From contig JAHHHD010000001.1 of NCBI GenBank assembly GCA_019359505.1, forward strand, positions 1 to 64,000: DNA of 64,000 bases, given 5' to 3'. A model generated the notes under the pieces. It made no database searches, was not told where the DNA came from, and was given only the letters and a program-made list of their open reading frames with translations. The position numbers and the translations under genes are program-made. Positions 1 through 64,000 of this stretch are shown in pieces (within the stretch, counting starts at the first letter, position 1; each line of letters begins with the position of its first letter). This DNA comes from Drouetiella hepatica Uher 2000/2452. GTDB taxonomy: Bacteria > Cyanobacteriota > Cyanobacteriia > Elainellales > Elainellaceae.

Positions 1-102
1 TGGGGCGGGGTCATAGGGTTGTTTAGAGTCTGGTAACTTGAGCTTCCCACACCTCGCCCTCTTTTCTATCAATTTTCTCTAAACCCCTGCCCAGTCAGTC
101 TC

Positions 103-813
103 TCAAGACTTTTCTGCACCACTAAGGTGATAATGACGTGGTGTTTCTTCCTGTAAGGGAATATAAGCTCTATAGTGCTTAAGACACGCATCCAGGAAAC
201 CTCTATTATCTCTATCAGGTTTCCTTGCTAAAAATGCCGATCTTAATTCTGCTTCGGTAACTTGCCTGATGGAGCTTTTGAATCTATGTTCATAGTTGTT
301 CCAAGCGTCAAACTCAGAGTCCTCTACCTTGATATCCCAATCATTCTTAAAGTCTTTTCCGCACTCAAATCCAAATAAATAATACTCAACGAGTTGGTCT
401 TTGCGAAAAACCTTGAACTCGTTATAAGAAGCATGAGAAGAATCGTAAAAGGTAATTGTGTCGGTATTCAAGAGCAACGCTAGCGCGAAAGCAATCGATT
501 CCTCTCTACCTGAGAGGGGTAGAATTGTCCATTGGTGATTGAGATATCGCCAGAATGGAACAGCCCACAGTACTGGAGGTAGTGATTTATTAGGTCTTGA
601 TTTCCTAACTTGTCGTTGCCGCTCAACTTCTGCCCATGAAGTCTTATTTGCGTCAACATAGTCAGCAATTTTGCAATTGGATTGCACCTCAAGCACAAAA
701 TATTGTTGAACAATGGTGCTTACAGCTTCAACGGGTGCTTTAACAAGAATGCAGTTGTCTAGCGCATACTTGCCACAGCCAAGCTTTTGAGCAACGGAGC
801 AATCCTCAACCAT
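103..813 (-). CDS. hypothetical protein, 236 aa
   Basis: I do not recognise this protein. It is soluble, with no signal peptide or membrane segment. It has a cysteine-containing N-terminus (C5, C13, C21), an aromatic patch near residues 80-95 (VLWAVPFWRYLNHQW) and a charged C-terminal half rich in Asp, Lys and Arg. The ATG at 813 is the first in the frame. It stands alone, with no close neighbour on the same strand. Its codons are more AT-rich than those of the housekeeping genes further along, which fits accessory DNA. The length of the open frame and normal amino acid composition support a real gene, but no function can be offered. Confidence 0.55.
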   Translation of the reverse strand: MVEDCSVAQKLGCGKYALDNCILVKAPVEAVSTIVQQYFVLEVQSNCKIADYVDANKTSWAEVERQRQVRKSRPNKSLPPVLWAVPFWRYLNHQWTILPLSGREESIAFALALLLNTDTITFYDSSHASYNEFKVFRKDQLVEYYLFGFECGKDFKNDWDIKVEDSEFDAWNNYEHRFKSSIRQVTEAELRSAFLARKPDRDNRGFLDACLKHYRAYIPLQEETPRHYHLSGAEKS

Positions 814-1474
814 CGAAAAAATGTGATTCTAACCCGATATAACACTCTTACTACACCAACAACTCAAGTGTACGTCCTTACAGATAAATTCGAGCCGTAT
901 AACTATTGGTAGGCTGAAAGTTTCTGCCTAAGATCCCAGAGAAGGTGGATATACCGAAAGTTTCCGCATAACACCCTAATTTGGGTAGTATAGACAAAAT
1001 CTTTCGATGATAATACGCCGATTTAGATAGATAGGCAGAATTGTTCTGCCTATTTTCAGATTCAGTCACAGCAAAAAAGTATAGTCCTTCTGCAAAAGGT
1101 GCTCGATCGCCCCCTCCCCAACTCTCTATCCCAAAAACACAAACAAACTTGTACGGGAAAGAGCTTGACGATCGCCCCTTCCTTCCTATATTCTTATCCG
1201 CTAAGGTTGCTTTCTCGTATTCCTGCGCCAGCAGCCTTAAGTCACCCAAAAACCTCTGGCGAGGTACGAAGTAGCGGCAACTACGACATACCTCTAACCT
1301 TACAGACCGAACGACCCAGTCCGTAGGGCTTAAGTTAGTGTAGCTTTCTGGTTACACTCCTTGGCGCTACTTGTTAATCGATCGTGAGTAGCCATGTTTT
1401 TGGGGTTCCTTCTCGTCTTACTTCTGTAAGCGAGATCTCTGCAAGCGAACCCAAAACAACAAGGAGTGATAGTT
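814..1474. other. intergenic stretch without a supported gene
   Basis: About 660 bases hold no convincing gene. The open frames on both strands have atypical composition and mutually overlap. The only clear structure is a perfect inverted repeat at 1031-1053 (ATAGGCAGAA, three-base loop, TTCTGCCTAT) followed by a short T-rich run, which could act as a terminator. A related CTGCCTA word occurs nearby (about 927), suggesting local duplication. The stretch 1320-1474 is the likely promoter and leader of the small gene that starts at 1475. Confidence 0.5.
1031..1053 (+). terminator. perfect 10-bp hairpin, possible terminator
   Basis: Arms ATAGGCAGAA and TTCTGCCTAT are exact reverse complements separated by TTG, and TTTTC follows. 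No gene reads into it closely from either side, so its role is uncertain. It could be the remnant of a palindromic repeat. Confidence 0.35.
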
Positions 1475-1714
1475 ATGACCGGAGAATTCAATTTCTTCAA
1501 CCATCCGGCGTTGCAGCCCGATGGTGAACCCAACCCAGAGCGAGAGCTAATTCGCGTAATTGTGTTCGGTTCACGGGATGCCGTGCGTGCCACGATTCAC
1601 GAGTCGCATATCCGGGGATTTCGGACAATTGACACCTGGAGTCCGCTCTTGCCTACCCCTGACCCACTCAAGGTAATGGCGATCAGCACCCACTATCGCC
1701 CGACTAACGGCTAA
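1475..1714 (+). CDS. small conserved cyanobacterial protein, 79 aa
   Basis: The protein belongs, by recognition, to a family of small cyanobacterial proteins with the core VIVFGSRDAVRATIHESHIR followed by a tract ending SPLLPTPDPLKVMAI. Function is unknown. The frame is also open to a GTG at 1466, but an AAGGAG Shine-Dalgarno sequence at 1461-1466 overlaps that GTG and sits eight bases before the ATG at 1475. The ATG is therefore the better start. The gene is monocistronic. It is followed by a repeat patch at 1804-1962. Confidence 0.7.
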   Translation: MTGEFNFFNHPALQPDGEPNPERELIRVIVFGSRDAVRATIHESHIRGFRTIDTWSPLLPTPDPLKVMAISTHYRPTNG

Positions 1715-1803
1715 GGGAAGGCGATCGATTGAATAGAGGTGGCGGAGAAATAAACCGAATTGAGCATTATACCTCCGCTACTTACCTAATTCCTATGGCA
1801 AAG

Positions 1804-1962
1804 CTGATTTTGAGTTCCTGTTCACAGGTTTTGCTTGAGCAAAATCTAGTTTTGCCTCAGCAAATGTTGATTTTGAGCTTTGATGTACAAATTTTGCTTG
1901 AGCAAAATCTGATTGCATGGAAGCTCCAATCGATTTTGAGAACGCCAAACTTGATTTTGAGC
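1804..1962. repeat. patch of short interspersed repeats
   Basis: Two identical 19-base copies of TTTTGCTTGAGCAAAATCT lie at 1829-1847 and 1892-1910. They are mixed with four copies of GATTTTGAG (near 1805, 1868, 1932 and 1949) and a variant TTTTGCCTCAGCAAA at about 1850. The 19-mer is nearly palindromic. Both strands are open through the patch and give repetitive peptides (LLEQNL forward, FAQAK reverse). These look like by-products of the repeat, not a gene. Confidence 0.6.
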
Positions 1963-2095
1963 TGAGTTTTTCTAATTCAAACCAATAAACCGTGGAAATA
2001 TTCAACGCTCTCTACGAACAGAATTAACACATCCACTGCGCCCACAGTCAGTTCCTCAGTTCCGACTGTGGCTTCGTTCTACCTCACACTAATAT

Positions 2096-2704
2096 TTAAC
2101 TAAGCCATCCTTGAACACCGATCGCCTCCATAATGAGTTCGACAGCCAGTGCAGCTAAAATCATGCCTGTAACACGCTCCAAGATTGCAGCACCATTGGT
2201 ACCAATGACCCGTAAAATTGGCTCAGCCAGCAGCATCAATCCATAGGTAACGGCCATAATGCATACAACAGCACAAGCTGTGACTATTTGTGATGGAATC
2301 GAATAAATGTGATTGTCTGTTAGCAGAACCACAGCCATAATTGCTTCTGCTCCTGCAATAGACGGCACCGCTAGCGGAAAAACCGCAATATCGTAACCCT
2401 TTTCAGGGGTTGCTGGTTGTTCGTGCGAAAAATCAAAAATCATTTGCAAGGCAAACAAGAACAAGATCAAACCACCTGCAACTTGCAAAGAAATCAACCG
2501 AATTTGCATCGCTGACAGAATGACTTGGCCCACCACAATAGACCCTAATAAAATAATTGTGGAGTAGACAACAGCCTTAAGCGCAACTCTACGACGCTGC
2601 GTTTGAGAAAGATGCGCCGACAATGTGGCGAAAAGAACAACTGTTCCAATCGGTTCGATTGTCACCCATAGTGTCAACAGATCGTTCAGTGCTTTATCAA
2701 TCAT
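2096..2704 (-). CDS. MarC/UPF0056 family integral membrane protein
   Basis: The 202-residue protein has about six hydrophobic segments. It begins with the family-typical N-terminus containing LWVTIEPIGTVVLFATL and repeats a related pattern near residue 105 (FPLAVPSIAGAEAIMAVVLL), as expected of the duplicated MarC fold. MarC proteins are inner-membrane proteins of unclear transport role, and the original link to multidrug resistance was not upheld. The ATG start and length match the family (about 200 residues). It is monocistronic, reads away from the metal locus and has no recognisable regulatory site. Confidence 0.85.
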   Translation of the reverse strand: MIDKALNDLLTLWVTIEPIGTVVLFATLSAHLSQTQRRRVALKAVVYSTIILLGSIVVGQVILSAMQIRLISLQVAGGLILFLFALQMIFDFSHEQPATPEKGYDIAVFPLAVPSIAGAEAIMAVVLLTDNHIYSIPSQIVTACAVVCIMAVTYGLMLLAEPILRVIGTNGAAILERVTGMILAALAVELIMEAIGVQGWLS

Positions 2705-3215
2705 GGTTAAAGTCTACATGGTCTATATTTGATAGCTGCTGGAAAACCATGCACGCAGGGTAAAACGACAGGTTAGCAGCACTTCGCTTTCACCCCCCGA
2801 TCGCCCCCTGCTGTCCATCGCTGCCAAGACTTTTCCACCTCCACCGACTGACTCAACCAGCAGTGCAAGACCTTTGTGTGGAGCCAGCCAAAGGCTAAAG
2901 TGAGCGGCGACAGATAACTTTGGCAATGTACCACAATCTTGAATCTGTCCGCTGCACTGCGTTATACCGTGCCTTCACCGATCGCCTCAAGCTACATCCA
3001 CTTCAGAGGATGCCTGAGAAGTGTAATTTGCTACCCGAACCGCCCCCAATCCCCCAGAATTGTTGAGGATTGGGAGATGAATGCAGAACAAGAGAACTTA
3101 TCTACTCCCTTCCCGCTCACCGACATTGGTTGGCAGCACCAAGAGAGCTTTTTTTACGGCGTAGCTGACTTTTTAAGCATCTTTTTGGGCAGAGGCACCC
3201 TTGTCCCTCCATAAG

Positions 3216-3228
3216 AATGATTCTCATT
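3216..3228. promoter_or_regulatory. Fur/Zur-like box 1
   Basis: AATGATTCTCATT is an inverted repeat of AATGA/TCATT around TTC, within the Fur-superfamily pattern (AATGATnnTCATT). It lies about 77 bases before the first gene of the metal importer, so metal-dependent repression by Zur, Fur or Mur is likely. The sequence alone does not say which. Confidence 0.55.
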
Positions 3229-3270
3229 GACAAGAGCACAGAGCATCGGATAAGTTGCTGAGTACATCAA

Positions 3271-3293
3271 ATGAGATACATTATCATTCTCAG
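3271..3293. promoter_or_regulatory. Fur/Zur-like box 2
   Basis: The segment from 3271 to 3293 contains GATACATTATC within flanking TGAGA and TCTCA arms. This resembles the TGATAATnATTATCA operator of cyanobacterial Zur. It ends a few bases before the AGAGGAAGG ribosome binding site, so bound repressor would cover the start of the operon. Confidence 0.5.
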
Positions 3294-3304
3294 AGGAAGG
3301 AACA

Positions 3305-4327
3305 GTGTCGAAACAGTGTCGAGTTGCCCCCGTTGTGCAGAGCCACACTGCCTCTGCTACACCAACCCAGGGGCGATTTTGGTCTTTCGCAACCAGTCTA
3401 TTGACTTTATTTGTTCTGCTGCCGACTTTAGGCTGCGGCGCTCCCCAAGCTGCCTCTAGTTCTTCAGTTACCCCCACCGGGACAAGTTCTGAGACAGGTA
3501 GCCCTAGCGGCGATGATCCCCTACAGGTCGTTGCGGCTGAAAATTTTTGGGGCAGCCTTGCGGCTCAAGTCGGAGGCGACAAGGTAAAAGTTACCAGCCT
3601 CATTACTAGCCCCGATACCGACCCCCATGACTACGAGCCAAAGCCCACAGATGCCCGTCTCATGGCAAGCGCCCGCTATGTGATTCTGAATGGCGCGGGC
3701 TATGATCCCTGGGGACAAAAGCTGCTGGAGAGCAACCCGGTAGGCGATCGCAAAGCCTTAATCATTGGCGATCTGGTGGGCAAGAAAGAGGGCGACAACC
3801 CTCACCTCTGGTACAACCCCAACTACGTCATGCAGGTCATTGATCAAATCACAGCCGACTTCAAAGAGCTTGATCCCGCAGATGCCGCCTACTACGATCA
3901 GGAAAGGGCGGAGTTTATCGCAGTTGGACTCAAGGATTACTTAGGGACGATCGCCGCCATCAAGCAAAAGTACTCGGGCACACCAGTCGGCACCACCGAG
4001 AGCATTTTTGCTTACCTGGCTGAGCCGCTAGGATTGAAGCTGTTGACACCAGCCAAGTTCATGAATGCTGTTTCTGAAGGCGAAGAACCTACGGCGATCG
4101 ATAAATCCGCCGTGGATCAGCAGTTGACTCAAAAGCAAATCAAAGTTTTGGTCTTTAACGCACAGAACGCGACGCCCGACACCGATGCGCTGACGCAAAA
4201 AGCAAAGACCGCAGGCATCCCGATCGTGCCTGTCACAGAAACACTAACCCCGGCAAACGCCAGCTTTCAGGAGTGGCAAACCGCTCAACTCAAGGCTTTA
4301 GAAGCGGCATTAGCCGAAGCCAAATAA
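3305..4327 (+). CDS. metal ABC transporter substrate-binding lipoprotein (ZnuA/cluster A-I)
   Basis: This protein would capture Zn2+ or Mn2+ outside the plasma membrane and hand it to the permeases encoded downstream. GTG at 3305 is preceded by AGGAAGGA. The N-terminus has a hydrophobic stretch ending in the lipobox TLGC, so Cys44 is the likely lipidated residue, followed by a Ser/Thr-rich linker (47-70). The cluster A-I fold is marked by DPHDYEPKP (H108), NPHLWYNP (H167) and TESIFAYLAE (E232). The fourth ligand position falls in FNAQNATPDTD (285-294). There is no His-rich loop as in classical ZnuA. A third-position Glu in place of His recalls Mn-binding PsaA/MntC, so specificity is open. It is first in a four-gene operon behind Fur/Zur-like boxes. 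Confidence 0.88.
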   Translation: MSKQCRVAPVVQSHTASATPTQGRFWSFATSLLTLFVLLPTLGCGAPQAASSSSVTPTGTSSETGSPSGDDPLQVVAAENFWGSLAAQVGGDKVKVTSLITSPDTDPHDYEPKPTDARLMASARYVILNGAGYDPWGQKLLESNPVGDRKALIIGDLVGKKEGDNPHLWYNPNYVMQVIDQITADFKELDPADAAYYDQERAEFIAVGLKDYLGTIAAIKQKYSGTPVGTTESIFAYLAEPLGLKLLTPAKFMNAVSEGEEPTAIDKSAVDQQLTQKQIKVLVFNAQNATPDTDALTQKAKTAGIPIVPVTETLTPANASFQEWQTAQLKALEAALAEAK

Positions 4328-4335
4328 CCCACGCT

Positions 4336-4410
4336 GGTATTCATGTAATGATTTTTTATTGGGTGGGCTTAGCCCACCCAATAAAAAATCATTACATTTT
4401 GAGGACTACC
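4336..4410. repeat. 75-bp palindromic repeat, family C, copy 1
   Basis: This copy starts GGTATTCATGTAATGA and ends TCATTACATTTTGAGGACTACC, giving imperfect terminal inverted repeats and a central hairpin around GGGTGGGC/GCCCACCC. A second 75-bp copy lies at 47020-47094. The flanks CCCACGCT (4328-4335) and CCCACACT (4411-4418) differ at one base and could be a target-site duplication. It sits between the binding-protein and ATPase genes of the metal operon and could fold in the mRNA. Confidence 0.75.
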
Positions 4411-4441
4411 CCCACACTTAACCAGGCGCAAAGCGCTGTAA
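4411..4441. repeat. solo right end of the IS630-related miniature element
   Basis: The 31 bases CCCACACTTAACC...GCGCTGTAA match, with one difference, the right end of the complete miniature element at 29959-30064. Only this end is present. The left part was lost, or was separated when the 75-bp repeat beside it inserted. Confidence 0.6.
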
Positions 4442-4449
4442 GGAAAGCC

Positions 4450-5334
4450 ATGACCCGCCCCACCGGGATTGACCCCATGCCATTGTCTGGAGATCAGTTC
4501 AGCCAGCGAGAAATCGTTATCCAGTTTGAGCAAGCTGCCGTGCGTCGGGGCGATCGCCTCATCTGGAGCCATCTCAACTTAAGCGTCAGTGCCGGGGAAT
4601 TCATTGCTGTGTTAGGGCCTAACGGAGCTGGGAAATCGACGCTGCTCAAGGTATTGTTGGGCTTGCTGCCGTTGAACGAAGGTCGGCTCAGTCTATTAGG
4701 GAAACCTGCGCGGCGTGGCAATATCGCTATCAGCTATTTGCCGCAGCGGCGAACTTTTGCCGCCGATATGCCAGTGCGGGGGCGCGACCTAGTGCATCTT
4801 GGGATTGACGGCAATCAGTGGGGGCTGCCGTTACCCGGACTGAGGAAGCTCTGGGGAGGAGATGTTCGCGCTCGTGAAAATCGCCGACGGGTGCAGCAAG
4901 TGATTGAGCTAGTGGGAGCAACAGCCTATGCCGATCGCCCCATTGGTGAGCTATCGGGCGGCGAACAGCAAAGGTTACTAATTGCCCAAGCGTTAGTGAC
5001 CCGTCCTCGGATCTTGCTGCTGGATGAGCCTTTGGACAGTCTAGATTTGCGCAATCAGCAGGGTGTATCGGCGCTAATTCGCCAAATTAGCCAAGACTAC
5101 CAAGTGACAGTGCTGCTTGTCGCCCATGACGTCAACCCGATCTTGCCCTACCTCGATCGCGTGCTTTACCTAGCGCGGGGACAAACGGCAATCGGCACTC
5201 CGGAAGCCGTGATTACCTCCGAAACGCTGTCCTACCTTTACGACACGCCGATCGACGTATTGCGCACCAGAGACGGACGCATCATTGTTGCCGGACATCC
5301 GGAGGAGGTAACCTATCATGCTCATCACCACTAG
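4450..5334 (+). CDS. metal ABC transporter ATP-binding protein (ZnuC/MntA type)
   Basis: This is the ATPase that powers the metal importer. The frame is open from 4273, but the upstream part runs through repeat DNA and the end of the previous gene. ATG at 4450, preceded by AAGGAAA, gives a normal 294-residue subunit. Walker A GPNGAGKST is at 56-64, the signature LSGGEQ at 168-173, Walker B ILLLDEP at 188-194 and the switch His at 226 (AHD). The C-terminus ends in a short His cluster (HAHHH), which might bind metal. It overlaps the first permease by 17 bases, so translation is probably coupled. Confidence 0.9.
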   Translation: MTRPTGIDPMPLSGDQFSQREIVIQFEQAAVRRGDRLIWSHLNLSVSAGEFIAVLGPNGAGKSTLLKVLLGLLPLNEGRLSLLGKPARRGNIAISYLPQRRTFAADMPVRGRDLVHLGIDGNQWGLPLPGLRKLWGGDVRARENRRRVQQVIELVGATAYADRPIGELSGGEQQRLLIAQALVTRPRILLLDEPLDSLDLRNQQGVSALIRQISQDYQVTVLLVAHDVNPILPYLDRVLYLARGQTAIGTPEAVITSETLSYLYDTPIDVLRTRDGRIIVAGHPEEVTYHAHHH

Positions 5335-6214
5335 CCTTCTGGCGGATGCCGGGGAGGTGCATTTCTCCTGGAATCCGATCGCCAATCTCCAAGAGCTGTT
5401 TGCCTTTCACTTCATGCAGAATGCCTTTCTTGCCGGGACAATGATTGCGATCGTTGCCGGGGCTATGGGCTACTTTATGGTGCTACGCGGACAAAGCTTT
5501 GCTGGACATACCCTGGCAAATGTCGGTTTTGCCGGAGCATCGGGCGCGGCGCTGCTGGGCGGATCGCCCGTCGTGGGCATGCTGCTATTTGGCATAGCGG
5601 CGGTGTTCGGCATCGACTGGCTGAGCGGACGAACGCAGAGGGCGAAAATCCCAGGTGGACAAGATGTGGCGATCGGCACCACTCAAACTTTTGCCCTAGG
5701 GCTGGGGCTGCTGTTTGTACAGCTTGGCACTTCCTATGCGGCAGGCATTTACGCGCTGCTGTTTGGGGCAGTGCTGGGCATCAGCGATCGCGACATAGCG
5801 GTCATTGCCCTCACCGCCGGGACAACGCTGACCGGGCTAATGGCGATCGCTCGTCCGCTGCTGTTTGCCTCGATCGATGCTGATGTGGCCGCAGCGCGGG
5901 GTGTCCCTGTGCGGCTTCTGAACCGCCTGTTTCTTATTTTGCTAGCGTTTGCCGTGGCTGAGGCGGTGCAGGTCGTCGGGGTGCTGCTGATTTTTGCGCT
6001 GTTGGTGACTCCGGCTGCCATTGCCGAACAGGTAACGGCTCGTCCGATCGCGGCAGTGGGGCTGTCTATGGGTTTGGCGATCGGATTCACCTGGGCAGGG
6101 CTGGCAGTTGCCTACTTCATTCCCTATCCTGTTGGCTTTTTCATCACGAGCTTTGCCTTTGCCACCTACGTGGCGGTGCGTCTGCGGCGAATTAGATGGC
6201 AACCGAGCGTCTAA
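5318..6214 (+). CDS. metal ABC transporter permease 1 (ABC-3 family)
   Basis: The 298-residue membrane subunit has about eight hydrophobic segments. ABC-3 family marks include FMQNAFLAGTMIAIVAGAMG, a SFAGHTLANVGFAGA loop, and ARPLLFASIDADVAAARGVP, which is the region that contacts the ATPase. ATG at 5318 follows a strong GGAGGAGG ribosome binding site inside the ATPase gene. The next gene encodes a second, non-identical permease of the same family that overlaps it by 19 bases. The channel is therefore probably a heterodimer, as in Tro/MntABCD-type importers, and not a ZnuB homodimer. Confidence 0.88.
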   Translation: MLITTSLLADAGEVHFSWNPIANLQELFAFHFMQNAFLAGTMIAIVAGAMGYFMVLRGQSFAGHTLANVGFAGASGAALLGGSPVVGMLLFGIAAVFGIDWLSGRTQRAKIPGGQDVAIGTTQTFALGLGLLFVQLGTSYAAGIYALLFGAVLGISDRDIAVIALTAGTTLTGLMAIARPLLFASIDADVAAARGVPVRLLNRLFLILLAFAVAEAVQVVGVLLIFALLVTPAAIAEQVTARPIAAVGLSMGLAIGFTWAGLAVAYFIPYPVGFFITSFAFATYVAVRLRRIRWQPSV

Positions 6215-7104
6215 TGTTTATATCCCTCACCGTATCCTCGTCAGTGCTGTTAGACATCCCACCCTTTTCGCTAAACCTGATTCAAAATGTGCAGAATATG
6301 CTCAGCGTCGATTTCATGCAGAGCGCTTTTCTAGCGGGTACAGTGCTGGCGATCGTGGCGGGGTTGGTCGGTTACTTTGTGGTGCTACGTCACCTAGTTT
6401 TTGCGGTAGAGGCGCTGTCCCATGTCACCTTTACTGGAGCGCTGCTGGCGGCAGTTGTGGGGCAACAGCCGATCGTGGGGCTATTCGGAGTCACGGCGCT
6501 GGTGGCGCTGGCAATGGGGCTTTTGGGCAATCGCTCGGCGCGATCGCGAGATGTGGAAGTCGGTACGGTGCTGGCATGGGTGCTGGGGCTAGGGGTTCTA
6601 TTTTTGAGCATGTACACTACAACATCCAGCGGTGCCAAGGGCAGCTTAGGTGTCAATATCCTGTTCGGCTCGATTTTAGGATTGCAGCCGCAGCAGGTAC
6701 AGTGGATCACGATCGTGGGTACTTTAGCCATTGCAGCAATTTTGGCGATCGCCCGTCCTCTGCTCTTTGCCTCTGTTGATTCCGACGTGGCGGCAGTGCG
6801 CGGCATCCCCGTACGGGGACTTAATATCTTGTTCCTAGTTTTAGTGGCAATTAGCGTCGCTGCCGCCGTCCCTGCCGTAGGAGTCTTGCTCAACTCTGCC
6901 CTAATTGTGACTCCAGCCGCGATCGCCCAACGTTTAGTCTCGCGTCCTTTTATGGCGCTGCTGCTGTCTGCCGTCATTGCGCTGCTCTTTACCTGGGTAG
7001 GGCTAACCATCGGCTTTTATGCGCCTGTTCCCATTAGCTTTTTGATGAGTGCGATCGCTTTTCTTAGCTATGTATTAGTGGCTACTTTTTCTAGAAAAAA
7101 TTAG
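6196..7104 (+). CDS. metal ABC transporter permease 2 (ABC-3 family)
   Basis: The 302-residue paralogue of the preceding permease shares FMQSAFLAGTVLAIVAGLVG and ARPLLFASVDSDVAAVRGIP but diverges elsewhere. The ATG at 6196 lies inside the previous gene. A downstream in-frame ATG (MFISLTV) is an alternative. This is the last gene of the operon. Tandem ABC-3 permeases point to a two-permease importer. The weak inverted repeat TTCTCAT...ATGAGA just after it lies between convergent genes and could serve as a terminator. Confidence 0.87.
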   Translation: MATERLMFISLTVSSSVLLDIPPFSLNLIQNVQNMLSVDFMQSAFLAGTVLAIVAGLVGYFVVLRHLVFAVEALSHVTFTGALLAAVVGQQPIVGLFGVTALVALAMGLLGNRSARSRDVEVGTVLAWVLGLGVLFLSMYTTTSSGAKGSLGVNILFGSILGLQPQQVQWITIVGTLAIAAILAIARPLLFASVDSDVAAVRGIPVRGLNILFLVLVAISVAAAVPAVGVLLNSALIVTPAAIAQRLVSRPFMALLLSAVIALLFTWVGLTIGFYAPVPISFLMSAIAFLSYVLVATFSRKN

Positions 7105-7161
7105 CTCCGGTGATGCTTATTCTCATCCCAACAATAATGAGATTGGGCGAGAACGCCAATT

Positions 7162-8067
7162 CTATCGATCGAGGTTTTGATCCTGGAAAGAAACGGGATC
7201 TTCCAAAGGTTCTAAATGGGTCATGACATGGGTTCTAGGCAAGGCTTTGGCGATCGCCAATTCCACCTGATCGCAGAGGTCATGCCCTTTCTGCACTGTC
7301 CAGGAGCCAGGAGCCAGGACATGGATCGAGACAAAGCGACGAGAGCCAGCCGTACGGGTTCGTAAGGCATGGAACTGAATTCCCTGCTGCTCATACTCGC
7401 TCAAAAGCTGCTGGATTTTCTGTTGATCGGGTTGAGAAATCGATCGATCCAAAAGTTCTGATCCGGTTTGTAGCATCAGGCGAGCACCCGCCCAAATAAT
7501 ATTGGCTGCAACCAATAGAGCAATGATTGGGTCTAGCACCAGCCAGCCTGTGAGCTTCACGAGAAGAAGACCCACGACCACGCCTACCGAAGTCCAAACG
7601 TCAGTCAGCAGATGATGCCCATCGGCTTTGAGAGCGATCGAATTTAGCCGTTTTCCTGCTCTCAAAAGAATCCAGGCAACCCCGCCGTTAATCGCCGTTG
7701 CGACCAGAGAAAGCGCTAGCCCGACTCCAATCTGCTCTAAGGGCTGCGGATTGAGCAAGCGTGGCCATGCGGCAATGCCAATGCTAACGGCTGCGACCAT
7801 AATCAGGGCGCTTTCTAACCCACTCGAAAAGTACTCTGCCTTAGAGTGCCCGAAGGGATGCTCTTCATCGGGCGGCTTTGCCGCGTAAGACAAAGCCCAA
7901 AATGCAAACACAGCCGCAACTAAGTTAATTCCTGACTCCATGGCGTCAGAGAGTAGCCCGACCGAGCCAGTGAGTCCGTAGGCTCCAGCTTTGAGGGCGA
8001 TCGTCAGTAGGGCAGCAGCGATCGAGAGCAGCGTGTAGGAACGAGCGGACGGGGCAGTCTTCTTCAT
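7162..8067 (-). CDS. cation diffusion facilitator (CDF) metal exporter
   Basis: This is a proton-coupled exporter of divalent cations (Zn, Fe, Co or Cd) in the plasma membrane. The protein has 301 residues, six membrane segments and a cytoplasmic C-terminal domain. Metal-site motifs are SDAMESGIN in TM2, DEEHPFGHSKAEYFSS after TM3 and DGHHLLTDVWTS in TM5 (HxxxD). It converges with the metal ABC importer, so uptake and efflux genes lie side by side. It starts 21 bases downstream of the stop of the coiled-coil gene at 8089 and may be co-transcribed with it. Confidence 0.9.
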   Translation of the reverse strand: MKKTAPSARSYTLLSIAAALLTIALKAGAYGLTGSVGLLSDAMESGINLVAAVFAFWALSYAAKPPDEEHPFGHSKAEYFSSGLESALIMVAAVSIGIAAWPRLLNPQPLEQIGVGLALSLVATAINGGVAWILLRAGKRLNSIALKADGHHLLTDVWTSVGVVVGLLLVKLTGWLVLDPIIALLVAANIIWAGARLMLQTGSELLDRSISQPDQQKIQQLLSEYEQQGIQFHALRTRTAGSRRFVSIHVLAPGSWTVQKGHDLCDQVELAIAKALPRTHVMTHLEPLEDPVSFQDQNLDR

Positions 8068-8088
8068 GGCAATTATGGCAGTAAGATC

Positions 8089-8568
8089 CTAACTCTGGTC
8101 TTGAAGCGCCTGGTCGAGCGTCCGTCTAGCTGACTCTGCCTGCTCTTTCGCCTGACGGAAGCGGAGATTAGACTGAGCGAAGGTCTTCAGCAGCTTAAAC
8201 CCTTCTTTGAGACTCGCCACATCTGCCTCTGTAATGGGAGCATCCTCAAACAGAATATCGACGTGCTGACGGATTTTGATGGCTTCCTGCTTTAGCTCTT
8301 GGGTTTTCAGCTTTAGGCTAGCCAGATTGCTCAGAAGCTGAATGGCTTGGCTCACCTCATCCTCTTCAGGGCTAGGCTCAGCGCTGGGAGTAGACTTAAC
8401 CTCAATAAACTGCTCAGCAGCAAAGCCATTCGGCAAGTTGGAAGGGAGCTGATCGTTATCCAGCATCTCCATGAGCTGATTCATTGCCTTTTCTCTAGCT
8501 TTTTTGGAGTCTTTGCCCTCGATCGCGATAATGACTTCAGGATGCTCTGCCAGGGTGTATTGAACCAT
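8089..8568 (-). CDS. hypothetical cyanobacterial protein with C-terminal coiled coil, 159 aa
   Basis: No known domain is recognised. Residues 1-60 are mixed alpha/beta with a repeated acidic-basic pattern (EGKDSKKAREKAMNQLMEML). Residues 62-75 are an acidic, Pro/Ser-rich linker. Residues 75-157 are heptad-like and probably helical. There is no signal peptide. The gene directly precedes the CDF exporter on the same strand. Two direct copies of AATTTAGCGAT lie at about 8581-8607 in its leader. Confidence 0.7.
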   Translation of the reverse strand: MVQYTLAEHPEVIIAIEGKDSKKAREKAMNQLMEMLDNDQLPSNLPNGFAAEQFIEVKSTPSAEPSPEEDEVSQAIQLLSNLASLKLKTQELKQEAIKIRQHVDILFEDAPITEADVASLKEGFKLLKTFAQSNLRFRQAKEQAESARRTLDQALQDQS

Positions 8569-8655
8569 TGTGTCCTTCTCAATTTAGCGATTTACTTAAT
8601 TTAGCGATCTATAACAAGTACATTCGCACTATTTTAGACTAAACTCAAGGCTTCC

Positions 8656-10020
8656 CTACTTTCGTCGCCCTACCATCTTCAGCTTCACGCTCGCTGGGGC
8701 AAGCGTCACTCCTCGGCGCTGGGGGCGTACCGATCGCGGTTCTGCCAACGCCAGCTCATAACGTGACAAGATAACCGCTAGGGCAAGCTTCATTTCAAAC
8801 AGCGCCAATGCCTCCCCAATGCAGCGCCTTGCGCCCCCGCCAAATGCCATAAACTCATAGCCTGAGAATTTCTTTTCTAGAAATCGCTGTGGCTGAAACT
8901 GCTTGGGGTTGGGGTAAAGATCGGGTCGCTGATGCACCAGATAGATACAGCCCACCAAAATCGTGCCCGGTTCCAGGCTGTAGCCCAGCAGCTCCATCGG
9001 CTGCTGCACCTGACGGGGAAACGTGAGCATGGCGATCGGGTAAATTCGCAGGGTTTCTTGGCAAACGGCGCTGAGATAGGGCAAACGGGCGATCGCCATC
9101 GGGTCGTTTGCTATCGTGTCAGCCAAATCACCGTTCAGCGAATCTAGCTCTGCCAGCAGCTTTGTCCGCACCTCTGGCAGGTGGTGAATCCAATAGAGCG
9201 CCCAAGCCATAGCCGTTGCCGTCGTTTCATGACCTGCAATGAGCAAAGACACTAGCTCGTCCCGCAGCTCTTGATCGGTCATGGGCTGACCCGCTTCATC
9301 CTTTGCCGTCATTAGCATTGAGAGAATGTCGGTACGGCTAGCATCTGGGTAGGCACGGCGATCGGCAATTTCGGCATACAGCAGGTCATCCAGCCTCTGC
9401 CGCTGCTGCAAAAACTTACCCCAAGGACTCCAAGTGCCCCAGTCTTGCTGAAGAGAGGGGAAAAATAGGAAGCCAGAAGCAAGCGGCGAACTAAAGGTAT
9501 CCGCCATTGCACCCGTCAGATGTTGCAACTGGTCGTAGCTCTTTCCTTGCTGCACCCCAAAGACCGCCTGCAACATCACCTGTAGCGAAATAGACTGGGT
9601 TGCCGATCGCGCCTGAAAGACTTGATTGGCAGGGATTTGAGACATTGCCTGCTCCGACAGGTCGGCAATCAGCTGTCCGTAGGTGCGCATTCGATCGCCG
9701 TGAAAGGGCGGCATCAGCAACTGTCGCTGACGACGATGGCGATCGCCGCTCAGCAGAAAAATTGAGGTGTCGCCCACTAGAGGCGTCAAAATTTTGTTAA
9801 TCTCACCTGGCGCGGTGAACTCCTTGCGATCGTTCGTCAATATGTATTGAATTGCCTGGGGATCGTTGACAAATATCAGCCTGTTGCCAAACCCGACGAT
9901 TTGAGCCGCAAAAATGTCTGGAAGCTCCTGCACAGCGCTTTCCATATAACCAACCGGATTCAGAATCCACTGAAACTGCTGCAAGAGCGCAGGCGTTTTA
10001 AGTCCGCTGACTTGTTTCAT
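8656..10020 (-). CDS. cytochrome P450, CYP110-like
   Basis: The 454-residue haem mono-oxygenase is likely to hydroxylate fatty acids or terpenoids. The I-helix motif is AGHETTATAMAWALYWIHH, the ExxR motif ETLRIYP, and the haem-binding loop FGGGARRCIGEAL carries the Cys thiolate. The N-terminus (KTPALLQQFQWILNP) and overall length resemble the CYP110 family widespread in filamentous cyanobacteria. No membrane anchor is obvious. The ATG start at 10020 matches the family. An imperfect hairpin (GGTATCCCC/GGGGATATCC, 10079-10102) lies upstream. No dedicated ferredoxin or sesquiterpene cyclase gene is adjacent, so the substrate cannot be inferred. Confidence 0.92.
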   Translation of the reverse strand: MKQVSGLKTPALLQQFQWILNPVGYMESAVQELPDIFAAQIVGFGNRLIFVNDPQAIQYILTNDRKEFTAPGEINKILTPLVGDTSIFLLSGDRHRRQRQLLMPPFHGDRMRTYGQLIADLSEQAMSQIPANQVFQARSATQSISLQVMLQAVFGVQQGKSYDQLQHLTGAMADTFSSPLASGFLFFPSLQQDWGTWSPWGKFLQQRQRLDDLLYAEIADRRAYPDASRTDILSMLMTAKDEAGQPMTDQELRDELVSLLIAGHETTATAMAWALYWIHHLPEVRTKLLAELDSLNGDLADTIANDPMAIARLPYLSAVCQETLRIYPIAMLTFPRQVQQPMELLGYSLEPGTILVGCIYLVHQRPDLYPNPKQFQPQRFLEKKFSGYEFMAFGGGARRCIGEALALFEMKLALAVILSRYELALAEPRSVRPQRRGVTLAPASVKLKMVGRRK

Positions 10021-10186
10021 AGGGGTGATGATGATCGCGTGGGATTCGCTTAGCTAAAACTCGCTTAGCCAAAATAATGGTATCCCCCTTTTGGGGATAT
10101 CCATAGTCCAGACAGGTTTTGATCATTTTTGACCGTGGAAGCTGTGCAAACCATCACGCGAATGCCTGCTCACTAGCCTGTACTGT

Positions 10187-10270
10187 TATGGCTGTATTCA
10201 GAGCGGTTAAGACAGGGACATTCTTGAGGGCGCGCTCAAAAATGTCTCAAGCCCGATGATTACGGCTATA
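10187..10270. repeat. 84-bp palindromic repeat, family A, copy 1
   Basis: The left end TATGGCTGTATTCAGAGCGG and the reverse complement of the right end (TATAGCCGTAATCATCGGGC) are imperfect terminal inverted repeats around a hairpin of GAGGGCGCGCTC type. Related copies lie at 25655-25749, 39880-39973 and 63477-63550. It contains no gene, so it is a MITE-like non-autonomous element. Confidence 0.7.
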
Positions 10271-10343
10271 TCCACATCACTGACTATATTTAGTGCTTTG
10301 CCCTTAAACCCTCGTCAAACCTGAACTTTGCTGCCGCACAACC

Positions 10344-11534
10344 ATGATCATTCTGCACTATCTCGTCATTGCCTTGACCTACGTTGGCTTAGGGCTTGGG
10401 TACTTGCCGGGGCTACACATGAATCGAGCGACGATCGCCCTTGTGGGATCGTCGCTGCTGATGGCGTTGGGTGTGCTAGATCTCAAGACCGCCTGGGGAG
10501 CGATCGACTACAAAACCCTAGTTTTTTTGTTTGGCATGATGGTGATTAGCGCCAATCTAGCGACGGCTGGATTCTTTCAGCTATCGCTAGATTACCTAAT
10601 GCGCTACGTCCGCAGTCCTTTTGGGTTAATGGTAGTGCTGACAGGGGGGAGCGGCGCGCTGTCCGCATTATTCCTGAATGACACGATCGCCCTGATCCTA
10701 ACGCCGCTAGTCTTGGGCTTAACGGTTTCCCTCAAGCTCAACCCGATTCCGTATCTGCTGGCGCTGGCAGGTGCAACCAATATTGGCTCAGTCGCGACTC
10801 TCAGCGGCAATCCGCAGAATATTTTGATTGGCTCGTTTTCGGGCATTAGCTATCTCGATTTTGCCAAAGCCCTGACTCCTTTGGCGATCGCAGGTTTGAT
10901 TGTTCAAATCGGCTGGCTGTGGTGGCTGTATCCAGAAGTGCGATCGCTTCAACCCACGCTAAAACCTGAACATTTGCGCTACCGAGTGTTTAAGCCCCTG
11001 CTAACCAAAAGCTTGCTGATTACAGTCGGGTTACTGGCTGCCTTTTTAGCTGGCATTCCTATAGCCGAAGCGACCTTCATTGCCGCAGGATTGCTGCTCT
11101 TGACGCGACGTGTCAAACCAAAACGGATTTTGCATCAAGTCGATTGGGATTTGCTGCTGATGTTTTCTGGGCTGTTCATTCTGACGGAAGGGGTGCAAAA
11201 ACTCGGTCTGCTCAATGGCTTTGCTCAGTTTGTGCATGACCCATTAAGCATTCTAGGGGTGACGGCGCTGTTGTCTAATTTGGTGTCCAATGTACCTGCT
11301 GTGCTGTTGTTGCATCATCTAATTCCGCACCCTGATACGCGCACCTGGCTTCTACTAGCCGCCGGATCGACACTTGCAGGAAACCTAACGCTGCTCGGCT
11401 CAGTAGCAAATCTGATTGTGGCAGAGGCAGTGGCAAAACAGGGATATCGCCTGACGTTTTGGGAGCATCTGCGCTTTGGGGTGCCGCTGACCGCCCTAAC
11501 TTTAGGGCTGACTTACTTCTGGATTATGAGTTAG
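10344..11534 (+). CDS. ion transporter of the ArsB/NhaD/SLC13 superfamily
   Basis: The 396-residue protein has about ten to eleven hydrophobic segments. Paired motifs typical of the ion-transporter superfamily are SALFLNDTIALILTPLVL in the first half and LLSNLVSNVPAVLLLHHLIP in the second. A GATNIGSVATLSGNPQNILI stretch is characteristic of citrate/arsenite/anion permeases. Substrate (anion, arsenite or Na+/H+) cannot be fixed from sequence, and no arsR or arsC gene is nearby. The ATG at 10344 is the first good start. It is monocistronic, between two palindromic repeats. Confidence 0.82.
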   Translation: MIILHYLVIALTYVGLGLGYLPGLHMNRATIALVGSSLLMALGVLDLKTAWGAIDYKTLVFLFGMMVISANLATAGFFQLSLDYLMRYVRSPFGLMVVLTGGSGALSALFLNDTIALILTPLVLGLTVSLKLNPIPYLLALAGATNIGSVATLSGNPQNILIGSFSGISYLDFAKALTPLAIAGLIVQIGWLWWLYPEVRSLQPTLKPEHLRYRVFKPLLTKSLLITVGLLAAFLAGIPIAEATFIAAGLLLLTRRVKPKRILHQVDWDLLLMFSGLFILTEGVQKLGLLNGFAQFVHDPLSILGVTALLSNLVSNVPAVLLLHHLIPHPDTRTWLLLAAGSTLAGNLTLLGSVANLIVAEAVAKQGYRLTFWEHLRFGVPLTALTLGLTYFWIMS

Positions 11535-11622
11535 GCTTTCTGGGCAATTGCCTGAATGGGGGCATTTCCGTTGGAGAATTCTCAGGCTTGCCCTTCCAAT
11601 TGATTCAGATGGATGGCATTAC

Positions 11623-11700
11623 GTAATTGAGTTAGGACGAGTTATTTTTTGAGCGCGGCTCTCAAAAAATAACTCATTAGATCTGAGCGCGTAGCGCTAT
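11623..11700. repeat. palindromic repeat, family B, copy 1
   Basis: The left end ATGGCATTACGTAATTGAG and right end GAGCGCGTAGCGCTAT form imperfect terminal inverted repeats (ATRGC..TACG) around the hairpin TTATTTTTTGAG...CTCAAAAAATAA. A second copy in the same orientation lies at 22480-22578. A GTAAGCGCTATATGGC tail follows this copy. Confidence 0.75.
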
Positions 11701-11814
11701 GTAAGCGCTATATGGCTGTCTAGAAAGATGCAGCACTTCAAAATATATTGGGTTTTACGATCGCGGAGCATTATTTTGGGAGATGATCTGTAGAGCTATC
11801 CTCTAATCCGCATT

Positions 11815-13290
11815 TTGAATTTCATTCAGCCCTCTGTTCGTCTAGGTCTCCAACTCTGTGGCGGTTTGCTGCTGCTTCCGGTGGGCTTGCTGCCCGCAAA
11901 AGCTCAGCCTTTTTGTCCAGCTCAGCTGGATCAGGCGATCGCCCCCATCATTAACGCTCCCCAATTTCGCCGTGCCCACTGGGGAATTTTGGTACAGACG
12001 GGCAACAACCAGACGCTTTATTCTCAAAATGCAGAAGAATTTTTCACTCCTGCATCCAATGCTAAGCTGCTCACGACCGCCGCAGTGCTGACACGACTCG
12101 GTTCGCAGTTTCGGATACGGACTTCTGTGTACCAGATGGGTCATGCAACTTTAAATATTTTGCGTGTCGTAGGGCGGGGCGACCCTAGCCTGACCGATTT
12201 GCAATTGCAGGATCTGGCTCAGCAGATCCGCGATCGCGGTATCACTCAGATCGATCGGCTAGTGCTAGATGATCAATATTTTCGCGGTGATGCCATCAAT
12301 CCAACCTGGGAGTGGGAAGATATCCAGGCGGGCTATGGGGCTGTGGCAAACAGCCTGATTATTAACCAGAATGCGATCGGTTTAACGCTGGTACCGCAAA
12401 GATTGGGAGAACCCTTGCAGGTTGTCTGGGATGAGCCAAGCATGGAGCGGCATTGGCAAATTAATAACCGCTCAAAGACGGTAGCCATCGATCAACCAGA
12501 ATTTTTGCAGGTGGGACGTACCTCTGATCCGCCGACTCTGAAAGTTGAAGGGCAGTTGCGGGTTGGGTCTGCCGTAGAGCCGATCGCCATTTCAGTGCCT
12601 CAGCCCACCGCATATTTCGCCGATCGCTTTCAGCAAGCCCTGGATGCAGCCGGAATTCAGGTGAAGCAAATTCAAACTCTCGACAGTTCTGATGCTCAAG
12701 CTATTCAGTCCGTACGGCTTACTCAAGCGATCGAGATAGCCGCAGTCGAATCTGCACCGCTGGCGGAGCTGTTGATAGAAGCTAATCAAGAGAGCAATAA
12801 TCTTTATGCAGAGGCAGCCTTACGGCTTCTCGGCGCCAATCAGATGTCCCAGAGTAGCTCCAGTCTGGAGGCAGGCTTAGATGAAGTGGAAGCTGCTCTA
12901 ACCCAGATCGGAGTCAATCCAGAAAACTATCGGCTGTCAGATGGTTCAGGTTTATCTCGTCGAAACCTGGTTAGTCCAACCGCCCTAGTCGAAACGCTGC
13001 AGACAATGCAGCGATCGCCCTACGCCTCAAATTATCAAAACAGCTTAGCTGTTGCCGGAGTCAGCGGCACTTTGCGCAATCGCTTCCAAGGCACCTCAGT
13101 GCAGGGACGGCTCCAAGGCAAGACAGGATTCTTGAGTGGTGCTGCCGCTTTGTCAGGATACCTACAGCCACCTCACTACCCGCTCGTAACGTTCAGCATC
13201 ATGGTCAACCAGTTTGATCTGCCGATTGGGGAGGTTCAGGAAGCGATCGATAGGATTGTAGAGACTTTACAAAGCCTACAGCCCTGCTGA
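11815..13290 (+). CDS. dacB: D-alanyl-D-alanine carboxypeptidase/endopeptidase (PBP4, DacB)
   Basis: This is a periplasmic peptidoglycan hydrolase of the peptidase S13/PBP4 family. It trims terminal D-Ala and cleaves cross-bridges. The 491-residue precursor has a signal peptide ending near LPAKAQP. Active-site motifs are SNAK (SxxK, near residue 82), SNN (SxN, in EANQESNNLYAEAALRLLG) and KTG (GKTGFLSG, near 440). The large insert between SxxK and SxN typical of PBP4 is present. The start is TTG at 11815, which gives a complete signal peptide, and no in-frame ATG precedes the hydrophobic core. It is monocistronic. Confidence 0.9.
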   Translation: MNFIQPSVRLGLQLCGGLLLLPVGLLPAKAQPFCPAQLDQAIAPIINAPQFRRAHWGILVQTGNNQTLYSQNAEEFFTPASNAKLLTTAAVLTRLGSQFRIRTSVYQMGHATLNILRVVGRGDPSLTDLQLQDLAQQIRDRGITQIDRLVLDDQYFRGDAINPTWEWEDIQAGYGAVANSLIINQNAIGLTLVPQRLGEPLQVVWDEPSMERHWQINNRSKTVAIDQPEFLQVGRTSDPPTLKVEGQLRVGSAVEPIAISVPQPTAYFADRFQQALDAAGIQVKQIQTLDSSDAQAIQSVRLTQAIEIAAVESAPLAELLIEANQESNNLYAEAALRLLGANQMSQSSSSLEAGLDEVEAALTQIGVNPENYRLSDGSGLSRRNLVSPTALVETLQTMQRSPYASNYQNSLAVAGVSGTLRNRFQGTSVQGRLQGKTGFLSGAAALSGYLQPPHYPLVTFSIMVNQFDLPIGEVQEAIDRIVETLQSLQPC

Positions 13291-13341
13291 GCTGACCGTT
13301 GAATGTGCAAATTGGTTGCAAGAACCTAGACTCGATCGAAG

Positions 13342-13677
13342 CTAGACCAAAGCAGGACGAGCTTCCGATGGCTTAATTTGGAACTTCACCAAGTTAGCCA
13401 GCTCTTGGAGCTGATTGATGGCTTCTGCACCCTCTAGCTTCATGAGTTCGCGATCGTCTCTCATCTCTGTCCAGGTGATTCCATAGTCAGATACCAAGAA
13501 GCGAATCAGATGATTCTCCCCCAAGCTGACCATAAACGATGCGCTATTCATTTGCCCCCCGCAGGTGTAGCAAGAAGCTAGATACCCTCTGGCTTCCAAC
13601 ACAGTTGCCAACGCCTGAAGATTCATAACTAGATCTTGAACGAATCTACGATGCTGCTCTGCAAGTCTGAGAAACAT
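13342..13677 (-). CDS. DUF1815 family protein
   Basis: The 111-residue soluble protein matches the cyanobacteria-specific DUF1815 family along its length. It shows FVQDLVMNLQALA, the YLASCYTCGGQMNSASFMVS segment with a CxxC pair (C56, C59), and LVSDYGITWTEMRDD. Function is unknown, and the conserved CYTCGG suggests metal or redox chemistry. The start ATG at 13677 matches family length. It is monocistronic and converges with dacB. Confidence 0.88.
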   Translation of the reverse strand: MFLRLAEQHRRFVQDLVMNLQALATVLEARGYLASCYTCGGQMNSASFMVSLGENHLIRFLVSDYGITWTEMRDDRELMKLEGAEAINQLQELANLVKFQIKPSEARPALV

Positions 13678-14128
13678 ACTTAATCTCCTCTGCCACAGTT
13701 AACACAATTCTAGAACATTTTATAATTTCTTAAACATTTGAATTTAAAGTAAAACGCTTTTCGACCGAGCCACAAAAGCATCCGTGAGCGACCTAGCGCA
13801 ATTGGTATCCTAGTCTTACAACTTTTCCATAACAAACACGTAACGAGCTAAAGAGGACGAACTGTCCCGCAAACCTAAAGTAGCGAACTACCCAGTGAGA
13901 TGCGGTATAAGCTGCGACACAAGAGTCGGCAGAACATCAAACGAAGGAGGTGAATCGGATCTGTAGCTAATGAGCAGCGCTAATTTTACAGCCCTCAGAC
14001 TAAGGTTAACCTATTGCTCCAGACTCTGCCCAGGGTCTTCAGCCTTTCAATACACATTTTTAATATATTGCTACAGTCCTGTTACAAAAATTAAACTATT
14101 GCAGATGTGTGGAAGAGGCGATCGCGGT
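13678..14128. other. intergenic stretch with an orphan strong Shine-Dalgarno sequence
   Basis: No gene is supported in these 450 bases. The sequence GAAGGAGGTGAATC near 13943-13956 pairs almost perfectly with the 3' end of 16S rRNA, but the next ATG (13970) opens a frame of unnatural composition. The segment 13850-13940 is C/G-rich with several short complementary arms and could be a leader or small RNA. I cannot assign it. Confidence 0.4.
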
Positions 14129-14341
14129 CTAATTAATCTTCCACCAGCCCAGCCCAGGTCCAATGAGGCGCACAACCACCCAGTAAGCAACGAGTACCCC
14201 AATTCCAATCCAGGCTCCACGGGTACTCCAATTGACAAACTGCTCTGCCTGACTTTTTTTGATCGGCAGCCATGGATAAACGTTTCCTTCTTGGCCGTAC
14301 TTCTCGCCTAGCGAGTCTTTGCGCCGCTTCGAGTCTCCCAT
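14129..14341 (-). CDS. DUF2839 family small membrane protein
   Basis: The 70-residue protein has the DUF2839 pattern: an MGDSKRRKDSLGEKYGQE N-terminus, YPWLPIKKSQAEQFVNWSTR in the middle, one membrane helix (GAWIGIGVLVAYWVVVRLIG) and the short tail PGLGWWKIN. The family is restricted to cyanobacteria and plastid relatives and its role is unknown. The ATG at 14341 gives the family length. It is monocistronic, divergent from the thiamine locus. Confidence 0.88.
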   Translation of the reverse strand: MGDSKRRKDSLGEKYGQEGNVYPWLPIKKSQAEQFVNWSTRGAWIGIGVLVAYWVVVRLIGPGLGWWKIN

Positions 14342-14445
14342 AATTCACCAGCCGTAAGCTTAATTGTAGGAACATCATCATACCGTCTTCTCACTTCCCT
14401 CTGCCGCAGCGGTTAAATAACTACACTTCAGAAATTCTCATTTTG

Positions 14446-14532
14446 CAACAAAGCCCGAAAAAAGCTCGCCTGCGGCGAGCTTTTTTCGGGCTTTGTTGGG
14501 GGAGTTCGTGCCCGCAGGGCACGAACTCCCCC
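14446..14532. repeat. two tandem perfect long hairpins
   Basis: The first palindrome has 25-base arms (14446-14470 and 14474-14498, core CCCGAAAAAAGCTCGCC) with a three-base loop. The second, sharing the border base at 14498, has 16-base arms GGGGGAGTTCGTGCCC and its complement (14498-14513 and 14517-14532), also with a three-base loop. Both are perfect. The first contains a T6 run flanked by GC stems and could terminate transcription. The pair lies just upstream of the first TPP riboswitch. Confidence 0.85.
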
Positions 14533-14574
14533 AGCTGACCACACTTTGAGACTATTCAAAGGTGATAGAATGCA

Positions 14575-14660
14575 CAACAAGCTAGGGGTGCCTGAATAAT
14601 TCAGGCTGAGATTACACCCTCGGAACCTGAGTCTGGTTAGTACCAGCGGAGGGAAGCGTT
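14575..14660 (+). promoter_or_regulatory. TPP riboswitch (THI element) 1
   Basis: The conserved THI-box elements are in order: GCTAGGGGTGCCTG, then CTGAGATTACACCCT, GGAACCTGA, and CTGGTTAGTACCAGCGGAG followed by GGAAGC. These form the TPP-sensing aptamer. The roughly 100 bases between it and the symporter start can form GCCATCA/TGATGGC and CTAGCC/GGCTAG hairpins, which may be the expression platform. Binding of TPP is expected to switch off the transporter gene. Confidence 0.93.
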
Positions 14661-14759
14661 GAATTTCGATCGCCATCATCCGAAGCCACAGCTCGATCGC
14701 TGATGGCATCTCAAAATTACCCTAGCCAGACACACTCTATAAGAATGGGCTAGATCACT

Positions 14760-16253
14760 ATGTCTATAGGTCTATCTACAGGAGCGATCGCGCTGCTAGT
14801 TACGTTAGTGACAACAGGTTTATTTGCGCTGCTAGGGTTGCTGAACGCCAGTCAGAAGACGATGAACATTGAAGACTTCATGGTCAGTCGCAATCGGTTT
14901 GGGGCTGGCATGGCGCTGGCGACGATCGTGGCATCGGCAATGGGAGTCTGGATTTTGTTTAGTCCACCCCAGGTTGGCGCTACGAGCGGTATAGCTGGAA
15001 TTTTAGGCTACTGTATTGGGTCGGCAATGCCGCTGATTGTATTCACCCAAGTAGGGCCTCGCATCCGCTACCTGATGCCAAACGGACATTCGCTGAATGA
15101 ATTTGTTTTGTACCGTTTCGGCAATGCTATGTATTTACTGACTTTGGGCATTGTTGTGTTCTATATGTTTGTTTATCTGGCGGCTGAGCTGACGGCGATC
15201 GCTAAAGCCGTGCAAATTCTGGCGGATGTGCCTCTAGGCTGGACGGCGTTAGTTGTCATTACTGCCACCTTCATATACACAACATACGGCGGGCTAGGAG
15301 CGACTATTTTTACCGATGCTATTCAGTTTGCCGTCATGCTGCCCCTGCTGCTCATTAGCTTTTGGGTGGCGCTAACGGCATTGGGCGGCTGGGAAAACGC
15401 GCTTGCGCCAGTTCAGCTCAAAGCGCCAGAGCTACTGAATTTAGGCTATGTAGACGGCATTAAATTTGGGGCAACACTAATGATCGCGATCGTGGCAGCA
15501 GAAATGTTTAACCAAAGCAACTGGCAGCGCGTTTATGCCTGTCGAAATGATAAGACCGTGCAGCAAGCTTTTTTGGGAGGCGCTTTAGCGGTTCTACCTA
15601 TTATTCTCATTTCAGGCGGATTGGGATTGCTGGCAATGCGTTTCGGATTTAATGACGATCGCGCTTTCTTTTCTCTGCTTCAGCAACTTTCATTACCGCT
15701 TTGGGTAACGATTTTGGTTTTGGTTCTGGCGCTTGCCTTAGTTATGAGTACCCTCTCTGCTCTACTCAACGGTATTGCTAGCGTGTTCACAATTGATCTG
15801 ATGCGATTGTTTCCGCAAATGCAGTCAGCAGGTTTGCTACGTACATCGCGGATTCTCACGGTAGCGATCGGTATTCCCACTATTTTGATTGCCGCGCAGG
15901 GCTACGATGTTCTCTATTTGTTTCTATTAGCCGATCTGGTTTGTGCGGGAGCTTTTTTCCCGGTGTTGTACGGGTTCTATTCCCATCGTTTGACCGGAGC
16001 TATCGCCCTGTTGAGCGCTTTGTTAGGCATTGCAGCAGGCGCGCTTTTCTTTCCCAAGCCTGACTTTAGTCCCTGGCTCAATATTCCCTTCGGCGGTGAT
16101 CTCTTGATGAGCTTTGCAGCGGCTCTGATCGTATCGGCATTGGTGACGATCGCCTTTAGTCTATTCAGCAAAAGCTCGTTTGACTTCCAAAATCTGCGAG
16201 TACAGAGTCGCTCTTATGTGGAATCAGAAAAGGCGATCGGCATAAGGGAATAG
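14760..16253 (+). CDS. SSS-family sodium:solute symporter under TPP control (ThiV-like)
   Basis: The 497-residue transporter has about 13 hydrophobic segments and sodium:solute symporter (SSF) marks. These include FMVSRNRFGAGMALATIVAS near the N-terminus and TTYGGLGATIFTDAIQFAVM in the middle. The preceding TPP riboswitch is the main clue to substrate: thiamine, or a precursor such as hydroxymethylpyrimidine, as proposed for ThiV-type SSS proteins elsewhere. It lies directly upstream of a second riboswitch and thiC. The ATG at 14760 lacks a strong ribosome binding site. The C-terminal 35 residues are hydrophilic. Confidence 0.85.
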   Translation: MSIGLSTGAIALLVTLVTTGLFALLGLLNASQKTMNIEDFMVSRNRFGAGMALATIVASAMGVWILFSPPQVGATSGIAGILGYCIGSAMPLIVFTQVGPRIRYLMPNGHSLNEFVLYRFGNAMYLLTLGIVVFYMFVYLAAELTAIAKAVQILADVPLGWTALVVITATFIYTTYGGLGATIFTDAIQFAVMLPLLLISFWVALTALGGWENALAPVQLKAPELLNLGYVDGIKFGATLMIAIVAAEMFNQSNWQRVYACRNDKTVQQAFLGGALAVLPIILISGGLGLLAMRFGFNDDRAFFSLLQQLSLPLWVTILVLVLALALVMSTLSALLNGIASVFTIDLMRLFPQMQSAGLLRTSRILTVAIGIPTILIAAQGYDVLYLFLLADLVCAGAFFPVLYGFYSHRLTGAIALLSALLGIAAGALFFPKPDFSPWLNIPFGGDLLMSFAAALIVSALVTIAFSLFSKSSFDFQNLRVQSRSYVESEKAIGIRE

Positions 16254-16317
16254 GTCAATAGATACAAATATTTTTTGACCGACCCTAGCGCAAAGTGATT
16301 TAACCATGATACGCTTG

Positions 16318-17793
<1,476 letters not shown>

Positions 17794-17850
17794 CCCTGAT
17801 TCTGGGTCGCGCGGGCAATGTCCACGCGATCGGAGATTCTGAGCCGATCG

Positions 17851-19080
17851 CTATTGTGTCTCCAACAGGCATTCCAAAGTCTGCACAAAGTCAAAGAGAT
17901 GATGCGCCATTTCAAGTTTGCTGCACGGGTCGATCGCCTTCTTTCTGCCCGTGCAGTCTAGAAAAATTGCCTGATTTTGCTCGCTGCCAAAGCCGCTGTT
18001 AGGCTGATCGATGGGGTTGGCAACGATCGCATCCAAACATTTGCTCCGCAGTTTCTCTAGGGCTGGAGCCAGGATATCGCCCGTCTGAGCTGCAAAGCCA
18101 ATCAATCGCTGGTGGGGCTGTTTGGATTGACCTAACGCTGCCACGATATCGGGGACAGGCGACAGAGGAAGAGAGGAGGGGAGGGATCGCTTGGGCAGTT
18201 TTTCAGGATGAAATTCGGCTGGCGCGACGTCCGCCACAGCCGCCGCCATGACTAGCCAGTCGGCAGAGGCAAAGTGTTCTGCCAGCGCTTGATGCATCTC
18301 AGCAGCAGTAACAATCGGTACAAGCTGTATGCCCTTGAGCTGGGTCAGTAAACTCGGCTCCATGGGAGCATGAACTAAGGTGACAATCGCCCCTCTGTGC
18401 TGGGCTGCTTGTGCCAGCGCCACACCCATTTTTCCAGTCGCTGGATTGCCGATAAACCTTACCGGATCAAGATGTTCGCGGCTTCCGCCTGTGCTAATCA
18501 ACAGATGTTTGCCCTCTAGATCGCGCTTGCCGCCCGTATGCAGAAGCGATCGCACTTGCGCCAGAATTTCCACAGGCTCCGCCATCCGTCCTGAGCCAAC
18601 GCGATCGCAAGCCAAAATTCCTTCTCCCGGCTCTAGGAAGTGATAGCGGCGATCGCTCAAAACCATCTGCCAATTGCGTTGCACCACCCATTGCTGCCAC
18701 ATATCCGTATTCATTGCCGGAGCCAGCAGCAGAGGACAGGTGGAAGCCAGCACAGTGTTTGTCAACAAATTATCGGCAATTCCATACGCCAGCTTTGCCA
18801 GAGTATTCGCCGTGAGCGGTGCAATCAGAAACACTTCTGCCCACTCGCCCAATTCGATATGGAGAGGGCGATCGTGGGGCTGCCAAAAGTCTCGATCGCG
18901 GTAAGCAGCATGGCGGCTGAGGGTGGCGATCGTCAGCGGCGTGATAAACTCCTCCGCGCCCTGGGTGAGAATAGCACGAACTTCTGCCCCCGCTTTCGCT
19001 AGCGTAGACACCACCTCACAGACTTTGTAGGCAGCAATACCGCCTGTAATGCCGATTAAAATCCGCCGACCTTTCAGCAC
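17851..19080 (-). CDS. coaBC: bifunctional phosphopantothenoylcysteine decarboxylase/synthetase CoaBC
   Basis: The enzyme makes 4'-phosphopantetheine for coenzyme A in two steps. Residues 1-180 form the FMN-dependent CoaC decarboxylase ([38 protein letters not shown] with the active-site Cys). Residues 190-400 form the CTP-dependent CoaB synthetase ([35 protein letters not shown]). The 409-residue length and ATG at 19080 are standard. The stop lies 57 bases from the end of convergent thiC. It is monocistronic, with a 54-base gap to the PIN gene behind it. Confidence 0.96.
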
Positions 19081-19134
19081 GATAGATTCCTAGAGTGTGA
19101 TTCAAAAAATAAACAAGGTTTAGAATTATGACTA

Positions 19135-19743
19135 CTAAGAAGATGATTGCGACTTCAGAAAACTATAGCCGTGATCAAACCGTGGAATCATCCTACAGTT
19201 GAATCGGTTAAGTTCGTCAACAATATCAGGACTGTCAAAGTCTTTAACGTTTCGATTCAAAAAACATGATTGCCGTGGTTGATAACGTCGCAGGTGGTTA
19301 AGAACTGATGTATAAACGAGGGCATCTTGTGGCGTTAAATCGTAAATAGCTTCACAAGATGCTGCCTCAATCAAAATGTCTGTAGTAAGGGCAACGATTT
19401 CTCCAATCTTGAGCAATCGCTCACGATATTGAATAAAGCGATATTGTTCTTCCTCATTGCTTTGTACCATCAAGCTAGCGACATCTTGAATACTTCTAAT
19501 ACGATTTGTATAGGAAGCTGTACGTGAAAGCTGTCGTAATTCGATATTTAGCGACTGTTGCAGTTCTCGGCGACTCTTGGCTTGACGACTCAGCTTTTCG
19601 TGAGGCTCAGCAAGACTGTAGGCGGGAATAATTAACTTTGCCTGTCCTACTTCGCAAAGTTGCAGGATTTGTTCGCAACTTGCACATTGCTCTTGTTCGA
19701 AGGTTAACTCCAAAACAAAATTTGTTTCGACATAAATATTCAA
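19135..19743 (-). CDS. PIN-domain-like protein, 202 aa
   Basis: The N-terminus NIYVETNFVLEL matches the first strand and acidic residue (E6 with T7-N8) of PIN-domain ribonucleases. A central LTPQDALVYTSVLNH supplies a second acidic site. The C-terminal FLNRNVKDFDSPDIVDEL matches the last PIN motif. Together they suggest a metal-dependent RNase, though the first Asp is replaced by Glu. Its ATG overlaps the stop of the upstream nuclease-like gene by four bases (19740-19743), so the two are translationally coupled. Base composition is AT-richer than coaBC and the pilus ATPase on either side, consistent with horizontal transfer. A toxin-like or defence role is inference. Confidence 0.65.
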   Translation of the reverse strand: MNIYVETNFVLELTFEQEQCASCEQILQLCEVGQAKLIIPAYSLAEPHEKLSRQAKSRRELQQSLNIELRQLSRTASYTNRIRSIQDVASLMVQSNEEEQYRFIQYRERLLKIGEIVALTTDILIEAASCEAIYDLTPQDALVYTSVLNHLRRYQPRQSCFLNRNVKDFDSPDIVDELNRFNCRMIPRFDHGYSFLKSQSSS

Positions 19744-20198
19744 GCAACTGCCTCATGCTCAAATTTTCCTCCCGCTAGAGCAGCATATAGCCCTGACTTA
19801 ATCAGCCAATGCTGAGAATCATTTAAGGTTTCAAAAGACTTTTTAGAATAAATAATTTCTCCGAGCCAGGATTCAACAATGAGTACAAGGCTTTGCCCAC
19901 TGATTCGATCACCCCTTACCCCTGCCTGTTCAAAGTAAGGTTGAAGAATAGGGCGGGCATCAATAATGTAGTCAGGTTCACTCTGATCCAGATGAATTTC
20001 GGCACCAGCCCATAAATAAAATTTATCTGGAAAAACCATCAGCAAGTACGGAGCTTTTGGAAAAGTACCATGTGCAAGAATGTTGCGCCGTAGCCGTGCA
20101 GCCCACTCTGGCGACACATTGGTTTTGCCCTTAACTTCAATAACTAGAGCAAGTTGACCGTTGCGATCGCGAACTGACAAATCCCATTGAGCATCCAT
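19740..20198 (-). CDS. PD-(D/E)XK nuclease-like protein, 152 aa
   Basis: The N-terminal stretch QWDLSVRDRNGQLALVIEVKGKT has the layout of the PD-(D/E)XK nuclease core: D6 or D10-11, then E21-x-K23 in the next strand. LLMVFPDKFYLW would be the following core strands. The compact 152-residue form has little N-terminal helical region. A related pattern is seen in cyanobacterial restriction-endonuclease-like proteins of unknown role. It is the first gene of a two-gene operon with the PIN-like protein and shares its lower GC content. Nuclease activity is inferred from motif geometry only. Confidence 0.6.
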   Translation of the reverse strand: MDAQWDLSVRDRNGQLALVIEVKGKTNVSPEWAARLRRNILAHGTFPKAPYLLMVFPDKFYLWAGAEIHLDQSEPDYIIDARPILQPYFEQAGVRGDRISGQSLVLIVESWLGEIIYSKKSFETLNDSQHWLIKSGLYAALAGGKFEHEAVA

Positions 20199-20337
20199 AC
20201 GGACTCACTCTAAAAACCAACGACCCTATCATTCTGACGCGAAACAGCGTGAATGAGCAGATGTGTAACGATCCTCTACTCATTGATCTCTAGCTATTTC
20301 TATGTAGACTGATGAATTTATGGCAGTGCCGAATTTA

Positions 20338-22083
20338 CTACGAAACCGTATTTGACCCGCCGATCGCTTCTGATGAGAACACTGATTTCTGATTGAGTTT
20401 GGCGCTCCGCAAAGCATGGGGATGAGAAGGAATAATTTCGGCACCTTGGCGGGCAAAAGCGCTGTGGGGCAAAACTCGCCGCACTTCTTCAACGGTAGTG
20501 AGTCCCTGAGTGATTTTGGCGATCGCTGCCACCAAAAATGAGTCGTACTGAATCTCATGCAGATAGCGCCGCAATTGCGTCACGGTGCCTTCGTAGATGA
20601 TCTCGCGTACGCGATCGTCAATATTTAGCAGCTCAATTACCGCCTCTCTGCCGGAATAGCCTGACTTAAAGCAGTGGGGACAGCCTTTGCCCTTGCGCCA
20701 GCCTTGCAGGTTTGCGTCTTCGCGCTTCAAACCCAGCAGCTTGAGATCGGCGGCAGTAGGAACGTAGGGTTCGGCGCAGTGGGTGCAGACTTTGCGGACA
20801 AGACGCTGAGCGACAATTCCCAGCAGGGCATCGCTAACCAGACCCGGATCGGGTCCAATATCTTTGAGGCGAGGAATAACGCCGATCGCATCATTTGTGT
20901 GCAGCGTTGTTAGCACTAGATGTCCGGTAAGCGCTGCTCGCACCGCCGTTTCTGCCGTCTCGTTATCGCGAATTTCACCCACCATAATAATGTCAGGGTC
21001 TTGACGGAGAATCGCCCGCAGTCCGGCAGCAAAGGTCATGCCTGCCAATTCATGCACCTGAGTCTGAGTAATCCCTGGCAGCACATATTCCACCGGATCT
21101 TCGACGGTGACAATGTTGACGGCATCCGTGGCGATCGTCTGCAAACTCGTATAGAGCGTACTGGTTTTGCCCGACCCGGTGGGGCCTGTGAAGATAATCA
21201 TGCCCTGGGGTTCGCGCAGCCAGCCTTCGTAGATTTCGCGGGTGCGATCGGAGAAGCCCAAATCCTGCACGGTGCTGAAGGTGTTTTGCTGGCGTAGCAG
21301 ACGCAGCACGGCTTTTTCTCCAGCTTCGCCCTTGTGAGCCGCGATGCAGGGAATCATGCTGACCCGCATATCTAGACCCTGCTCAGCCTGATCGGTCATG
21401 TAGCGTTCGCTGATTCTGCCGTCTTGGGGACGGCGGCTCTCAGCAATATCCATATCGCACATAACTTTGAGCGAGACAATGACTCGACGGCTAATCTCAG
21501 GGGGCAACGTGGTGACGTGGCGCAAGATGCCGTCAATTCGGAAGCGCACCCGCAGTCCGTCTGGGGCAGGGGCTAGGTGAATATCGCTAGCGCGGTTCCG
21601 CAAGGCGCTGGAGATGAGTGCCTTGATGCGCTCCGTTTGGTTATCGACCTGGGACAGATACAGCTCTGCCATTTCGGTGATGTCTTCCTGCTCCAGTTCC
21701 CCCGTGAGCGGATTGACATGGACTGAAGAGCTGAGGCGCTTGGTGTCCAAACTTTGCAGCCGCACCCACTGGCGATAGCTTTTTTCGACGATCGTAATTA
21801 CCCGAATGTCGGTACGCAACTGAGCGCTAAGCTGCTGCACGATGGCATCTGGCAATACCACTGGGCTGCCTACGTAAAAACAGCTTTGCCAGAGCAGCAA
21901 GGGCATCACGGGGGGTAGGACATGGCGATCGCCCAACATGCGCCAAAATCGAGAGTTCACCTCGCGATCGAGCAGATCAAGCCGGACATTTCCTTCGACA
22001 TCCACTAATAGATCAAGCGCCTGATCACAGCTAATCTGCTGCTGCTTGAGCTGTTGCCAAGCAGTGAATGGGATGGCTTGCAT
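20338..22083 (-). CDS. type II/IV secretion ATPase of the GspE/PilB family
   Basis: This hexameric ATPase drives assembly of type IV pili or pseudopili at the cytoplasmic face. The frame is open to 22170, but the first 29 codons overlap the neighbouring secreted-protein gene. ATG at 22083 (MQAIPFTAWQQLKQQ) gives 581 residues and a plausible N-domain. Walker A is GPTGSGKTSTLYTS, followed by the Asp box VTVEDPVEY, Walker B (DIIMVGEIRDNETAE) and the His box TGHLVLTTLHTND. A zinc-binding tetracysteine follows (CTHC ... CPHC). No other pilus gene is adjacent, so it could be an extra PilB paralogue. Confidence 0.9.
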   Translation of the reverse strand: MQAIPFTAWQQLKQQQISCDQALDLLVDVEGNVRLDLLDREVNSRFWRMLGDRHVLPPVMPLLLWQSCFYVGSPVVLPDAIVQQLSAQLRTDIRVITIVEKSYRQWVRLQSLDTKRLSSSVHVNPLTGELEQEDITEMAELYLSQVDNQTERIKALISSALRNRASDIHLAPAPDGLRVRFRIDGILRHVTTLPPEISRRVIVSLKVMCDMDIAESRRPQDGRISERYMTDQAEQGLDMRVSMIPCIAAHKGEAGEKAVLRLLRQQNTFSTVQDLGFSDRTREIYEGWLREPQGMIIFTGPTGSGKTSTLYTSLQTIATDAVNIVTVEDPVEYVLPGITQTQVHELAGMTFAAGLRAILRQDPDIIMVGEIRDNETAETAVRAALTGHLVLTTLHTNDAIGVIPRLKDIGPDPGLVSDALLGIVAQRLVRKVCTHCAEPYVPTAADLKLLGLKREDANLQGWRKGKGCPHCFKSGYSGREAVIELLNIDDRVREIIYEGTVTQLRRYLHEIQYDSFLVAAIAKITQGLTTVEEVRRVLPHSAFARQGAEIIPSHPHALRSAKLNQKSVFSSEAIGGSNTVS

Positions 22084-22123
22084 GGGGTTTTGTAGAAGAT
22101 TAGGGAGTAGAAGGTCAAGGGAT

Positions 22124-22471
22124 TTACTGAGCGGCCTGACAGGGACGACCTTGCTGATCGATCGCAACACAAGCCACGCCGTTATCGGTATTGGAATATC
22201 GGATCAGCTCTGGGGGTATCCTCTCACTGGTCTGCCTCACGACTATCCGCCGATTGGGCATATTGGCATTACTACCACATAAGCCGTTCAAATTGAGCGT
22301 AGCACCCTTGGAAGTCTGCATATAACAGACTAAACCATCATCTACAGGTTGCGCTGTAGGCTGTATCACTTGAGGTAAGATTTCGCCCAATGCAACGCTA
22401 GAAAATGCAGCGCCAGCAGAAAAAATTAGCACGCTTGACAAAACGATCGCCTTCATGTTCTTTAGCATCAT
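22124..22471 (-). CDS. small exported cyanobacterial protein, about 115 aa
   Basis: A basic N-terminus and hydrophobic core (MKAIVLSSVLIFSAGAAFSS) form a signal peptide, probably cleaved after VALG or nearby. The mature part has four cysteines (CYMQ, LCGS, ACVA, PCQA), suggesting two disulphides, and a SNADNG-like segment (YSNTDNGVACVAIDQQGRPC). The frame is open to an ATG at 22486 lying at the border of a repeat. The ATG pair at 22468-22471 or the ATG at 22456 (MKAIVL) are better starts. Function is unknown. It reads towards the pilus ATPase. Confidence 0.7.
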   Translation of the reverse strand: MMLKNMKAIVLSSVLIFSAGAAFSSVALGEILPQVIQPTAQPVDDGLVCYMQTSKGATLNLNGLCGSNANMPNRRIVVRQTSERIPPELIRYSNTDNGVACVAIDQQGRPCQAAQ

Positions 22472-22479
22472 TAACCTAC

Positions 22480-22578
22480 ATGGCATTACGTAATTGAGTT
22501 AGGACGAATTTTTTTTGAGAGCTGCGCTCCGCGCAGCTCTCAAAAAATAACTCATTGGATCTAAGCGCGTAGCGCTAT
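22480..22578. repeat. palindromic repeat, family B, copy 2
   Basis: This copy shares ATGGCATTACGTAATTGAG and AGCGCGTAGCGCTAT with the copy at 11623-11700. It has a longer GC-rich hairpin (GAGAGCTGCG/CGCAGCTCTC) in the centre. Its right end overlaps the 3' end of the NicO gene and supplies the last codons and the stop. Confidence 0.8.
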
Positions 22579-24105
22579 AACTTGCATCAACGCTTTCGCC
22601 GAAATACCGCAGCCGATCAGCGTGATTCCCAAGGCACTGAGGGCAGGTAATGCTCTAATGGAATGGCTGGGTGTAGGAAGTTTCTGGAACAGATGCTTTG
22701 CGTAAACTAACGCTAAACCCAATCCTGTCAGAACGCCTGCTAATCCTAGGCTAAAGGTAAATACCATTAGCAATCCAAGACCAATATTGCCAAGGGCGAT
22801 CGAACTTAACAGCAAGACTAAAGCTGCCGGACAGGGAACGAGTCCACCTGAGATACCCAACGCCAGTAAACTACGCCAAGTCACCGGGTCGCCGTCTATT
22901 TCAGGCAGATGAGAGTGATGTCCATGATTATGCTCGTGATCGTTTCCGTGACTGTGATTATGGCTGTGACTGTGATCATGCCCGTGGCTGTGATCATGCC
23001 CGTGGCTGTGATCGTGATGATCAGACTTGTAATGTTGATGTTCATCTAGAACATGATGAGTGTCAGCAAAATTCAGTTCACGAGGATGAGCATGAACTGG
23101 ATTAGGAGAGAGATGAACACTGGCATAAGCCTGTGTATATGCCTGAGAGACTGAAGGCTGAGGAATATGGGTATGAGCCACCTTCACTCGATCGCCCACC
23201 TTCCTAATTCGTTCGCGGAATAAATTGATACCGATCGCTACCACCATCAGACCGGATATTAAACTCAGCCAGGGATAAATTTGTTCGGGCAGGATATACT
23301 GCGCAGCGAAAAGCGTCACCAATCCTAGCGCAAACACGCCGAGCGTATGGGTGATAGTCGTCGTCAAAGCCAGAAAAATCGCGTGCTGAGGCGTAGCTCT
23401 CGTGCCTACCAAATAGGCTCCAACCATGGTTTTGCCATGCCCCGGCGTGAGGGAATGCATGGCGCCCCAGACCAACGCCCCGGCGATCGCGACCCACAAT
23501 CCGCCGTGCGCAAAGTCAGGGAGGCCAGGTGTGGCAGCATAGGTTTGTTGAGTGGGGGTGAAGATAAAGGTTTTGAGCTGTTTGCCTTGCAGAATGGTGG
23601 CAAGACAGCTTGAAGTCGAGACTCCTGGCAGAAAGAGGTTGTAGCGAATCTGAAGGGTCTGAATCGGCTGCACCCACGAGTAGGTGAGAAGCAAGGTGCT
23701 GTGGGTGTTAGGCGCAACTTTGCTGGAGAGCGGAATATTCGCTTGTTCCACAGGGCTTACCGCCACTGTGCCAGCTTCAGCTCCGTTCATAAACCGGATC
23801 TTTTCGCCAAAAAATGCTTGCAGTTCAGCCGCGTGGGTACGGACTTCGTCTGCCGATAACTGACCGCTCTTGTCGCTGTCCGCAAAGGGCACGAGTCCTG
23901 TCGGGAAGGTCAGCGTCATCTGGGCATCGGTGTTGTTTACCTTCACTTCAGCAGCGGCTAAATCTGCCCAATGTGCCTGACCAGGAGGCGCTGTAGCCAT
24001 CCCAATTAGCAAAATGCACAAGAGCGAAAGAATGCCTAAAATGCCGTTTCTGCGGGTTGTCCTCAGACCTGCTTGGCAGATGTTCCTGGGAGACAATCGA
24101 TTCAT
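22561..24105 (-). CDS. NicO-family nickel/cobalt transporter with EF-hand-like loop and His-rich loop
   Basis: The 514-residue membrane protein of the NicO/RcnA family is likely to move Ni2+ or Co2+. A signal-like helix (residues 20-45) leads into an extracytoplasmic domain of about 170 residues. That domain contains DSDKSGQLSADE, a good EF-hand calcium loop. Six or so membrane segments follow. They carry the family motif HSLTPGHGKT and a long cytosolic loop (about 305-405) with dense His/Asp/Ser repeats (HDHSHGHDHSHG). ATG at 24105 follows AGGAGGG, which overlaps the stop of the TPR gene. The last residues (IALRA) and stop come from a dispersed repeat. It is the third gene of the DUF4331-TPR-NicO operon. 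Confidence 0.87.
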   Translation of the reverse strand: MNRLSPRNICQAGLRTTRRNGILGILSLLCILLIGMATAPPGQAHWADLAAAEVKVNNTDAQMTLTFPTGLVPFADSDKSGQLSADEVRTHAAELQAFFGEKIRFMNGAEAGTVAVSPVEQANIPLSSKVAPNTHSTLLLTYSWVQPIQTLQIRYNLFLPGVSTSSCLATILQGKQLKTFIFTPTQQTYAATPGLPDFAHGGLWVAIAGALVWGAMHSLTPGHGKTMVGAYLVGTRATPQHAIFLALTTTITHTLGVFALGLVTLFAAQYILPEQIYPWLSLISGLMVVAIGINLFRERIRKVGDRVKVAHTHIPQPSVSQAYTQAYASVHLSPNPVHAHPRELNFADTHHVLDEHQHYKSDHHDHSHGHDHSHGHDHSHSHNHSHGNDHEHNHGHHSHLPEIDGDPVTWRSLLALGISGGLVPCPAALVLLLSSIALGNIGLGLLMVFTFSLGLAGVLTGLGLALVYAKHLFQKLPTPSHSIRALPALSALGITLIGCGISAKALMQVIALRA

Positions 24106-24109
24106 AAGT

Positions 24110-25540
24110 TTACCCTCCTAATCCGGCAGCTAAGTTGAGCGCGTTCCTGGCACGATCGCCAAATTGTGGATCGATCTGCAATGCTTTTTGAGAACTCGTT
24201 TGCGCCTGATTACCCAACGCTTGCACCTGATTACCCAACGCGGCTTCGATCGCGGCAGCTCGGTCGTATAGGCTAGCATTGCGGATACCTGTGGCGATCG
24301 CCTCTTGAATCACCTGCTGCGCCTGTTGGGTCTGTCCATGTGCCAAGAGTGCTCCGGCGTAAGTGCTCAGCGTTTCGGCATCGCGGCGGATTTTGATTTC
24401 AGCTTGCATTAGAGAAACCGCTTCAGGAATATCCTGTGGGTTGCCACGCTCTAGCAGCAGATGAGCCAAGTCGCGCCGATGCCCGAAGGCCGAGCCTGTT
24501 GCCTCTTGCCCGGTGGTCAGGGTTTGTCGTAGCAGAGATTCGGCTTGCGTCCAGAGGGCTTGAGCCTGGGTATCGTTGCCTTGCAGTTTTTGGATACGGG
24601 CTTGCCCTCGCAGAACCAGCGGATCAAAAGCTCTAGGCGTCCCCCTAGAAGTAGCTAGAATTTCGGCATAGTGGCGATCGGCTGCACCATAGTCTCCTTG
24701 ACGAATTTTGAGCTGCGCCAGATTCATCAGCGCCAGCGGCAAACCAGGCTGGATGCGCAGAGCTTCACGGTACAGGGCTTCGGCTAACTCCAGATTGCCC
24801 CGCTCGTAGTAAAATCGCCCCAGCAGAGTCCGGGTGCGGGCTGAGGCAGTCAATTCTCCGGGTTCTTCGCTGGCGATCGCATCCTGAAAGTTCTGCAAAG
24901 CTTCTGTATCTTTGCCCTCAGCCGTCTTGACCAGCGCCCGCAAAGTCAGAGCGCTCACGCTGGGTAGGCGATCGACTAATTGATCAGCCGCCTGACTTGC
25001 CAGGTCTAACTTGCCCGTTGCCAGATTAGAAGTCACCTGGATGCCGATTGAATCTTTGTGATCGGGCACCTGAGCCGCCAGATTTAGCGCACCCGTAAAG
25101 TCGTGCTTTGCTTCCGCCACTCGCGCCAGCAGCATCAGCGCTTCAGGATTGCCATAGGGCAGACTTGCGAGAGATTGCTGAGCAGATTGTTCTGCCAACA
25201 AATACCAATTTCCTTCGCCCGTGACTTTTGCCATCTGGATATAGGCAGTTGCCAGAGAAGATAGGCTCAAGGCACTCATGGGATCTCGACGCAGCCGCTC
25301 CTGGTACAGAGCGATTTCTTGCTCAATTCGCCCGATCGGGTTCTCCATCCGTTCAGCCGATTCAAAATAGCGATAGCGATAGGGTTCAGCTTCTTTGTTC
25401 CAAACACGGCTGATCACAGCGTCCAGACTCGACTGAAAATTAGACTGCGTGGCAACTAGAACGATAGAAGCGATCGGCAAGCCTAGCAGCATAGTGAGCC
25501 AGAACGGGCTAGACCGACGCGGAAAAAAAAGCTGTTTCAT
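24110..25540 (-). CDS. TPR-repeat protein with N-terminal membrane anchor
   Basis: The 476-residue protein has one hydrophobic segment (about 13-31, FWLTMLLGLPIASIVLVAT). Roughly ten tetratricopeptide-like helical pairs follow (for example LGRFYYERGNLELAEALYREALRIQP), spanning 75 to 470. It is probably exported and membrane-tethered, acting as a protein-interaction scaffold. A duplicated short stretch near the C-terminus (QALGNQ twice) shows recent tandem duplication. The stop overlaps the ribosome binding site of the NicO gene, so the two are coupled. It follows the DUF4331 gene, separated by a family A repeat. Confidence 0.85.
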   Translation of the reverse strand: MKQLFFPRRSSPFWLTMLLGLPIASIVLVATQSNFQSSLDAVISRVWNKEAEPYRYRYFESAERMENPIGRIEQEIALYQERLRRDPMSALSLSSLATAYIQMAKVTGEGNWYLLAEQSAQQSLASLPYGNPEALMLLARVAEAKHDFTGALNLAAQVPDHKDSIGIQVTSNLATGKLDLASQAADQLVDRLPSVSALTLRALVKTAEGKDTEALQNFQDAIASEEPGELTASARTRTLLGRFYYERGNLELAEALYREALRIQPGLPLALMNLAQLKIRQGDYGAADRHYAEILATSRGTPRAFDPLVLRGQARIQKLQGNDTQAQALWTQAESLLRQTLTTGQEATGSAFGHRRDLAHLLLERGNPQDIPEAVSLMQAEIKIRRDAETLSTYAGALLAHGQTQQAQQVIQEAIATGIRNASLYDRAAAIEAALGNQVQALGNQAQTSSQKALQIDPQFGDRARNALNLAAGLGG

Positions 25541-25654
25541 AGATGGCTCAGATTCATTTTGGACTCTAGATTTTGGATTTTGGAACGAATCTAAAGTTCA
25601 AAATCCAAAATTTCTAGACAGCTAGCGAAGTGCTACGGCAGCCGCCAAGGCTCT

Positions 25655-25749
25655 TATGGCAACCGCCAAGGCGGTTAGGACAGGGAGATTTATGGTGGGG
25701 CGCGAAGCGCCCCACCATAAATCTCTTAAGCAAACTGGCGACAGCTATA
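25655..25749. repeat. 95-bp palindromic repeat, family A, copy 2
   Basis: The left end TATGGCAACCGCCAAGGCGG and right end CTGGCGACAGCTATA flank a hairpin of GATTTATGGTGGGGCGC and its complement. It is nearly the reverse complement of the copy at 39880-39973. A duplicated fragment (TACGGCAGCCGCCAAGGC) precedes it at about 25634. It sits inside the DUF4331-TPR-NicO operon, just after the DUF4331 stop codon. Confidence 0.85.
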
Positions 25750-25763
25750 GTTCAGTGTTGCTG

Positions 25764-27065
25764 TTAGTTCGGCGTTGCCAAATAGGGGAAACTGCTCAGG
25801 GGCTGCTGATGACCTTGTCCAGGGTTGCCAGGAGTGCCTTCGTAGGAAACGTTGTCTGTGGTGACAGCACCGTTACTCAGAATAGATAGTTCTGCGTCAA
25901 TCACATCGTCCTTCAGCATTCTTCCTCGGATGGGTGCGCCTAAAGCATTAAGGGCATTAGCAAATCCGCTGGGGCCAGTAGTGTCAATGCGCATGACATC
26001 CGGTAGAAGTGCTCTCAGCAAAGCGCTAGTTCGGGCATCGCTGTTGCCCAGCGCCTTCAAGGTTCCTCTAGCTTCGGTAATCACCCTACCGACTGCGCCG
26101 TTGGTAACTCGCGTAGGCTGCGCTCGGTTAAATGCCGCTAGATTGGTTTGGCTCAGGATCAGCGCTTCGTTGATACCGGGACGACCAAATTGCTCCATTT
26201 GCTCGAACCTTCCAGTTCTAGTGTTGGGAATAGCGATCGTCGTCCAAGCATCAAATGTGGTCGCTGATGTGCCGCCTTGGAGGAGGCGACGAGGAACGCG
26301 CACTACGATCGAGTTGACGTTGTAGTCTTTCGTGAAGTCTTGAGCGGTTTCAGGGCTACGGAAGCCAACGCTAGGCCCTAGCCCTGCCAAACCTGCCCGC
26401 ACGCGGAAGAACTGATCTACGTCAAAAAAGAAGGGATCTTCTCGCAATCCGGCAAAAACGCCAATTGTTGCGCCACCGAGCCTGACTTGATTGAGGATCG
26501 GGGTGCCAGCCGCGGTAATGGGCGTCGTAACAATTGCTCCTCCAGTAGTGGTTTGAGCCACCGTTCTGGATTTGTTGCCCTCAATTAGGGTCAGGCTCAG
26601 CCGTTGCTGAAAGCTGCTGGTAGGCTGAGAAAAGGTAAATCGCAGGGTGACATTGGGAGTAGCCGTAGGAATCGAATCATTGTTTCCAACACGGGACAGC
26701 TTGAGATCATACTGCGCCTGAGTGCTGAAAAAATACTGCTGACGGGCAAGCGATCGCGGATTAGTATTAATTACAAAAATCAGATCGTTCGCATCAGCGC
26801 TCGGATTCTGGTCAATTTCACGAAATGCATACAGATCGGTTAGGCTCAGAGCGCGGCTGCGGGTGTCAATGTCACCATCATCGTGATCGGAGGCTTGCAT
26901 CGCGGGGGGTTTAACGGCAGTTGCCGTCAGACCCAATGCCACCAAAGCTACTGTCAGGGCCGAGGCGGTCAGCCCTAGCTTCACTTTGCTCCCTGAGAGG
27001 CGCACTCGTTGGAATAGGGAACGCCCTGTGGCGATCGAAATATTTCGTTTTGGCTGAGTCGCCAT
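25764..27065 (-). CDS. DUF4331 domain exported protein
   Basis: The 433-residue protein has a twin-helix signal region (about 28-52, LTASALTVALVALGLTATAV) and then the DUF4331 opening ASDHDDGDIDTRSRALSLTDLYAFRE. In this family that acidic/His segment resembles a metal-binding site. Later hallmarks are DLIFVINTNP, EDPFFFDVDQFFR and VPRRLL. Function is unknown. ATG at 27065 follows AAGGAG at a good distance, and an upstream TTG in frame is not needed. It is the first gene of the operon with the TPR and NicO genes. That linkage, plus the acidic/His region, hints at extracytoplasmic metal handling, which is inference. Confidence 0.88.
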   Translation of the reverse strand: MATQPKRNISIATGRSLFQRVRLSGSKVKLGLTASALTVALVALGLTATAVKPPAMQASDHDDGDIDTRSRALSLTDLYAFREIDQNPSADANDLIFVINTNPRSLARQQYFFSTQAQYDLKLSRVGNNDSIPTATPNVTLRFTFSQPTSSFQQRLSLTLIEGNKSRTVAQTTTGGAIVTTPITAAGTPILNQVRLGGATIGVFAGLREDPFFFDVDQFFRVRAGLAGLGPSVGFRSPETAQDFTKDYNVNSIVVRVPRRLLQGGTSATTFDAWTTIAIPNTRTGRFEQMEQFGRPGINEALILSQTNLAAFNRAQPTRVTNGAVGRVITEARGTLKALGNSDARTSALLRALLPDVMRIDTTGPSGFANALNALGAPIRGRMLKDDVIDAELSILSNGAVTTDNVSYEGTPGNPGQGHQQPLSSFPYLATPN

Positions 27066-27083
27066 CTCTGTTGTCTCCTTCAA

Positions 27084-27333
27084 ACTGGGGATTGCAATCC
27101 ATTCACTCTAATCGGCACCCAGACCCATAACGGGTTTCTAAGCAATTTCAAGGAGATAAACGAACGCTGTTGTAAAAGCATACGGTAATCCCCCCCGGTC
27201 GGATTGCAATGAGCTGATGATCTGGGTAACACCCACTCTCATCGTTGAGCTGACTCTAGAGACTCAAGATGTATCCCCGTCAGCTTTAACTCTCTTTTGT
27301 TACTACCATGAGAGAGAAATAGTATAAGGCGAC
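27084..27333. other. upstream region of the DUF4331 operon
   Basis: This 250-base stretch is expected to hold the promoter of the DUF4331 operon. No clear -10/-35 pair or operator stands out. No gene is supported. Confidence 0.35.
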
Positions 27334-27630
27334 TCAAACTGACTCCAGGATTGGGATTGGGAGAATGCGAAAGGTATCCATACAATCCATCAACTGATGG
27401 AGTCCATGCTCAAGTCCAGGGATGGGAAAAACCTGTAACCAAACCTCTAGCCACCCCCAGCCACTGTAGGGTTGCAGCAGTAATCTCAAATTGTTCAAGG
27501 CACTCTTCCAAGTGGTTCCTCGTTCCCAGTGCGGATGCTGAGTAAAGGGTAAGGGCGATGCTGCGGGTGTTGAATCATCAAGATTGCACTGCTGTTGCGC
27601 AATAGATTCATCAGCATGGAGACTCACCAC
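27334..27630 (-). pseudogene. C-terminal fragment of a transposase
   Basis: The 98-residue frame contains HWERGTTWKSALNNLRLLLQ and a hydrophobic tail ending GLEHGLHQLMDCMDTF. By recognition this resembles the C-terminal end of a cyanobacterial DDE transposase family (IS4-like). The catalytic part is missing and the first 30 residues look unrelated. It is treated as a remnant within a cluster of broken transposons. Confidence 0.45.
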
Positions 27631-27686
27631 TTAATCAATTTAATCCGGTTGTTCATCCCCTCAACGACTCCACTGGTCGTGCGACT
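27624..27686 (-). pseudogene. ISL3-type transposase tail, cut by the IS630 element
   Basis: On the minus strand, 27686 to 27624 reads RTTSGVVEGMNNRIKLIKW followed by a stop. TTSGxVEGxNNxIK is the hallmark of the C-terminal region of ISL3 (IS204/IS1001/IS1165) transposases. The fragment starts exactly where the left end of the IS630 element begins. That element, or an earlier deletion, removed the rest. Confidence 0.6.
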
Positions 27687-28744
27687 TACAGCAGTTTTTA
27701 GATGAATAAGCCACAGTGAGCGAACCAACCCAGGGCATCATCATCGGAAAAAGACTCATTGATAATCTGGGTTAACGCTTGATCAAGTGCTTCTTTGGTT
27801 CGAGCTTTAGCCGATCGCAGAAGCTGCTTGAGTTTTGACCAACATAATTCAATGGGTAAAAGGTCGGGGGAGTAAGGAGGCAAAAACACAACTTTTGCTC
27901 CGACTGCTTCGATTGCCTCTTGAATGACCGTAGCATGATGAACGGGTAAGTTATCCATGACAATAATGGCTCCGACCCATAATTGAGGAATCAGAATCTC
28001 TTGGATGTAAAATAAGAACACGTCGGTGTTGACGCTGCCAACGACACTCAGGGTGGCAATTAACCCATCGATACTCATGCCCCCAATTAACGAGATGTTC
28101 TGCCCCCCCTTGCCAGGAGCCTCACTGTCATGCAAGCGTTCACCAATGGGGGCGCGACCATACAAGCGGGTCATTGCCGGATGGATACCCGTCTCATCAA
28201 TGAATACCAAGTTGCGGGGGTCGATGGTGAAACTCCACAGGCGATAAGCAAACCGCAGATCCTTGACCCGTTGTGTCTCTTGTTGAGCCGCAATCAGTGT
28301 TTTTTTTGACGCTGAGCTTGAGTTTGCACACCGCTTGTTGCATTGTTGATAGGCTCACCTCTATCCCAGTTTGTCCAGCAAAGCGTTCACACAACTCTTT
28401 GAGGAAAGCATCCGGTTGAGCCGTGACTAAGGCTTCGACGATGGGCAACTGCTCTTTTCCCAACTTGGCAACGGCTCCCCCTCCAGGCGGCTTAGGCTGC
28501 ACTGTACCTGTTTGACGATGGTGTCGTCTCAGATCTCTGATGAAAGACAAGCTCACCTTAAAGCGTTCTGCCAGTTGCCGTTGTGAGCCTTCTTTAATTG
28601 GGTTTCATCTACGACTTCATATGCAGCGATAATTCGTTGTCGTAAATCGATAGATAAGGGAGCAGGCATCAGTGGATATTCTCTACCTGGCTAGGATGAC
28701 TTAGCCTACCAAATATGTGGCTTACTCATTCAACAACCGCTGTA
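27687..28744 (-). mobile_element. IS630-family insertion sequence, about 1.06 kb, defective
   Basis: The ends are imperfect terminal inverted repeats. The left reads TACAGCAGTTTTTAGATGAA and the complement of the right reads TACAGCGGTTGTTGAATGAG; both continue as TAAGCCACA. The outermost TA dinucleotides fit the TA target of IS630/Tc1 elements. The single transposase frame between them is broken twice. The same ends occur on the 105-bp miniature element at 29959-30064. Confidence 0.85.
27698..28669 (-). pseudogene. IS630-family transposase, two frameshifts
   Basis: The gene starts at 28669 (MPAPLSIDLRQRIIAAYE). It shifts frame near 28600 into EGSQRQLAERFKVSLSFIRD (helix-turn-helix) and again at the A8 run at 28300-28293. 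It then continues as [20 protein letters not shown] and ends with the DDE domain: FIDETG (D), MDNLPVHH (D) and [12 protein letters not shown] (E). Catalytic residues are intact in the last segment. The A8 tract could allow transcriptional slippage, but the first shift has no such run, so the gene is probably dead. Stop at 27698. Confidence 0.85.
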
Positions 28745-28841
28745 GGTTTGCAGGGACGCTACCCCAGCAGTGGGTATGTTCTCAAACTAAGGGGAATCCT
28801 TGCATTCCGAATCATAGTCCCAAGCGATAGTGCCAATTTTT
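28745..28841. other. short spacer between the IS630 element and the transposon-end-like repeats
   Basis: No gene is present. It may be residual transposon DNA, since it lies between two mobile-element signatures. Confidence 0.3.
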
Positions 28842-28974
28842 GGACATTAATTCTTTAAACCAAAATTCTGAGGAGCTAATTTCTCCCCAAAGCCTGAAAC
28901 GCCCAAATCTCGTAGAATTGGACATTAATTCTTTAAAGTGGACAAATAATTCTTTAAAGGACAAAAAGACAACA
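28842..28974 (-). mobile_element. end-like repeats of a Tn7-like (possibly CRISPR-associated) transposon next to tRNA-Ala
   Basis: GGACATTAATTCTTTAAA occurs at 28842-28859 and 28920-28937. The variant GGACAAATAATTCTTTAAA is at 28940-28958, and a terminal GGACAAAAAGACAACA at 28959-28974. The three close copies are spaced 19-20 bases and the fourth lies 78 bases inward. On the minus strand the block starts TGTTGTC. This resembles the arrays of TnsB-binding sites at the ends of Tn7-like transposons, including cyanobacterial CRISPR-associated ones. The block ends eight bases from the 3' end of a tRNA gene, a common home for such elements. No tns or cas gene is present, so it would be a scar. Confidence 0.4.
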
Positions 28975-28982
28975 GAAAGACA

Positions 28983-29054
28983 TGGAGAATAGGAGATTCG
29001 AACTCCTGACCTCTGCGGTGCGATCGCAGCGTGGTACCACTCCACTAATTCCCC
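28983..29054 (-). tRNA. tRNA-Ala (anticodon CGC)
   Basis: On the minus strand the 72 bases fold into a cloverleaf. The acceptor stem is GGGGAAT with ATTCTCC and the D stem GTGG/CCAC. The anticodon stem CTGCG/CGCAG carries loop ATCGCAC, so the anticodon is CGC. The T stem AGGAG/CTCCT has loop TTCGAAT, and A is the discriminator base. The G3-U70 pair that specifies alanine is present. CCA is not encoded. The anticodon arm contains the HIP1 octamer GCGATCGC. Confidence 0.92.
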
Positions 29055-29111
29055 GTATTCGCCATTTTAGCAGGACAGTTGCAGCATCAGCATTCAACGT
29101 CATGTCGTGCC

Positions 29112-29822
29112 TTATGCCGCTAATTTCTGCCCATAGACTGCTCGGATGCGATCGAATTCTAATTCTGATAGATAATCTACCGCCCAATTAGACTGACGCT
29201 GCATCATGTGAAATGGATAAGAATTTGCGACGCCAACAACCTGCATTCCTGCCTGCTTAGCCGCCTGAATGCCTGCTGGAGTGTCCTCGATCGCCAAACA
29301 TTCTTGGGGCTTGAGGCGTAGCTCAGGGTAATATTCGTTAAGCCGATCGACCCCTAATAGATAGCCCTCTGGGTCGGGTTTACTGCCTTGAATATCGTCC
29401 CCCGATACCACCACAGGAAAGTATTGAGCTAAATCAACCCGATTGAGAACGAGATCAATTTCTGAGCGCACGGCACCGCTGACGATCGCCATGGGCATTT
29501 GCGCCGCCCGGATCTGGAAAATCAGATCGGCTAAGCCAGGATAGATCGGCAATTTGTCGATTTCCGCTAGCTGTTGCTGGTAAGAGCGAGACTTACGGAC
29601 AATTAGACCCGTAATGTAGTCCTCCGTCACTACTCTGCCGCGACTCGCCAACAAATCTTTGAGACAGGCGCGATCGCTTCGCCCCAAGCAAAGCTGCCGA
29701 AATTCTCCGGCTTTGGGGCGCAGGTTCTCTTCCAGCATGATTTGTTCAATCAGCTTTTGATGCAATGGCTCATCGTTAATGATGACTCCGTTGAAATCAA
29801 ATAAAACTGCCTTAAGAGCCAT
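29112..29822 (-). CDS. HAD-superfamily hydrolase, beta-phosphoglucomutase-like
   Basis: The 236-residue protein of HAD subfamily IA probably acts on a small phosphorylated metabolite. Motif I is FDFNGVIIND, with the nucleophile Asp but Asn in place of the usual second Asp (DxD to DxN). Motif II is AIVSGA, motif III the Lys in GSKPDPEGY, and motif IV AIEDTPAGIQAAKQAGM. The cap region spans about 15-90. The Asn replacement could change the acid-base step, yet the rest is intact. ATG at 29822. It lies 57 bases from the tRNA-Ala gene on the same strand. Confidence 0.85.
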   Translation of the reverse strand: MALKAVLFDFNGVIINDEPLHQKLIEQIMLEENLRPKAGEFRQLCLGRSDRACLKDLLASRGRVVTEDYITGLIVRKSRSYQQQLAEIDKLPIYPGLADLIFQIRAAQMPMAIVSGAVRSEIDLVLNRVDLAQYFPVVVSGDDIQGSKPDPEGYLLGVDRLNEYYPELRLKPQECLAIEDTPAGIQAAKQAGMQVVGVANSYPFHMMQRQSNWAVDYLSELEFDRIRAVYGQKLAA

Positions 29823-29958
29823 AGAGTGCGATCGCTTCCGTGAGCCTTGTCCGAGAGCCTATAAAATAGAGCCTGTGCAACGCTATCATAGCGTTCCTCT
29901 CAAAACAGTTTCTAGTCTGCGGACGCGCTAAATTCCTTTTACACTAAAGGCAGTCTAC

Positions 29959-30064
29959 TTACAGCAATTTTCGATTGCATAAACCACAGTTATTTTGTAG
30001 AAGCCTTGCGGAGTGAAGCTTCTACAAGAATAACCCACACTTAACCAAGCGCAAAGCGCTGTAA
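29959..30064. repeat. IS630-derived miniature element (MITE), 106 bp
   Basis: The left end is TTACAGCAATTTTCGATTGC then ATAAACCACAGTTATT. The complement of the right end is TTACAGCGCTTTGCGCTTGG then TTAAGTGTGGGTTATT. A hairpin TTGTAGAAGC/GCTTCTACAA is central. The left end matches that of the IS630 element at 27687, so this is probably a non-autonomous derivative mobilised by that family. It lies just upstream of the DUF4126 gene and may affect its promoter. Confidence 0.8.
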
Positions 30065-30097
30065 TGATGTTAATAACGGGGATCTAGGGGGTGAAAT

Positions 30098-30706
30098 ATG
30101 GCGGACTACATAAACTTAGATACCTTGATTGCCATCATGCTAGCTGTCAGCCTCAGTGCGGCAGCGGGTTTTCGAGTGTTTGTTCCTTTGCTTGTGCTGA
30201 GCGGTGCGGCGGTGATTGGGCATGTCGATCTGCCTGCCGATTTTGACTGGATTGAGACTCAGCCCGCTCTGATTTTGTTTGCCGCAGCCTGTCTACTAGA
30301 GATTGGCGGCTACTATATTCCTTGGGTCGATCACCTGCTCGATCTAGTTTCTACCCCTGCTGCCATTATTGCCGGAACCGTGATGACTGCATCCCTGGCT
30401 CCTGAGATGAATCCTTTGGTACAGTGGACTTTGGCGCTGGCGGCAGGAGGCGGAACAGCAGGCGTCACCAAAGGGCTGATGAACATCTTCCGGGCAACCT
30501 CGACGGCAACCTCTGGTGGCATAGCCAACCCCATTTTTTCGACCTTCGAGCTAATCGCTGCTGCCGGTTTGTCTGTGCTAGCCCTAACCGTCCCTCTGGC
30601 GGCAGGTCTTGCCGTCATGCTGATTTTGACGATCGCCATTCGTCAGCTTTGGCGATTGGCGGCTCGTTTCCAGCCTAGCGCCACCCCTGAGCCGCCTGTG
30701 TCATAA
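30098..30706 (+). CDS. DUF4126 family membrane protein
   Basis: The 202-residue protein has about five hydrophobic segments. It has family-typical features: AVSLSAAAGFRVFVPLLVLS near the N-terminus, an IGGYYIPWVDHLLDLVSTPA loop, and a Gly-rich GGGTAGVTKG stretch. DUF4126 proteins are membrane proteins of unknown function. ATG at 30098 follows a GGGG-rich leader, without a strong ribosome binding site. It is monocistronic and ends at a strong hairpin. Confidence 0.83.
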   Translation: MADYINLDTLIAIMLAVSLSAAAGFRVFVPLLVLSGAAVIGHVDLPADFDWIETQPALILFAAACLLEIGGYYIPWVDHLLDLVSTPAAIIAGTVMTASLAPEMNPLVQWTLALAAGGGTAGVTKGLMNIFRATSTATSGGIANPIFSTFELIAAAGLSVLALTVPLAAGLAVMLILTIAIRQLWRLAARFQPSATPEPPVS

Positions 30707-30726
30707 GTTAAGCGTTTCTGGTTTTA

Positions 30727-30780
30727 GGTATAAATTTTTTGAGAGGGAAGCTTTGCTCCCCCCTCAAAAAAATTTATACC
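30727..30780. terminator. bidirectional hairpin terminator
   Basis: GGTATAAATTTTTTGAG...GGGAAGC pairs with GCTCCC...CTCAAAAAAATTTATACC. Arms are about 24 bases with minor mismatches and a TTT loop. It lies between the convergent DUF4126 and nudC genes, with A/T runs suitable for termination on both strands. Its size also resembles the hairpins in the dispersed repeats. Confidence 0.7.
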
Positions 30781-30795
30781 CAGATTCAGAACGAA

Positions 30796-31632
30796 CTATC
30801 CCTGTGCAAACCAATCAATCAACTGCCGCGCAATGCTCAGCTTTGAGGGCACCTGCGGCAAGCTACCCCTATGGAACCAGGCAGCTTCGGCAATCTCGCG
30901 AGGATCGATAACGATCTCACCGCCCGCATAGGTCGCCGTGAAGCCAATCATGAGCGAGTTGGGAAACGGCCAGGGCTGAGAGCCAAAATAGCGAATGTCT
31001 TTGACCTCAACTCCGACTTCTTCTCGTACCTCTCGCGCCACCGTCTCTTCAAGCGATTCTCCAGGCTCCACAAATCCTGCCAGGACGCTATACATTGTGG
31101 GGGCAAATCGCGGGGCACGCGCCAGCAGCACCTCTTCACCGCGTGAAACCAGCACAATAATGGCAGGCGAAAGACGGGGATAGTTGACCAATCCGCAGTT
31201 GGGACAGCGTTTCGCTCGATCCTGCGGTATCTGTACAGTCGGCGTAGCGCAATGACCACAGTATTGATGCGTTCTATCCCATTCTTTGATCTGTATTGCC
31301 CGACCGCCCACCGCAAATAGATCGTCTTCTAGCACACCATAGAGTTCGCGCAGGGGAATTAGCCCCATGCCGTCAGGTGGCACCGCGTCATCAGGTAGCT
31401 CCACCTCATAGCAAGGGTGATCGTCCAAAGTACCGAGAAACTGCGATCGCACAGGCTGCAATCCAATTTCGCTCAGGTTCCTCAAGCAAGGGATGTGCGG
31501 TTTTTCTGCCGCCACCTGCTTCACCAAAAGCTGATTGCCAACAAATGCAAACCACCAGGCGGGCTGATTTTGCTCGGCTGGTGGAGTTGCGGAGGGAATG
31601 AAGGGGCGATCGCGGCAGAAGAACGGGTGCAT
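30796..31632 (-). CDS. nudC: NAD(+) diphosphatase / NAD-cap hydrolase NudC
   Basis: The Nudix hydrolase cleaves NADH to NMNH and AMP and can remove NAD caps from RNA. The frame opens with TTG at 31650, but ATG at 31632 (MHPFFCRDR) is preferred, giving 278 residues. Domains are an N-terminal region (1-115), a zinc ribbon (CGHC ... CPNC, about 125-148), and the Nudix box GFVEPGESLEETVAREVREE. Shortly after comes SQPWPFP, the NudC-specific motif for NADH. It converges with the DUF4126 gene. Confidence 0.93.
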   Translation of the reverse strand: MHPFFCRDRPFIPSATPPAEQNQPAWWFAFVGNQLLVKQVAAEKPHIPCLRNLSEIGLQPVRSQFLGTLDDHPCYEVELPDDAVPPDGMGLIPLRELYGVLEDDLFAVGGRAIQIKEWDRTHQYCGHCATPTVQIPQDRAKRCPNCGLVNYPRLSPAIIVLVSRGEEVLLARAPRFAPTMYSVLAGFVEPGESLEETVAREVREEVGVEVKDIRYFGSQPWPFPNSLMIGFTATYAGGEIVIDPREIAEAAWFHRGSLPQVPSKLSIARQLIDWFAQG

Positions 31633-31827
31633 AGAGAACGTGCAAGACAAATTAGGTTAGACAATCTAAATAGTGCCATACCCCTACACAGCCACACTGC
31701 CTCTAAGATTAAGGGCAAAATATTTAATCTAAATAAAAAACATGGTTGACTTACACAAAAAATACATATTAAATATGGCTTATAAGCTCAGTTTATATTC
31801 AACTCTTTACCCCCAGGAGTACAGACC

Positions 31828-32136
31828 GTGGGAACTTTTTCCTCAACACGATCACCTCTTTTCACACCCGCCCCCCAAATCATGAGCAAAGCAATGAGCA
31901 GAACTATGAGCAAAGCATCTGGAGCTTCACCGCACTATGAGGCAAATTTAGCGATCGTCACGGATGAGATTCTGCCTTACCAAGTTGGACGCATCAGTTT
32001 TTTATCGTCTTGGTGGCCTGCCCTATGTCCTCAAAATGTCCATATCTCTGAGGGTACGGTGGTTAGAGTTGTGGGTAGAAGTGGGATCACGCTCTTAGTT
32101 GAGCCAATTTTCTTGGAGCCAGCCGCGAAGCTCTAG
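31828..32136 (+). CDS. NfeD-like C-terminal-domain small protein, 102 aa
   Basis: Residues 50-98 form a small beta-barrel of NfeD/OB type (YQVGRISFLSSWWPALCPQN, VVRVVGRSGITLLVEPI). This is a common stand-alone form in cyanobacteria. The first 40 residues are low-complexity with a duplicated MSKAMSRTMSK. The start is GTG at 31828, behind CAGGAGT. Later ATGs in the same frame (MSKAM at 31882) are alternatives that would omit the unconserved part. Function is unknown, and no membrane partner is adjacent. Confidence 0.7.
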   Translation: MGTFSSTRSPLFTPAPQIMSKAMSRTMSKASGASPHYEANLAIVTDEILPYQVGRISFLSSWWPALCPQNVHISEGTVVRVVGRSGITLLVEPIFLEPAAKL

Positions 32137-32481
32137 CTCCAGAATCTTGCTCATTGCCGATCGCCCCCTAAAAATTTGCTATGAATGCCAATTCTCTGCC
32201 CAAGGTTCGCTACCTTCGCTCTGTTGCACCCCTTCCCCCTGACAAAAGTTATTCCAAAATCCTCATTCATGTTTTTCATCTCTACGGCAATTACATGAGG
32301 AATAAATGCATAAAAAATGTATCTTTAAATCATCGCTTGTGTAAATGCCCTAGATCTATAATCTTGGCGCAAACCAAAAAGCTTGTATAAAGATTGTGGA
32401 ACAAGGCATATAAAATTTGTGCCTTGCATAATATAAGATTGGGGGTCTAACACCTAAAATATTCGGCAAAGGAACGGTTGT
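32137..32481. other. AT-rich leader of the ribbon-helix-helix gene
   Basis: This 345-base stretch has no supported gene. The frame at 32181-32390 lacks a ribosome binding site and has atypical composition. The inverted repeat at 32402-32426 and a TATAAT-like run (GCATAATATAAG) just after it mark the probable promoter-operator of the next gene. Confidence 0.45.
32402..32426. promoter_or_regulatory. inverted repeat, candidate operator
   Basis: CAAGGCA and TGCCTTG are perfect seven-base arms separated by 11 bases, next to a possible -10 sequence. It lies 55 bases before the ribbon-helix-helix gene. Such regulators often repress their own promoter, so autoregulation is a reasonable but untested inference. 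Confidence 0.4.
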
Positions 32482-32709
32482 ATGGCGACTGACAAGAGAA
32501 CATTGAAGAAAAAGCGATTGAACTTAGATCTCACGCCTGAAGCCTACGAGCTGCTGCAAAAACTGGCGGACGACTCCGGCAAGAATATGGCAGAAATTTT
32601 GCGAACCGGGTTAGCTCTCTACGGCATTGCTCAGGAAGAGGGCAAAAAGGGACGGAGCCTCGGCATTGTTGAGGACGACAAGGTGATCAAGCAAATCGTC
32701 ACAACTTAA
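32482..32709 (+). CDS. ribbon-helix-helix DNA-binding protein, 75 aa
   Basis: The N-terminus is basic (TDKRTLKKKRLN). It then has a short strand (RLNLDLTPEAYELLQKLAD) and two helices (NMAEILRTGLALYGIAQEEG), the pattern of MetJ/Arc/CopG-type dimeric DNA-binding proteins. The C-terminal 18 residues form an acidic, valine-containing tail. ATG at 32482 follows AAAGGAAC. No toxin gene lies immediately downstream, so an antitoxin role is not supported by context. Three 14-base repeats overlap its stop codon. Confidence 0.8.
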   Translation: MATDKRTLKKKRLNLDLTPEAYELLQKLADDSGKNMAEILRTGLALYGIAQEEGKKGRSLGIVEDDKVIKQIVTT

Positions 32710-32738
32710 TCGTCACAGCTTAATCGTCACAAATTAAC
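32697..32738. repeat. three tandem 14-bp repeats over a stop codon
   Basis: CGTCACAACTTAAT, CGTCACAGCTTAAT and CGTCACAAATTAAC follow one another from 32697. The first contains the TAA stop of the ribbon-helix-helix gene. It looks like slippage-generated duplication. Each unit contains TTAA, so the repeat adds extra stops. Confidence 0.7.
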
Positions 32739-32773
32739 AGCCTCGCCCTCCGAAGGTTTTTAATGCTGATCTA

Positions 32774-34564
32774 CTAAAGCTGGTTAAGCTGAATCCAGAG
32801 ATCGTGAGTCAGTTGAATGTATGCCTTGAGCTTCAGAATTTGCTCATGTAGGTTGTCTAGCTCTAAGGGAAACTCAGCAGTAATCCAGTTACCCAATTCG
32901 CCATTGGTCATGGTGTCAATCAGGTGTAGCGTTTCATCCCTATAGACATTAAGCTGTGTCTTAAACAAGGCACAGTTTTTTTTAAAGGCAAGCGCCATGT
33001 TCTGAATTTTGTCGTATTGGCTCAAGGCAGAAGCAGAAGAGCGATCGCGGTATTCCCATTCCAAGGCAGTCTCTAACAGCTCGATCGCTTCTTGCCAGTT
33101 TCCCAAGCCTTCTTCTACGTCTAGAAATCGGTAGTTCAAATCCCCTCGAATTTCATCTGCCCGTCGCCGCATTTCTGAGAAAGCTTCAGAATCAAACTGC
33201 TCTCCATCAGGACGGCTGGACAAATCTCGGTTAAACCTGGGAGCACAGGGAATGACGCTTGCCCCTCGATCTTGCAAAGCAGTTCGGTTTGCATCGCTGA
33301 ATCCCAAATTTTCCCAAAATTTAGTTTCTGTGACGATCGCCTCCTCCAATAAAATCCCGCTGAGATCGGCACCATTCAAATCAGCCCCGCTGAGATCGGA
33401 ATGCTGCAAATTAACATCGCTCATATAGGAGCGTTTGAACATGGCATTTTCAAGATTGGCGAAACGGAAGTTTGCGCGGAGTAGGTTTGCGCCAATCCAA
33501 TCGGCATGACTCAAGTTTGCCTTCGTAAAGTTTGCTCCCACCAGGTAGGCGCGGTTAAGTCGGGTGTGGCTTAGATTAGCTTCCTGTAGGTTGGCATCAC
33601 TCAGATTAACGCGCAGTAAGATAGCGTCCTGCAAGTTTGCCCGCGTTAAATCTACAAAGATTAATCGGGCACCGCTTAGGTTGGCTCCCTGGAGGTTCGC
33701 TGAGCTGAGATTGGCACCGCTCAAATTTATGCCGCTCAGATCTGCATTGCTGAGATCTGCATTTTGAAGCTGAGTACAGGACAGATTAGCATGACTAAGA
33801 TTGGCACCGCTTAAGATGGCGTGTTCCAGATCGGCACCCCGTAAACTGACTCCGGTGAGCTGGGCATGACTCAAATTTGCTCTCTTCAGGCTGCTGCGCC
33901 TCAAAATAGCACCGCGCAATTGAGCTGCTCTCAAGTCTGCGCCGCTTAGGTCGGTGCCGCTCAGATCTGCCCCTGAGAGAAAAGCGCCTTTGAGGTCAGC
34001 ATTCTGCAATAGCGCATTAACCAGGTTTACCTGTCGCAGTTTGGCATCGCAGAGGCTGGCGTTACAGAGGTCGGCATGGTGCAAGTCGCTCCCGCGTAAG
34101 TTTGCTTTTGTCAGAATAGCTTGGCGAAAGTTCACGCCGCGCAACACCGCATTATTGAGCTGAGCCGCATAGAGGGTCGCTTGCTGAAGAATGGTACCTG
34201 AGAGGTCTGCGCGTTCTAGCAAAGCTCCATTGAGATTGGCTCCCGTCAAGTTTGCGCCACCCAGATTTGCACCCTGCAATTGGGCACCTTGCAAATTGAC
34301 TCCCTGCAACTGGGCATGAATGAGAACTGCGCCCCGCAAATCAATTTCCTGCAAATCAAGATGCCGTAGGTCTGCACCGATATAGTTTCCATAAGGTTGA
34401 AATCTTCTTCTCTCTAAAGAGGTAAGCAGAATATTTTCAACAGGCACATTCTGTATTTCATTCAACTGTCCTCTGTTATATAAATCTATAAGTCGATTTA
34501 TTCCAGATTGAGAACCTTCTAAGACAAGTCTGACAGTCCTTGATTGTACTTTTTCTAAATCCAT
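32774..34564 (-). CDS. pentapeptide-repeat protein with split-domain N-terminus, 596 aa
   Basis: Residues 1-50 (VQSRTVRLVLEGSQSGINRL, then IDLYNRGQLNEI and a VPVENILL end) look like the second half of a small alpha/beta domain. Residues 60-415 are about 70 pentapeptide repeats of A(D/N)LxG type (for example ADLSGTDLSGADL), forming a long right-handed beta-helix. Residues 420-596 are hydrophilic and helical, with Trp and acidic patches (LDVEEGLGNWQEAIELLETA). No signal or membrane segment is seen. The ATG at 34564 has GAGGCGA before it. It lies 11 bases after the CHAT protease stop, so they form one operon. It is probably a cytosolic scaffold or target of the protease. Function is unknown. Confidence 0.88.
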   Translation of the reverse strand: MDLEKVQSRTVRLVLEGSQSGINRLIDLYNRGQLNEIQNVPVENILLTSLERRRFQPYGNYIGADLRHLDLQEIDLRGAVLIHAQLQGVNLQGAQLQGANLGGANLTGANLNGALLERADLSGTILQQATLYAAQLNNAVLRGVNFRQAILTKANLRGSDLHHADLCNASLCDAKLRQVNLVNALLQNADLKGAFLSGADLSGTDLSGADLRAAQLRGAILRRSSLKRANLSHAQLTGVSLRGADLEHAILSGANLSHANLSCTQLQNADLSNADLSGINLSGANLSSANLQGANLSGARLIFVDLTRANLQDAILLRVNLSDANLQEANLSHTRLNRAYLVGANFTKANLSHADWIGANLLRANFRFANLENAMFKRSYMSDVNLQHSDLSGADLNGADLSGILLEEAIVTETKFWENLGFSDANRTALQDRGASVIPCAPRFNRDLSSRPDGEQFDSEAFSEMRRRADEIRGDLNYRFLDVEEGLGNWQEAIELLETALEWEYRDRSSASALSQYDKIQNMALAFKKNCALFKTQLNVYRDETLHLIDTMTNGELGNWITAEFPLELDNLHEQILKLKAYIQLTHDLWIQLNQL

Positions 34565-34575
34565 ATTCGCCTCTT

Positions 34576-35292
34576 CTATGGTTCCAATAGTGTCATGTCA
34601 GCATCTCCTGATATTTTACGAAGATGAGCAACCATGGCTTCAACTAACGAGCGGTCATCACGGTTAATCGTTGCCGTAACCACCACAGTTAATCTAGTTG
34701 GTGCTTCTGTCTTATAGTTTATGTTTCTATGAAGAACAGGAATGAAGTGTCCTGAAAGATTTTCTAATTGAATTTCTACACAACCGGCTTCATGTGCCTT
34801 CTCAATATCGCTGCAATCTGCCCCTATTGCTTTGTAAAATCCAGTAGAAAATGCGATTGCAGCTTTGTCTCCTATTTCCTGGCTCATTCCAACAACGTAA
34901 GGAATATATTGAGCAATGGCTTTTGCCTGAATCTCTGAATGACATGTGTTCAAGACAACGCATTTTACATGTTTAGATGCCAGTTTGAATAGGCTTGCTA
35001 AAGCGTCTAATTGAACGGTCTGCACTTTTCCCAATCTATCCTCGATACAAAGCTCACCCGAACTCATACCATGCCCAGAAAAGTGAACTATGTGTGGGCT
35101 GAAAGCAAGAATTGCTTGAGTAATGTCACCTGAACGGATAGCCTCACGGGACTCTAGGATAATTTCGTTCCTCAAGCAAGCCATCTGTAGCTTTTCACGA
35201 ATTTCCCGGAGTTCCTGCCCTACACGTAACCGAACCTTATCACTTGGATCTGAGGATAAAAATAGGATCTTGGTTTGATTAAGGGCTTCCAT
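34576..35292 (-). CDS. CHAT-domain (caspase-like) protease, 238 aa
   Basis: Residues 8-190 form a CHAT fold. The catalytic dyad is His74 in HIVHFSGHG and Cys117 in CVVLNTCHS, and the typical VVGMSQEIGDKAAIAFSTGF segment follows. Residues 198-238 (RLTVVVTATINRDDRSLVEA, then a SGDADMTLLEP end) resemble the first half of a small domain. Its expected second half appears at the N-terminus of the downstream pentapeptide protein. CHAT proteases act in bacterial conflict and regulated cell death when activated by a partner. The ATG at 35292 is the first. It is divergent from the 862-residue HTH protein across 261 bases containing a strong palindrome. Lower GC content than the flanking housekeeping genes. 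Confidence 0.87.
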   Translation of the reverse strand: MEALNQTKILFLSSDPSDKVRLRVGQELREIREKLQMACLRNEIILESREAIRSGDITQAILAFSPHIVHFSGHGMSSGELCIEDRLGKVQTVQLDALASLFKLASKHVKCVVLNTCHSEIQAKAIAQYIPYVVGMSQEIGDKAAIAFSTGFYKAIGADCSDIEKAHEAGCVEIQLENLSGHFIPVLHRNINYKTEAPTRLTVVVTATINRDDRSLVEAMVAHLRKISGDADMTLLEP

Positions 35293-35383
35293 TTTTGAAT
35301 TATGAGGAATAGCTTCAAGGCTTTCAGACCTGATCGTTTTAGTCTTTACTCCTACATTTGCCCAAAGCAGTTGCTGAGCCTAC

Positions 35384-35412
35384 CACTAATTAAAGATGCA
35401 CTTTAATTAGTG
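35384..35412. promoter_or_regulatory. perfect 12-bp inverted repeat, candidate operator
   Basis: CACTAATTAAAG and CTTTAATTAGTG are exact complements with loop ATGCA. It lies 91 bases upstream of the CHAT gene and 141 upstream of the divergent HTH gene, and no T run follows. A regulator-binding site is therefore more likely than a terminator. The HTH protein is the obvious candidate binder, by inference. Confidence 0.55.
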
Positions 35413-35464
35413 TAATATCTAGGCTACCATAACTGTCCATAGAAATACATATGCAAATATCTGA

Positions 35465-35528
35465 CTAAAAAATAGATGATAAATTGATTAAGCTACTGTT
35501 TTTTATAATTAAGTGTCTAAAAAATAGA
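35465..35528. promoter_or_regulatory. direct repeat CTAAAAAATAGA, candidate operator pair
   Basis: The 12-mer occurs at 35465-35476 and 35517-35528. The copies are 52 bases apart, about five helical turns. The second copy lies within GTCTA-AAAAA-TAGAC, a short inverted repeat, and just precedes the AAGGAG ribosome binding site of the HTH gene. Autoregulation is possible. Confidence 0.45.
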
Positions 35529-35553
35529 CAAATTACTCCAAGGAGCAAAGTTC

Positions 35554-38142
35554 ATGACTGAGGACGCGATCGACGAGTTGCAATACACACAGCAGCAGCA
35601 GCGCTACTGGGAGCAGTTACGACAAGAGCTAGAGCGCTATAAAGCTGACCTAGGGGCAACCCATACAGAGATAGCCCAATGTCTTGGCATTAGCCGCCAG
35701 CCGTTAGTAGTTTTTATGCAGGACTCAAGCCAAGGATTGCCGATTCAGCGATCGAATCTGGTGCGGCTATGGGATCTCCTGACAGAGCCAACGCGCTTCC
35801 GCAAAAAATACTCGCCAGAAGAGCGATCGAATCGAGCCGCTCTGAGACAGCAAGGAGCCAATGCCTTATTAAAAGCAGCAGGATTTCTTCCAGACGTGAA
35901 CGAACAGTCGTTAGAAATTCATTCCAATCGCCATCAGCAAATTCAGCGCTTGGTATCGAGGTTGTCGAATTTGCCTGTTTCAGATTTTGCGGATTTCATC
36001 ACGTTAACCGATTTTTTAGAAACCTTTGTAACTAACTCTTTTCCCGGTCGATATAAAACTGCGCTAGAAGAAACCCAAATTTTGGATAGCGATGCTGACT
36101 CTAGCTCAATCGATCGCGTAGATTACTGGATCAAGAAAAATCATCTGCCTAACATTCCCGATCCAGTTGTTAAAGATAAATTGCAAGGCGCACTTTCTCG
36201 GCTAGCTATTTCGGGAAAATCTAAGCTAAATAATGCTGAATTTTTTGAGCTGTATATGTCGATCGCTGAAAATGAGCGGTTGACTAATCATGTTGATAAA
36301 TTCCTCAAAATGCGGATCACGCAGTGTCAATTTACAACATTGACTTTTTCAGTCCAATCCTATCTCTCTGCCGAAGAAGACAGCCTCATTTGGCAGGATT
36401 TTTGTGAGGCAAGTCTGGCTGTAGAGCAATGTCTTCGCCCACAAATTCATGAGAGAAGCGACCTAGAGGATTCTGTTGCCGAACCTGTGATTGAAAGCTC
36501 GATTACCTGCAATTTTAGAGAAGCCAAGCAGGACGTTCGCTGGCGCTACAGCTCTTCTACAACCCATTTTGAAACGATGCTGGCGGCGATCGGTCGAGGA
36601 ATGGGCTATGATTCTGAGCTGGAAATGGTGGATTTCTCTATCCGAACTTTGGGTCACAAAGACTATAGTTTGATTCGCGCTTCTTCCGCATTTCGACCCA
36701 TTCATTCCACTAATCCTACTGACTACAAGTCTTACCAGAGCGTTTGGATCGATCGCAGCGCTATTTTTGGCATCCTGCAATCTACCATTCTTGCCGTTAG
36801 AGGCTGGCTCTCCGAAAACTTTCCAGATGAATCTAGTTGCCGCACCTACTGTGAAACTTGCCAAATTGTTTCTAGCATTAATGACAGCCTCATCAAAGGG
36901 AAAAGTTTTTTGAATGGCTATCGTATTCATCAGGCAGCCTATTCCGGTAGATTGTCAACTAGCGATTATCTGGAAAAAGAAGTAATTGAGAAAATTAAAG
37001 GGTTAAAAGAAGGTGTATTTAAGCAATATCCAAAATTGCAAGACTGTTATGAATCCGATTTAGATCGCAAGTATTGTGTGGCTAAACTGGCTTGCGCTCA
37101 CTCTGCTTTAGTTGAAGGCAATATGATCACAGCATCGCGCTTGCTGCTAGAAGTTGAGGATTTTCTTGAGAGCCTTGATTTTCAAAAAAGTTCCAAGGAA
37201 AACAAACACCTTCTCAAGATTTCCTATGCGATCGAGCTGAACTTGCAATGCTTTTACCGAGGCGATTCAGTAATCTTTTCAAATCATCAAAAATGGCGTA
37301 CTGAACTGCAAAATTTCCTCAGTCAGCTCAGCACTTATATTGATGATTGCAATCAAAATTCAGGACAATTTGCTTCTGATACTTATATGAATGTCTCAGA
37401 GCTATACGGGCGACTGGCTCGTCTCAATTTCTGCTGCTGCAACGCCGATGAAATTGAGGACTTAGAATCTGCGGTCAGGTATTCTCTGATGGCGGCGTAC
37501 TGTTCGGCTAAAACGGGTCATCAGCACCGAACGGCACACTGGATTAGCAACGCGGGTCGAACCTGTGTGCGTTTGGGCGAGGGCGATCGCGCTAAAGGAT
37601 TTGCCGATCTTGCCGATCGGATTATTAGCCGTGCTAGTGAGCCGACCCATAGCCCAGAATATCAGGAAGCCATTCGGGCTGAGGTCAATATTGCCAGAGG
37701 AGAACGCCTTTTGTTGATTGAAAAAGACCCTGCGAGAGCGCTGAACTACTTTTTGCGATCGCTCAAAGGCTCCATCTATATTGGCTTTGTTCGATTAATT
37801 GCCGATAATTTGTATGACATTGCGCGAGCTTCTAAAGACTTAGGTAACTATCGGATTAAAAAGTCTTTTTCATCGGCATTTGGCAAGAGTGACCCTAAAA
37901 CAAATTGGCTTTTGAACGAAGATAATCAGAGCTGGCAGGAAAATAAAATTGCGGCAGAAGTGATTCAGTTCATCAACAAAATTGATAAAGAAGAGGACTG
38001 GAGTTTCGTTTCAATTCAGTTTAAAGAACAAGCGCAGAAAATCTGGCGTGGTCTGGCAAATTTCAATGATCCAAGCAACAGCTTGCCCCATCCTCTTGAA
38101 GCACAAATGGAGGCAGAGGAGTTTCTCAACCGAGTGAAATGA
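35554..38142 (+). CDS. large helical protein with N-terminal helix-turn-helix, 862 aa
   Basis: I do not recognise the family. Residues 8-75 look like a Cro/XRE-type DNA-binding unit (LGATHTEIAQCLGISRQPLV). The rest is overwhelmingly helical and hydrophilic. From about 480 it has TPR-like pairs (ALVEGNMITASRLLLEVEDF; RTAHWISNAGRTCVRLGEGD; ARGERLLLIEKDPARALNYF). A Cys-rich point lies at NFCCCNADE (about 628). No enzymatic motif, signal or membrane segment is visible. ATG at 35554 follows AAGGAG. It is divergent from the CHAT-pentapeptide operon and shares its AT-rich codon use. A sensor/regulator role for that operon is plausible, not shown. The stop is four bases from the convergent kinase gene. 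Confidence 0.85.
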   Translation: MTEDAIDELQYTQQQQRYWEQLRQELERYKADLGATHTEIAQCLGISRQPLVVFMQDSSQGLPIQRSNLVRLWDLLTEPTRFRKKYSPEERSNRAALRQQGANALLKAAGFLPDVNEQSLEIHSNRHQQIQRLVSRLSNLPVSDFADFITLTDFLETFVTNSFPGRYKTALEETQILDSDADSSSIDRVDYWIKKNHLPNIPDPVVKDKLQGALSRLAISGKSKLNNAEFFELYMSIAENERLTNHVDKFLKMRITQCQFTTLTFSVQSYLSAEEDSLIWQDFCEASLAVEQCLRPQIHERSDLEDSVAEPVIESSITCNFREAKQDVRWRYSSSTTHFETMLAAIGRGMGYDSELEMVDFSIRTLGHKDYSLIRASSAFRPIHSTNPTDYKSYQSVWIDRSAIFGILQSTILAVRGWLSENFPDESSCRTYCETCQIVSSINDSLIKGKSFLNGYRIHQAAYSGRLSTSDYLEKEVIEKIKGLKEGVFKQYPKLQDCYESDLDRKYCVAKLACAHSALVEGNMITASRLLLEVEDFLESLDFQKSSKENKHLLKISYAIELNLQCFYRGDSVIFSNHQKWRTELQNFLSQLSTYIDDCNQNSGQFASDTYMNVSELYGRLARLNFCCCNADEIEDLESAVRYSLMAAYCSAKTGHQHRTAHWISNAGRTCVRLGEGDRAKGFADLADRIISRASEPTHSPEYQEAIRAEVNIARGERLLLIEKDPARALNYFLRSLKGSIYIGFVRLIADNLYDIARASKDLGNYRIKKSFSSAFGKSDPKTNWLLNEDNQSWQENKIAAEVIQFINKIDKEEDWSFVSIQFKEQAQKIWRGLANFNDPSNSLPHPLEAQMEAEEFLNRVK

Positions 38143-38146
38143 TCGC

Positions 38147-39799
38147 CTAATCCGATCGCCGCCTTTCTGATCTGAGAATCGTGACAATCAGCCACACGCC
38201 CAGCAAGCTTGCAACTGCAAAGAAAATATTGCCAATCAGCTGAAGTTGTGGAGTTTGTTGCCCGGTAGAAATAATTGCCGCTCCAATGATCAGCGCTGCC
38301 ACAACCGTACTAGAAGACCGACGATTGGCAGCCTGATCGATCGATCGCCGCATAGCATTCAGGTCTTGTAGGGTAATGTTAAGCCGCAGCGTTTCAGATG
38401 TGAGTCGGTTGAGCAAAAAACCAACCTGACGCGGTGAGTCTAGCGAAAGCTGCTTAAACTCCAGCGCCGTGCGAAGAAGCGATCGCATCGGATCATCTCC
38501 CACAAGCTGCCTTTGGAAGAGATCGGTCATCAATGGGCGAATCTCATCGACAATATTGACCGAAGAATCAAACCCTCGACCCGTGCCCTCCAAATTGGCG
38601 ATCGATTTGGTTAACAGCCCAATGTTGCTGGGCAGCCGCAGATTGTTGAGGCGGGCAGCTTCCAGGATTTTGCCAAAGACTTCACCAATGTTGATATTGG
38701 ACAAGCTGAGGTCATAGTATTGGCGCAGAAGGCGATCGTAATCGGATTGCAGCCGCAGTAGATTAATCGGCTGGCTCATATCCATGGGTTCGGCAAGCTG
38801 TAGAGTCAGCTGGGCGCAGCGATCGGGATCGGCATCAATAATAGCCAGCACCAGTTCTACCATTACCGACTGGGTGCGGTGATCAAGTGTCCCCATCATG
38901 CCGCAATCTAGGATACCCACACGCCCATCGTGCAGATAGAATAGATTGCCGGGATGGGGATCGGCGTGGAAAAAGCCGTCGATCAAGTATTGCTGAAGAA
39001 AAGCCCTGAAGAGCAGCGTCGTAAAGGCATGACGCTCTGCCTCAATATCGCCGCTATAGTTCGCGCCTGTCATCTTGGCATTCAGGAGAGGCACGCCGTC
39101 TAACCATTGCAAAATCAAGAACTTTTTGCTGGAGGAGTAGACTTCTGGAACGACGATCTGATGGGGATTAAACCAGCGGCTGTTCGCCAGGGTTTTACGG
39201 AGGCGATCGGTATACTGGGCTTCCAGAGTAAAGTCAAGCTCGCTTAGCAGCGAATTGCTGAACTCGTCTGCCAGAGCCACCACGTTATAGCGCTTGCCAA
39301 ACTTGGTGGGCGAGAGCAAGGTGGCAATTTGCTTAAACACGGCAATATCCCGCGCCACGATCGTCTCAATTCCAGGACGCTGAATCTTGACGGCGGCTCT
39401 CTGACCGTTCTTCAACACCGCTTCATGGGTCTGGGCAATGGAACCCGCAGCGATCGCCTGCGGATTAATGCTCTCAAACTTTTCCTCTAGAGAGATATCC
39501 TGGCGAAGCTGAAATTCAATCTCTGACCAATCAACAGGCGGCACGTTTGTTTGCAGATTGCTCAGCGCTTCAATATAGGAAGCAGGCAGCAAATCAGGAC
39601 GAGTGCTTAGGAGCTGCCCTAGCTTGACGTATGCAGGACCCAAGTCCACTAAGATATTGCGCAGCACTTCTGGGGCAGGGACTTCCGGCTCATCCCCTTT
39701 GCCAATGGTCAAGAGCTGGCGCATATAGTCCCAGCCGTGCCGAATCAGCACTTCGATAATTTCGCGTTGTCGAACAACGGGGGTGAGGAGAGGAGGCAT
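38147..39799 (-). CDS. ABC1/UbiB (AarF/ADCK) family atypical kinase
   Basis: The 550-residue protein belongs to the ADCK/UbiB family linked to quinone and prenyl-lipid metabolism in cyanobacteria and plastids. The N-terminal KxGQ extension is KLGQLLSTRPDLLP. The Ala-rich nucleotide loop is AAGSIAQTH, the Lys is in AAVKIQRPG, the catalytic loop HADPHPGNLF and the metal site GILDCGMMG (Cys-Gly replacing the usual Phe-Gly). The C-terminus has two hydrophobic segments (about 500-542) for membrane anchoring. ATG at 39799. It ends four bases from the convergent HTH gene and has no partner gene nearby. Confidence 0.93.
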   Translation of the reverse strand: MPPLLTPVVRQREIIEVLIRHGWDYMRQLLTIGKGDEPEVPAPEVLRNILVDLGPAYVKLGQLLSTRPDLLPASYIEALSNLQTNVPPVDWSEIEFQLRQDISLEEKFESINPQAIAAGSIAQTHEAVLKNGQRAAVKIQRPGIETIVARDIAVFKQIATLLSPTKFGKRYNVVALADEFSNSLLSELDFTLEAQYTDRLRKTLANSRWFNPHQIVVPEVYSSSKKFLILQWLDGVPLLNAKMTGANYSGDIEAERHAFTTLLFRAFLQQYLIDGFFHADPHPGNLFYLHDGRVGILDCGMMGTLDHRTQSVMVELVLAIIDADPDRCAQLTLQLAEPMDMSQPINLLRLQSDYDRLLRQYYDLSLSNINIGEVFGKILEAARLNNLRLPSNIGLLTKSIANLEGTGRGFDSSVNIVDEIRPLMTDLFQRQLVGDDPMRSLLRTALEFKQLSLDSPRQVGFLLNRLTSETLRLNITLQDLNAMRRSIDQAANRRSSSTVVAALIIGAAIISTGQQTPQLQLIGNIFFAVASLLGVWLIVTILRSERRRSD

Positions 39800-39879
39800 A
39801 CAAAGATATGGAAAGGGTTCTATCTTGATCCTACAAACAAAAAATCAGTGGTGCCGTTTAGAACACCACTGAGCTTATC

Positions 39880-39973
39880 TATGGCTGTCGCCAGTTTGCT
39901 TAGAAGATTTTTGGTGGGGCGCGGAGCGCCCCACCAAAAATCTTCCCGCCCTAACCGCCTTGGCGGTTGCTAC
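39880..39973. repeat. 94-bp palindromic repeat, family A, copy 3 (inverted)
   Basis: It begins CTATGGCTGTCGCCAGTTTG and ends AACCGCCTTGGCGGTTGCTA around GGTGGGGCGC/GCGCCCCACC. It is the reverse-complement orientation of the 25655-25749 copy, with only a few differences. It lies upstream of the kinase gene. Confidence 0.85.
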
Positions 39974-40137
39974 AGGTCAATCCCTAAATGAAAAACAAGC
40001 CGACGCTGATGACTTGATGAATAGACCTGTTGCAAACTAGGTGGGGTAGATCTACTGATTCCTTTTGATGGGGATCGCCCCCCTCAAAAAAATATTGCCC
40101 GATTGAGCAGTGGGAACAAGCCTTCAGAGCGAGCAGC
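39974..40137. other. short intergenic spacer
   Basis: No gene is supported. A GGGGATCGCCCCCCTC stretch near 40070 can form a small stem. Confidence 0.3.
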
Positions 40138-40593
40138 TTAGTCTAGAAAGCCCATCAAAGGTTCACTTTCATTAATATCGTTAGAGGCGATCGGGCGACC
40201 ACCAGGCAAACCTGAGGTTTCCATCAGCCGAGGATCGCTAACCATCACCGGACGACCGCCAGGTAAACTCAGGTCTTCCCGAATGGCAAGCTCGCTGGCA
40301 AATATCGGGCGATGACCGGGCAACGCATAGCTAGCAATGTGTAAATGACTAGCAGAAATCGGGCGATTATTAAAATACAGACCGTAAACTTCTAGATCAT
40401 CAGAAGGCATATGAGAAAGCCCTGAAGCTTCCAGTTCCCCCGGTGCATCGACATGTAATGCCATTCCAGATTCGCTTCGCCCGTTGGCTTCAGGCTTCTC
40501 AGTCACCTTCTCGGCAGGTTTGTCGGCAAGCTCTAGCTTTCCTACTTTTGGCTGTGATGCTTCGTCGCTAGCGCTCTTGTCTTGTACCACCAT
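40138..40593 (-). CDS. LPGGRP-repeat protein, 151 aa
   Basis: The C-terminal 90 residues carry four diverged repeats of about 20: VYGLYFNNRPISASHL, SYALPGHRPIFASEL, LSLPGGRPVMVSDP and SGLPGGRPIASNDI. Each centres on (G/N)(H/N/G)RP(I/V). The first 60 are acidic and low-complexity. Similar NRP/GGRP repeat proteins occur in cyanobacteria, with unknown role. The frame extends to 40662, but AGGAGG at 40599-40604 directly before ATG 40593 decides the start. No signal or membrane segment is seen. It is monocistronic. Confidence 0.75.
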   Translation of the reverse strand: MVVQDKSASDEASQPKVGKLELADKPAEKVTEKPEANGRSESGMALHVDAPGELEASGLSHMPSDDLEVYGLYFNNRPISASHLHIASYALPGHRPIFASELAIREDLSLPGGRPVMVSDPRLMETSGLPGGRPIASNDINESEPLMGFLD

Positions 40594-40605
40594 CTCTTCC
40601 TCCTG

Positions 40606-41116
40606 TTCAACTGCGTTATCTGACGGACGATCGCCAAGGGTGACAGCAAGTTGCTGCCGCACTAACCTGACGACCCGCCCTGGCGACCCGATGCAAGCTC
40701 ATTTAGCTAATATCTCACTTAGCCTCAATGCTTGTGGCATCGACAACTTTGCGTAATGCCTGATTGTTAATCTTGTTAAGTTAAATTTCAGATCAACTCT
40801 GAATATTAGAGTGGCATCTGGCAGTATTATACGCGGAAACGTGCCTGACCCATCTGGGAGGAAACTCGCTAAACGATAGGTATCTTTTAAGAATTTGATT
40901 AGGTTTACTGAAGGATATAGCTCAGGGAGCTTTGGCTGCTTGATCGGCTAGGACGATCAAGCATGGCTGATTTTGCGAGATGGGTTAGACATTAGCCGTG
41001 ACGCATCAAAGCCCGAAAGTAGTGCCCGGAAGCGATGCCTAGAGGCAGCCCAGAAGCAGTACGTTACGCTGCGCTAACGGCATCCTACGCGAAATTTCAC
41101 GTTAATCAATCCGCGA
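40606..41116. other. intergenic stretch without a supported gene
   Basis: About 510 bases carry no convincing gene. The 40484-40756 forward frame is a shadow of the repeat-protein gene. An imperfect hairpin TTGATCG/CGATCAA lies near 40941-40961. The last 100 bases are GC-rich with short internal complementarity (GTTACGCTGCGCTAAC near 41062) and may be a decayed repeat. Confidence 0.4.
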
Positions 41117-41851
41117 TCAGCCCTGAAATGCCTGATAGAGATAGTAGGTTGCCATCGGAATAATGGTTGCCAGCGCCAGTAAAACCACCACCACTACGGT
41201 TGCACTCCGATCGTCTGTGTCTTCAGCCTTAGCGAAGGTGCCCTCAATGCTAGTTGTGTCTTGCACAATAGGAGCGCCCGGATCAGGCTGACCTGCGAGG
41301 ATCGTGCCCAGGCGATCGCTGGCATCTAGAAACGCCTGATTGTACTTGTTGCCGTTGCGCAGAGGTGCCATCATCGTTTCTTGGGCAACGCTTTCAGCCG
41401 TTTCGTCGGGCAGCAGCTCTTTGACGGCTTCGCCTGTGCGAATCGCAGTCGTGTTGGTCACGTTGTCTAAAACGACTAGCACCTGGTTTGCCTGAACTTC
41501 TGGCGTAGGAAACCATTTTTTGAACAAGGCTTCTGTGAAGGTGGCGATCGTTTCACCGTAGTCCAAACGGTGAATCGTGACTAGCCGCACCTCTTTATCA
41601 GTCGTTTCAGCAAGTTCTGCCAGCTCGGTATTCAGCTGCTTTTGAGTCAGGCGGCTCATCACCCCTGCCTGATCCACAATCCAGGTGGGCGTGCCAGCGC
41701 CAATGTTGGGCATACTGTACACTCCGGTCGCGTTGGCAGGGAGGCTGCCTGCCATCCAAAGTTGAATCGCCAAAGCCCATGCTGCCACAGGCAAAATTAG
41801 AGAACGGAACCCACCGATAATTTGACCTAGGCGCTGCATCATGCTCCGCAT
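41117..41851 (-). CDS. psb32: TPM-domain protein, photosystem II repair factor Psb32
   Basis: The 244-residue protein has a signal peptide or anchor (about 18-41, ending LPANA), a lumenal TPM domain and a C-terminal membrane helix (about 217-240). The TPM domain has VDQAGVMSRLTQKQLNTELA, LVTIHRLDYGETIATFTEAL and QVLVVLDNVTNTTAIRTGEA. The layout matches Psb32/TLP18.3, which aids photosystem II repair in the thylakoid lumen. The ATG could be at 41851 or at the MM a few codons on. It is monocistronic. Confidence 0.85.
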   Translation of the reverse strand: MRSMMQRLGQIIGGFRSLILPVAAWALAIQLWMAGSLPANATGVYSMPNIGAGTPTWIVDQAGVMSRLTQKQLNTELAELAETTDKEVRLVTIHRLDYGETIATFTEALFKKWFPTPEVQANQVLVVLDNVTNTTAIRTGEAVKELLPDETAESVAQETMMAPLRNGNKYNQAFLDASDRLGTILAGQPDPGAPIVQDTTSIEGTFAKAEDTDDRSATVVVVVLLALATIIPMATYYLYQAFQG

Positions 41852-42033
41852 TCCTTAGTGCTTCTTTTCAAAATATTACAGGTGAATGCAATCAGATGAG
41901 AAGCAATGATTTATTTTTATTAAAGCATTTTATTTTTGCGACAGATTTCCCTGAACTTTGCCCAAAAAAAGCGCGACAATTGCCGCGCTCATACTTCAGG
42001 ATGTCAACCTCAAACTTGCTTGTGAAATTTGCA

Positions 42034-45000
42034 CTAACCCGTATTTCTCATGCCCGCCGCAATGCCGTTAATAGTCAGCAGCGCACCGCGCAAAAGCTCT
42101 CCTCTGCTGTAGCGCGATCGAATCGCTCCCGACGAGGCGCTGTTCTTGTGCTGGCGCAGCCGCTTGATGAGCGAGACTTGTAGAAACCCTAGGGGAACGA
42201 TCGTGCTGTTGCGCAGCAAAACCGATCGCTGTAGGTCTGGATCACCATCTAGCAAGCGCTTGTGTCCAGCAATCTTCAGGACAAGCTCACGGGTAAGATT
42301 ATATTCGGCAATGATTTGCTCAAACACGCCCTCCATCCGCTGCCGATCTTCTGACTGAGCCAATTCGCTGACATAGTGGTGTGCCATATTCAAATCGACT
42401 TTAGAGAGGGTCATCTCACACTTCGAGATCACCATGCGGAAGAACGGCCATTTGTAGTAGAAGTAGCGCAGCAGCTTCAGGTTTTCCTGAGGCTCTTCCT
42501 CTAGGAAACTTTGAATCGCGGTACCTACTCCATACCAAGAGGGCAGCAGCACCCGCGTCTGCGTCCAGCTAAATACCCAGGGGATCGCTCGCAGGCTGGT
42601 AATGTCTTTCTTGGCTCCGCTCCGCCGCGCTGGACGCGAGCTAATTTGCAGCTGGCTAATTTCTTCGATCGGCGTGACTTGCAGGAAAAAATCCAGGAAG
42701 TCTGGCTGCTCATAGATCAGATTGCGGTAGTGCGAACGCGATCGCGCTGCCAGCTCCTCCATGATTTCGTGCCAAGGCTGAATGTTGTCAAAGCCGCTGT
42801 GCAGCAGACTAGCTTGCAGCACGGCGGTAGTAACAGTTTCCAGGTTATAGAGCGCCAGCTCCGGCAGGTTGTACTTAGAAGCCAAGACTTCGCCCTGCTC
42901 AGTGATTTTGATCCGGCCGTCAATACTGCGTCCGGGCTGTGCCAGAATTGCTGCGTAAGCTGGCCCGCCGCCGCGACCCACCGATCCACCTCGTCCGTGG
43001 AAGATGCGCAGGGCAACGCCATACTGCTCAGCGATTGCCTGAAGCGACTGCTGCGCCTTGTGAATTTCCCAGTTGCTGCTGAGGAAGCCAGAGTCTTTGT
43101 TGCTGTCAGAATAGCCCAACATCACTTCCTGTAAGGGCTGGGTAGACTCATCTGTATCAGTCTGCTCCCCAAGACCTTGAGCCAGCAGCTTGCGGTAAAG
43201 CGGCAGCTCAAACAGTTCGCGCATGACGGCAGGAGCGCGCTGCAAGTCTTCCACCGTTTCAAACAGAGGCACTACCTTAATATTGCCTACTCCTGTCAAG
43301 GGGTCATACAATCCGGCTTCCTTAGCCAGCAGCAGTACCTCTAGCAAATCGCTGGCGGTTCTGCTCATGCTGATGATGTAAGTGTGGCAGATACCTTGCC
43401 CAAACTCCTGCTGCAACCGCCTCAGCATTCGGAATGTCTCGATCGCCTCGTTGGTTTTTTCCGAGAAGGACAGCTCGGACGGAATCAGCGGGCGACGGGT
43501 TTGCAGTTCTGTGGAGAGCCAGAGCGATCGCTGCGCTTCGGTCAGGTCGTCGTAGGGGCAGTGCATCACCTGCATATACTCAATCACCTCGTTGAGAGTG
43601 TCTGAGTGGCGAGTGCTTTCTTGCCGAATATCAAGATGCGCTAGGTTAAAGCCGTAGATCTCAACCTGGCAGATCAGATTTTCTAGATCCTTGCAGCTCA
43701 GCCCAGTTTCCTTAAGGTTATGGTGGATGAGCTGAAGTTCAGTCATGAACTCATCGCCCGATCGATACACTAGATTCGGATCAGCATCGGGCAGATTGCC
43801 CTGAGCATAATCGCCTTCGTAGAGTTCCAGACTGCGATCGAGGGTGTTTTCTAGCCGTTTCTGGATGTATGCCAACTTCAGTCGGTAAGGCTCCTGACGG
43901 TAGCGAATGGCGAGCGAATCATAAATATCTGGCATCTGCGCCTGATCTTGCTCTAAAGACTCCAACAGCCCCGGCAGCACATCGCTCCAGTGCAGTGACA
44001 GGCTCAAAAGCGTGGTCAGATGCTTCACAGAGTGAATATATTTGCGTAACACCAAGTTCCGCTGGTAGCACGCCGTTTTCCAGGTGATTTCGGGCGTGAC
44101 CGAGGGGTTGCCATCGCGATCGGAACCCACCCAAGAGCCGAAGCTGCAAAAGTCGTGCTTGGGAGGACGCAGCAGCGGATAGGTGCTTTTCAAAGCCCGA
44201 CAGAAGCGATGATAAAGCTGCGGGATCACGTCAAACAGTACTTCCTGGAAGTAGTGTAGGGTGAAGTCTACTTCGTCTAAAACCGTGGGCTTAAACTGGT
44301 GTAGCTCATCAGTTCTCCACCAAAGCCTAATCTCTTCCGTCAGTTGATCCTTTAAGTCTTCAGCTTCCCAAGAAGAGCTGAGACCGAGGGATTGCAAGCT
44401 CTCCTCAACCTGGTCAATCTGGCGCAAGATTTTTGCAATGCGGCGCTGCTTGTCTCGAATGGTGTGACGCACAATCTCAGTTGGATGTGCCGTAAACACC
44501 ATCTGCACATCTAGGTTGTCAATGAGATGCTGAATCTTCTGGGGTGGCACATTTAGCTTTTGCAGCTTGGGGAAGAGCGTTTGTAGGGTGTTGGCTTGTG
44601 GGTTGCCAGGGGAATCTTGCAGGCTCTTCTTCAGTAGTTCAACCTGTGGCGAGTCTTCAGGCTCATCGGTATTCAGGGGGTGAGTCGCGTCAAATACTGA
44701 GGAACCCGCTACCGGGGCAACCTGCTCGTAGGCAGCGCGATATTGCTGCTGCTGGCCCCGCTGTTCGTAGTGTTGTTCAACAATGTTGATCAGCTGAAAG
44801 TAGAGAGCAAAAGCGCGAGCCGCCCGAATTGCCTCATTCAAATCCAGCCCTTCGACCACCTTTAGAGCCTCTAGCTCCGTCTTTTCAGGTGCCTGTCCTT
44901 CTGGAGTGTAGATAGAGCGCAGTTGCCCTAGCAAATCAACCAACTGCTGACCGCACTCCTGGTGAAGCACCAGCTCCCATAAGTCTTCTACAATTCTGAG

Positions 45001-45114
45001 GCGATGACGCAAGAACAAATCAGAGGTAGAGGCTGGCGCTTCCTCGCGGGTTTTTTCCTCTGTTGCCGTACCGGAGCGGGAAGCGTCGTCTGAGGATTGA
45101 AGGGTTGAACTCAT
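42034..45114 (-). CDS. ppc: phosphoenolpyruvate carboxylase
   Basis: The enzyme fixes bicarbonate onto PEP to give oxaloacetate, the anaplerotic entry to the TCA cycle and aspartate family. The frame opens with TTG at 45129, but ATG at 45114 ([10 protein letters not shown]) gives 1026 residues, normal for cyanobacteria. Hallmarks are [13 protein letters not shown] (catalytic His), [16 protein letters not shown], and [14 protein letters not shown] (PEP/bicarbonate loop). The protein ends AAGMRNTG, the invariant C-terminus. It is monocistronic and divergent from the recombinase gene. Confidence 0.97.
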
Positions 45115-45129
45115 AGTCTGCCTTGGCAA

Positions 45130-45571
45130 GATTATCTTGATAATTCTATGATTTTTACTCGGTTAAAACTGCACTCTGGCAGTTTTGCGTTCTCAAGCTT
45201 TCTTAAATAGTGGCTGTTAAGTAGAACATATACTACTGATACGACTGACTACAAGTTAAGACTGGCTACAAACTAAGATTGAGAGGTTTGACCTCGGATA
45301 AGCCCACGGCGGCATGATTAAAAATAACTTTTAAACTTACAAAGATTTAACTCATGTTCATAGAAAGCTTGTTTTGTTAGGTTATTTAATCTACTGAATT
45401 TCAAGAGTTTCAGATGTTGAACTGTTTTGTTCTGTATTAATTATCACAATTCATCAGGCGATCGAACAGAGCCTTCTTTGTGAACTAAAAATGAATCAAA
45501 AAATATGTCAAGAAGCTGGGTACAACAAGTTTTTTGTCGAAACATACGACTTGAAAGTTTAAGAGGGTTGT
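45130..45571. other. divergent promoter region between ppc and a recombinase
   Basis: These 440 AT-rich bases should hold both promoters. A tandem 17-bp repeat (GACTGACTACAAGTTAA then GACTGGCTACAAACTAA) lies at 45243-45276. No clear -10/-35 pair is assigned. No small gene is supported. Confidence 0.5.
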
Positions 45572-46984
45572 ATGAATCCTGACCTTGAGCCTGTCTTGGC
45601 TTACTCCTACAGCGAACCTCTACTGGAATCTCCGCCAGATATGGAAATATGGGGACGATCAATCGATCGCAGCTATCAGGATTTGGGCGATCGCCATCAG
45701 CTGCATCAGTTGCTTCAAGACTGCCGCACGCGACCCGGAGCCTATGTGCTGGTGCGACAGTTGGCGGAGCTAGGCGATTCAGTGTCAGACGTGAGCGATC
45801 GCCTCAGCGAATTGGAAGCGCTGCATATCCATCTTATTGTTTTGGATGAAAAGATGGGTTCCGAGGAGTGGCTCAAGCGATCGGACTTGTTGAAGCTGCT
45901 ACAAGTCTTGCAAAATAGTCAGCATAGCCAGATTTTGCGGCGCGGTCATGCCCGTAACCGGATCAAGGCTTTGCCGCCGCCTGGAAAAGCCCCCTATGGC
46001 TATCGTCGGGGCAAAGACCGCTATGCCCTCGATCGCAGTACGGCTCCAATTGTCAAAGATTTCTTTGAGCATTTCTTGCTGTACGGCTCCTTGCGGGGCA
46101 GCGTTCGCTATCTTCAAAAGAAGTACAGCAAAAAAATTTCGGTTTCCACGGGCAAGCGCTGGCTGACTAGCACGGTCTATCGCGGCGATTTGGTCTACCA
46201 CAATGGCGATGTTGTTCAAGACACCCATACGCCGATTCTCTCTAGGGATGAGGCAGCTCAGATCGATCGCCTTATCCGCCGCAATCGACGAATGCCGCCG
46301 CGTGCGGCTAGCGCGCCTCGTTCGCTCTCAGGGCTAGTGATTTGCGGCACCTGCCAGTCGCCCATGAAAGTGAGCCGAGTTACGACTCCGCGACGGAAAC
46401 AGGAGTATCTTTATTTGCGTCCTGTGGCTTGTCTAGGCTCTGCTGAGCATAGCCCAATTCATCCTGAGTTGAGCAAGAATTCTGAGTTGAGCAAGAATGC
46501 TGAGTTAAGCAAGAATGCTGAGTTCAAAAACAAGTGCAAAAAGTTGAGTAAATGTAAAGCGATCGCCTATGCCCAAATTTTGGACTGCACGATTCAACAA
46601 ATCTGCCGAGAGCTGCCCCTTGCCGTTGCCGGAATGACTATGCCTGATATGGAAGGAATTAAGCAGGGAATCATGGCTCAAGTTACTGCCAAGCAAGCCA
46701 TTATCGAGCAGTTGCCTGAGCTAGTTACGAACGGCATTTTGGATCGCGAGACTGCCGACCTGCGCCTATACAAGCTGCGGACTGAAATGGCGACGCTGCA
46801 AGCTCAGTTAGCTCGGCTACCGCCCATTAGCCTGAAGGCGATCGCTCAGGCAGTTTCTATTCCGCAGTTTTGGCTGGATCTATCTGAATCAGAGCGACGA
46901 TTTTACTTCCGGGAATTTATCCAGCAAATTCAAATTTTGCGGCAGGGCGAAGCATGGCAGGTCAAGTTAGTGTTCATCTTTTAG
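45572..46984 (+). CDS. large serine recombinase, XisF-like
   Basis: The 470-residue protein belongs to the family of Anabaena XisF, which excises an element from a nitrogen-fixation gene. The N-terminal resolvase part is divergent: AYSYSEPLL replaces the usual YxRxS motif, though LVRQLAELGDSVSDVSDRLS and ALHIHLIVLDEKM match the catalytic domain. Residues 135-245 are the recombinase domain (PPPGKAPYGYRRGKDRYALD; GKRWLTSTVYRGDLVYHNGD). A zinc ribbon begins at ICGTCQSPMK (about 253). A coiled C-terminus follows. A tandem ELSKNA insertion splits the zinc-ribbon region. ATG at 45572 follows AAGAGGG. No nearby excisable element was recognised, so its target is unknown. Confidence 0.8.
   Translation: MNPDLEPVLAYSYSEPLLESPPDMEIWGRSIDRSYQDLGDRHQLHQLLQDCRTRPGAYVLVRQLAELGDSVSDVSDRLSELEALHIHLIVLDEKMGSEEWLKRSDLLKLLQVLQNSQHSQILRRGHARNRIKALPPPGKAPYGYRRGKDRYALDRSTAPIVKDFFEHFLLYGSLRGSVRYLQKKYSKKISVSTGKRWLTSTVYRGDLVYHNGDVVQDTHTPILSRDEAAQIDRLIRRNRRMPPRAASAPRSLSGLVICGTCQSPMKVSRVTTPRRKQEYLYLRPVACLGSAEHSPIHPELSKNSELSKNAELSKNAEFKNKCKKLSKCKAIAYAQILDCTIQQICRELPLAVAGMTMPDMEGIKQGIMAQVTAKQAIIEQLPELVTNGILDRETADLRLYKLRTEMATLQAQLARLPPISLKAIAQAVSIPQFWLDLSESERRFYFREFIQQIQILRQGEAWQVKLVFIF
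46466..46519 (+). repeat. three tandem 18-bp repeats inside the recombinase gene
   Basis: GAGTTGAGCAAGAATTCT, GAGTTGAGCAAGAATGCT and GAGTTAAGCAAGAATGCT follow without gaps and encode ELSKNS-ELSKNA-ELSKNA. Nearly identical units suggest recent in-frame expansion. It lies between cysteines of the zinc-ribbon region. Confidence 0.9.
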
Positions 46985-47019
46985 CTGCTAAAAATCTTGG
47001 GGCTTAAAATTTGGGTACG

Positions 47020-47094
47020 GGTATGCATGTAATGATTTTTTATGGGGTGGGCGAAGCCTACCCCATAAAAAATCATTACATTTTAAGGACTACC
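47020..47094. repeat. 75-bp palindromic repeat, family C, copy 2
   Basis: This copy reads GGTATGCATGTAATGATTTT ... CATTACATTTTAAGGACTACC around GGGTGGGCGAAGCCTACCC. It is the same length as the copy at 4336-4410 and differs at a few positions. It lies just after the recombinase gene. Confidence 0.8.
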
Positions 47095-47200
47095 AAAATT
47101 TTTAGAGCTAGAGACGCTGACCCATTAGGCGATCGATCGTCTATAGTCTAATCTGTGTTATCGCAACCGACCTTTCGAGCGTTGATCCTTGGCGCAACCC

Positions 47201-49042
47201 ATGATTAGAAGCCTTAAGAAACAAAAACCGCTGGTGTGGATTGCTGTTGGTTCAGCGATTGGCTTAGGTGTGGGAGGAGCGATCGCCTGGTGGTCGCTTC
47301 AGCAGCCTGCGATCGAAGGGCTGCCGACTGGAGCCGATGTCATCCCTGAAGATGCCGCAGTCACGCTCTCTTTCTCCACCAACGAGGGGCAGTGGCGGCA
47401 GCTTCGTCAGTTTGGTACGCCTGAAACTGAGGCGGCTTTGAACAAAAACTGGACGCAGCTCCGCGATCGTCTCCTAACGGCAAACGGGCTAGACTACACG
47501 CGCGACATCAAGCCCTGGGTTGGTAGTGAGATGACGGTGGCATTTTTGTCTCCGGTAGCGCTTCGAGCTTCTGGCACCGACAAGGCGGCTCAGCCGATTC
47601 AGCCCTATCCTCCTGATCCGCTGAAGGGAGATGCGCCAACTGTGTTGGTGCTGCCGATCGCCAATCCGGTTAAGGCGCAGGAACTTCTGGCGCAGCCTAA
47701 GGTGTCTGGGGGACAGCAGTGGGTCGATCGCGACTATAAGGGCGTGAAGATTCGAGAAGTGCAGGGCAAGGCTGAAAGAGCCTATGTTGCTGCCGTTGTG
47801 GGCGATCGCTACCTGGTGGCAGCCTCAGACAGTCAGGCGATCGAGCAGGTGATTGATACGTTTAAGGGCAAGCCTTCGGTGGCACGAACTCCGGGCTATG
47901 GGCAGGCTTTTACACAGCTCACAACTGAAGCTCCCCTACTGCGGGCTTACGTGAATGTGCCTGTTGCTACTTTAGTTGCCACCAACAACGCTAATCAGCC
48001 GATTCCGCCCCAAGGTCTGGCGCTGTTGCAGGGCAATAAAGGCTTTGCGACTGCGATGGATCTGGAGCCGGAGGGGGTCAGGTTTCAGGCGATCGCCTGG
48101 TTGCCCTCAGAGAGCAAAGTGCGCTACTCAATGGATAACAAGGCGCAGCGCATGCCGAGTTTGCTGCCTGACTCAACCCTGCTGATGGCTTCTGGCGGAG
48201 ACTTTAAGCGAACCTGGCAGAATTACACTCAGCAAGTTGGCGATAGCGGTACGGGTGGCGTATTGAATCCTACGTTTCTGCGCCAGGGATTTAATAACCT
48301 CACGGGGCTGGATTTTGACCAGGATATTGCCAATTGGATGGATGGCGAATTTTCTCTGGCGCTAATCTCTGATCCGGGCACGAATGCTGCAAATCCTAAG
48401 ACAGCAACGCCGCCTAAAGCGGGGGTGTTGATCATGGCGCAGACGGGCAATCGCAAGGCGGCGGATGAGGCGTTGAAGAAGCTGGATGGGGTCATGGTCG
48501 ATCGCTACAAGTTTCGAGTTAGCGAGACTCAGGTGGGGGGGCAGCCTGCGATCGCTTGGGTGTCGCCTTTTTCGTCCTTGACGGCGACTCATGGATGGCT
48601 AGAGGGCAATGTTGCGTTTCTGGCGATCGGCTCGGATGTGGGGAGTGCGATCGTTCCGGCTCCAGCGAAGCCGCTGATCTCCAATCCGCTGTTTAGCGGC
48701 ACGGCTTCTAAAACGATTGAGTCTGGTAATGGGCATTTCTTTATGGCAAGCGATCGACTTGCCAGCCGAGATACGGGGCTGCCGCTGCCTATCTTGCCCG
48801 CAGACAATCAGGCTTATGTGGGTGCGTTGCGGGCGCTACAGGTGACGGGTGCAACGCAGGATTCTCTGACGACTCGCTATGATGTGCGTGTGCTGTTGCG
48901 TCGGGTGAGTAATCCTCCTGCTGCTTTGCCTTCGCCTAGGGTGGGGGCTACGTTAGAGCCTAATGCGGTGCCTAGTGCGGTGCCTAATGAGTCTTCTACG
49001 GAATCACCAGGCGAATCTCCAGGGAAGTCTTTGGCGAATTAG
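47201..49042 (+). CDS. DUF3352 domain protein, 613 aa
   Basis: The protein has one N-terminal membrane anchor (about 12-33, LVWIAVGSAIGLGVGGAIAW). A large, probably extracytoplasmic domain follows, of DUF3352 type (DVIPEDAAVTLSFSTNEGQW; DIKPWVGSEMTVAFLSP; AVVGDRYLVAASDSQAIEQV; FDQDIANWMDGEFSLALISD). The last 40 residues are low complexity (repeated SAVPNESS/ESPGESPGKS). The frame opens with TTG at 47189, but ATG at 47201 is preferred. The family is common in cyanobacteria, with unknown function. It is monocistronic. Confidence 0.86.
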   Translation: MIRSLKKQKPLVWIAVGSAIGLGVGGAIAWWSLQQPAIEGLPTGADVIPEDAAVTLSFSTNEGQWRQLRQFGTPETEAALNKNWTQLRDRLLTANGLDYTRDIKPWVGSEMTVAFLSPVALRASGTDKAAQPIQPYPPDPLKGDAPTVLVLPIANPVKAQELLAQPKVSGGQQWVDRDYKGVKIREVQGKAERAYVAAVVGDRYLVAASDSQAIEQVIDTFKGKPSVARTPGYGQAFTQLTTEAPLLRAYVNVPVATLVATNNANQPIPPQGLALLQGNKGFATAMDLEPEGVRFQAIAWLPSESKVRYSMDNKAQRMPSLLPDSTLLMASGGDFKRTWQNYTQQVGDSGTGGVLNPTFLRQGFNNLTGLDFDQDIANWMDGEFSLALISDPGTNAANPKTATPPKAGVLIMAQTGNRKAADEALKKLDGVMVDRYKFRVSETQVGGQPAIAWVSPFSSLTATHGWLEGNVAFLAIGSDVGSAIVPAPAKPLISNPLFSGTASKTIESGNGHFFMASDRLASRDTGLPLPILPADNQAYVGALRALQVTGATQDSLTTRYDVRVLLRRVSNPPAALPSPRVGATLEPNAVPSAVPNESSTESPGESPGKSLAN

Positions 49043-49084
49043 TTTTTGGCAGATTAGTTTATGCTCCTCAATAACAGCTAGAAC

Positions 49085-49145
49085 AGCCTTGGGGGTCTCC
49101 CCCAAACCCCCGGCAGGGGACGGGTGCGTCCCCCACACCCCCTCC
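49085..49145. repeat. GC-rich palindromic repeat
   Basis: GGGGGTCTCCCCC, AACCCCCGGCAGGGG and GGGTGCGTCCCCCACACCCCC are stacked short G/C stems. This kind of repeat is scattered in cyanobacterial genomes and often lies after genes. Only one copy is present here. It may help to terminate the DUF3352 transcript. Confidence 0.5.
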
Positions 49146-49232
49146 ACATGAGGCGCTAGATGAGCGGCATGAGTCGCTTTGCATGGGTGGAGCGATCGAG
49201 CGTTTGGGATTTAGAGGTTTTACACAATCTCA

Positions 49233-50405
49233 TCACACTGTATTGCTGGAGTAGACGCGCTGCTGCTGCAAGACCTGGCGGTAGAGTTCTTCTAGGTTGG
49301 TGATGTTGTTGCTAAGGGTATAGCGATCGATTGCTCTCTGTCGGGCTTTTTTGCCCAGGAGTGTGGTTAGTTCGGGGTGATCCTGGAACATGGGTAGCAG
49401 GGTCTGGAGCTGGGTGGAAACGCGGTGGGTATTGAGGACGATGCCTGCTCCAGTTTCTAGCACTTCGCCATCTGCCCCGGCATCGGTGGCAAGGCAGGCG
49501 ACTCCGCAAGACATGGCTTCTAGGAGGGAGAGGGAGAGTCCTTCGACTAGGGAGGGCAAAATATAGACATCGGAGCCACGCAGAATTTCGATGCGGCGCT
49601 GCTCGTCGGCGATAAAGCCCATCCAGACAACCCCTTGGTCTTCGCCGTAGGTGCTCATCAAAGCTGGCGCTAAGGGACCGCTGCCGACAATGACGAGTTT
49701 GCTGTCTTCACGCATCTCGGCGTGTTTCCAGGCTTTTAGCAGCGATTCGACGTTTTTCTCCATTGCCACGCGTCCCTGGTAGACGAAGACGCGCTGTGCG
49801 CCAATTTCGGTCTTTAGGCGCGAGAGTCCGGGAGAGTACTTTTCGATGTCTACGCCGTTGGGAATGACCGCTAGGCGAGATTTTGGGATGCCTAAGCGCA
49901 TCAGTAGATCGCGCTGAATTTTAGAAAAGATGATGACGCGATCGTAGTTTGCCAAGAATGGGGCGTAAAGCTGATACATCAGGTGTTGCGTTCCTGAAGT
50001 CAGGTTGCGCCGCTTGCGGGCGAAAGGTGGATGGAAGGTGGCGACTAGGGGAATGTTCAGCTCTTCACAAATTTCGGGTAGCAGAAAGTCTAGAGGTGAG
50101 AGAGTCAGCGAGGCGTGAACGATGTCTGGCTTAAGCTGTCGCAAAGCTTGGGTGAGTACTTTGCTCGATTTCAGGGAAGGGATGGTATAAATCTGAGATT
50201 TAAAGAGAAATGGAATCGGAACTTCCTGAACTTCCCCCCCTTGAAATTCTCCCCAAGATGCGGTGACAGGATGGTCGTCGTCTTCCTGGGCAAAATGGAC
50301 AAAACTAACTTGATATCCCCGATCTAGCAGCGCATTCGTCACTTCCCGACCATATGTCACGTTGCCACAAAATGGGGATTTCTTGCCAAGCCACGCAATA
50401 TGCAT
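49233..50405 (-). CDS. GT4-family glycosyltransferase
   Basis: The 390-residue retaining glycosyltransferase has a GT-B fold. The N-domain shows GNVTYGREVTNALLDRGYQV and PLVATFHPPFA. The C-domain has VFVYQGRVAMEKNVESLLKA, the phosphate-binding KLVIVGSGPL, and the EGLSLSLLEAMSCGV loop with two Glu that contact the sugar nucleotide. The sugar and acceptor are not identifiable, and lipid or exopolysaccharide glycosylation is likely. ATG at 50405. It follows the MFS gene on the same strand, 57 bases apart, and may be the last gene of a recO-MFS-GT4 operon. Confidence 0.9.
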   Translation of the reverse strand: MHIAWLGKKSPFCGNVTYGREVTNALLDRGYQVSFVHFAQEDDDHPVTASWGEFQGGEVQEVPIPFLFKSQIYTIPSLKSSKVLTQALRQLKPDIVHASLTLSPLDFLLPEICEELNIPLVATFHPPFARKRRNLTSGTQHLMYQLYAPFLANYDRVIIFSKIQRDLLMRLGIPKSRLAVIPNGVDIEKYSPGLSRLKTEIGAQRVFVYQGRVAMEKNVESLLKAWKHAEMREDSKLVIVGSGPLAPALMSTYGEDQGVVWMGFIADEQRRIEILRGSDVYILPSLVEGLSLSLLEAMSCGVACLATDAGADGEVLETGAGIVLNTHRVSTQLQTLLPMFQDHPELTTLLGKKARQRAIDRYTLSNNITNLEELYRQVLQQQRVYSSNTV

Positions 50406-50462
50406 TCAAGTTAAGCGTTATTCGGTAAATTTTTTAGATATTAAGGATTTTAGTGGTTTATG

Positions 50463-52211
50463 TCAGCCTTTGATAATTTTGCTGGACAGTTCTACCGGAT
50501 GATTCTGCGATCGCGACATTGTCCAGGTCAAAATGCCCCCGGCGATTGCCATACCTGACAGCACTAGAAACACGGCTTGCAGCCCAAACCAGTTCTCGGC
50601 AATTCCTGCTAAGGCTAGAGGCAAGCTCAAGGCAATGTTAATGGCGTTATTTTGTAGCCCAAATACCTTACCCCGCATGTCTTCGGGAGTCTCTTCCTGA
50701 ATAGCGGTCTGCATCGGTACACCCGTAATCGCTGAACAGGCTCCTAGCACCACCAGCAGAGGCAATGTGGGAAACAGGTGATGGGTGAAGAATGAAATGG
50801 CCGCTAGGGAAATCGCCATGCCGATCGATCCATACAATGCCATTTGTGCCCGTGAGACTTTTTGCCCAAACTGCCCAATCAAAACAGCCCCGATCGCCAT
50901 ACCTACACCGCCAGCTGCCAGCAAAAAGCCAAACTGAGAAGACTTTAGCTCTGGCATGACTTCGGCAAGGCGCACCGCCAGCACCGCCAAAGCCGCGAAA
51001 ATGGAGAACAAAATCACCAAATGAATCAGGGCTGCCCTCACTACGCCGTGGTTTTTCAGGTAGCGCAGACCGTCTTTAATGTTTTCCCAGACGTCGGGTA
51101 ACTCTGCATGGGGATCGACAGCTTTTTCCTGAGTGTTGAGGGAGATCAGCAAGAGTCCAGCGATCGCATAGCTGCCGCCCACCAAAATTTCTTTGCCCAT
51201 GTCTGGGGCAAGATGCAGGAGTGGAGCGATCGGCGCAATGGCTGTCTCCGCCAGCGCCAATAGCGGTTCCCCTAGCGCAAATCCCACGATCACGGATGCC
51301 ATCATGGTCATGGTATAAAGCGAGTTTGCTGAGAGCAGGTGTCGCCGCTCAACAATCAGCGGAATCACAGCTTGTTCGGCAGGGGCAAAAAACTGAGTCA
51401 GAGTAGACACTAGAAAGGTGACAGTCAGCAGCACTAGAAAGCTGACAGGTATCCCAAAGAAGGCACCCCAGTCGTGGGAGATCCACAGCAAAACGGGCAA
51501 GCTCAGCACCAGCCCACCCCGGAGTAGGTTGGTAGAAACCAGCACCGCCCGCTTGCGCCAGTGATCGACAAACACACCCGCTACCGAACCAAATAAAATA
51601 GCTGGAATGGTGAAAGCAATCATCAGCGAAGACACCCAGCCGCTAATGGTTTGATCGGCAGACTGAAAGCGGCTAGCAATGATGGCAATCATCAGCACTA
51701 AATAAATTTTGTCTGCTAGCTGGGAAAAAACCTGACCACTCCACAGCTTCAGGAAGTTGCGGTTTTTTAGAACAGGCAGCAGCCCCCGCTCCAGATCAGC
51801 TTCTGAGTCGGGTAGCGTTTCAGGCGTTACGTCACCCCTGCCGTTTCCATTTTGCTCAGGTGCGTCACCCTGCCACTCTTGCCGATCTGTGATCGACTCA
51901 GCTAGGGGGACAACGCCTCCCACCACAGATGGGGCAGTTGGCTCGATCGATTCTGAAGCATTGCTGCCTGGAACTCGTTCACTCCTTATTTCTGGCAAAA
52001 CCAGATCGGAGTTAGCTAACGGCTCAGGATACCGCTCCGATTTATAGGGCGGCGTTCCCGCTGAGGGCATAAATCCTGTTGGCGCGACCTGTCCTGGATG
52101 TTTTCTCTGAGGAACATGACGACCCAAAGCATCTCCGATCGGCTCTAGATGGCTGGGCATAGGCATCTTCCTATTGAGGGCTTCAAGATCTGAGTCAAAG
52201 GGTCGCATCAT
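50463..52211 (-). CDS. MFS transporter with long hydrophilic N-terminus
   Basis: The 582-residue protein is a major-facilitator transporter of the MFS_3 (EntS-like) type. Twelve segments start near residue 155 (FLKLWSGQVFSQLADKIYLV), with the loop GVFVDHWRKRAVLVSTNLL and a second-half signature (QEETPEDMRGKVFGLQNNAI). The first 150 residues are hydrophilic and low complexity (Pro, Ser, Glu), an unusual extension with no recognisable domain. The ATG overlaps the recO stop (ATGA), so the two are translationally coupled. Substrate is unknown. Confidence 0.87.
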   Translation of the reverse strand: MMRPFDSDLEALNRKMPMPSHLEPIGDALGRHVPQRKHPGQVAPTGFMPSAGTPPYKSERYPEPLANSDLVLPEIRSERVPGSNASESIEPTAPSVVGGVVPLAESITDRQEWQGDAPEQNGNGRGDVTPETLPDSEADLERGLLPVLKNRNFLKLWSGQVFSQLADKIYLVLMIAIIASRFQSADQTISGWVSSLMIAFTIPAILFGSVAGVFVDHWRKRAVLVSTNLLRGGLVLSLPVLLWISHDWGAFFGIPVSFLVLLTVTFLVSTLTQFFAPAEQAVIPLIVERRHLLSANSLYTMTMMASVIVGFALGEPLLALAETAIAPIAPLLHLAPDMGKEILVGGSYAIAGLLLISLNTQEKAVDPHAELPDVWENIKDGLRYLKNHGVVRAALIHLVILFSIFAALAVLAVRLAEVMPELKSSQFGFLLAAGGVGMAIGAVLIGQFGQKVSRAQMALYGSIGMAISLAAISFFTHHLFPTLPLLVVLGACSAITGVPMQTAIQEETPEDMRGKVFGLQNNAINIALSLPLALAGIAENWFGLQAVFLVLSGMAIAGGILTWTMSRSQNHPVELSSKIIKG

Positions 52212-53125
52212 GGGTCACAGGCAGGAGGGGCATCGGCAAAACAGGCATCAATCAAGGTCGCTGACCGAATCGGTCGATCGTAATGATACTGGGCATATTG
52301 GCGCAAAATCCGCTCTAACGACAGCCAAATTCGAGACACGGTCGGCATCTTAGACGAATGAGACGAAAACCAGTCCTGAATCAAATTTGGCTGAGATAAC
52401 TGCTGCAAAATATCTAGCTCGATCGCCCCAATTTCAACGTACAGATCAGCAGGGCGCGAAAGCTTAGGAGACGATGGCAACACTTTGGGGTTGCCAAAAG
52501 TCTGTTTAGGAACTTGTCCGGTAACTTTTGGCACAAGATGCTCAGCCTTGAGACGATCGATCGCCGACAGCAGGAAGGTTCCGCCAGCAAAAATGCTGAA
52601 GCCAACCCGCCAGTCAGGGTCTGCGAAATTGGGCGTTATCGGCTGCTGGGTAACACAGCAAGTCTGTACCTGGGGCGGCAGCCCTGCAAGCGCTAGCAGA
52701 TGGTAGATAGCCTGCACCAGGCAAGGAAGCGTTGTAGCGCTCGGCATCTTTTCCAGGCGACTTAAATGCTCTCGCAGTAAGCAAAATAGCTCTGGCTGCG
52801 GATGATCATCCATTGCCTGCATGAGCGCCAACTCAGCTAAATATTGTCCTGCTGTGAGCTTACCCAAGTCTTGGCTCAGCCCTGGATAGGACTCCTGGCT
52901 CTCGGCCTGGGTGATTTTATCGAGATTTTTGCCCCTGGCAACCAGCAGATGATTCACCACAAACAGACTGCTACGTCCCCCCAAGCTAGACTTATGCTTG
53001 CGAGAGCCAGGAGCGACTGCCCGAATTAAGCCAAACTCCTCGGTGAGGATCGTTAAAAGACGATCGCTCTCTCCTAACGGAGCGCTTTTGAGGTTAATTC
53101 CAAGGGCTTTGTAAGTTCCACTCAT
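52208..53125 (-). CDS. recO: DNA repair protein RecO
   Basis: The RecF-pathway mediator loads RecA onto SSB-coated DNA. The 305-residue protein has an N-terminal OB domain (residues 1-85, with GINLKSAPLGESDRLLTILT and GLIRAVAPGSRKHKSSLGGR). A helical domain follows (YLAELALMQAMDD) with a zinc-finger remnant TCCVTQQPI that lacks the second Cys pair. A variable insert (KVLPSSPKLS) precedes the C-terminal helices. The ATG at 53125 fits. It is translationally coupled to the MFS gene and follows deoC by about 100 bases. Confidence 0.9.
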   Translation of the reverse strand: MSGTYKALGINLKSAPLGESDRLLTILTEEFGLIRAVAPGSRKHKSSLGGRSSLFVVNHLLVARGKNLDKITQAESQESYPGLSQDLGKLTAGQYLAELALMQAMDDHPQPELFCLLREHLSRLEKMPSATTLPCLVQAIYHLLALAGLPPQVQTCCVTQQPITPNFADPDWRVGFSIFAGGTFLLSAIDRLKAEHLVPKVTGQVPKQTFGNPKVLPSSPKLSRPADLYVEIGAIELDILQQLSQPNLIQDWFSSHSSKMPTVSRIWLSLERILRQYAQYHYDRPIRSATLIDACFADAPPACDP

Positions 53126-53225
53126 GGGGACGGGGGCAAACGGTCTTTAGGGGACAAGAAGTCTTCAGGGGGCTGAACTAGAACCTAGCCAGAATCTAAT
53201 TAGTAAACGGATTCCTCTATCCATG

Positions 53226-53897
53226 TCACCCCTCCAGAGTATCGCGTTGACGGATCAGGTCAACCCCTCTAGAAGTACCGAGTCGAGTTGCCCCTGCCAA
53301 AATTAAATCGATCGCCTGTTCAACGGTACGGATACCACCCGATGCTTTAATGCCAACGCGATCCTTAGCAATCGCTTTGAGCAGTGTAACATTTGCGACC
53401 GTCGCCCCGCCCCGCCACCCGGTGCTAGTTTTGAGGTAAGCCACGCCAGCATCCATACAGGCTTCGGCAGCAATCTTCACCTCTGCCTCGCTCAGCACCG
53501 CCATTTCCAGGATGGCTTTGACAGGTTGCCCCATCTCACAAATTTCAGCAATTTCTTGATGCAGCGCGTCGAGCTTGCCCGCCTTCAGCAAGCCTAGGTT
53601 AATGACCATATCTAGCTCAGTTGCGCCATTTTCAATCGCCTCCCCCGCTTCATAAGCCTTAACGGTTGAAGTCGTAGCTCCGCTGGGAAACCCAATCACG
53701 CAGGAGACTTGAGGACGCTTCTTGTAGAGCAGCTCAGCCGTCTGCCGAACATGGGCAGGGTAGACACAAACAGACGCAAAGCTATAGCGATCGGCTTCTT
53801 CGCAGTATTGCGCTACCTGTTCAGGAACTGCGGCTGGATCTAGCAAAGAGTGGTCAATAAACTCGGCTAAATTAATTTCTGAATGAGCTTCAGCCAT
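53226..53897 (-). CDS. deoC: deoxyribose-phosphate aldolase
   Basis: DeoC splits 2-deoxyribose-5-phosphate to acetaldehyde and glyceraldehyde-3-phosphate. The frame opens upstream, but ATG at 53897 (MAEAHSEIN) with GAGGAAATC before it is preferred, giving 223 residues. Active-site stretches are [58 protein letters not shown] (Schiff-base Lys) and [14 protein letters not shown]. It lies upstream of recO on the same strand. Confidence 0.95.
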
Positions 53898-53973
53898 GAT
53901 TTCCTCCGTTCTGTTAACAGTTTGTCTCAAAAACGATCGGAAATTTATATTTCTTCGGAGCGTGGGATAGGTG

Positions 53974-54852
53974 TCAGGGCGATCGCAGAAAATCCAGCAG
54001 TTCCCGATTTACCGTCTGAGGCGCTTCCTGCTGCACCCAGTGACCACAGTGCGGCAAAAACTTTAGCTTCAGCGGCGCACTCACCAAGCTTTCCATGCCT
54101 TCGGTCAATTTTCGGTTGAAGAAAAAGTCTTCCTCCCCCCACAGCACCAGCGTTGGCGCAGAGATCAGGGCAGGCGATCGCCCTAAGTTTGCCAGCCAAG
54201 TCTGAGGAGAAAAAAGAGTGCGGTAGTGCCGCAAAACCGCAGACAGAGCGCCGGGTTTCTCTAATGCCGCCTGATAAATTTCGGTATCTTGAGCGGTAAA
54301 AGCGCCCTTGCGAATTGCCTGGTCTTGGAACAGGGTTTTGACAAAGCCCCGGAGGTTTTGCTGGATCAGCCACTCTGGTAAAGCTGGAATCTGAAGCGCC
54401 AGCACATACCAGCTTCGACGCAGCTGATCCAGATTGCCCACTAATTCCTGAACGAAGCGCTGTGGGGGTGGCGCATTGAGCATCGCTAGCCGATCGAGGG
54501 CTTCTGGAAACTTTTGAGCTAAATTCCAGGCGATCGCCCCGCCCCAATCATGCCCCACGACGTGAGCTTTAAGATAGCCGAGGCTCTCCATCAAGCCTTT
54601 AATATCTGCGCTCAGCGTGTCTAGGTCATAGCCGCTTTCTGGCTTGTCAGAGTCGTTGTAGCCGCGCAGATCGGGCACCACTACCTTAAAGTGCTGGGCA
54701 AGCGCTGGAATTTGATGCCGCCAGGAGTACCAAAATTCTGGAAATCCATGCAAAAGGATGACCAAATCGCCCTCACCCTGCATGACGCAGTGCAGACGAA
54801 TATTGTTAGTGTTGACAAAGTGATGTTGCCAGCCAAAGCTAAGTGCAGTCAT
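53974..54852 (-). CDS. alpha/beta hydrolase, epoxide-hydrolase-like
   Basis: The 292-residue enzyme has [13 protein letters not shown] (oxyanion hole), [13 protein letters not shown] (nucleophile Asp), an acid Asp or Glu in [11 protein letters not shown], and a base His in [13 protein letters not shown]. An Asp nucleophile with these loops suggests an epoxide hydrolase or haloalkane-dehalogenase-type fold. The frame is open to 54942, but the first 30 residues are unlike the family. ATG at 54852 (MTALSFGWQ) fits better. No redox or lipid partner is adjacent. Confidence 0.85.
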
Positions 54853-54998
54853 GTCCCGCAATGCCTTTAACAAAATATCGTGGTAGGAAAAGTAGCGTGA
54901 TAAAAGTGGGTCTCCCAAGACGCAGCAGAAGCGCTGTAGCAAAAGCTACTAAAGCACAATTCCCCTCACCCTATAGCTTAACGTTTTGTTGAGTATCC

Positions 54999-55931
54999 AT
55001 GCCAAGCAAGTTCCCAATCTTTTATTCCAATGAGTTTCTAGAACACGACACGGGTGCCTATCATCCAGAGCGATCGGGGCGGCTAACTGCCATTACCCAG
55101 GCATTAAGGGCACAGCCTTGGAGCGATCGCCTAGAATGGCGGCTCCCTACCCCTGTTTTGTCGCAGGCTGAGCGATTAACCACAGCCCTTCGTGCCGTGC
55201 ACCCCGATCGCTACACCGAGGCTGTTCGGCTTCTAAGCGATACAGGCGGCGGTCACATTGATCCGGATACGGTTGCGTCTCCCCGCAGCTACGGCGTAGC
55301 CCTGCTGGCAGTCAGCGCATGGCTAGATGGCGTTGAGCAAGTGCTGCAATCGGGAGAACCTGCATTTGTGGCTGCTCGTCCTCCAGGGCATCATGCCCTA
55401 CCGGAGCGCGGCATGGGGTTCTGCATTTTTGCCAATGCTGCGATCGCCGCTCTCTATGCTCTTCAGCAACCTGAGATCCAGCGGGTTGCCATTGTCGATT
55501 GGGATGTGCACCATGGCAACGGCACTCAGGCGATCGTTGAATCCCATGCCGACATTGCTTTTTGCTCGCTGCATGAGTTTCCGCAGTATCCCGGCACAGG
55601 AGCCGCCCATGAGTGCGGTAAGTATCATAATGTGATGAATTTCCCGATGCGGTCAGGCAGCACGATCGAGGATTATTTGCTTCACTTCGAGCAGAGCATT
55701 ATTCCTTTTCTACAGCGCTTTCAGCCTGATTTGCTGATTGTCAGCGCGGGTTATGATGCAAACCAGTCCGATCCTTTGGCAAACATCGACCTACAGCCTC
55801 AGGACTACGGAGCTTTGACCGATTGCTGTTTGCAAGTCACGCGCCGTATTCTTTTTGGGCTAGAAGGCGGATACGATTTTGAGGCATTAGCGCAGTCTGT
55901 AACCGCTACTATTGAACGCTGCCTTGCCTAA
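54999..55931 (+). CDS. histone-deacetylase-like (arginase fold) amidohydrolase
   Basis: The 310-residue zinc enzyme belongs to the class II HDAC/acetoin-utilisation/acetylpolyamine amidohydrolase superfamily. Signature segments are HDTGAYHPERSGRL, ARPPGHHALPERGMGFCIFA (His dyad), DWDVHHGNGTQ (zinc Asp/His), SAGYDANQSDPLAN (zinc Asp) and LEGGYDFEA. The natural substrate in bacteria is unclear. ATG at 54999. It is divergent from the hydrolase gene, and a hairpin follows it. Confidence 0.92.
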   Translation: MPSKFPIFYSNEFLEHDTGAYHPERSGRLTAITQALRAQPWSDRLEWRLPTPVLSQAERLTTALRAVHPDRYTEAVRLLSDTGGGHIDPDTVASPRSYGVALLAVSAWLDGVEQVLQSGEPAFVAARPPGHHALPERGMGFCIFANAAIAALYALQQPEIQRVAIVDWDVHHGNGTQAIVESHADIAFCSLHEFPQYPGTGAAHECGKYHNVMNFPMRSGSTIEDYLLHFEQSIIPFLQRFQPDLLIVSAGYDANQSDPLANIDLQPQDYGALTDCCLQVTRRILFGLEGGYDFEALAQSVTATIERCLA

Positions 55932-55987
55932 AATCTATCAATGCTGAATCTGCTCCGCGAAATCCACTCTACCCCCCTTTGATAGAT

Positions 55988-56019
55988 TGCACCCTCAAAG
56001 CCTTAGACTAGAGGGTGCA
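55988..56019 (+). terminator. hairpin after the HDAC-like gene
   Basis: TGCACCCTC and GAGGGTGCA are perfect nine-base arms with a 14-base loop. The right arm overlaps the first of three tandem repeats. No strong T run follows, so termination may be partial. Confidence 0.45.
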
Positions 56020-56059
56020 TTGTTATTACGTGCATTGTTATCACGTGCATTGCCATTCC
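56015..56059. repeat. three tandem 15-bp repeats upstream of tpiA
   Basis: GTGCATTGTTATTAC, GTGCATTGTTATCAC and GTGCATTGCCATTCC follow directly. They contain in-frame GTG codons with respect to tpiA, which makes the frame look longer than the real gene. The peptide ([14 protein letters not shown]) is an artefact of the repeat. Confidence 0.75.
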
Positions 56060-56134
56060 GGTCATGAACTGCGTATTGGTCGCGGTCATTCACCGCATTT
56101 ACCCACCCTCACACTTAGCATACTGAGTCAACTT

Positions 56135-56869
56135 GTGCGTAAGGTCATCATTGCTGGCAACTGGAAGATGTATAAAACTCAGGCGGAAGCCCAAGAGTTT
56201 TTGCAGGGATTTTTAGATCAAATTGCTGAAACCCCAGACGATCGCGAGATTGTTCTCTGCGTGCCCTACACGTCGCTCAGCGCCATGTCTAGAAATCTGC
56301 ATGGCACTCGAATCAGAATAGGGGCACAAAATGTCCATTGGGAAACCGCAGGAGCCTACACTGGAGAGATATCTGCACCCATGCTGACTGAAATGGGCGT
56401 ACGATACGTCGTGGTAGGTCATAGCGAACGTAGACAGTATTTTGGTGAAACTGATGTCACAGTCAACCTACGGCTAAAGACAGCACAGAAACATGGTCTT
56501 ATTCCCATTCTTTGCGTCGGCGAAACCAAGCAGCAGCGAGACACAGGTGAAACGGAAGCTCTGATTTGCAGTCAGCTCGAAAAAGATTTGGTAGAGGTCG
56601 ATCAGGGTAGTCTGGTGATTGCCTATGAGCCGATTTGGGCGATCGGCACAGGAGATACTTGCGATGCCAAAGAGGCCAATCGCATCGTTGGGCTAATCCG
56701 TAGTCAGCTCGACAATAAAAATGTCACGATCCAGTACGGCGGTTCTGTCAAGCCTGGGAACGTCGATGACATCATGGCACAGCCAGAAATTGATGGGGCG
56801 CTCGTAGGAGGAGCCAGTTTGTCACCCAAAGAGTTTGCCCGGATTGCCAACTTTCAGGCAGATCCATAG
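56135..56869 (+). CDS. tpiA: triosephosphate isomerase
   Basis: TpiA interconverts DHAP and glyceraldehyde-3-phosphate. The frame extends back to 56015 through a tandem repeat, but GTG at 56135 ([15 protein letters not shown]) gives 244 residues, the family length. NWKMYK holds the catalytic Lys, VVGHSERR the catalytic His, [11 protein letters not shown] the base Glu, and [10 protein letters not shown] the phosphate-binding loop. It probably shares a transcript with the two small genes downstream. Confidence 0.95.
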
Positions 56870-56880
56870 CGGTAGATAGC

Positions 56881-57258
56881 ATGACCGATACGCTCTCATC
56901 GGCTAGCTACAGCATTTCTCCCGAACAGGCGGAACAGTTGGAGCAAATCTACAACTTCAAGCGATCGTCTGAAATCTGGCAGTTTTTGCAGGAGAATGCC
57001 TTCGTGATTCCTCTGCTTTTGGAAGCGCCTACCTATGTCTATCGCCAATTCCCAGATGCCGCGATGTTTCTAGAGGTCTTAGTGCATCCCCAAGGTTCTG
57101 CCTCAGACGATGACGAAATGGTAATTCACGTCACGACCCAGCTTGAGGCTGATGATGCACTCGATCGCCTCTGGGAACTCGATCGCGACTGGTGGCTCAA
57201 AGCCTCAGAAACCGTTGCGGGACGGCTGATAATTGATATAGATTTTCAGGAAGTTTGA
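56881..57258 (+). CDS. hypothetical protein, 125 aa, partner of a HEPN gene
   Basis: I recall similar small cyanobacterial proteins beginning SPEQAEQLEQIYNFKRSSEI and carrying WQFLQENAFVIPLLLEAP. The function is unknown. It is acidic, with a beta-rich second half (MFLEVLVHPQGSASDDDEMV; WWLKASETV) and no membrane segment. It starts 11 bases after tpiA and is followed by a HEPN-domain gene 41 bases on. In similar small-gene pairs, one member is a toxin-like HEPN and the other its partner. That relationship here is inference. Confidence 0.7.
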   Translation: MTDTLSSASYSISPEQAEQLEQIYNFKRSSEIWQFLQENAFVIPLLLEAPTYVYRQFPDAAMFLEVLVHPQGSASDDDEMVIHVTTQLEADDALDRLWELDRDWWLKASETVAGRLIIDIDFQEV

Positions 57259-57299
57259 TGGGTATGGTAGTCTTCTAAAACAAACTCCCGTGAGCCGAT

Positions 57300-57722
57300 A
57301 TGAGCTTTAATTGGGCGGAATACCTGCATCTCGCAGAAGAGTTAACCGGAATTGCAAATTCGATCGCAGGTGAAGAAGCCCGTCTTCGCTCCACAATTAG
57401 CCGCGCCTACTATGCCGCATTCATCCGCGCCAGGAATTACCTGCGTCACCAAGATTTAGATCTACCTAGAAATGGCGATGTGCATCGCTACGTGCGAGAT
57501 TATTTCGATCGCAGCAGCAATGAACTTCATCGTATGATTGCCAACGATCTGGCAAGACTTCGCATTAGCCGCAACCGCGCCGACTACGACGACATTATGA
57601 CGCAGCTTCCTGTGTTAGCTCGAATGTCTCTGAAGCTAGCGGCTAGAGTATTGGCTAACTTAGATGAACTGCTGTTGCAGCAACGTCAAGCGCTTCTAAA
57701 AAGTGAGGTCAAGCGCCCTTAA
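57300..57722 (+). CDS. HEPN-domain protein, 140 aa
   Basis: The all-helical protein has the HEPN pattern: SRAYYAAFIRARNYL near residues 34-48 and LRISRNRADYDD near 87-98 (Arg-rich helix with the ADY signature). HEPN domains act as RNases or nucleotide-binding partners in toxin-antitoxin and other conflict systems. The canonical RxxxxH catalytic motif is not evident, so it may be a non-catalytic or antitoxin-like form. ATG at 57300 (MSFNWAEYLHL). It lies just after the unknown 125-residue gene and converges with uppP. Confidence 0.83.
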   Translation: MSFNWAEYLHLAEELTGIANSIAGEEARLRSTISRAYYAAFIRARNYLRHQDLDLPRNGDVHRYVRDYFDRSSNELHRMIANDLARLRISRNRADYDDIMTQLPVLARMSLKLAARVLANLDELLLQQRQALLKSEVKRP

Positions 57723-57741
57723 CAAGTTAACCTTTAACAAG

Positions 57742-58560
57742 CTAACCCTTAACCAAATTGAACGCCAAGCCAAACAGCAGCAGTCCGCCGAACCCCAAGC
57801 GATACCAGACAAACACCCAGGTGCTGCGCCGTTGCAGATAGCGCAGCAGCCACGCGATCGACAAATATGAAAAAATGAAGGTTGAGATAATTCCTGCGAT
57901 GAGAGCAATAACGCTGTCTACGCTAGTAAAGGCTTTACTCGCCTGATAAAGGGTGGCGATCGTCAGCGTTGGAATGCCTAGCAGAAACGAAAATCGAGCG
58001 GCTGTCTGACGCTCTAGACCCAAAAACAAGGCGGCTGTCAAGGTCGAACCCGATCGAGATGCGCCCGGAAGTAGAGCAATCATCTGACCTAAGCCCACGA
58101 GAACTCCGTCAATCACTTGTAGTGACTCAAACCCTCGCTTCCGGCTGCCAATTTTTTCAGCCAGCGCCAGCAAAAGCGACATGGCGATCGACATGATGGC
58201 AATTACCAGGATGCTTTCTGGCAAAATATCTTTGAGCAGAAAACCAACTGCCAAAGCTGGAATAGTGCCGACTGTGATGCCAACCAGCAGTTTCCATTCT
58301 TCTCGTTGCCAGTCCTTTTGCTGGAAGGCTGTCCAAGCCCCGGTCAAAATTTGCCGAATATCTGACCAGAAGTACCAAACCACGGCAATCACACTGCCGA
58401 ACTGGATAGCGTCCACAAAGTATTTTTGTCCCACATCTGTCCAGCCAAAAATCTTGGTAAAAACCAGCAGGTGAGCGGTGCTGCTGATGGGCAAAAATTC
58501 AGTAATGCCTTGGACGATTCCTAAGACGATCGCTCGAAATATTTCTTGAATTAAATTCAC
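57742..58560 (-). CDS. uppP: undecaprenyl-diphosphatase UppP (BacA)
   Basis: UppP recycles the lipid carrier for peptidoglycan. The 272-residue membrane protein has about eight segments. Active-site motifs are GITEFLPISSTAHL (Glu- and Ser-rich) and LPGASRSGSTLTAALFLGL (Arg/Ser). ATG at 58560 fits the family. It converges with the HEPN gene. Confidence 0.95.
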   Translation of the reverse strand: MNLIQEIFRAIVLGIVQGITEFLPISSTAHLLVFTKIFGWTDVGQKYFVDAIQFGSVIAVVWYFWSDIRQILTGAWTAFQQKDWQREEWKLLVGITVGTIPALAVGFLLKDILPESILVIAIMSIAMSLLLALAEKIGSRKRGFESLQVIDGVLVGLGQMIALLPGASRSGSTLTAALFLGLERQTAARFSFLLGIPTLTIATLYQASKAFTSVDSVIALIAGIISTFIFSYLSIAWLLRYLQRRSTWVFVWYRLGFGGLLLFGLAFNLVKG

Positions 58561-58893
58561 GTTGTTACCTAGCAGGTCGTTAGTGTATCAGCCTGAGATG
58601 TATCAGTCTGGCATCGATTCGGGGCATTGGGAGCAGGATTTTGCCACATTCTAATCATCATCAGCCTAATCGCCGCTGCGGTCTAATCTGAAATTGACGC
58701 GCTGAACCACAGCTTAGGAGTTTACCCGGAGGCAAGTCTATCCCTTATCCTCTTCTTTAGAAAAGTTTTATCGTCAGTCCAGAAATTATTAAGCAGTGGA
58801 TCTAAGTTGGGATAAGATACGGAGATAGATATGCCCCCCCAGGGGATATATCTATGCTATGTTAAGAAAGTTGAACTAGATTATTAGAAAATT
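58561..58893. other. leader and hairpin before the DUF3120 gene
   Basis: About 330 bases without a gene. A stem near 58824-58857 pairs ATAGATATGCCCC with GGGGATATATCTAT. It may regulate the DUF3120 gene or terminate. No clear promoter is assigned. Confidence 0.45.
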
Positions 58894-59622
58894 TTGTCTT
58901 CCTTTATCCCTTTTTCTAAAGACCTCTACTCAAATGCTTTAGATTTACAGCCCGCACGGTCTTCCAGGGATGAGAAGGGCGATCGCATTCATCAAGCCCG
59001 TCTAGTATTTGCTGCCGCAATTTTTTTAGTGGCTGTTCCCGTCTTTTTTCAGGCTCCTCTGGTAAGGGTTTTCCCTTGGCTGAGCTTAGGCATGACCGCT
59101 GGCTGGCTCTGGCTCAGTCTGCATCTGCGTAGCCTTCCTAAGACGGCTTTATGGGGAGATTTGTTACTAGGGTTTACCTGGACATGGCTGGCTGGCTCAG
59201 TTTACTGGGGCTGGTTGCGCTGGGAGCCATTGCTGCACTTACCTGTGGAAGCGATCGGTCTCCCTTTCGCCTGGCTCAGTTTGATGATGGGTCGAGATAA
59301 GGTAGGCAACTGGTTCTATCTGGGTTCGCTTTTCGGCACATCCATCACAGATATCTACTTTTTCTTAGTTAATCTTATTCCTCAATGGCGGCAGCTCATG
59401 AAGGCAGAGCCGGATTTAGTTCAGCCTATTTTTCAGAGCGCCATTATTCAGATTCAGACTCCTTGGGGAATTGGATGTGCGATCGCTCTGGCTCTGGTGC
59501 TGATAGCTGCCAGCAGTCTGCCTCTGCGGTCGCAACAGTTACACTGGTGGGGGTTCAGTGGCGCAGTCTTCAGCACAATTTTGGTAGATGGTCTCTTCTG
59601 GCTAGCGGCAACCTACGTCTAG
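58894..59622 (+). CDS. DUF3120 domain membrane protein
   Basis: The 242-residue protein belongs to a cyanobacterial and plastid family of unknown function. About five hydrophobic segments follow a hydrophilic 33-residue N-terminus (LVFAAAIFLVAVPVFFQAPL; GDLLLGFTWTWLAGSVYWGW; GNWFYLGSLFGTSITDIYFF). The frame opens with TTG at 58894. No ATG occurs until about residue 68, inside the membrane region, so the true start is uncertain. It is monocistronic. Confidence 0.78.
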   Translation: MSSFIPFSKDLYSNALDLQPARSSRDEKGDRIHQARLVFAAAIFLVAVPVFFQAPLVRVFPWLSLGMTAGWLWLSLHLRSLPKTALWGDLLLGFTWTWLAGSVYWGWLRWEPLLHLPVEAIGLPFAWLSLMMGRDKVGNWFYLGSLFGTSITDIYFFLVNLIPQWRQLMKAEPDLVQPIFQSAIIQIQTPWGIGCAIALALVLIAASSLPLRSQQLHWWGFSGAVFSTILVDGLFWLAATYV

Positions 59623-59940
59623 GGTCAGGACATGATGGAAATAATTCGAATCTATGGGTGATCATAATTTACCTATGGCTGGGTCAGTCTGCGGCTAGAT
59701 TAATGCGTGTTAAGGCATCGAGTAAGTTAAGCTTTACAGAGCTTGTCTGATTAAAAATGAACTTTGGGTTAGCGGTACTGACTGGATACATTAGTTCTTC
59801 TATATTAAGAATTTAGTAATTCATCCGGAGTTCATTTCAGACAAAGCCTCTTTATAATGCAAGAGCTGATCATGCATTAGCTGAACGTTCGCGCTTTTTG
59901 CGTTGAATCGAGTCAGGATACTACCTAGCCAGAGACACGA
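59623..59940. other. intergenic region upstream of the FHA-cyclase gene
   Basis: No gene is supported. A TATAAT at 59853-59858 lies within TAATGCA...TGCATTA arms (59855-59879) and could be a -10 element with an overlapping palindrome for the cyclase gene. No clear -35 is visible. Confidence 0.35.
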
Positions 59941-60945
59941 ATGGTTTCTCAACGTGTGGCAACTGCACAACCCGTTCCCCATCTAATTTTGCGAACTGAA
60001 TCTGGGAGCCGCTATCTCTCGTTAGTGGGCAGTAGCTGCTGGACTGCCGGGAGAGGAGACGACAATAATTTTGTGCTGCCCGATCGCTGGATTTCGCGCA
60101 ACCATGCCATGCTGCAACGCATGGAGACGGGGGAGTTTTACCTAATTGATCTAGGCAGCCGCAACGGCTCGTTTGTCAATGGCAGAAGGGTAAGTGTTCC
60201 TGTGACGCTGCAAAATGGTGATCGCCTTACTTTTGGGCAAACTGAACTAGAGTTTTATACACCCGATACTGAACATCTGAATCATTCCCCCGTTGGGCTA
60301 GACTCTCAAGAGTTTACGGCAACTGCTACACTGCATGTCCGTCGGCTGATTTCGGTTCTAGTGGTTGATATCCGCAACTTTACCGGGATGACGCGTCAGA
60401 TCGATGAGAAATTGCTGTCTGAAGTGATTGGCACCTGGTTTCGCTGCGCTGGAGAAATCATCCGCGAGTATGGAAGCTGGGTTGATAAGTATATTGGCGA
60501 TGCCGTCATGGCAGTCTGGATTCACGGTGCGCAGGGAATTAGCCCCGAAGAGATGGTGCGCATCACCCGCGCCCTTAGCGCTATGCACAAGATGACCAGT
60601 CAGCTTCATGAACGCTATCCGTTGCCCTTTCCCCTCCAAATTGGTGCTGGGTTAAACACAGGATACGCCATGGTAGGGAATACAGGAACAGGCGATCGCC
60701 CCGATTACACGGCTCTGGGCGACACAGTCAACGCTGCTTTCCGACTAGAGTCTTCGACGAAGCAAATTGGCTCAGATATTGCATTAGGAGAAACAACCTA
60801 TCAATATCTAGCAGAGTCAGGCATTAGTCCCGATCTATTCAAGCAACACACCGTTAGCCTCAAGGGCTATGACGTCCCAACTTTGACTTACGCAGGATCA
60901 TTCACCGATCTAGACACATTCCTTAAGTTAATGCCTAATGACTGA
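59941..60945 (+). CDS. FHA-domain class III adenylate cyclase
   Basis: The 334-residue protein joins a phosphothreonine-binding FHA domain to a class III cyclase. The FHA domain (about 30-95) has WISRNHAMLQ and LIDLGSRNGSFVNGRRV. The cyclase (about 135-300) has LVVDIRNFTGMT with a metal Asp, VDKYIGDAVMAVW with a second metal Asp and an adenine-selecting Lys, and PDYTALGDTVNAAFRLES with the transition-state Asn/Arg. Lys and Asp at the base-recognition sites favour ATP over GTP. It probably makes cAMP in response to a phosphorylated partner. No membrane segment is seen. It converges with rpmA across two hairpins. Confidence 0.93.
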   Translation: MVSQRVATAQPVPHLILRTESGSRYLSLVGSSCWTAGRGDDNNFVLPDRWISRNHAMLQRMETGEFYLIDLGSRNGSFVNGRRVSVPVTLQNGDRLTFGQTELEFYTPDTEHLNHSPVGLDSQEFTATATLHVRRLISVLVVDIRNFTGMTRQIDEKLLSEVIGTWFRCAGEIIREYGSWVDKYIGDAVMAVWIHGAQGISPEEMVRITRALSAMHKMTSQLHERYPLPFPLQIGAGLNTGYAMVGNTGTGDRPDYTALGDTVNAAFRLESSTKQIGSDIALGETTYQYLAESGISPDLFKQHTVSLKGYDVPTLTYAGSFTDLDTFLKLMPND

Positions 60946-60958
60946 TGCCCGATGACAA

Positions 60959-60987
60959 AAGAGCGAAGCTTTATGGGCTTCGCTCTT
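60959..60987 (-). terminator. rho-independent-type hairpin
   Basis: AAGAGCGAAGC and GCTTCGCTCTT are perfect 11-base arms with loop TTTATGG. On the minus strand TTTTG follows, so it can terminate the rplU-rpmA transcript. On the plus strand it follows the cyclase stop. Confidence 0.7.
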
Positions 60988-61014
60988 GACTCACTACATT
61001 GAACCTTTAGCAAG

Positions 61015-61049
61015 TTAGGTTTGGTGAGTTGTGCTCCTACCAAACCTAA
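61015..61049. terminator. second hairpin between the cyclase and rpmA
   Basis: TTAGGTTTGGT and ACCAAACCTAA are perfect 11-base arms with a 13-base loop. It is extended by flanking GCAA/TTGC. It probably shares in termination between the convergent genes. Confidence 0.55.
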
Positions 61050-61089
61050 TTTGCAAACGGTCTATTGCCTATACCATGCACCAGAACAG

Positions 61090-61389
61090 CTACGCGATTT
61101 CTGCAACTTCTGCAACAGGCACAATGGATTCCATAGCAGCAGCATAGACGCTGATCTTCTTGCGGTTCTTGCCTCGGCGCTCAAATGTGACGATCCCGTC
61201 AATTAAAGCAAACAACGTGTCATCGCTGCCCCGCCCGACATTTGAACCCGGATGAATTTTGGTTCCCCGCTGCCGCACCAAAATATTTCCAGCTCTGACA
61301 ACTTGACCGCCGTACCGCTTAACACCAAGTCGCTGAGCGTTAGAATCACGTCCGTTGCGAGTACTACCCGTTCCCTTCTTATGAGCCAT
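61090..61389 (-). CDS. rpmA: 50S ribosomal protein L27
   Basis: The 99-residue protein has the L27 sequence: [20 protein letters not shown] followed by [20 protein letters not shown] and a C-terminal [20 protein letters not shown]. It lies near the peptidyl-transferase centre. ATG at 61389. It follows rplU by about 60 bases on the same strand, the usual pair. Confidence 0.97.
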
Positions 61390-61452
61390 GTGAATTCCTA
61401 CCCCTTACTAACGTTATCTTCCACCCTAGCCAAAGCCCAGCTAGCCCAAATC

Positions 61453-61854
61453 TTATTCAACAGACGCTTCCTCAAAGGAAAGCTCTGGTGGTTCTGCAGA
61501 AACAGGTGCGGAAGCATCTGCACTTGCAAGAACTTCGCCCCCCACGGAAATAGAGTTGATCATCAGCCGAGTTAGCTCTTGGCGATGCCCTTGCTTCTTG
61601 CGGGTTTTCTTTTTAGGGCGCATCTTGTAGACGATGATCTTACGACCCCGCATATGTCTCAGGACAGTGCCTTCTACAGTGGCACCCTCTACGAAAGGCT
61701 GACCCACAGAGGACTCGCCATCGTAATCAATGAAAAAAACCTTATCGATGGTTACAGATGCGTCCTCATCGACCGCAAGCCGCTCTACATCATAAAAGCG
61801 ACCGGGTTCGACCCGTAGCTGCTTTCCACCTGTCTCAATAATCGCGTATGCCAT
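61453..61854 (-). CDS. rplU: 50S ribosomal protein L21
   Basis: The 133-residue L21 has [20 protein letters not shown] at the N-terminus and [20 protein letters not shown] in the rRNA-binding tract. The C-terminal 35 residues are an acidic extension ([15 protein letters not shown]) longer than in most bacteria. ATG at 61854. It is first of the rplU-rpmA operon. Confidence 0.97.
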
Positions 61855-62056
61855 GAACTTGCCCTAGATAGTTGCCGTACAGGTAGCCTGACAGATTAGG
61901 TAAATCTAGAAAAGCACTTTGAATAGAGCCTGAAAAGTGAACAGACCCAAAACCTGATCCGAGCAGAGTGACCAGTCTATTATCTTCACAAAAAAACAGG
62001 CAATTGTCAATTTTAGCCGCTAGCTTTTTCCGTGCCGCGCAGTTTTGAATCAGTCC

Positions 62057-62500
62057 TCAAACCACAAAGCTTGTAGAGTCTCCCTGAGTCGCTTGCCAAC
62101 TCCTAGCATCAAAGTAAAGATCCTCCAGCGTGATGCTATACAGGACATCTTTGAGTTTCTGATGCAGTTGACGCCAGAGCGTCAGTGTTACCCAATCTCC
62201 TGCTTGCTCTGCTTCCGGGATATGACGAGGAAGAGGCTCGACGGTTTCGCCCACCGACTCCAGAATTTGCCCTAGAGAAATGTCGGCGGGCGATCGCGCC
62301 AGTTTATATCCCCCCTGTGCGCCCCGCACTGACTCGACTAAACCTGCTCGTCGTAATTCAATCAGCAGTTTTTCCAAATAGGGAGCAGGAATATCTTGGC
62401 GTTTGGCAATGGCTTTGACTGAAGTGGGCTGCGATCGCGGTTGTAAAGTTAAATCAAGTAACGCCTTAACGCTGTAATGTCCACGAGTCGTTAATTTCAT
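62057..62500 (-). CDS. Rrf2-family transcriptional regulator lacking cluster cysteines
   Basis: The 147-residue winged-helix protein begins MKLTTRGHYSVKALLDLTLQ and contains IPAPYLEKLLIELRRAGLVE (recognition helix) and RGAQGGYKLARSPADISLG (wing). The Cys residues that hold the Fe-S cluster in IscR and NsrR are absent, since the protein has no Cys. It is therefore an apo-type Rrf2 member as is common in cyanobacteria. Signal and targets are unknown. ATG at 62500, and it is monocistronic. Palindromic ATCTAA motifs lie in the divergent region behind it. Confidence 0.9.
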   Translation of the reverse strand: MKLTTRGHYSVKALLDLTLQPRSQPTSVKAIAKRQDIPAPYLEKLLIELRRAGLVESVRGAQGGYKLARSPADISLGQILESVGETVEPLPRHIPEAEQAGDWVTLTLWRQLHQKLKDVLYSITLEDLYFDARSWQATQGDSTSFVV

Positions 62501-62889
62501 TCGGTTGAATTAGCAGTTTTTCCTCCATTCATCGAGTTTAAAGGGTACGCTTATCAATCTGTCTGACTGATTCAGTTAAGAAACGATTGATTTGACTCAT
62601 TCCTGAGTTGCCAACTCTATAAACATACTTCAATTGCCCGTTGGTTCAACAGGTTAAATTGCAATTTCTAATAGGGTTTAATCACCAACGCTAACCAACA
62701 AAATTAGTTTGAGCTGAATAGTCTTTTATCTAAATTAGATAAAATAATCTAAACTAGACGAAAAAGTATCGAGTCAGGGTAGTATAGTTCCAAGAGATGT
62801 ATCGTAGAGCAAAGAAATAAAGCTTTACTGTAAATCTTAGATTACAAGACAATGTACAGATTTCTCATCATTGATATAGATTCAGGCTA
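62501..62889. promoter_or_regulatory. divergent control region of the Rrf2 and cyAbrB2 genes
   Basis: No gene is present in 390 bases. A perfect palindrome ATCTAA-A-TTAGAT lies at 62728-62740, and an imperfect copy ATCTAAACTAGA at 62747-62758, 19 bases on. These may be operators for one of the two divergent regulators. A -10-like TAGTATAGT lies near 62782. Confidence 0.5.
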
Positions 62890-63282
62890 ATGAGTAAGAA
62901 GAAAAAAATTGAGCCGCTGTTAGGTGAAGCTCTCCTTGCAAAGGTTAAAGAACTAGAGAGCCTCAGCAAGGAAGAAAAGGCCAAAGAATGCGGCTACTAC
63001 ACCGTTACAAAGAATGGTGTAGAACGAGTCAATATGATGAAGTTCTTGAGTGCGCTTCTAGAAGCCAAGGAAATTGATGTAGATGGCAAGCACAGCAGCA
63101 ATGGGCGTGGAGGGCGAAGTGCAAGCTATCGCATCACGGTTCAAGCAAATGGCAACTTGCTAATTGGAGCGGCATACACCAAGCAAATGGATTTGAAGCC
63201 GGGGGATGAATTTGAAATCTCCCTAGGACGAAAACATATTCGGCTTAAGCAGCTCGACTCAGACGAAGGCTTTGAAGATTAA
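62890..63282 (+). CDS. cyAbrB2-type AbrB-family transcriptional regulator
   Basis: The 130-residue protein has a basic N-terminus (MSKKKKIEPLLGEALLAKVK), a lysine-rich helical part (KEEKAKECGYYTVTKNGVER), and a C-terminal AbrB-like swapped-hairpin DNA-binding domain (YRITVQANGNLLIGAAYTKQ, then PGDEFEISLGRKHIRLKQL). The KKKK start and GRGGRSASYR linker fit the cyAbrB2 branch, a global regulator of carbon and nitrogen genes (from memory of Sll0822). The symbol is left empty. ATG at 62890. It is monocistronic. Confidence 0.87.
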   Translation: MSKKKKIEPLLGEALLAKVKELESLSKEEKAKECGYYTVTKNGVERVNMMKFLSALLEAKEIDVDGKHSSNGRGGRSASYRITVQANGNLLIGAAYTKQMDLKPGDEFEISLGRKHIRLKQLDSDEGFED

Positions 63283-63412
63283 GCTTCTTCACGGAAGTCA
63301 TTGGAGCGGCTGATTCTAATAGAGCGATCGCCCTTGAGATGTTGCACCTAAGCTGTTGCGCTCAGGAGTATCATACTTGAAGTTTTGACACACATTTGAC
63401 ACACAGATGTCA

Positions 63413-63464
63413 CATACAAAGAGTGGATGGTTTATTCCTGAATAAGCCATCCACTCTTTGTATG
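63413..63464. repeat. long near-perfect hairpin
   Basis: Two 25-base arms (left CATACAAAGAGTGGATGGTT... at 63413-63437, right at 63440-63464) differ at one position, tolerated as a G-T pair, with a two-base loop. It lies between the cyAbrB2 gene and the EAL gene, which end towards one another, and could act as a bidirectional terminator or be a repeat. Confidence 0.8.
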
Positions 63465-63476
63465 CAAAGCCCGTTT

Positions 63477-63550
63477 TATAGCTGTAAACAGCGAGGCCAG
63501 GACAGGAATACTTTCGGGGACGCGCCCCTTGCACCACCAAAAGTATCTTA
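63477..63550. repeat. family A repeat, copy 4, truncated right end
   Basis: The left end TATAGCTGTAAACAGCGAGG matches the 10187 copy, and the GGGGACGCGCCCC hairpin is preserved. The expected right terminal repeat is absent. The copy runs into the end of the EAL gene, which stops at 63548. Confidence 0.55.
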
Positions 63551-64000
63551 AGACGGAATTTCTGTTGCTCTCTGGAGTTCTGCTAGCTGTTCTGATCGAA
63601 TGAACTGCTCAGCAGCTTGAGTGTCTAGAGGTTTAGAAAAGAAATAGCCCTGAGCATATTCGCAGCGCAAGGCATGAAGTTGGGCAAGTTGCTTTGAGGT
63701 TTCTACCCCTTCTGCCACGACCTCCATACCCAAGTTCCAGGCAAGCATAATGATTGTCCGGACAATCGCCAACTGCTCTCCATCAGTATCCAAACGACTA
63801 ATAAACGCTCGATCGATTTTGAGCGTATCAATGGGCAAGCGATGTAAATAGCTAAGGGAAGAATAGCCCGTGCCAAAGTCATCGATCGCAAGCTGAATAC
63901 CCAACCCCTGAAGCTGAGTTAGGTTATTTACAGCATACTCAGCATTCTCCATCAGCAGAGTTTCAGTGATTTCTAACTTCAGCTGGCGTGGATCTAGCTC
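63548..64000 (-). CDS. EAL-domain protein (c-di-GMP phosphodiesterase), C-terminal part, cut by window edge
   Basis: The frame is open to the window end and continues beyond it. Reading from 64000, ELDPRQLKLEITETLLMENA is followed by IDDFGTGYSSLSYLHRLPID (metal and loop-6 motifs) and LKIDRAFISRL, VAEGVETSKQL and AQGYFFSKPL. Catalytic Glu in LEITE, DDFGTG, the Lys of LKIDR and the Glu of AEGVE are present, so this part of the EAL domain looks active. Anything N-terminal (often GGDEF or PAS) lies outside. The stop at 63548 is within a family A repeat. Confidence 0.92.
   Translation of the reverse strand, partial: ELDPRQLKLEITETLLMENAEYAVNNLTQLQGLGIQLAIDDFGTGYSSLSYLHRLPIDTLKIDRAFISRLDTDGEQLAIVRTIIMLAWNLGMEVVAEGVETSKQLAQLHALRCEYAQGYFFSKPLDTQAAEQFIRSEQLAELQRATEIPS

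What the first reader, a model, noticed from the sequence alone, without database searches (positions are those of the whole stretch)
32774..38142. CHAT protease, pentapeptide-repeat protein and a divergent HTH protein as a possible conflict or cell-death module
A CHAT protease (H74/C117 dyad) and a pentapeptide-repeat protein are in one operon with an 11-base gap. Divergent is an 862-residue helical protein with an N-terminal helix-turn-helix, and the 261-base intergenic region has operator-like palindromes. All three share lower GC than the flanking kinase and housekeeping genes. CHAT proteases are known to act in bacterial conflict systems when a partner licenses them. The combination with a long beta-helix scaffold and an HTH/TPR sensor is not one I recognise as a named system.
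Basis: partly seen in the sequence, partly recalled or inferred. Interest (0 to 1): 0.85.

Follow-up and report, generated by a model that had tools for sequence, protein, structure and literature searches.

The report
CHAT protease grafted onto pentapeptide scaffold
In one cyanobacterium a caspase-like protease gene has been inserted next to an older, conserved pair of genes (a likely DNA-binding protein and a pentapeptide-repeat scaffold), and the adaptor domain that should join protease to scaffold is cut in two, one half on each protein, so the locus shows a possible cell-death effector being captured, or decaying after capture.

Summary
The three ORFs, the gaps and the H74/C117 dyad are confirmed. 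The proposed three-gene module is not: CHAT is absent from the other HTH-pentapeptide loci. What is conserved is a pair, the 862-aa HTH protein divergent from the pentapeptide protein (7 genomes), with a palindromic site TGTCTA-N5-TAGACA between them. The site is kept even where the HTH protein faces a STAND NTPase instead, once STAND-TPR-TRADD-N-TIR. In the window a ~1.0-kb, 40% GC segment (34400-35431) lies inside this pair. It carries CHAT and the first ~55 codons of the pentapeptide ORF. The CHAT tail and the pentapeptide N-terminus are two halves of one TRADD-N adaptor domain; nine other cyanobacterial ORFs carry CHAT-type sequence contiguous with a whole TRADD-N. Here it is split at strand beta-2, present in both halves, and the second gene restarts 11 nt after the CHAT stop. 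Most likely: a captured effector tethered to the scaffold by a split adaptor, under control of the HTH protein. Main rival: decay of a fusion. A new variant of the known TRADD-N conflict theme, not a conserved three-part system.

The parts
35554..38142 (+). HTH860: 862-aa all-helical protein with a putative N-terminal helix-turn-helix (aa ~35-57; helix SRQPLVxFMQ); likely regulator/sensor of the locus
   Evidence: Relatives in 15/390 genomes of the class; invariant SRQPLV helix in 6 aligned relatives; Pfam HTH hits only sub-threshold
35514..35530 (.). Palindromic site TGTCTAAAAAATAGACA, 40 nt before the HTH860 start; candidate operator
   Evidence: 12/12 also in G003, FACHB-63, G021; 11/12 in G274, G026, G188; 10/12 in G002
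35462..35478 (.). Second, weaker copy of the site (TGACTAAAAAATAGATG, 9/12), 52 nt away
   Evidence: G003 has a second copy (11/12) at the same spacing
34400..35431 (-). Segment absent from relatives (inserted or replaced): CHAT, its upstream region and the TRADD-N half of the pentapeptide ORF
   Evidence: Collinearity with L057/L058 breaks here and resumes on both sides; 39.9% GC
35384..35412 (.). Perfect 12+5+12 palindrome upstream of CHAT, flanked by AGCCTACCA/AGGCTACCA near-repeats, near the edge of the inserted segment
   Evidence: unique in the genome at up to 3 mismatches
34576..35292 (-). CHAT protease ORF, 238 aa; protease module about aa 1-190 (34723-35292), H74 at 35071-35073, C117 at 34942-34944
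   Evidence: PF12770 28.5 bits; PADLOC chat 3.1e-14; 8tl0 1.3e-12; dyad conserved
34585..34686 (-). N-terminal half of a TRADD-N domain (beta1-alpha1-beta2) at the CHAT C-terminus
   Evidence: HMM of 30 contiguous TRADD-N: positions 3-36, 18.9 bits, 6.8e-5
34565..34575 (-). Junction: CHAT TAG stop, then AAGAGG (Shine-Dalgarno-like) CGAAT before the ATG of the pentapeptide ORF, which is in the -1 frame
   Evidence: Sequence, three-frame translation
34430..34564 (-). C-terminal half of the TRADD-N domain (beta2'-beta3-alpha2-beta4) at the N-terminus of the pentapeptide protein
   Evidence: PF20694 26.1 bits, profile 27-67 of 69; own HMM 28-77, 39.4 bits, 2.7e-11
32774..34564 (-). Pentapeptide-repeat scaffold ORF, 596 aa; beta-helix about aa 57-412
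   Evidence: Pfam; AF2 beta-helix with pLDDT >90 for most of it; Foldseek HetL 3du1 5.6e-14
32777..33328 (-). C-terminal helical domain of the scaffold (three long helices, aa ~459-595), shared by a cyanobacterial pentapeptide family
   Evidence: AF2; found in 17/380 genomes

Best explanation
A conserved two-gene unit (HTH860 regulator or sensor, and a divergent pentapeptide scaffold) has, in this lineage only, captured a CHAT-TRADD-N effector cassette. Shown by comparison: CHAT with a TRADD-N domain lies between the two genes and is joined to the scaffold's N-terminus. Shown: the TRADD-N is now split between two proteins at beta-2, with beta-2-like sequence in both halves, and the scaffold is restarted from its own SD/ATG 11 nt after the CHAT stop. 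Inferred: the co-translated halves pair up again to form the TRADD-N fold and so dock the protease on the scaffold, doing in two chains what a one-chain CHAT-TRADD-N-repeat protein would do. Inferred: HTH860 binds TGTCTA-N5-TAGACA in the shared region, controls itself and the scaffold/protease operon, and may sense the signal through its helical part. Inferred: on a signal the CHAT protease is activated and cleaves target proteins, with a defensive or suicidal outcome.
For: Split domain: (both halves best match the same contiguous CHAT-TRADD-N ORFs; the N-half scores as in intact domains). Contiguous CHAT-TRADD-N ORFs elsewhere. Insertion. Conserved pair and site, also with a STAND partner. 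Catalytic dyad intact and both ORFs open. SD and ATG at the restart.
Against: The split is seen in one genome only, so selection on it cannot be measured. The C-half scores low for its kind (45.1 vs mean 56.5 bits, better than 2 of 30). The scaffold N-terminus is not folded in the AF2 model (pLDDT <50), although no relatives inform it. No protease substrate, signal or partner is known. The HTH is weakly supported by profile.
Confidence: 0.5

Rival explanations
1. Decay after fusion. The insertion made a CHAT-TRADD-N-pentapeptide fusion; a later internal repeat and frameshift broke it. CHAT is now uncoupled and on its way to being lost, and the scaffold survives by restarting at a nearby ATG.
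For: Single occurrence; weaker C-half score; CHAT-type matches with stop codons are common in this group of genomes, including the host.
Against: Both ORFs are fully open, the dyad is intact, the N-half tail has not decayed (24.9 vs mean 23.6 bits), and the restart has an SD-like stretch.
Confidence: 0.28
2. CHAT and scaffold are independent. CHAT works alone, its tail serving for example as a self-association element; the TRADD-N piece on the scaffold is an inert leader left by the insertion, and the scaffold keeps its ancestral role with HTH860.
For: Small CHAT modules occur as short ORFs without a recognised C-terminal domain (L036, 224 aa). The scaffold occurs without CHAT in all relatives.
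Against: The two halves are complementary parts of one domain and lie in one operon with an 11-nt gap.
Confidence: 0.14
3. Sequencing or assembly error: the window really encodes one CHAT-TRADD-N-pentapeptide protein and a 1-nt indel creates the apparent split.
For: A single 1-nt change in the 21-nt stretch open in both frames would join the frames; the genome is a draft of 87 contigs.
Against: No homopolymer there; the restart ATG has a proper SD-like stretch; the doubled beta-2 would remain unexplained.
Confidence: 0.05
4. A conserved three-gene CHAT/pentapeptide/HTH conflict module.
For: The three genes are adjacent in the window.
Against: CHAT is absent between the genes in all six other HTH-pentapeptide loci.
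Confidence: 0.03

Closest known systems
Bacterial TRADD-N conflict proteins (PF20694; Kaur, Iyer, Burroughs and Aravind 2021, PMC8195603)
   Same: TRADD-N between an N-terminal effector (caspases among them) and C-terminal repeats (pentapeptide among them), in multicellular-type bacteria including cyanobacteria.
   Different: There the parts are in one polypeptide; here the domain is divided over two proteins, with beta-2 in both, and the scaffold belongs to an older pair with HTH860.
Contiguous CHAT-TRADD-N proteins of cyanobacteria (L064, L073-L076, L078, L083, L086, L087)
   Same: Homologous CHAT and TRADD-N in the same order; up to 55% identity over the CHAT protein.
   Different: They continue into DUF1830, vWA-like, LuxR-type HTH or other parts, not into this scaffold, and are not split.
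TPR-CHAT (Csx29, Craspase) and SAVED-CHAT effectors
   Same: CHAT protease whose activity depends on a partner or on a regulatory domain (general knowledge; 8tl0 hit).
   Different: No SAVED domain, no TPR domain on CHAT, no CRISPR effector among the neighbours examined.
HetL and other cyanobacterial pentapeptide proteins
   Same: Best fold and sequence matches for the beta-helix.
   Different: HetL score 217, below the cut-off of 260; extra helical C-terminal domain and a TRADD-N half.

Membership tests
Bacterial TRADD-N effector proteins | A TRADD-N domain (PF20694 over cut-off) | tested here: met
   26.1 bits vs 23.7, but only positions 27-67 on one protein; the rest on the CHAT protein by own HMM
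Bacterial TRADD-N effector proteins | Effector, TRADD-N and repeats in one polypeptide | tested here: not met
   Two ORFs, different frames, stop between them
CHAT proteases | CHAT domain with His/Cys dyad | tested here: met
   28.5 bits vs 24; H74, C117 conserved
CHAT proteases | Proteolytic activity | not testable with these tools
   Needs an assay, with C117A as control
Three-gene CHAT/pentapeptide/HTH module | The three genes co-occur in other genomes | tested here: not met
   0 of 6 other HTH-pentapeptide loci have CHAT between the genes
HTH860-pentapeptide pair | Divergent neighbours in several genomes, with a shared intergenic site | tested here: met
   7 genomes; site in 8 of 9 close HTH860 loci, counting two with a STAND partner
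HTH transcription regulators | Recognisable HTH domain and DNA binding | tested here: inconclusive
   Pfam HTH hits at E 0.02-0.1, below cut-offs; binding not testable here
HetL family | NCBIfam NF047416 over cut-off | tested here: not met
   217 vs 260 bits
SAVED-CHAT / Craspase (TPR-CHAT) | SAVED or TPR domain on CHAT, or a Cas7-11 partner | tested here: not met
   No such Pfam domain on the CHAT protein; none in the flanking proteins examined

The most novel reading that the evidence does not exclude
A naturally split adaptor: the two halves of a TRADD-N domain sit on separate, co-translated proteins and must complement each other, so the protease is docked only when its scaffold is made beside it. 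This would be a licensing device created by inserting an effector cassette into an existing regulator-scaffold pair.
Probability: 0.3. Interest if true: 0.75.

Novelty: new variant of a known kind. Interest (0 to 1): 0.5.

Why it matters
If the split is functional, it shows how a conflict system gains an effector: a cassette lands in an old regulator/scaffold pair and its adaptor domain becomes the joint between two chains. Independently of that, the locus points to a conserved pair (HTH860 and pentapeptide scaffold) for which I found no description, with a precise, testable DNA site that stays with the regulator even when its partner is a STAND NTPase instead of the scaffold.

Tried and rejected
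Programmed -1 frameshift joining CHAT to the scaffold: the stretch open in both frames is 21 nt and has no slippery heptamer. RNA structure at the junction: z-score 0.62, no signal. The 12+5+12 palindrome as a repeated mobile-element end: unique in the genome at up to 3 mismatches. Recombination between two TRADD-N subtypes: both halves match the same CHAT-type. A clean recent tandem duplication of beta-2: only 16/32 identity at the 32-nt offset, so if a duplication it is old or was mutated. HTH860 fold: AF2 pLDDT 44, so no fold search was made; no PDB relative by profile. Defence island: only a weak NUDIX hit among ten flanking proteins. Close genomes with the same split: none in the 36-genome family/order. 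CHAT tree: unresolved group with CHAT-TRADD-N, CHAT-TIR and CHAT-GUN4, so the donor cannot be named. One search was a malformed submission.

Full report
Observation. The three ORFs are at the stated coordinates: 596 aa (32774-34564, -), 238 aa (34576-35292, -) and 862 aa (35554-38142, +), with an 11-nt gap and a 261-nt divergent region. Pfam finds CHAT in the second (28.5 bits, cut-off 24) and pentapeptide repeats in the first. The PDB sequence search finds chain 8tl0, deposited as a CHAT domain-containing protein, at 1.3e-12. H74 and C117 are kept in 44 and 45 of 45 CHAT sequences compared. The claim of low GC in all three genes is wrong for the pentapeptide body (49.7%; window 50.2%); low are CHAT (42.1%), HTH (44.3%) and, strikingly, the first ~55 codons of the pentapeptide ORF (32.7%).

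A split domain. Pfam also reports TRADD-like_N (PF20694) in the pentapeptide ORF, but only profile positions 27-67 of 69. The CHAT protein has a ~45-aa tail after the protease module. A homologue in G032 has CHAT and a whole TRADD-N in one 404-aa ORF, and it aligns first to the CHAT tail, then to the pentapeptide N-terminus. I built an HMM from 30 contiguous cyanobacterial TRADD-N domains, the window not included, and scanned all window ORFs. The top two are these two proteins: the pentapeptide N-terminus at positions 28-77 (39.4 bits, 2.7e-11) and the CHAT tail at 3-36 (18.9 bits, 6.8e-5); the next ORF has E=0.8. Positions 28-36 (strand beta-2, by the known RRM-like fold of TRADD-N) are present twice: DADMTLLEP at the end of CHAT and EANMDLEKV at the start of the other. 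Both halves score best against the same contiguous CHAT-TRADD-N ORFs, so they probably derive from one such gene. The N-half scores as in contiguous domains (24.9 vs mean 23.6 bits); the C-half is on the low side (45.1 vs mean 56.5).

Junction. CHAT ends ...LLEP-TAG and AAGAGG-CGAAT-ATG follows, a Shine-Dalgarno-like stretch 5 nt before the start codon. The second ORF is in the -1 frame; the stretch open in both frames is 21 nt and has no slippery heptamer. Re-initiation is therefore more likely than frameshifting (inference).

Insertion. Compared with the same-genus genome G002, collinearity runs from 39879 through HTH860 to 35432, breaks, and resumes at 34399 inside the pentapeptide ORF; G003 breaks at 35425 and 34390. 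In both, the pentapeptide gene starts directly opposite HTH860, without CHAT and without the TRADD-N half. The same CHAT-free arrangement is in FACHB-471, FACHB-63, G274 and G188. The segment 34400-35431 (39.9% GC) is therefore most simply a gain in the window's lineage; the alternative needs repeated losses. No transposase or terminal repeat was found; a 12+5+12 palindrome near one edge is unique in the genome.

The conserved pair. HTH860 relatives are in 15 of 390 genomes of the class; FACHB-63 is also in the named collection. In seven loci the divergent neighbour is the pentapeptide protein with its helical C-terminal domain; in two (G021, G026) it is a STAND NTPase, in G021 STAND-TPR-TRADD-N-TIR. 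The pentapeptide family also occurs without HTH860 (C-terminal domain in 17 of 380 genomes).

The site. The divergent region holds TGTCTA-N5-TAGACA: 12/12 in window, G003, FACHB-63 and G021; 11/12 in G274, G026 and G188; 10/12 in G002. Scans of ten genomes find 0-2 exact sites each, and in window, G003, G021 and FACHB-63 one of them lies at HTH860. I noticed the motif in the window and its closer relatives; G021, G026 and G188 are independent checks, and each best match there was reached in none of 300 shuffles. Against this: G019 has a 1-nt deletion in its copy; G106 and G116, which keep the SRQPLV helix, have only weak matches; the four paralogues with a different helix have none. That is 8 of 11 versus 0 of 4, about p=0.03, on related sequences and therefore only suggestive. 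It makes HTH860 a likely DNA-binding regulator, although Pfam HTH hits are below threshold and its model is poor.

CHAT elsewhere. The same ~190-aa module is fused to TIR, GUN4, TPR repeats and Shedu SduA_C and to contiguous TRADD-N. On plasmid NZ_CP050441 it lies at the 3' end of a gene annotated as a pentapeptide protein, beside a NACHT NTPase gene. The host genome has 18 CHAT-type matches. This is the shuffling expected of conflict effectors. The TRADD-N paper describes variable N-terminal effectors, caspases included, and C-terminal repeats, pentapeptides included, within one protein (PMC8195603). A search for descriptions of a split TRADD-N gave none in the library, which does not hold all papers.

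Mechanism. I favour a split adaptor that tethers CHAT to the pentapeptide scaffold, with HTH860 controlling expression (0.5). Shown: split domain, lineage-specific segment, conserved pair, conserved site. Inferred: reconstitution of the fold, DNA binding, protease activation, cell death or defence. The main rival is decay of a short-lived fusion (0.28). No relative with the split was found among the 36 genomes of the family/order or 390 of the class, so selection cannot be measured; this is the weakest point.

Limits. Genome searches are samples of up to 390 genomes of a larger class. The complex could not be modelled. The scaffold model is good for beta-helix and helices but below 50 in pLDDT at the N-terminus, where the alignment has no relatives. 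The function of the split adaptor rests on homology alone.

Noticed in passing
G000 contig C60, about 71-124 kb (L047-L049): The host genome has a dense cluster of CHAT-module genes on one contig (about nine of the 18 matches), of varied length up to ~1500 aa: probably a conflict-gene island.
   Followed up: partly
L061:8931-12146 (G021): A STAND-TPR-TRADD-N-TIR protein is encoded opposite an HTH860 relative, with the TGTCTA-N5-TAGACA site between them; a broken CHAT-type match lies on the same contig, about 7-8 kb from the STAND gene.
   Followed up: partly
L071:11554-12816 (FACHB-63): CHAT fused to the Shedu SduA C-terminal nuclease domain, about 5 kb from the HTH860-pentapeptide pair.
   Followed up: no
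L033:3825-5021 (host genome) and L035:802-2238: CHAT fused to a GUN4-like domain: a protease module joined to a tetrapyrrole-binding-type domain.
   Followed up: no
L062, L063, L081, L082, L085, L089: Recurrent pentapeptide proteins with a TRADD-N and an N-terminal segment that looks HTH-like; only L063 has a Pfam HTH hit there (HTH_26), and L063 also ends in a Peptidase S24 domain.
   Followed up: partly
NZ_CP050441.1 3075-7424 (L135): Tolypothrix PCC 7910 plasmid: a gene annotated as pentapeptide protein has the CHAT module at its 3' end and is followed by a NACHT NTPase gene.
   Followed up: partly
window 35384-35412: Perfect 12+5+12 palindrome (CACTAATTAAAG-atgca-CTTTAATTAGTG) between near-identical 9-nt repeats at the edge of the inserted segment; operator, terminator or insertion scar is open.
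   Followed up: partly
L157 and L158 (G029, G021): The pentapeptide family with the helical C-terminal domain also occurs alone beside housekeeping genes, so it has a role apart from HTH860 and CHAT.
   Followed up: no
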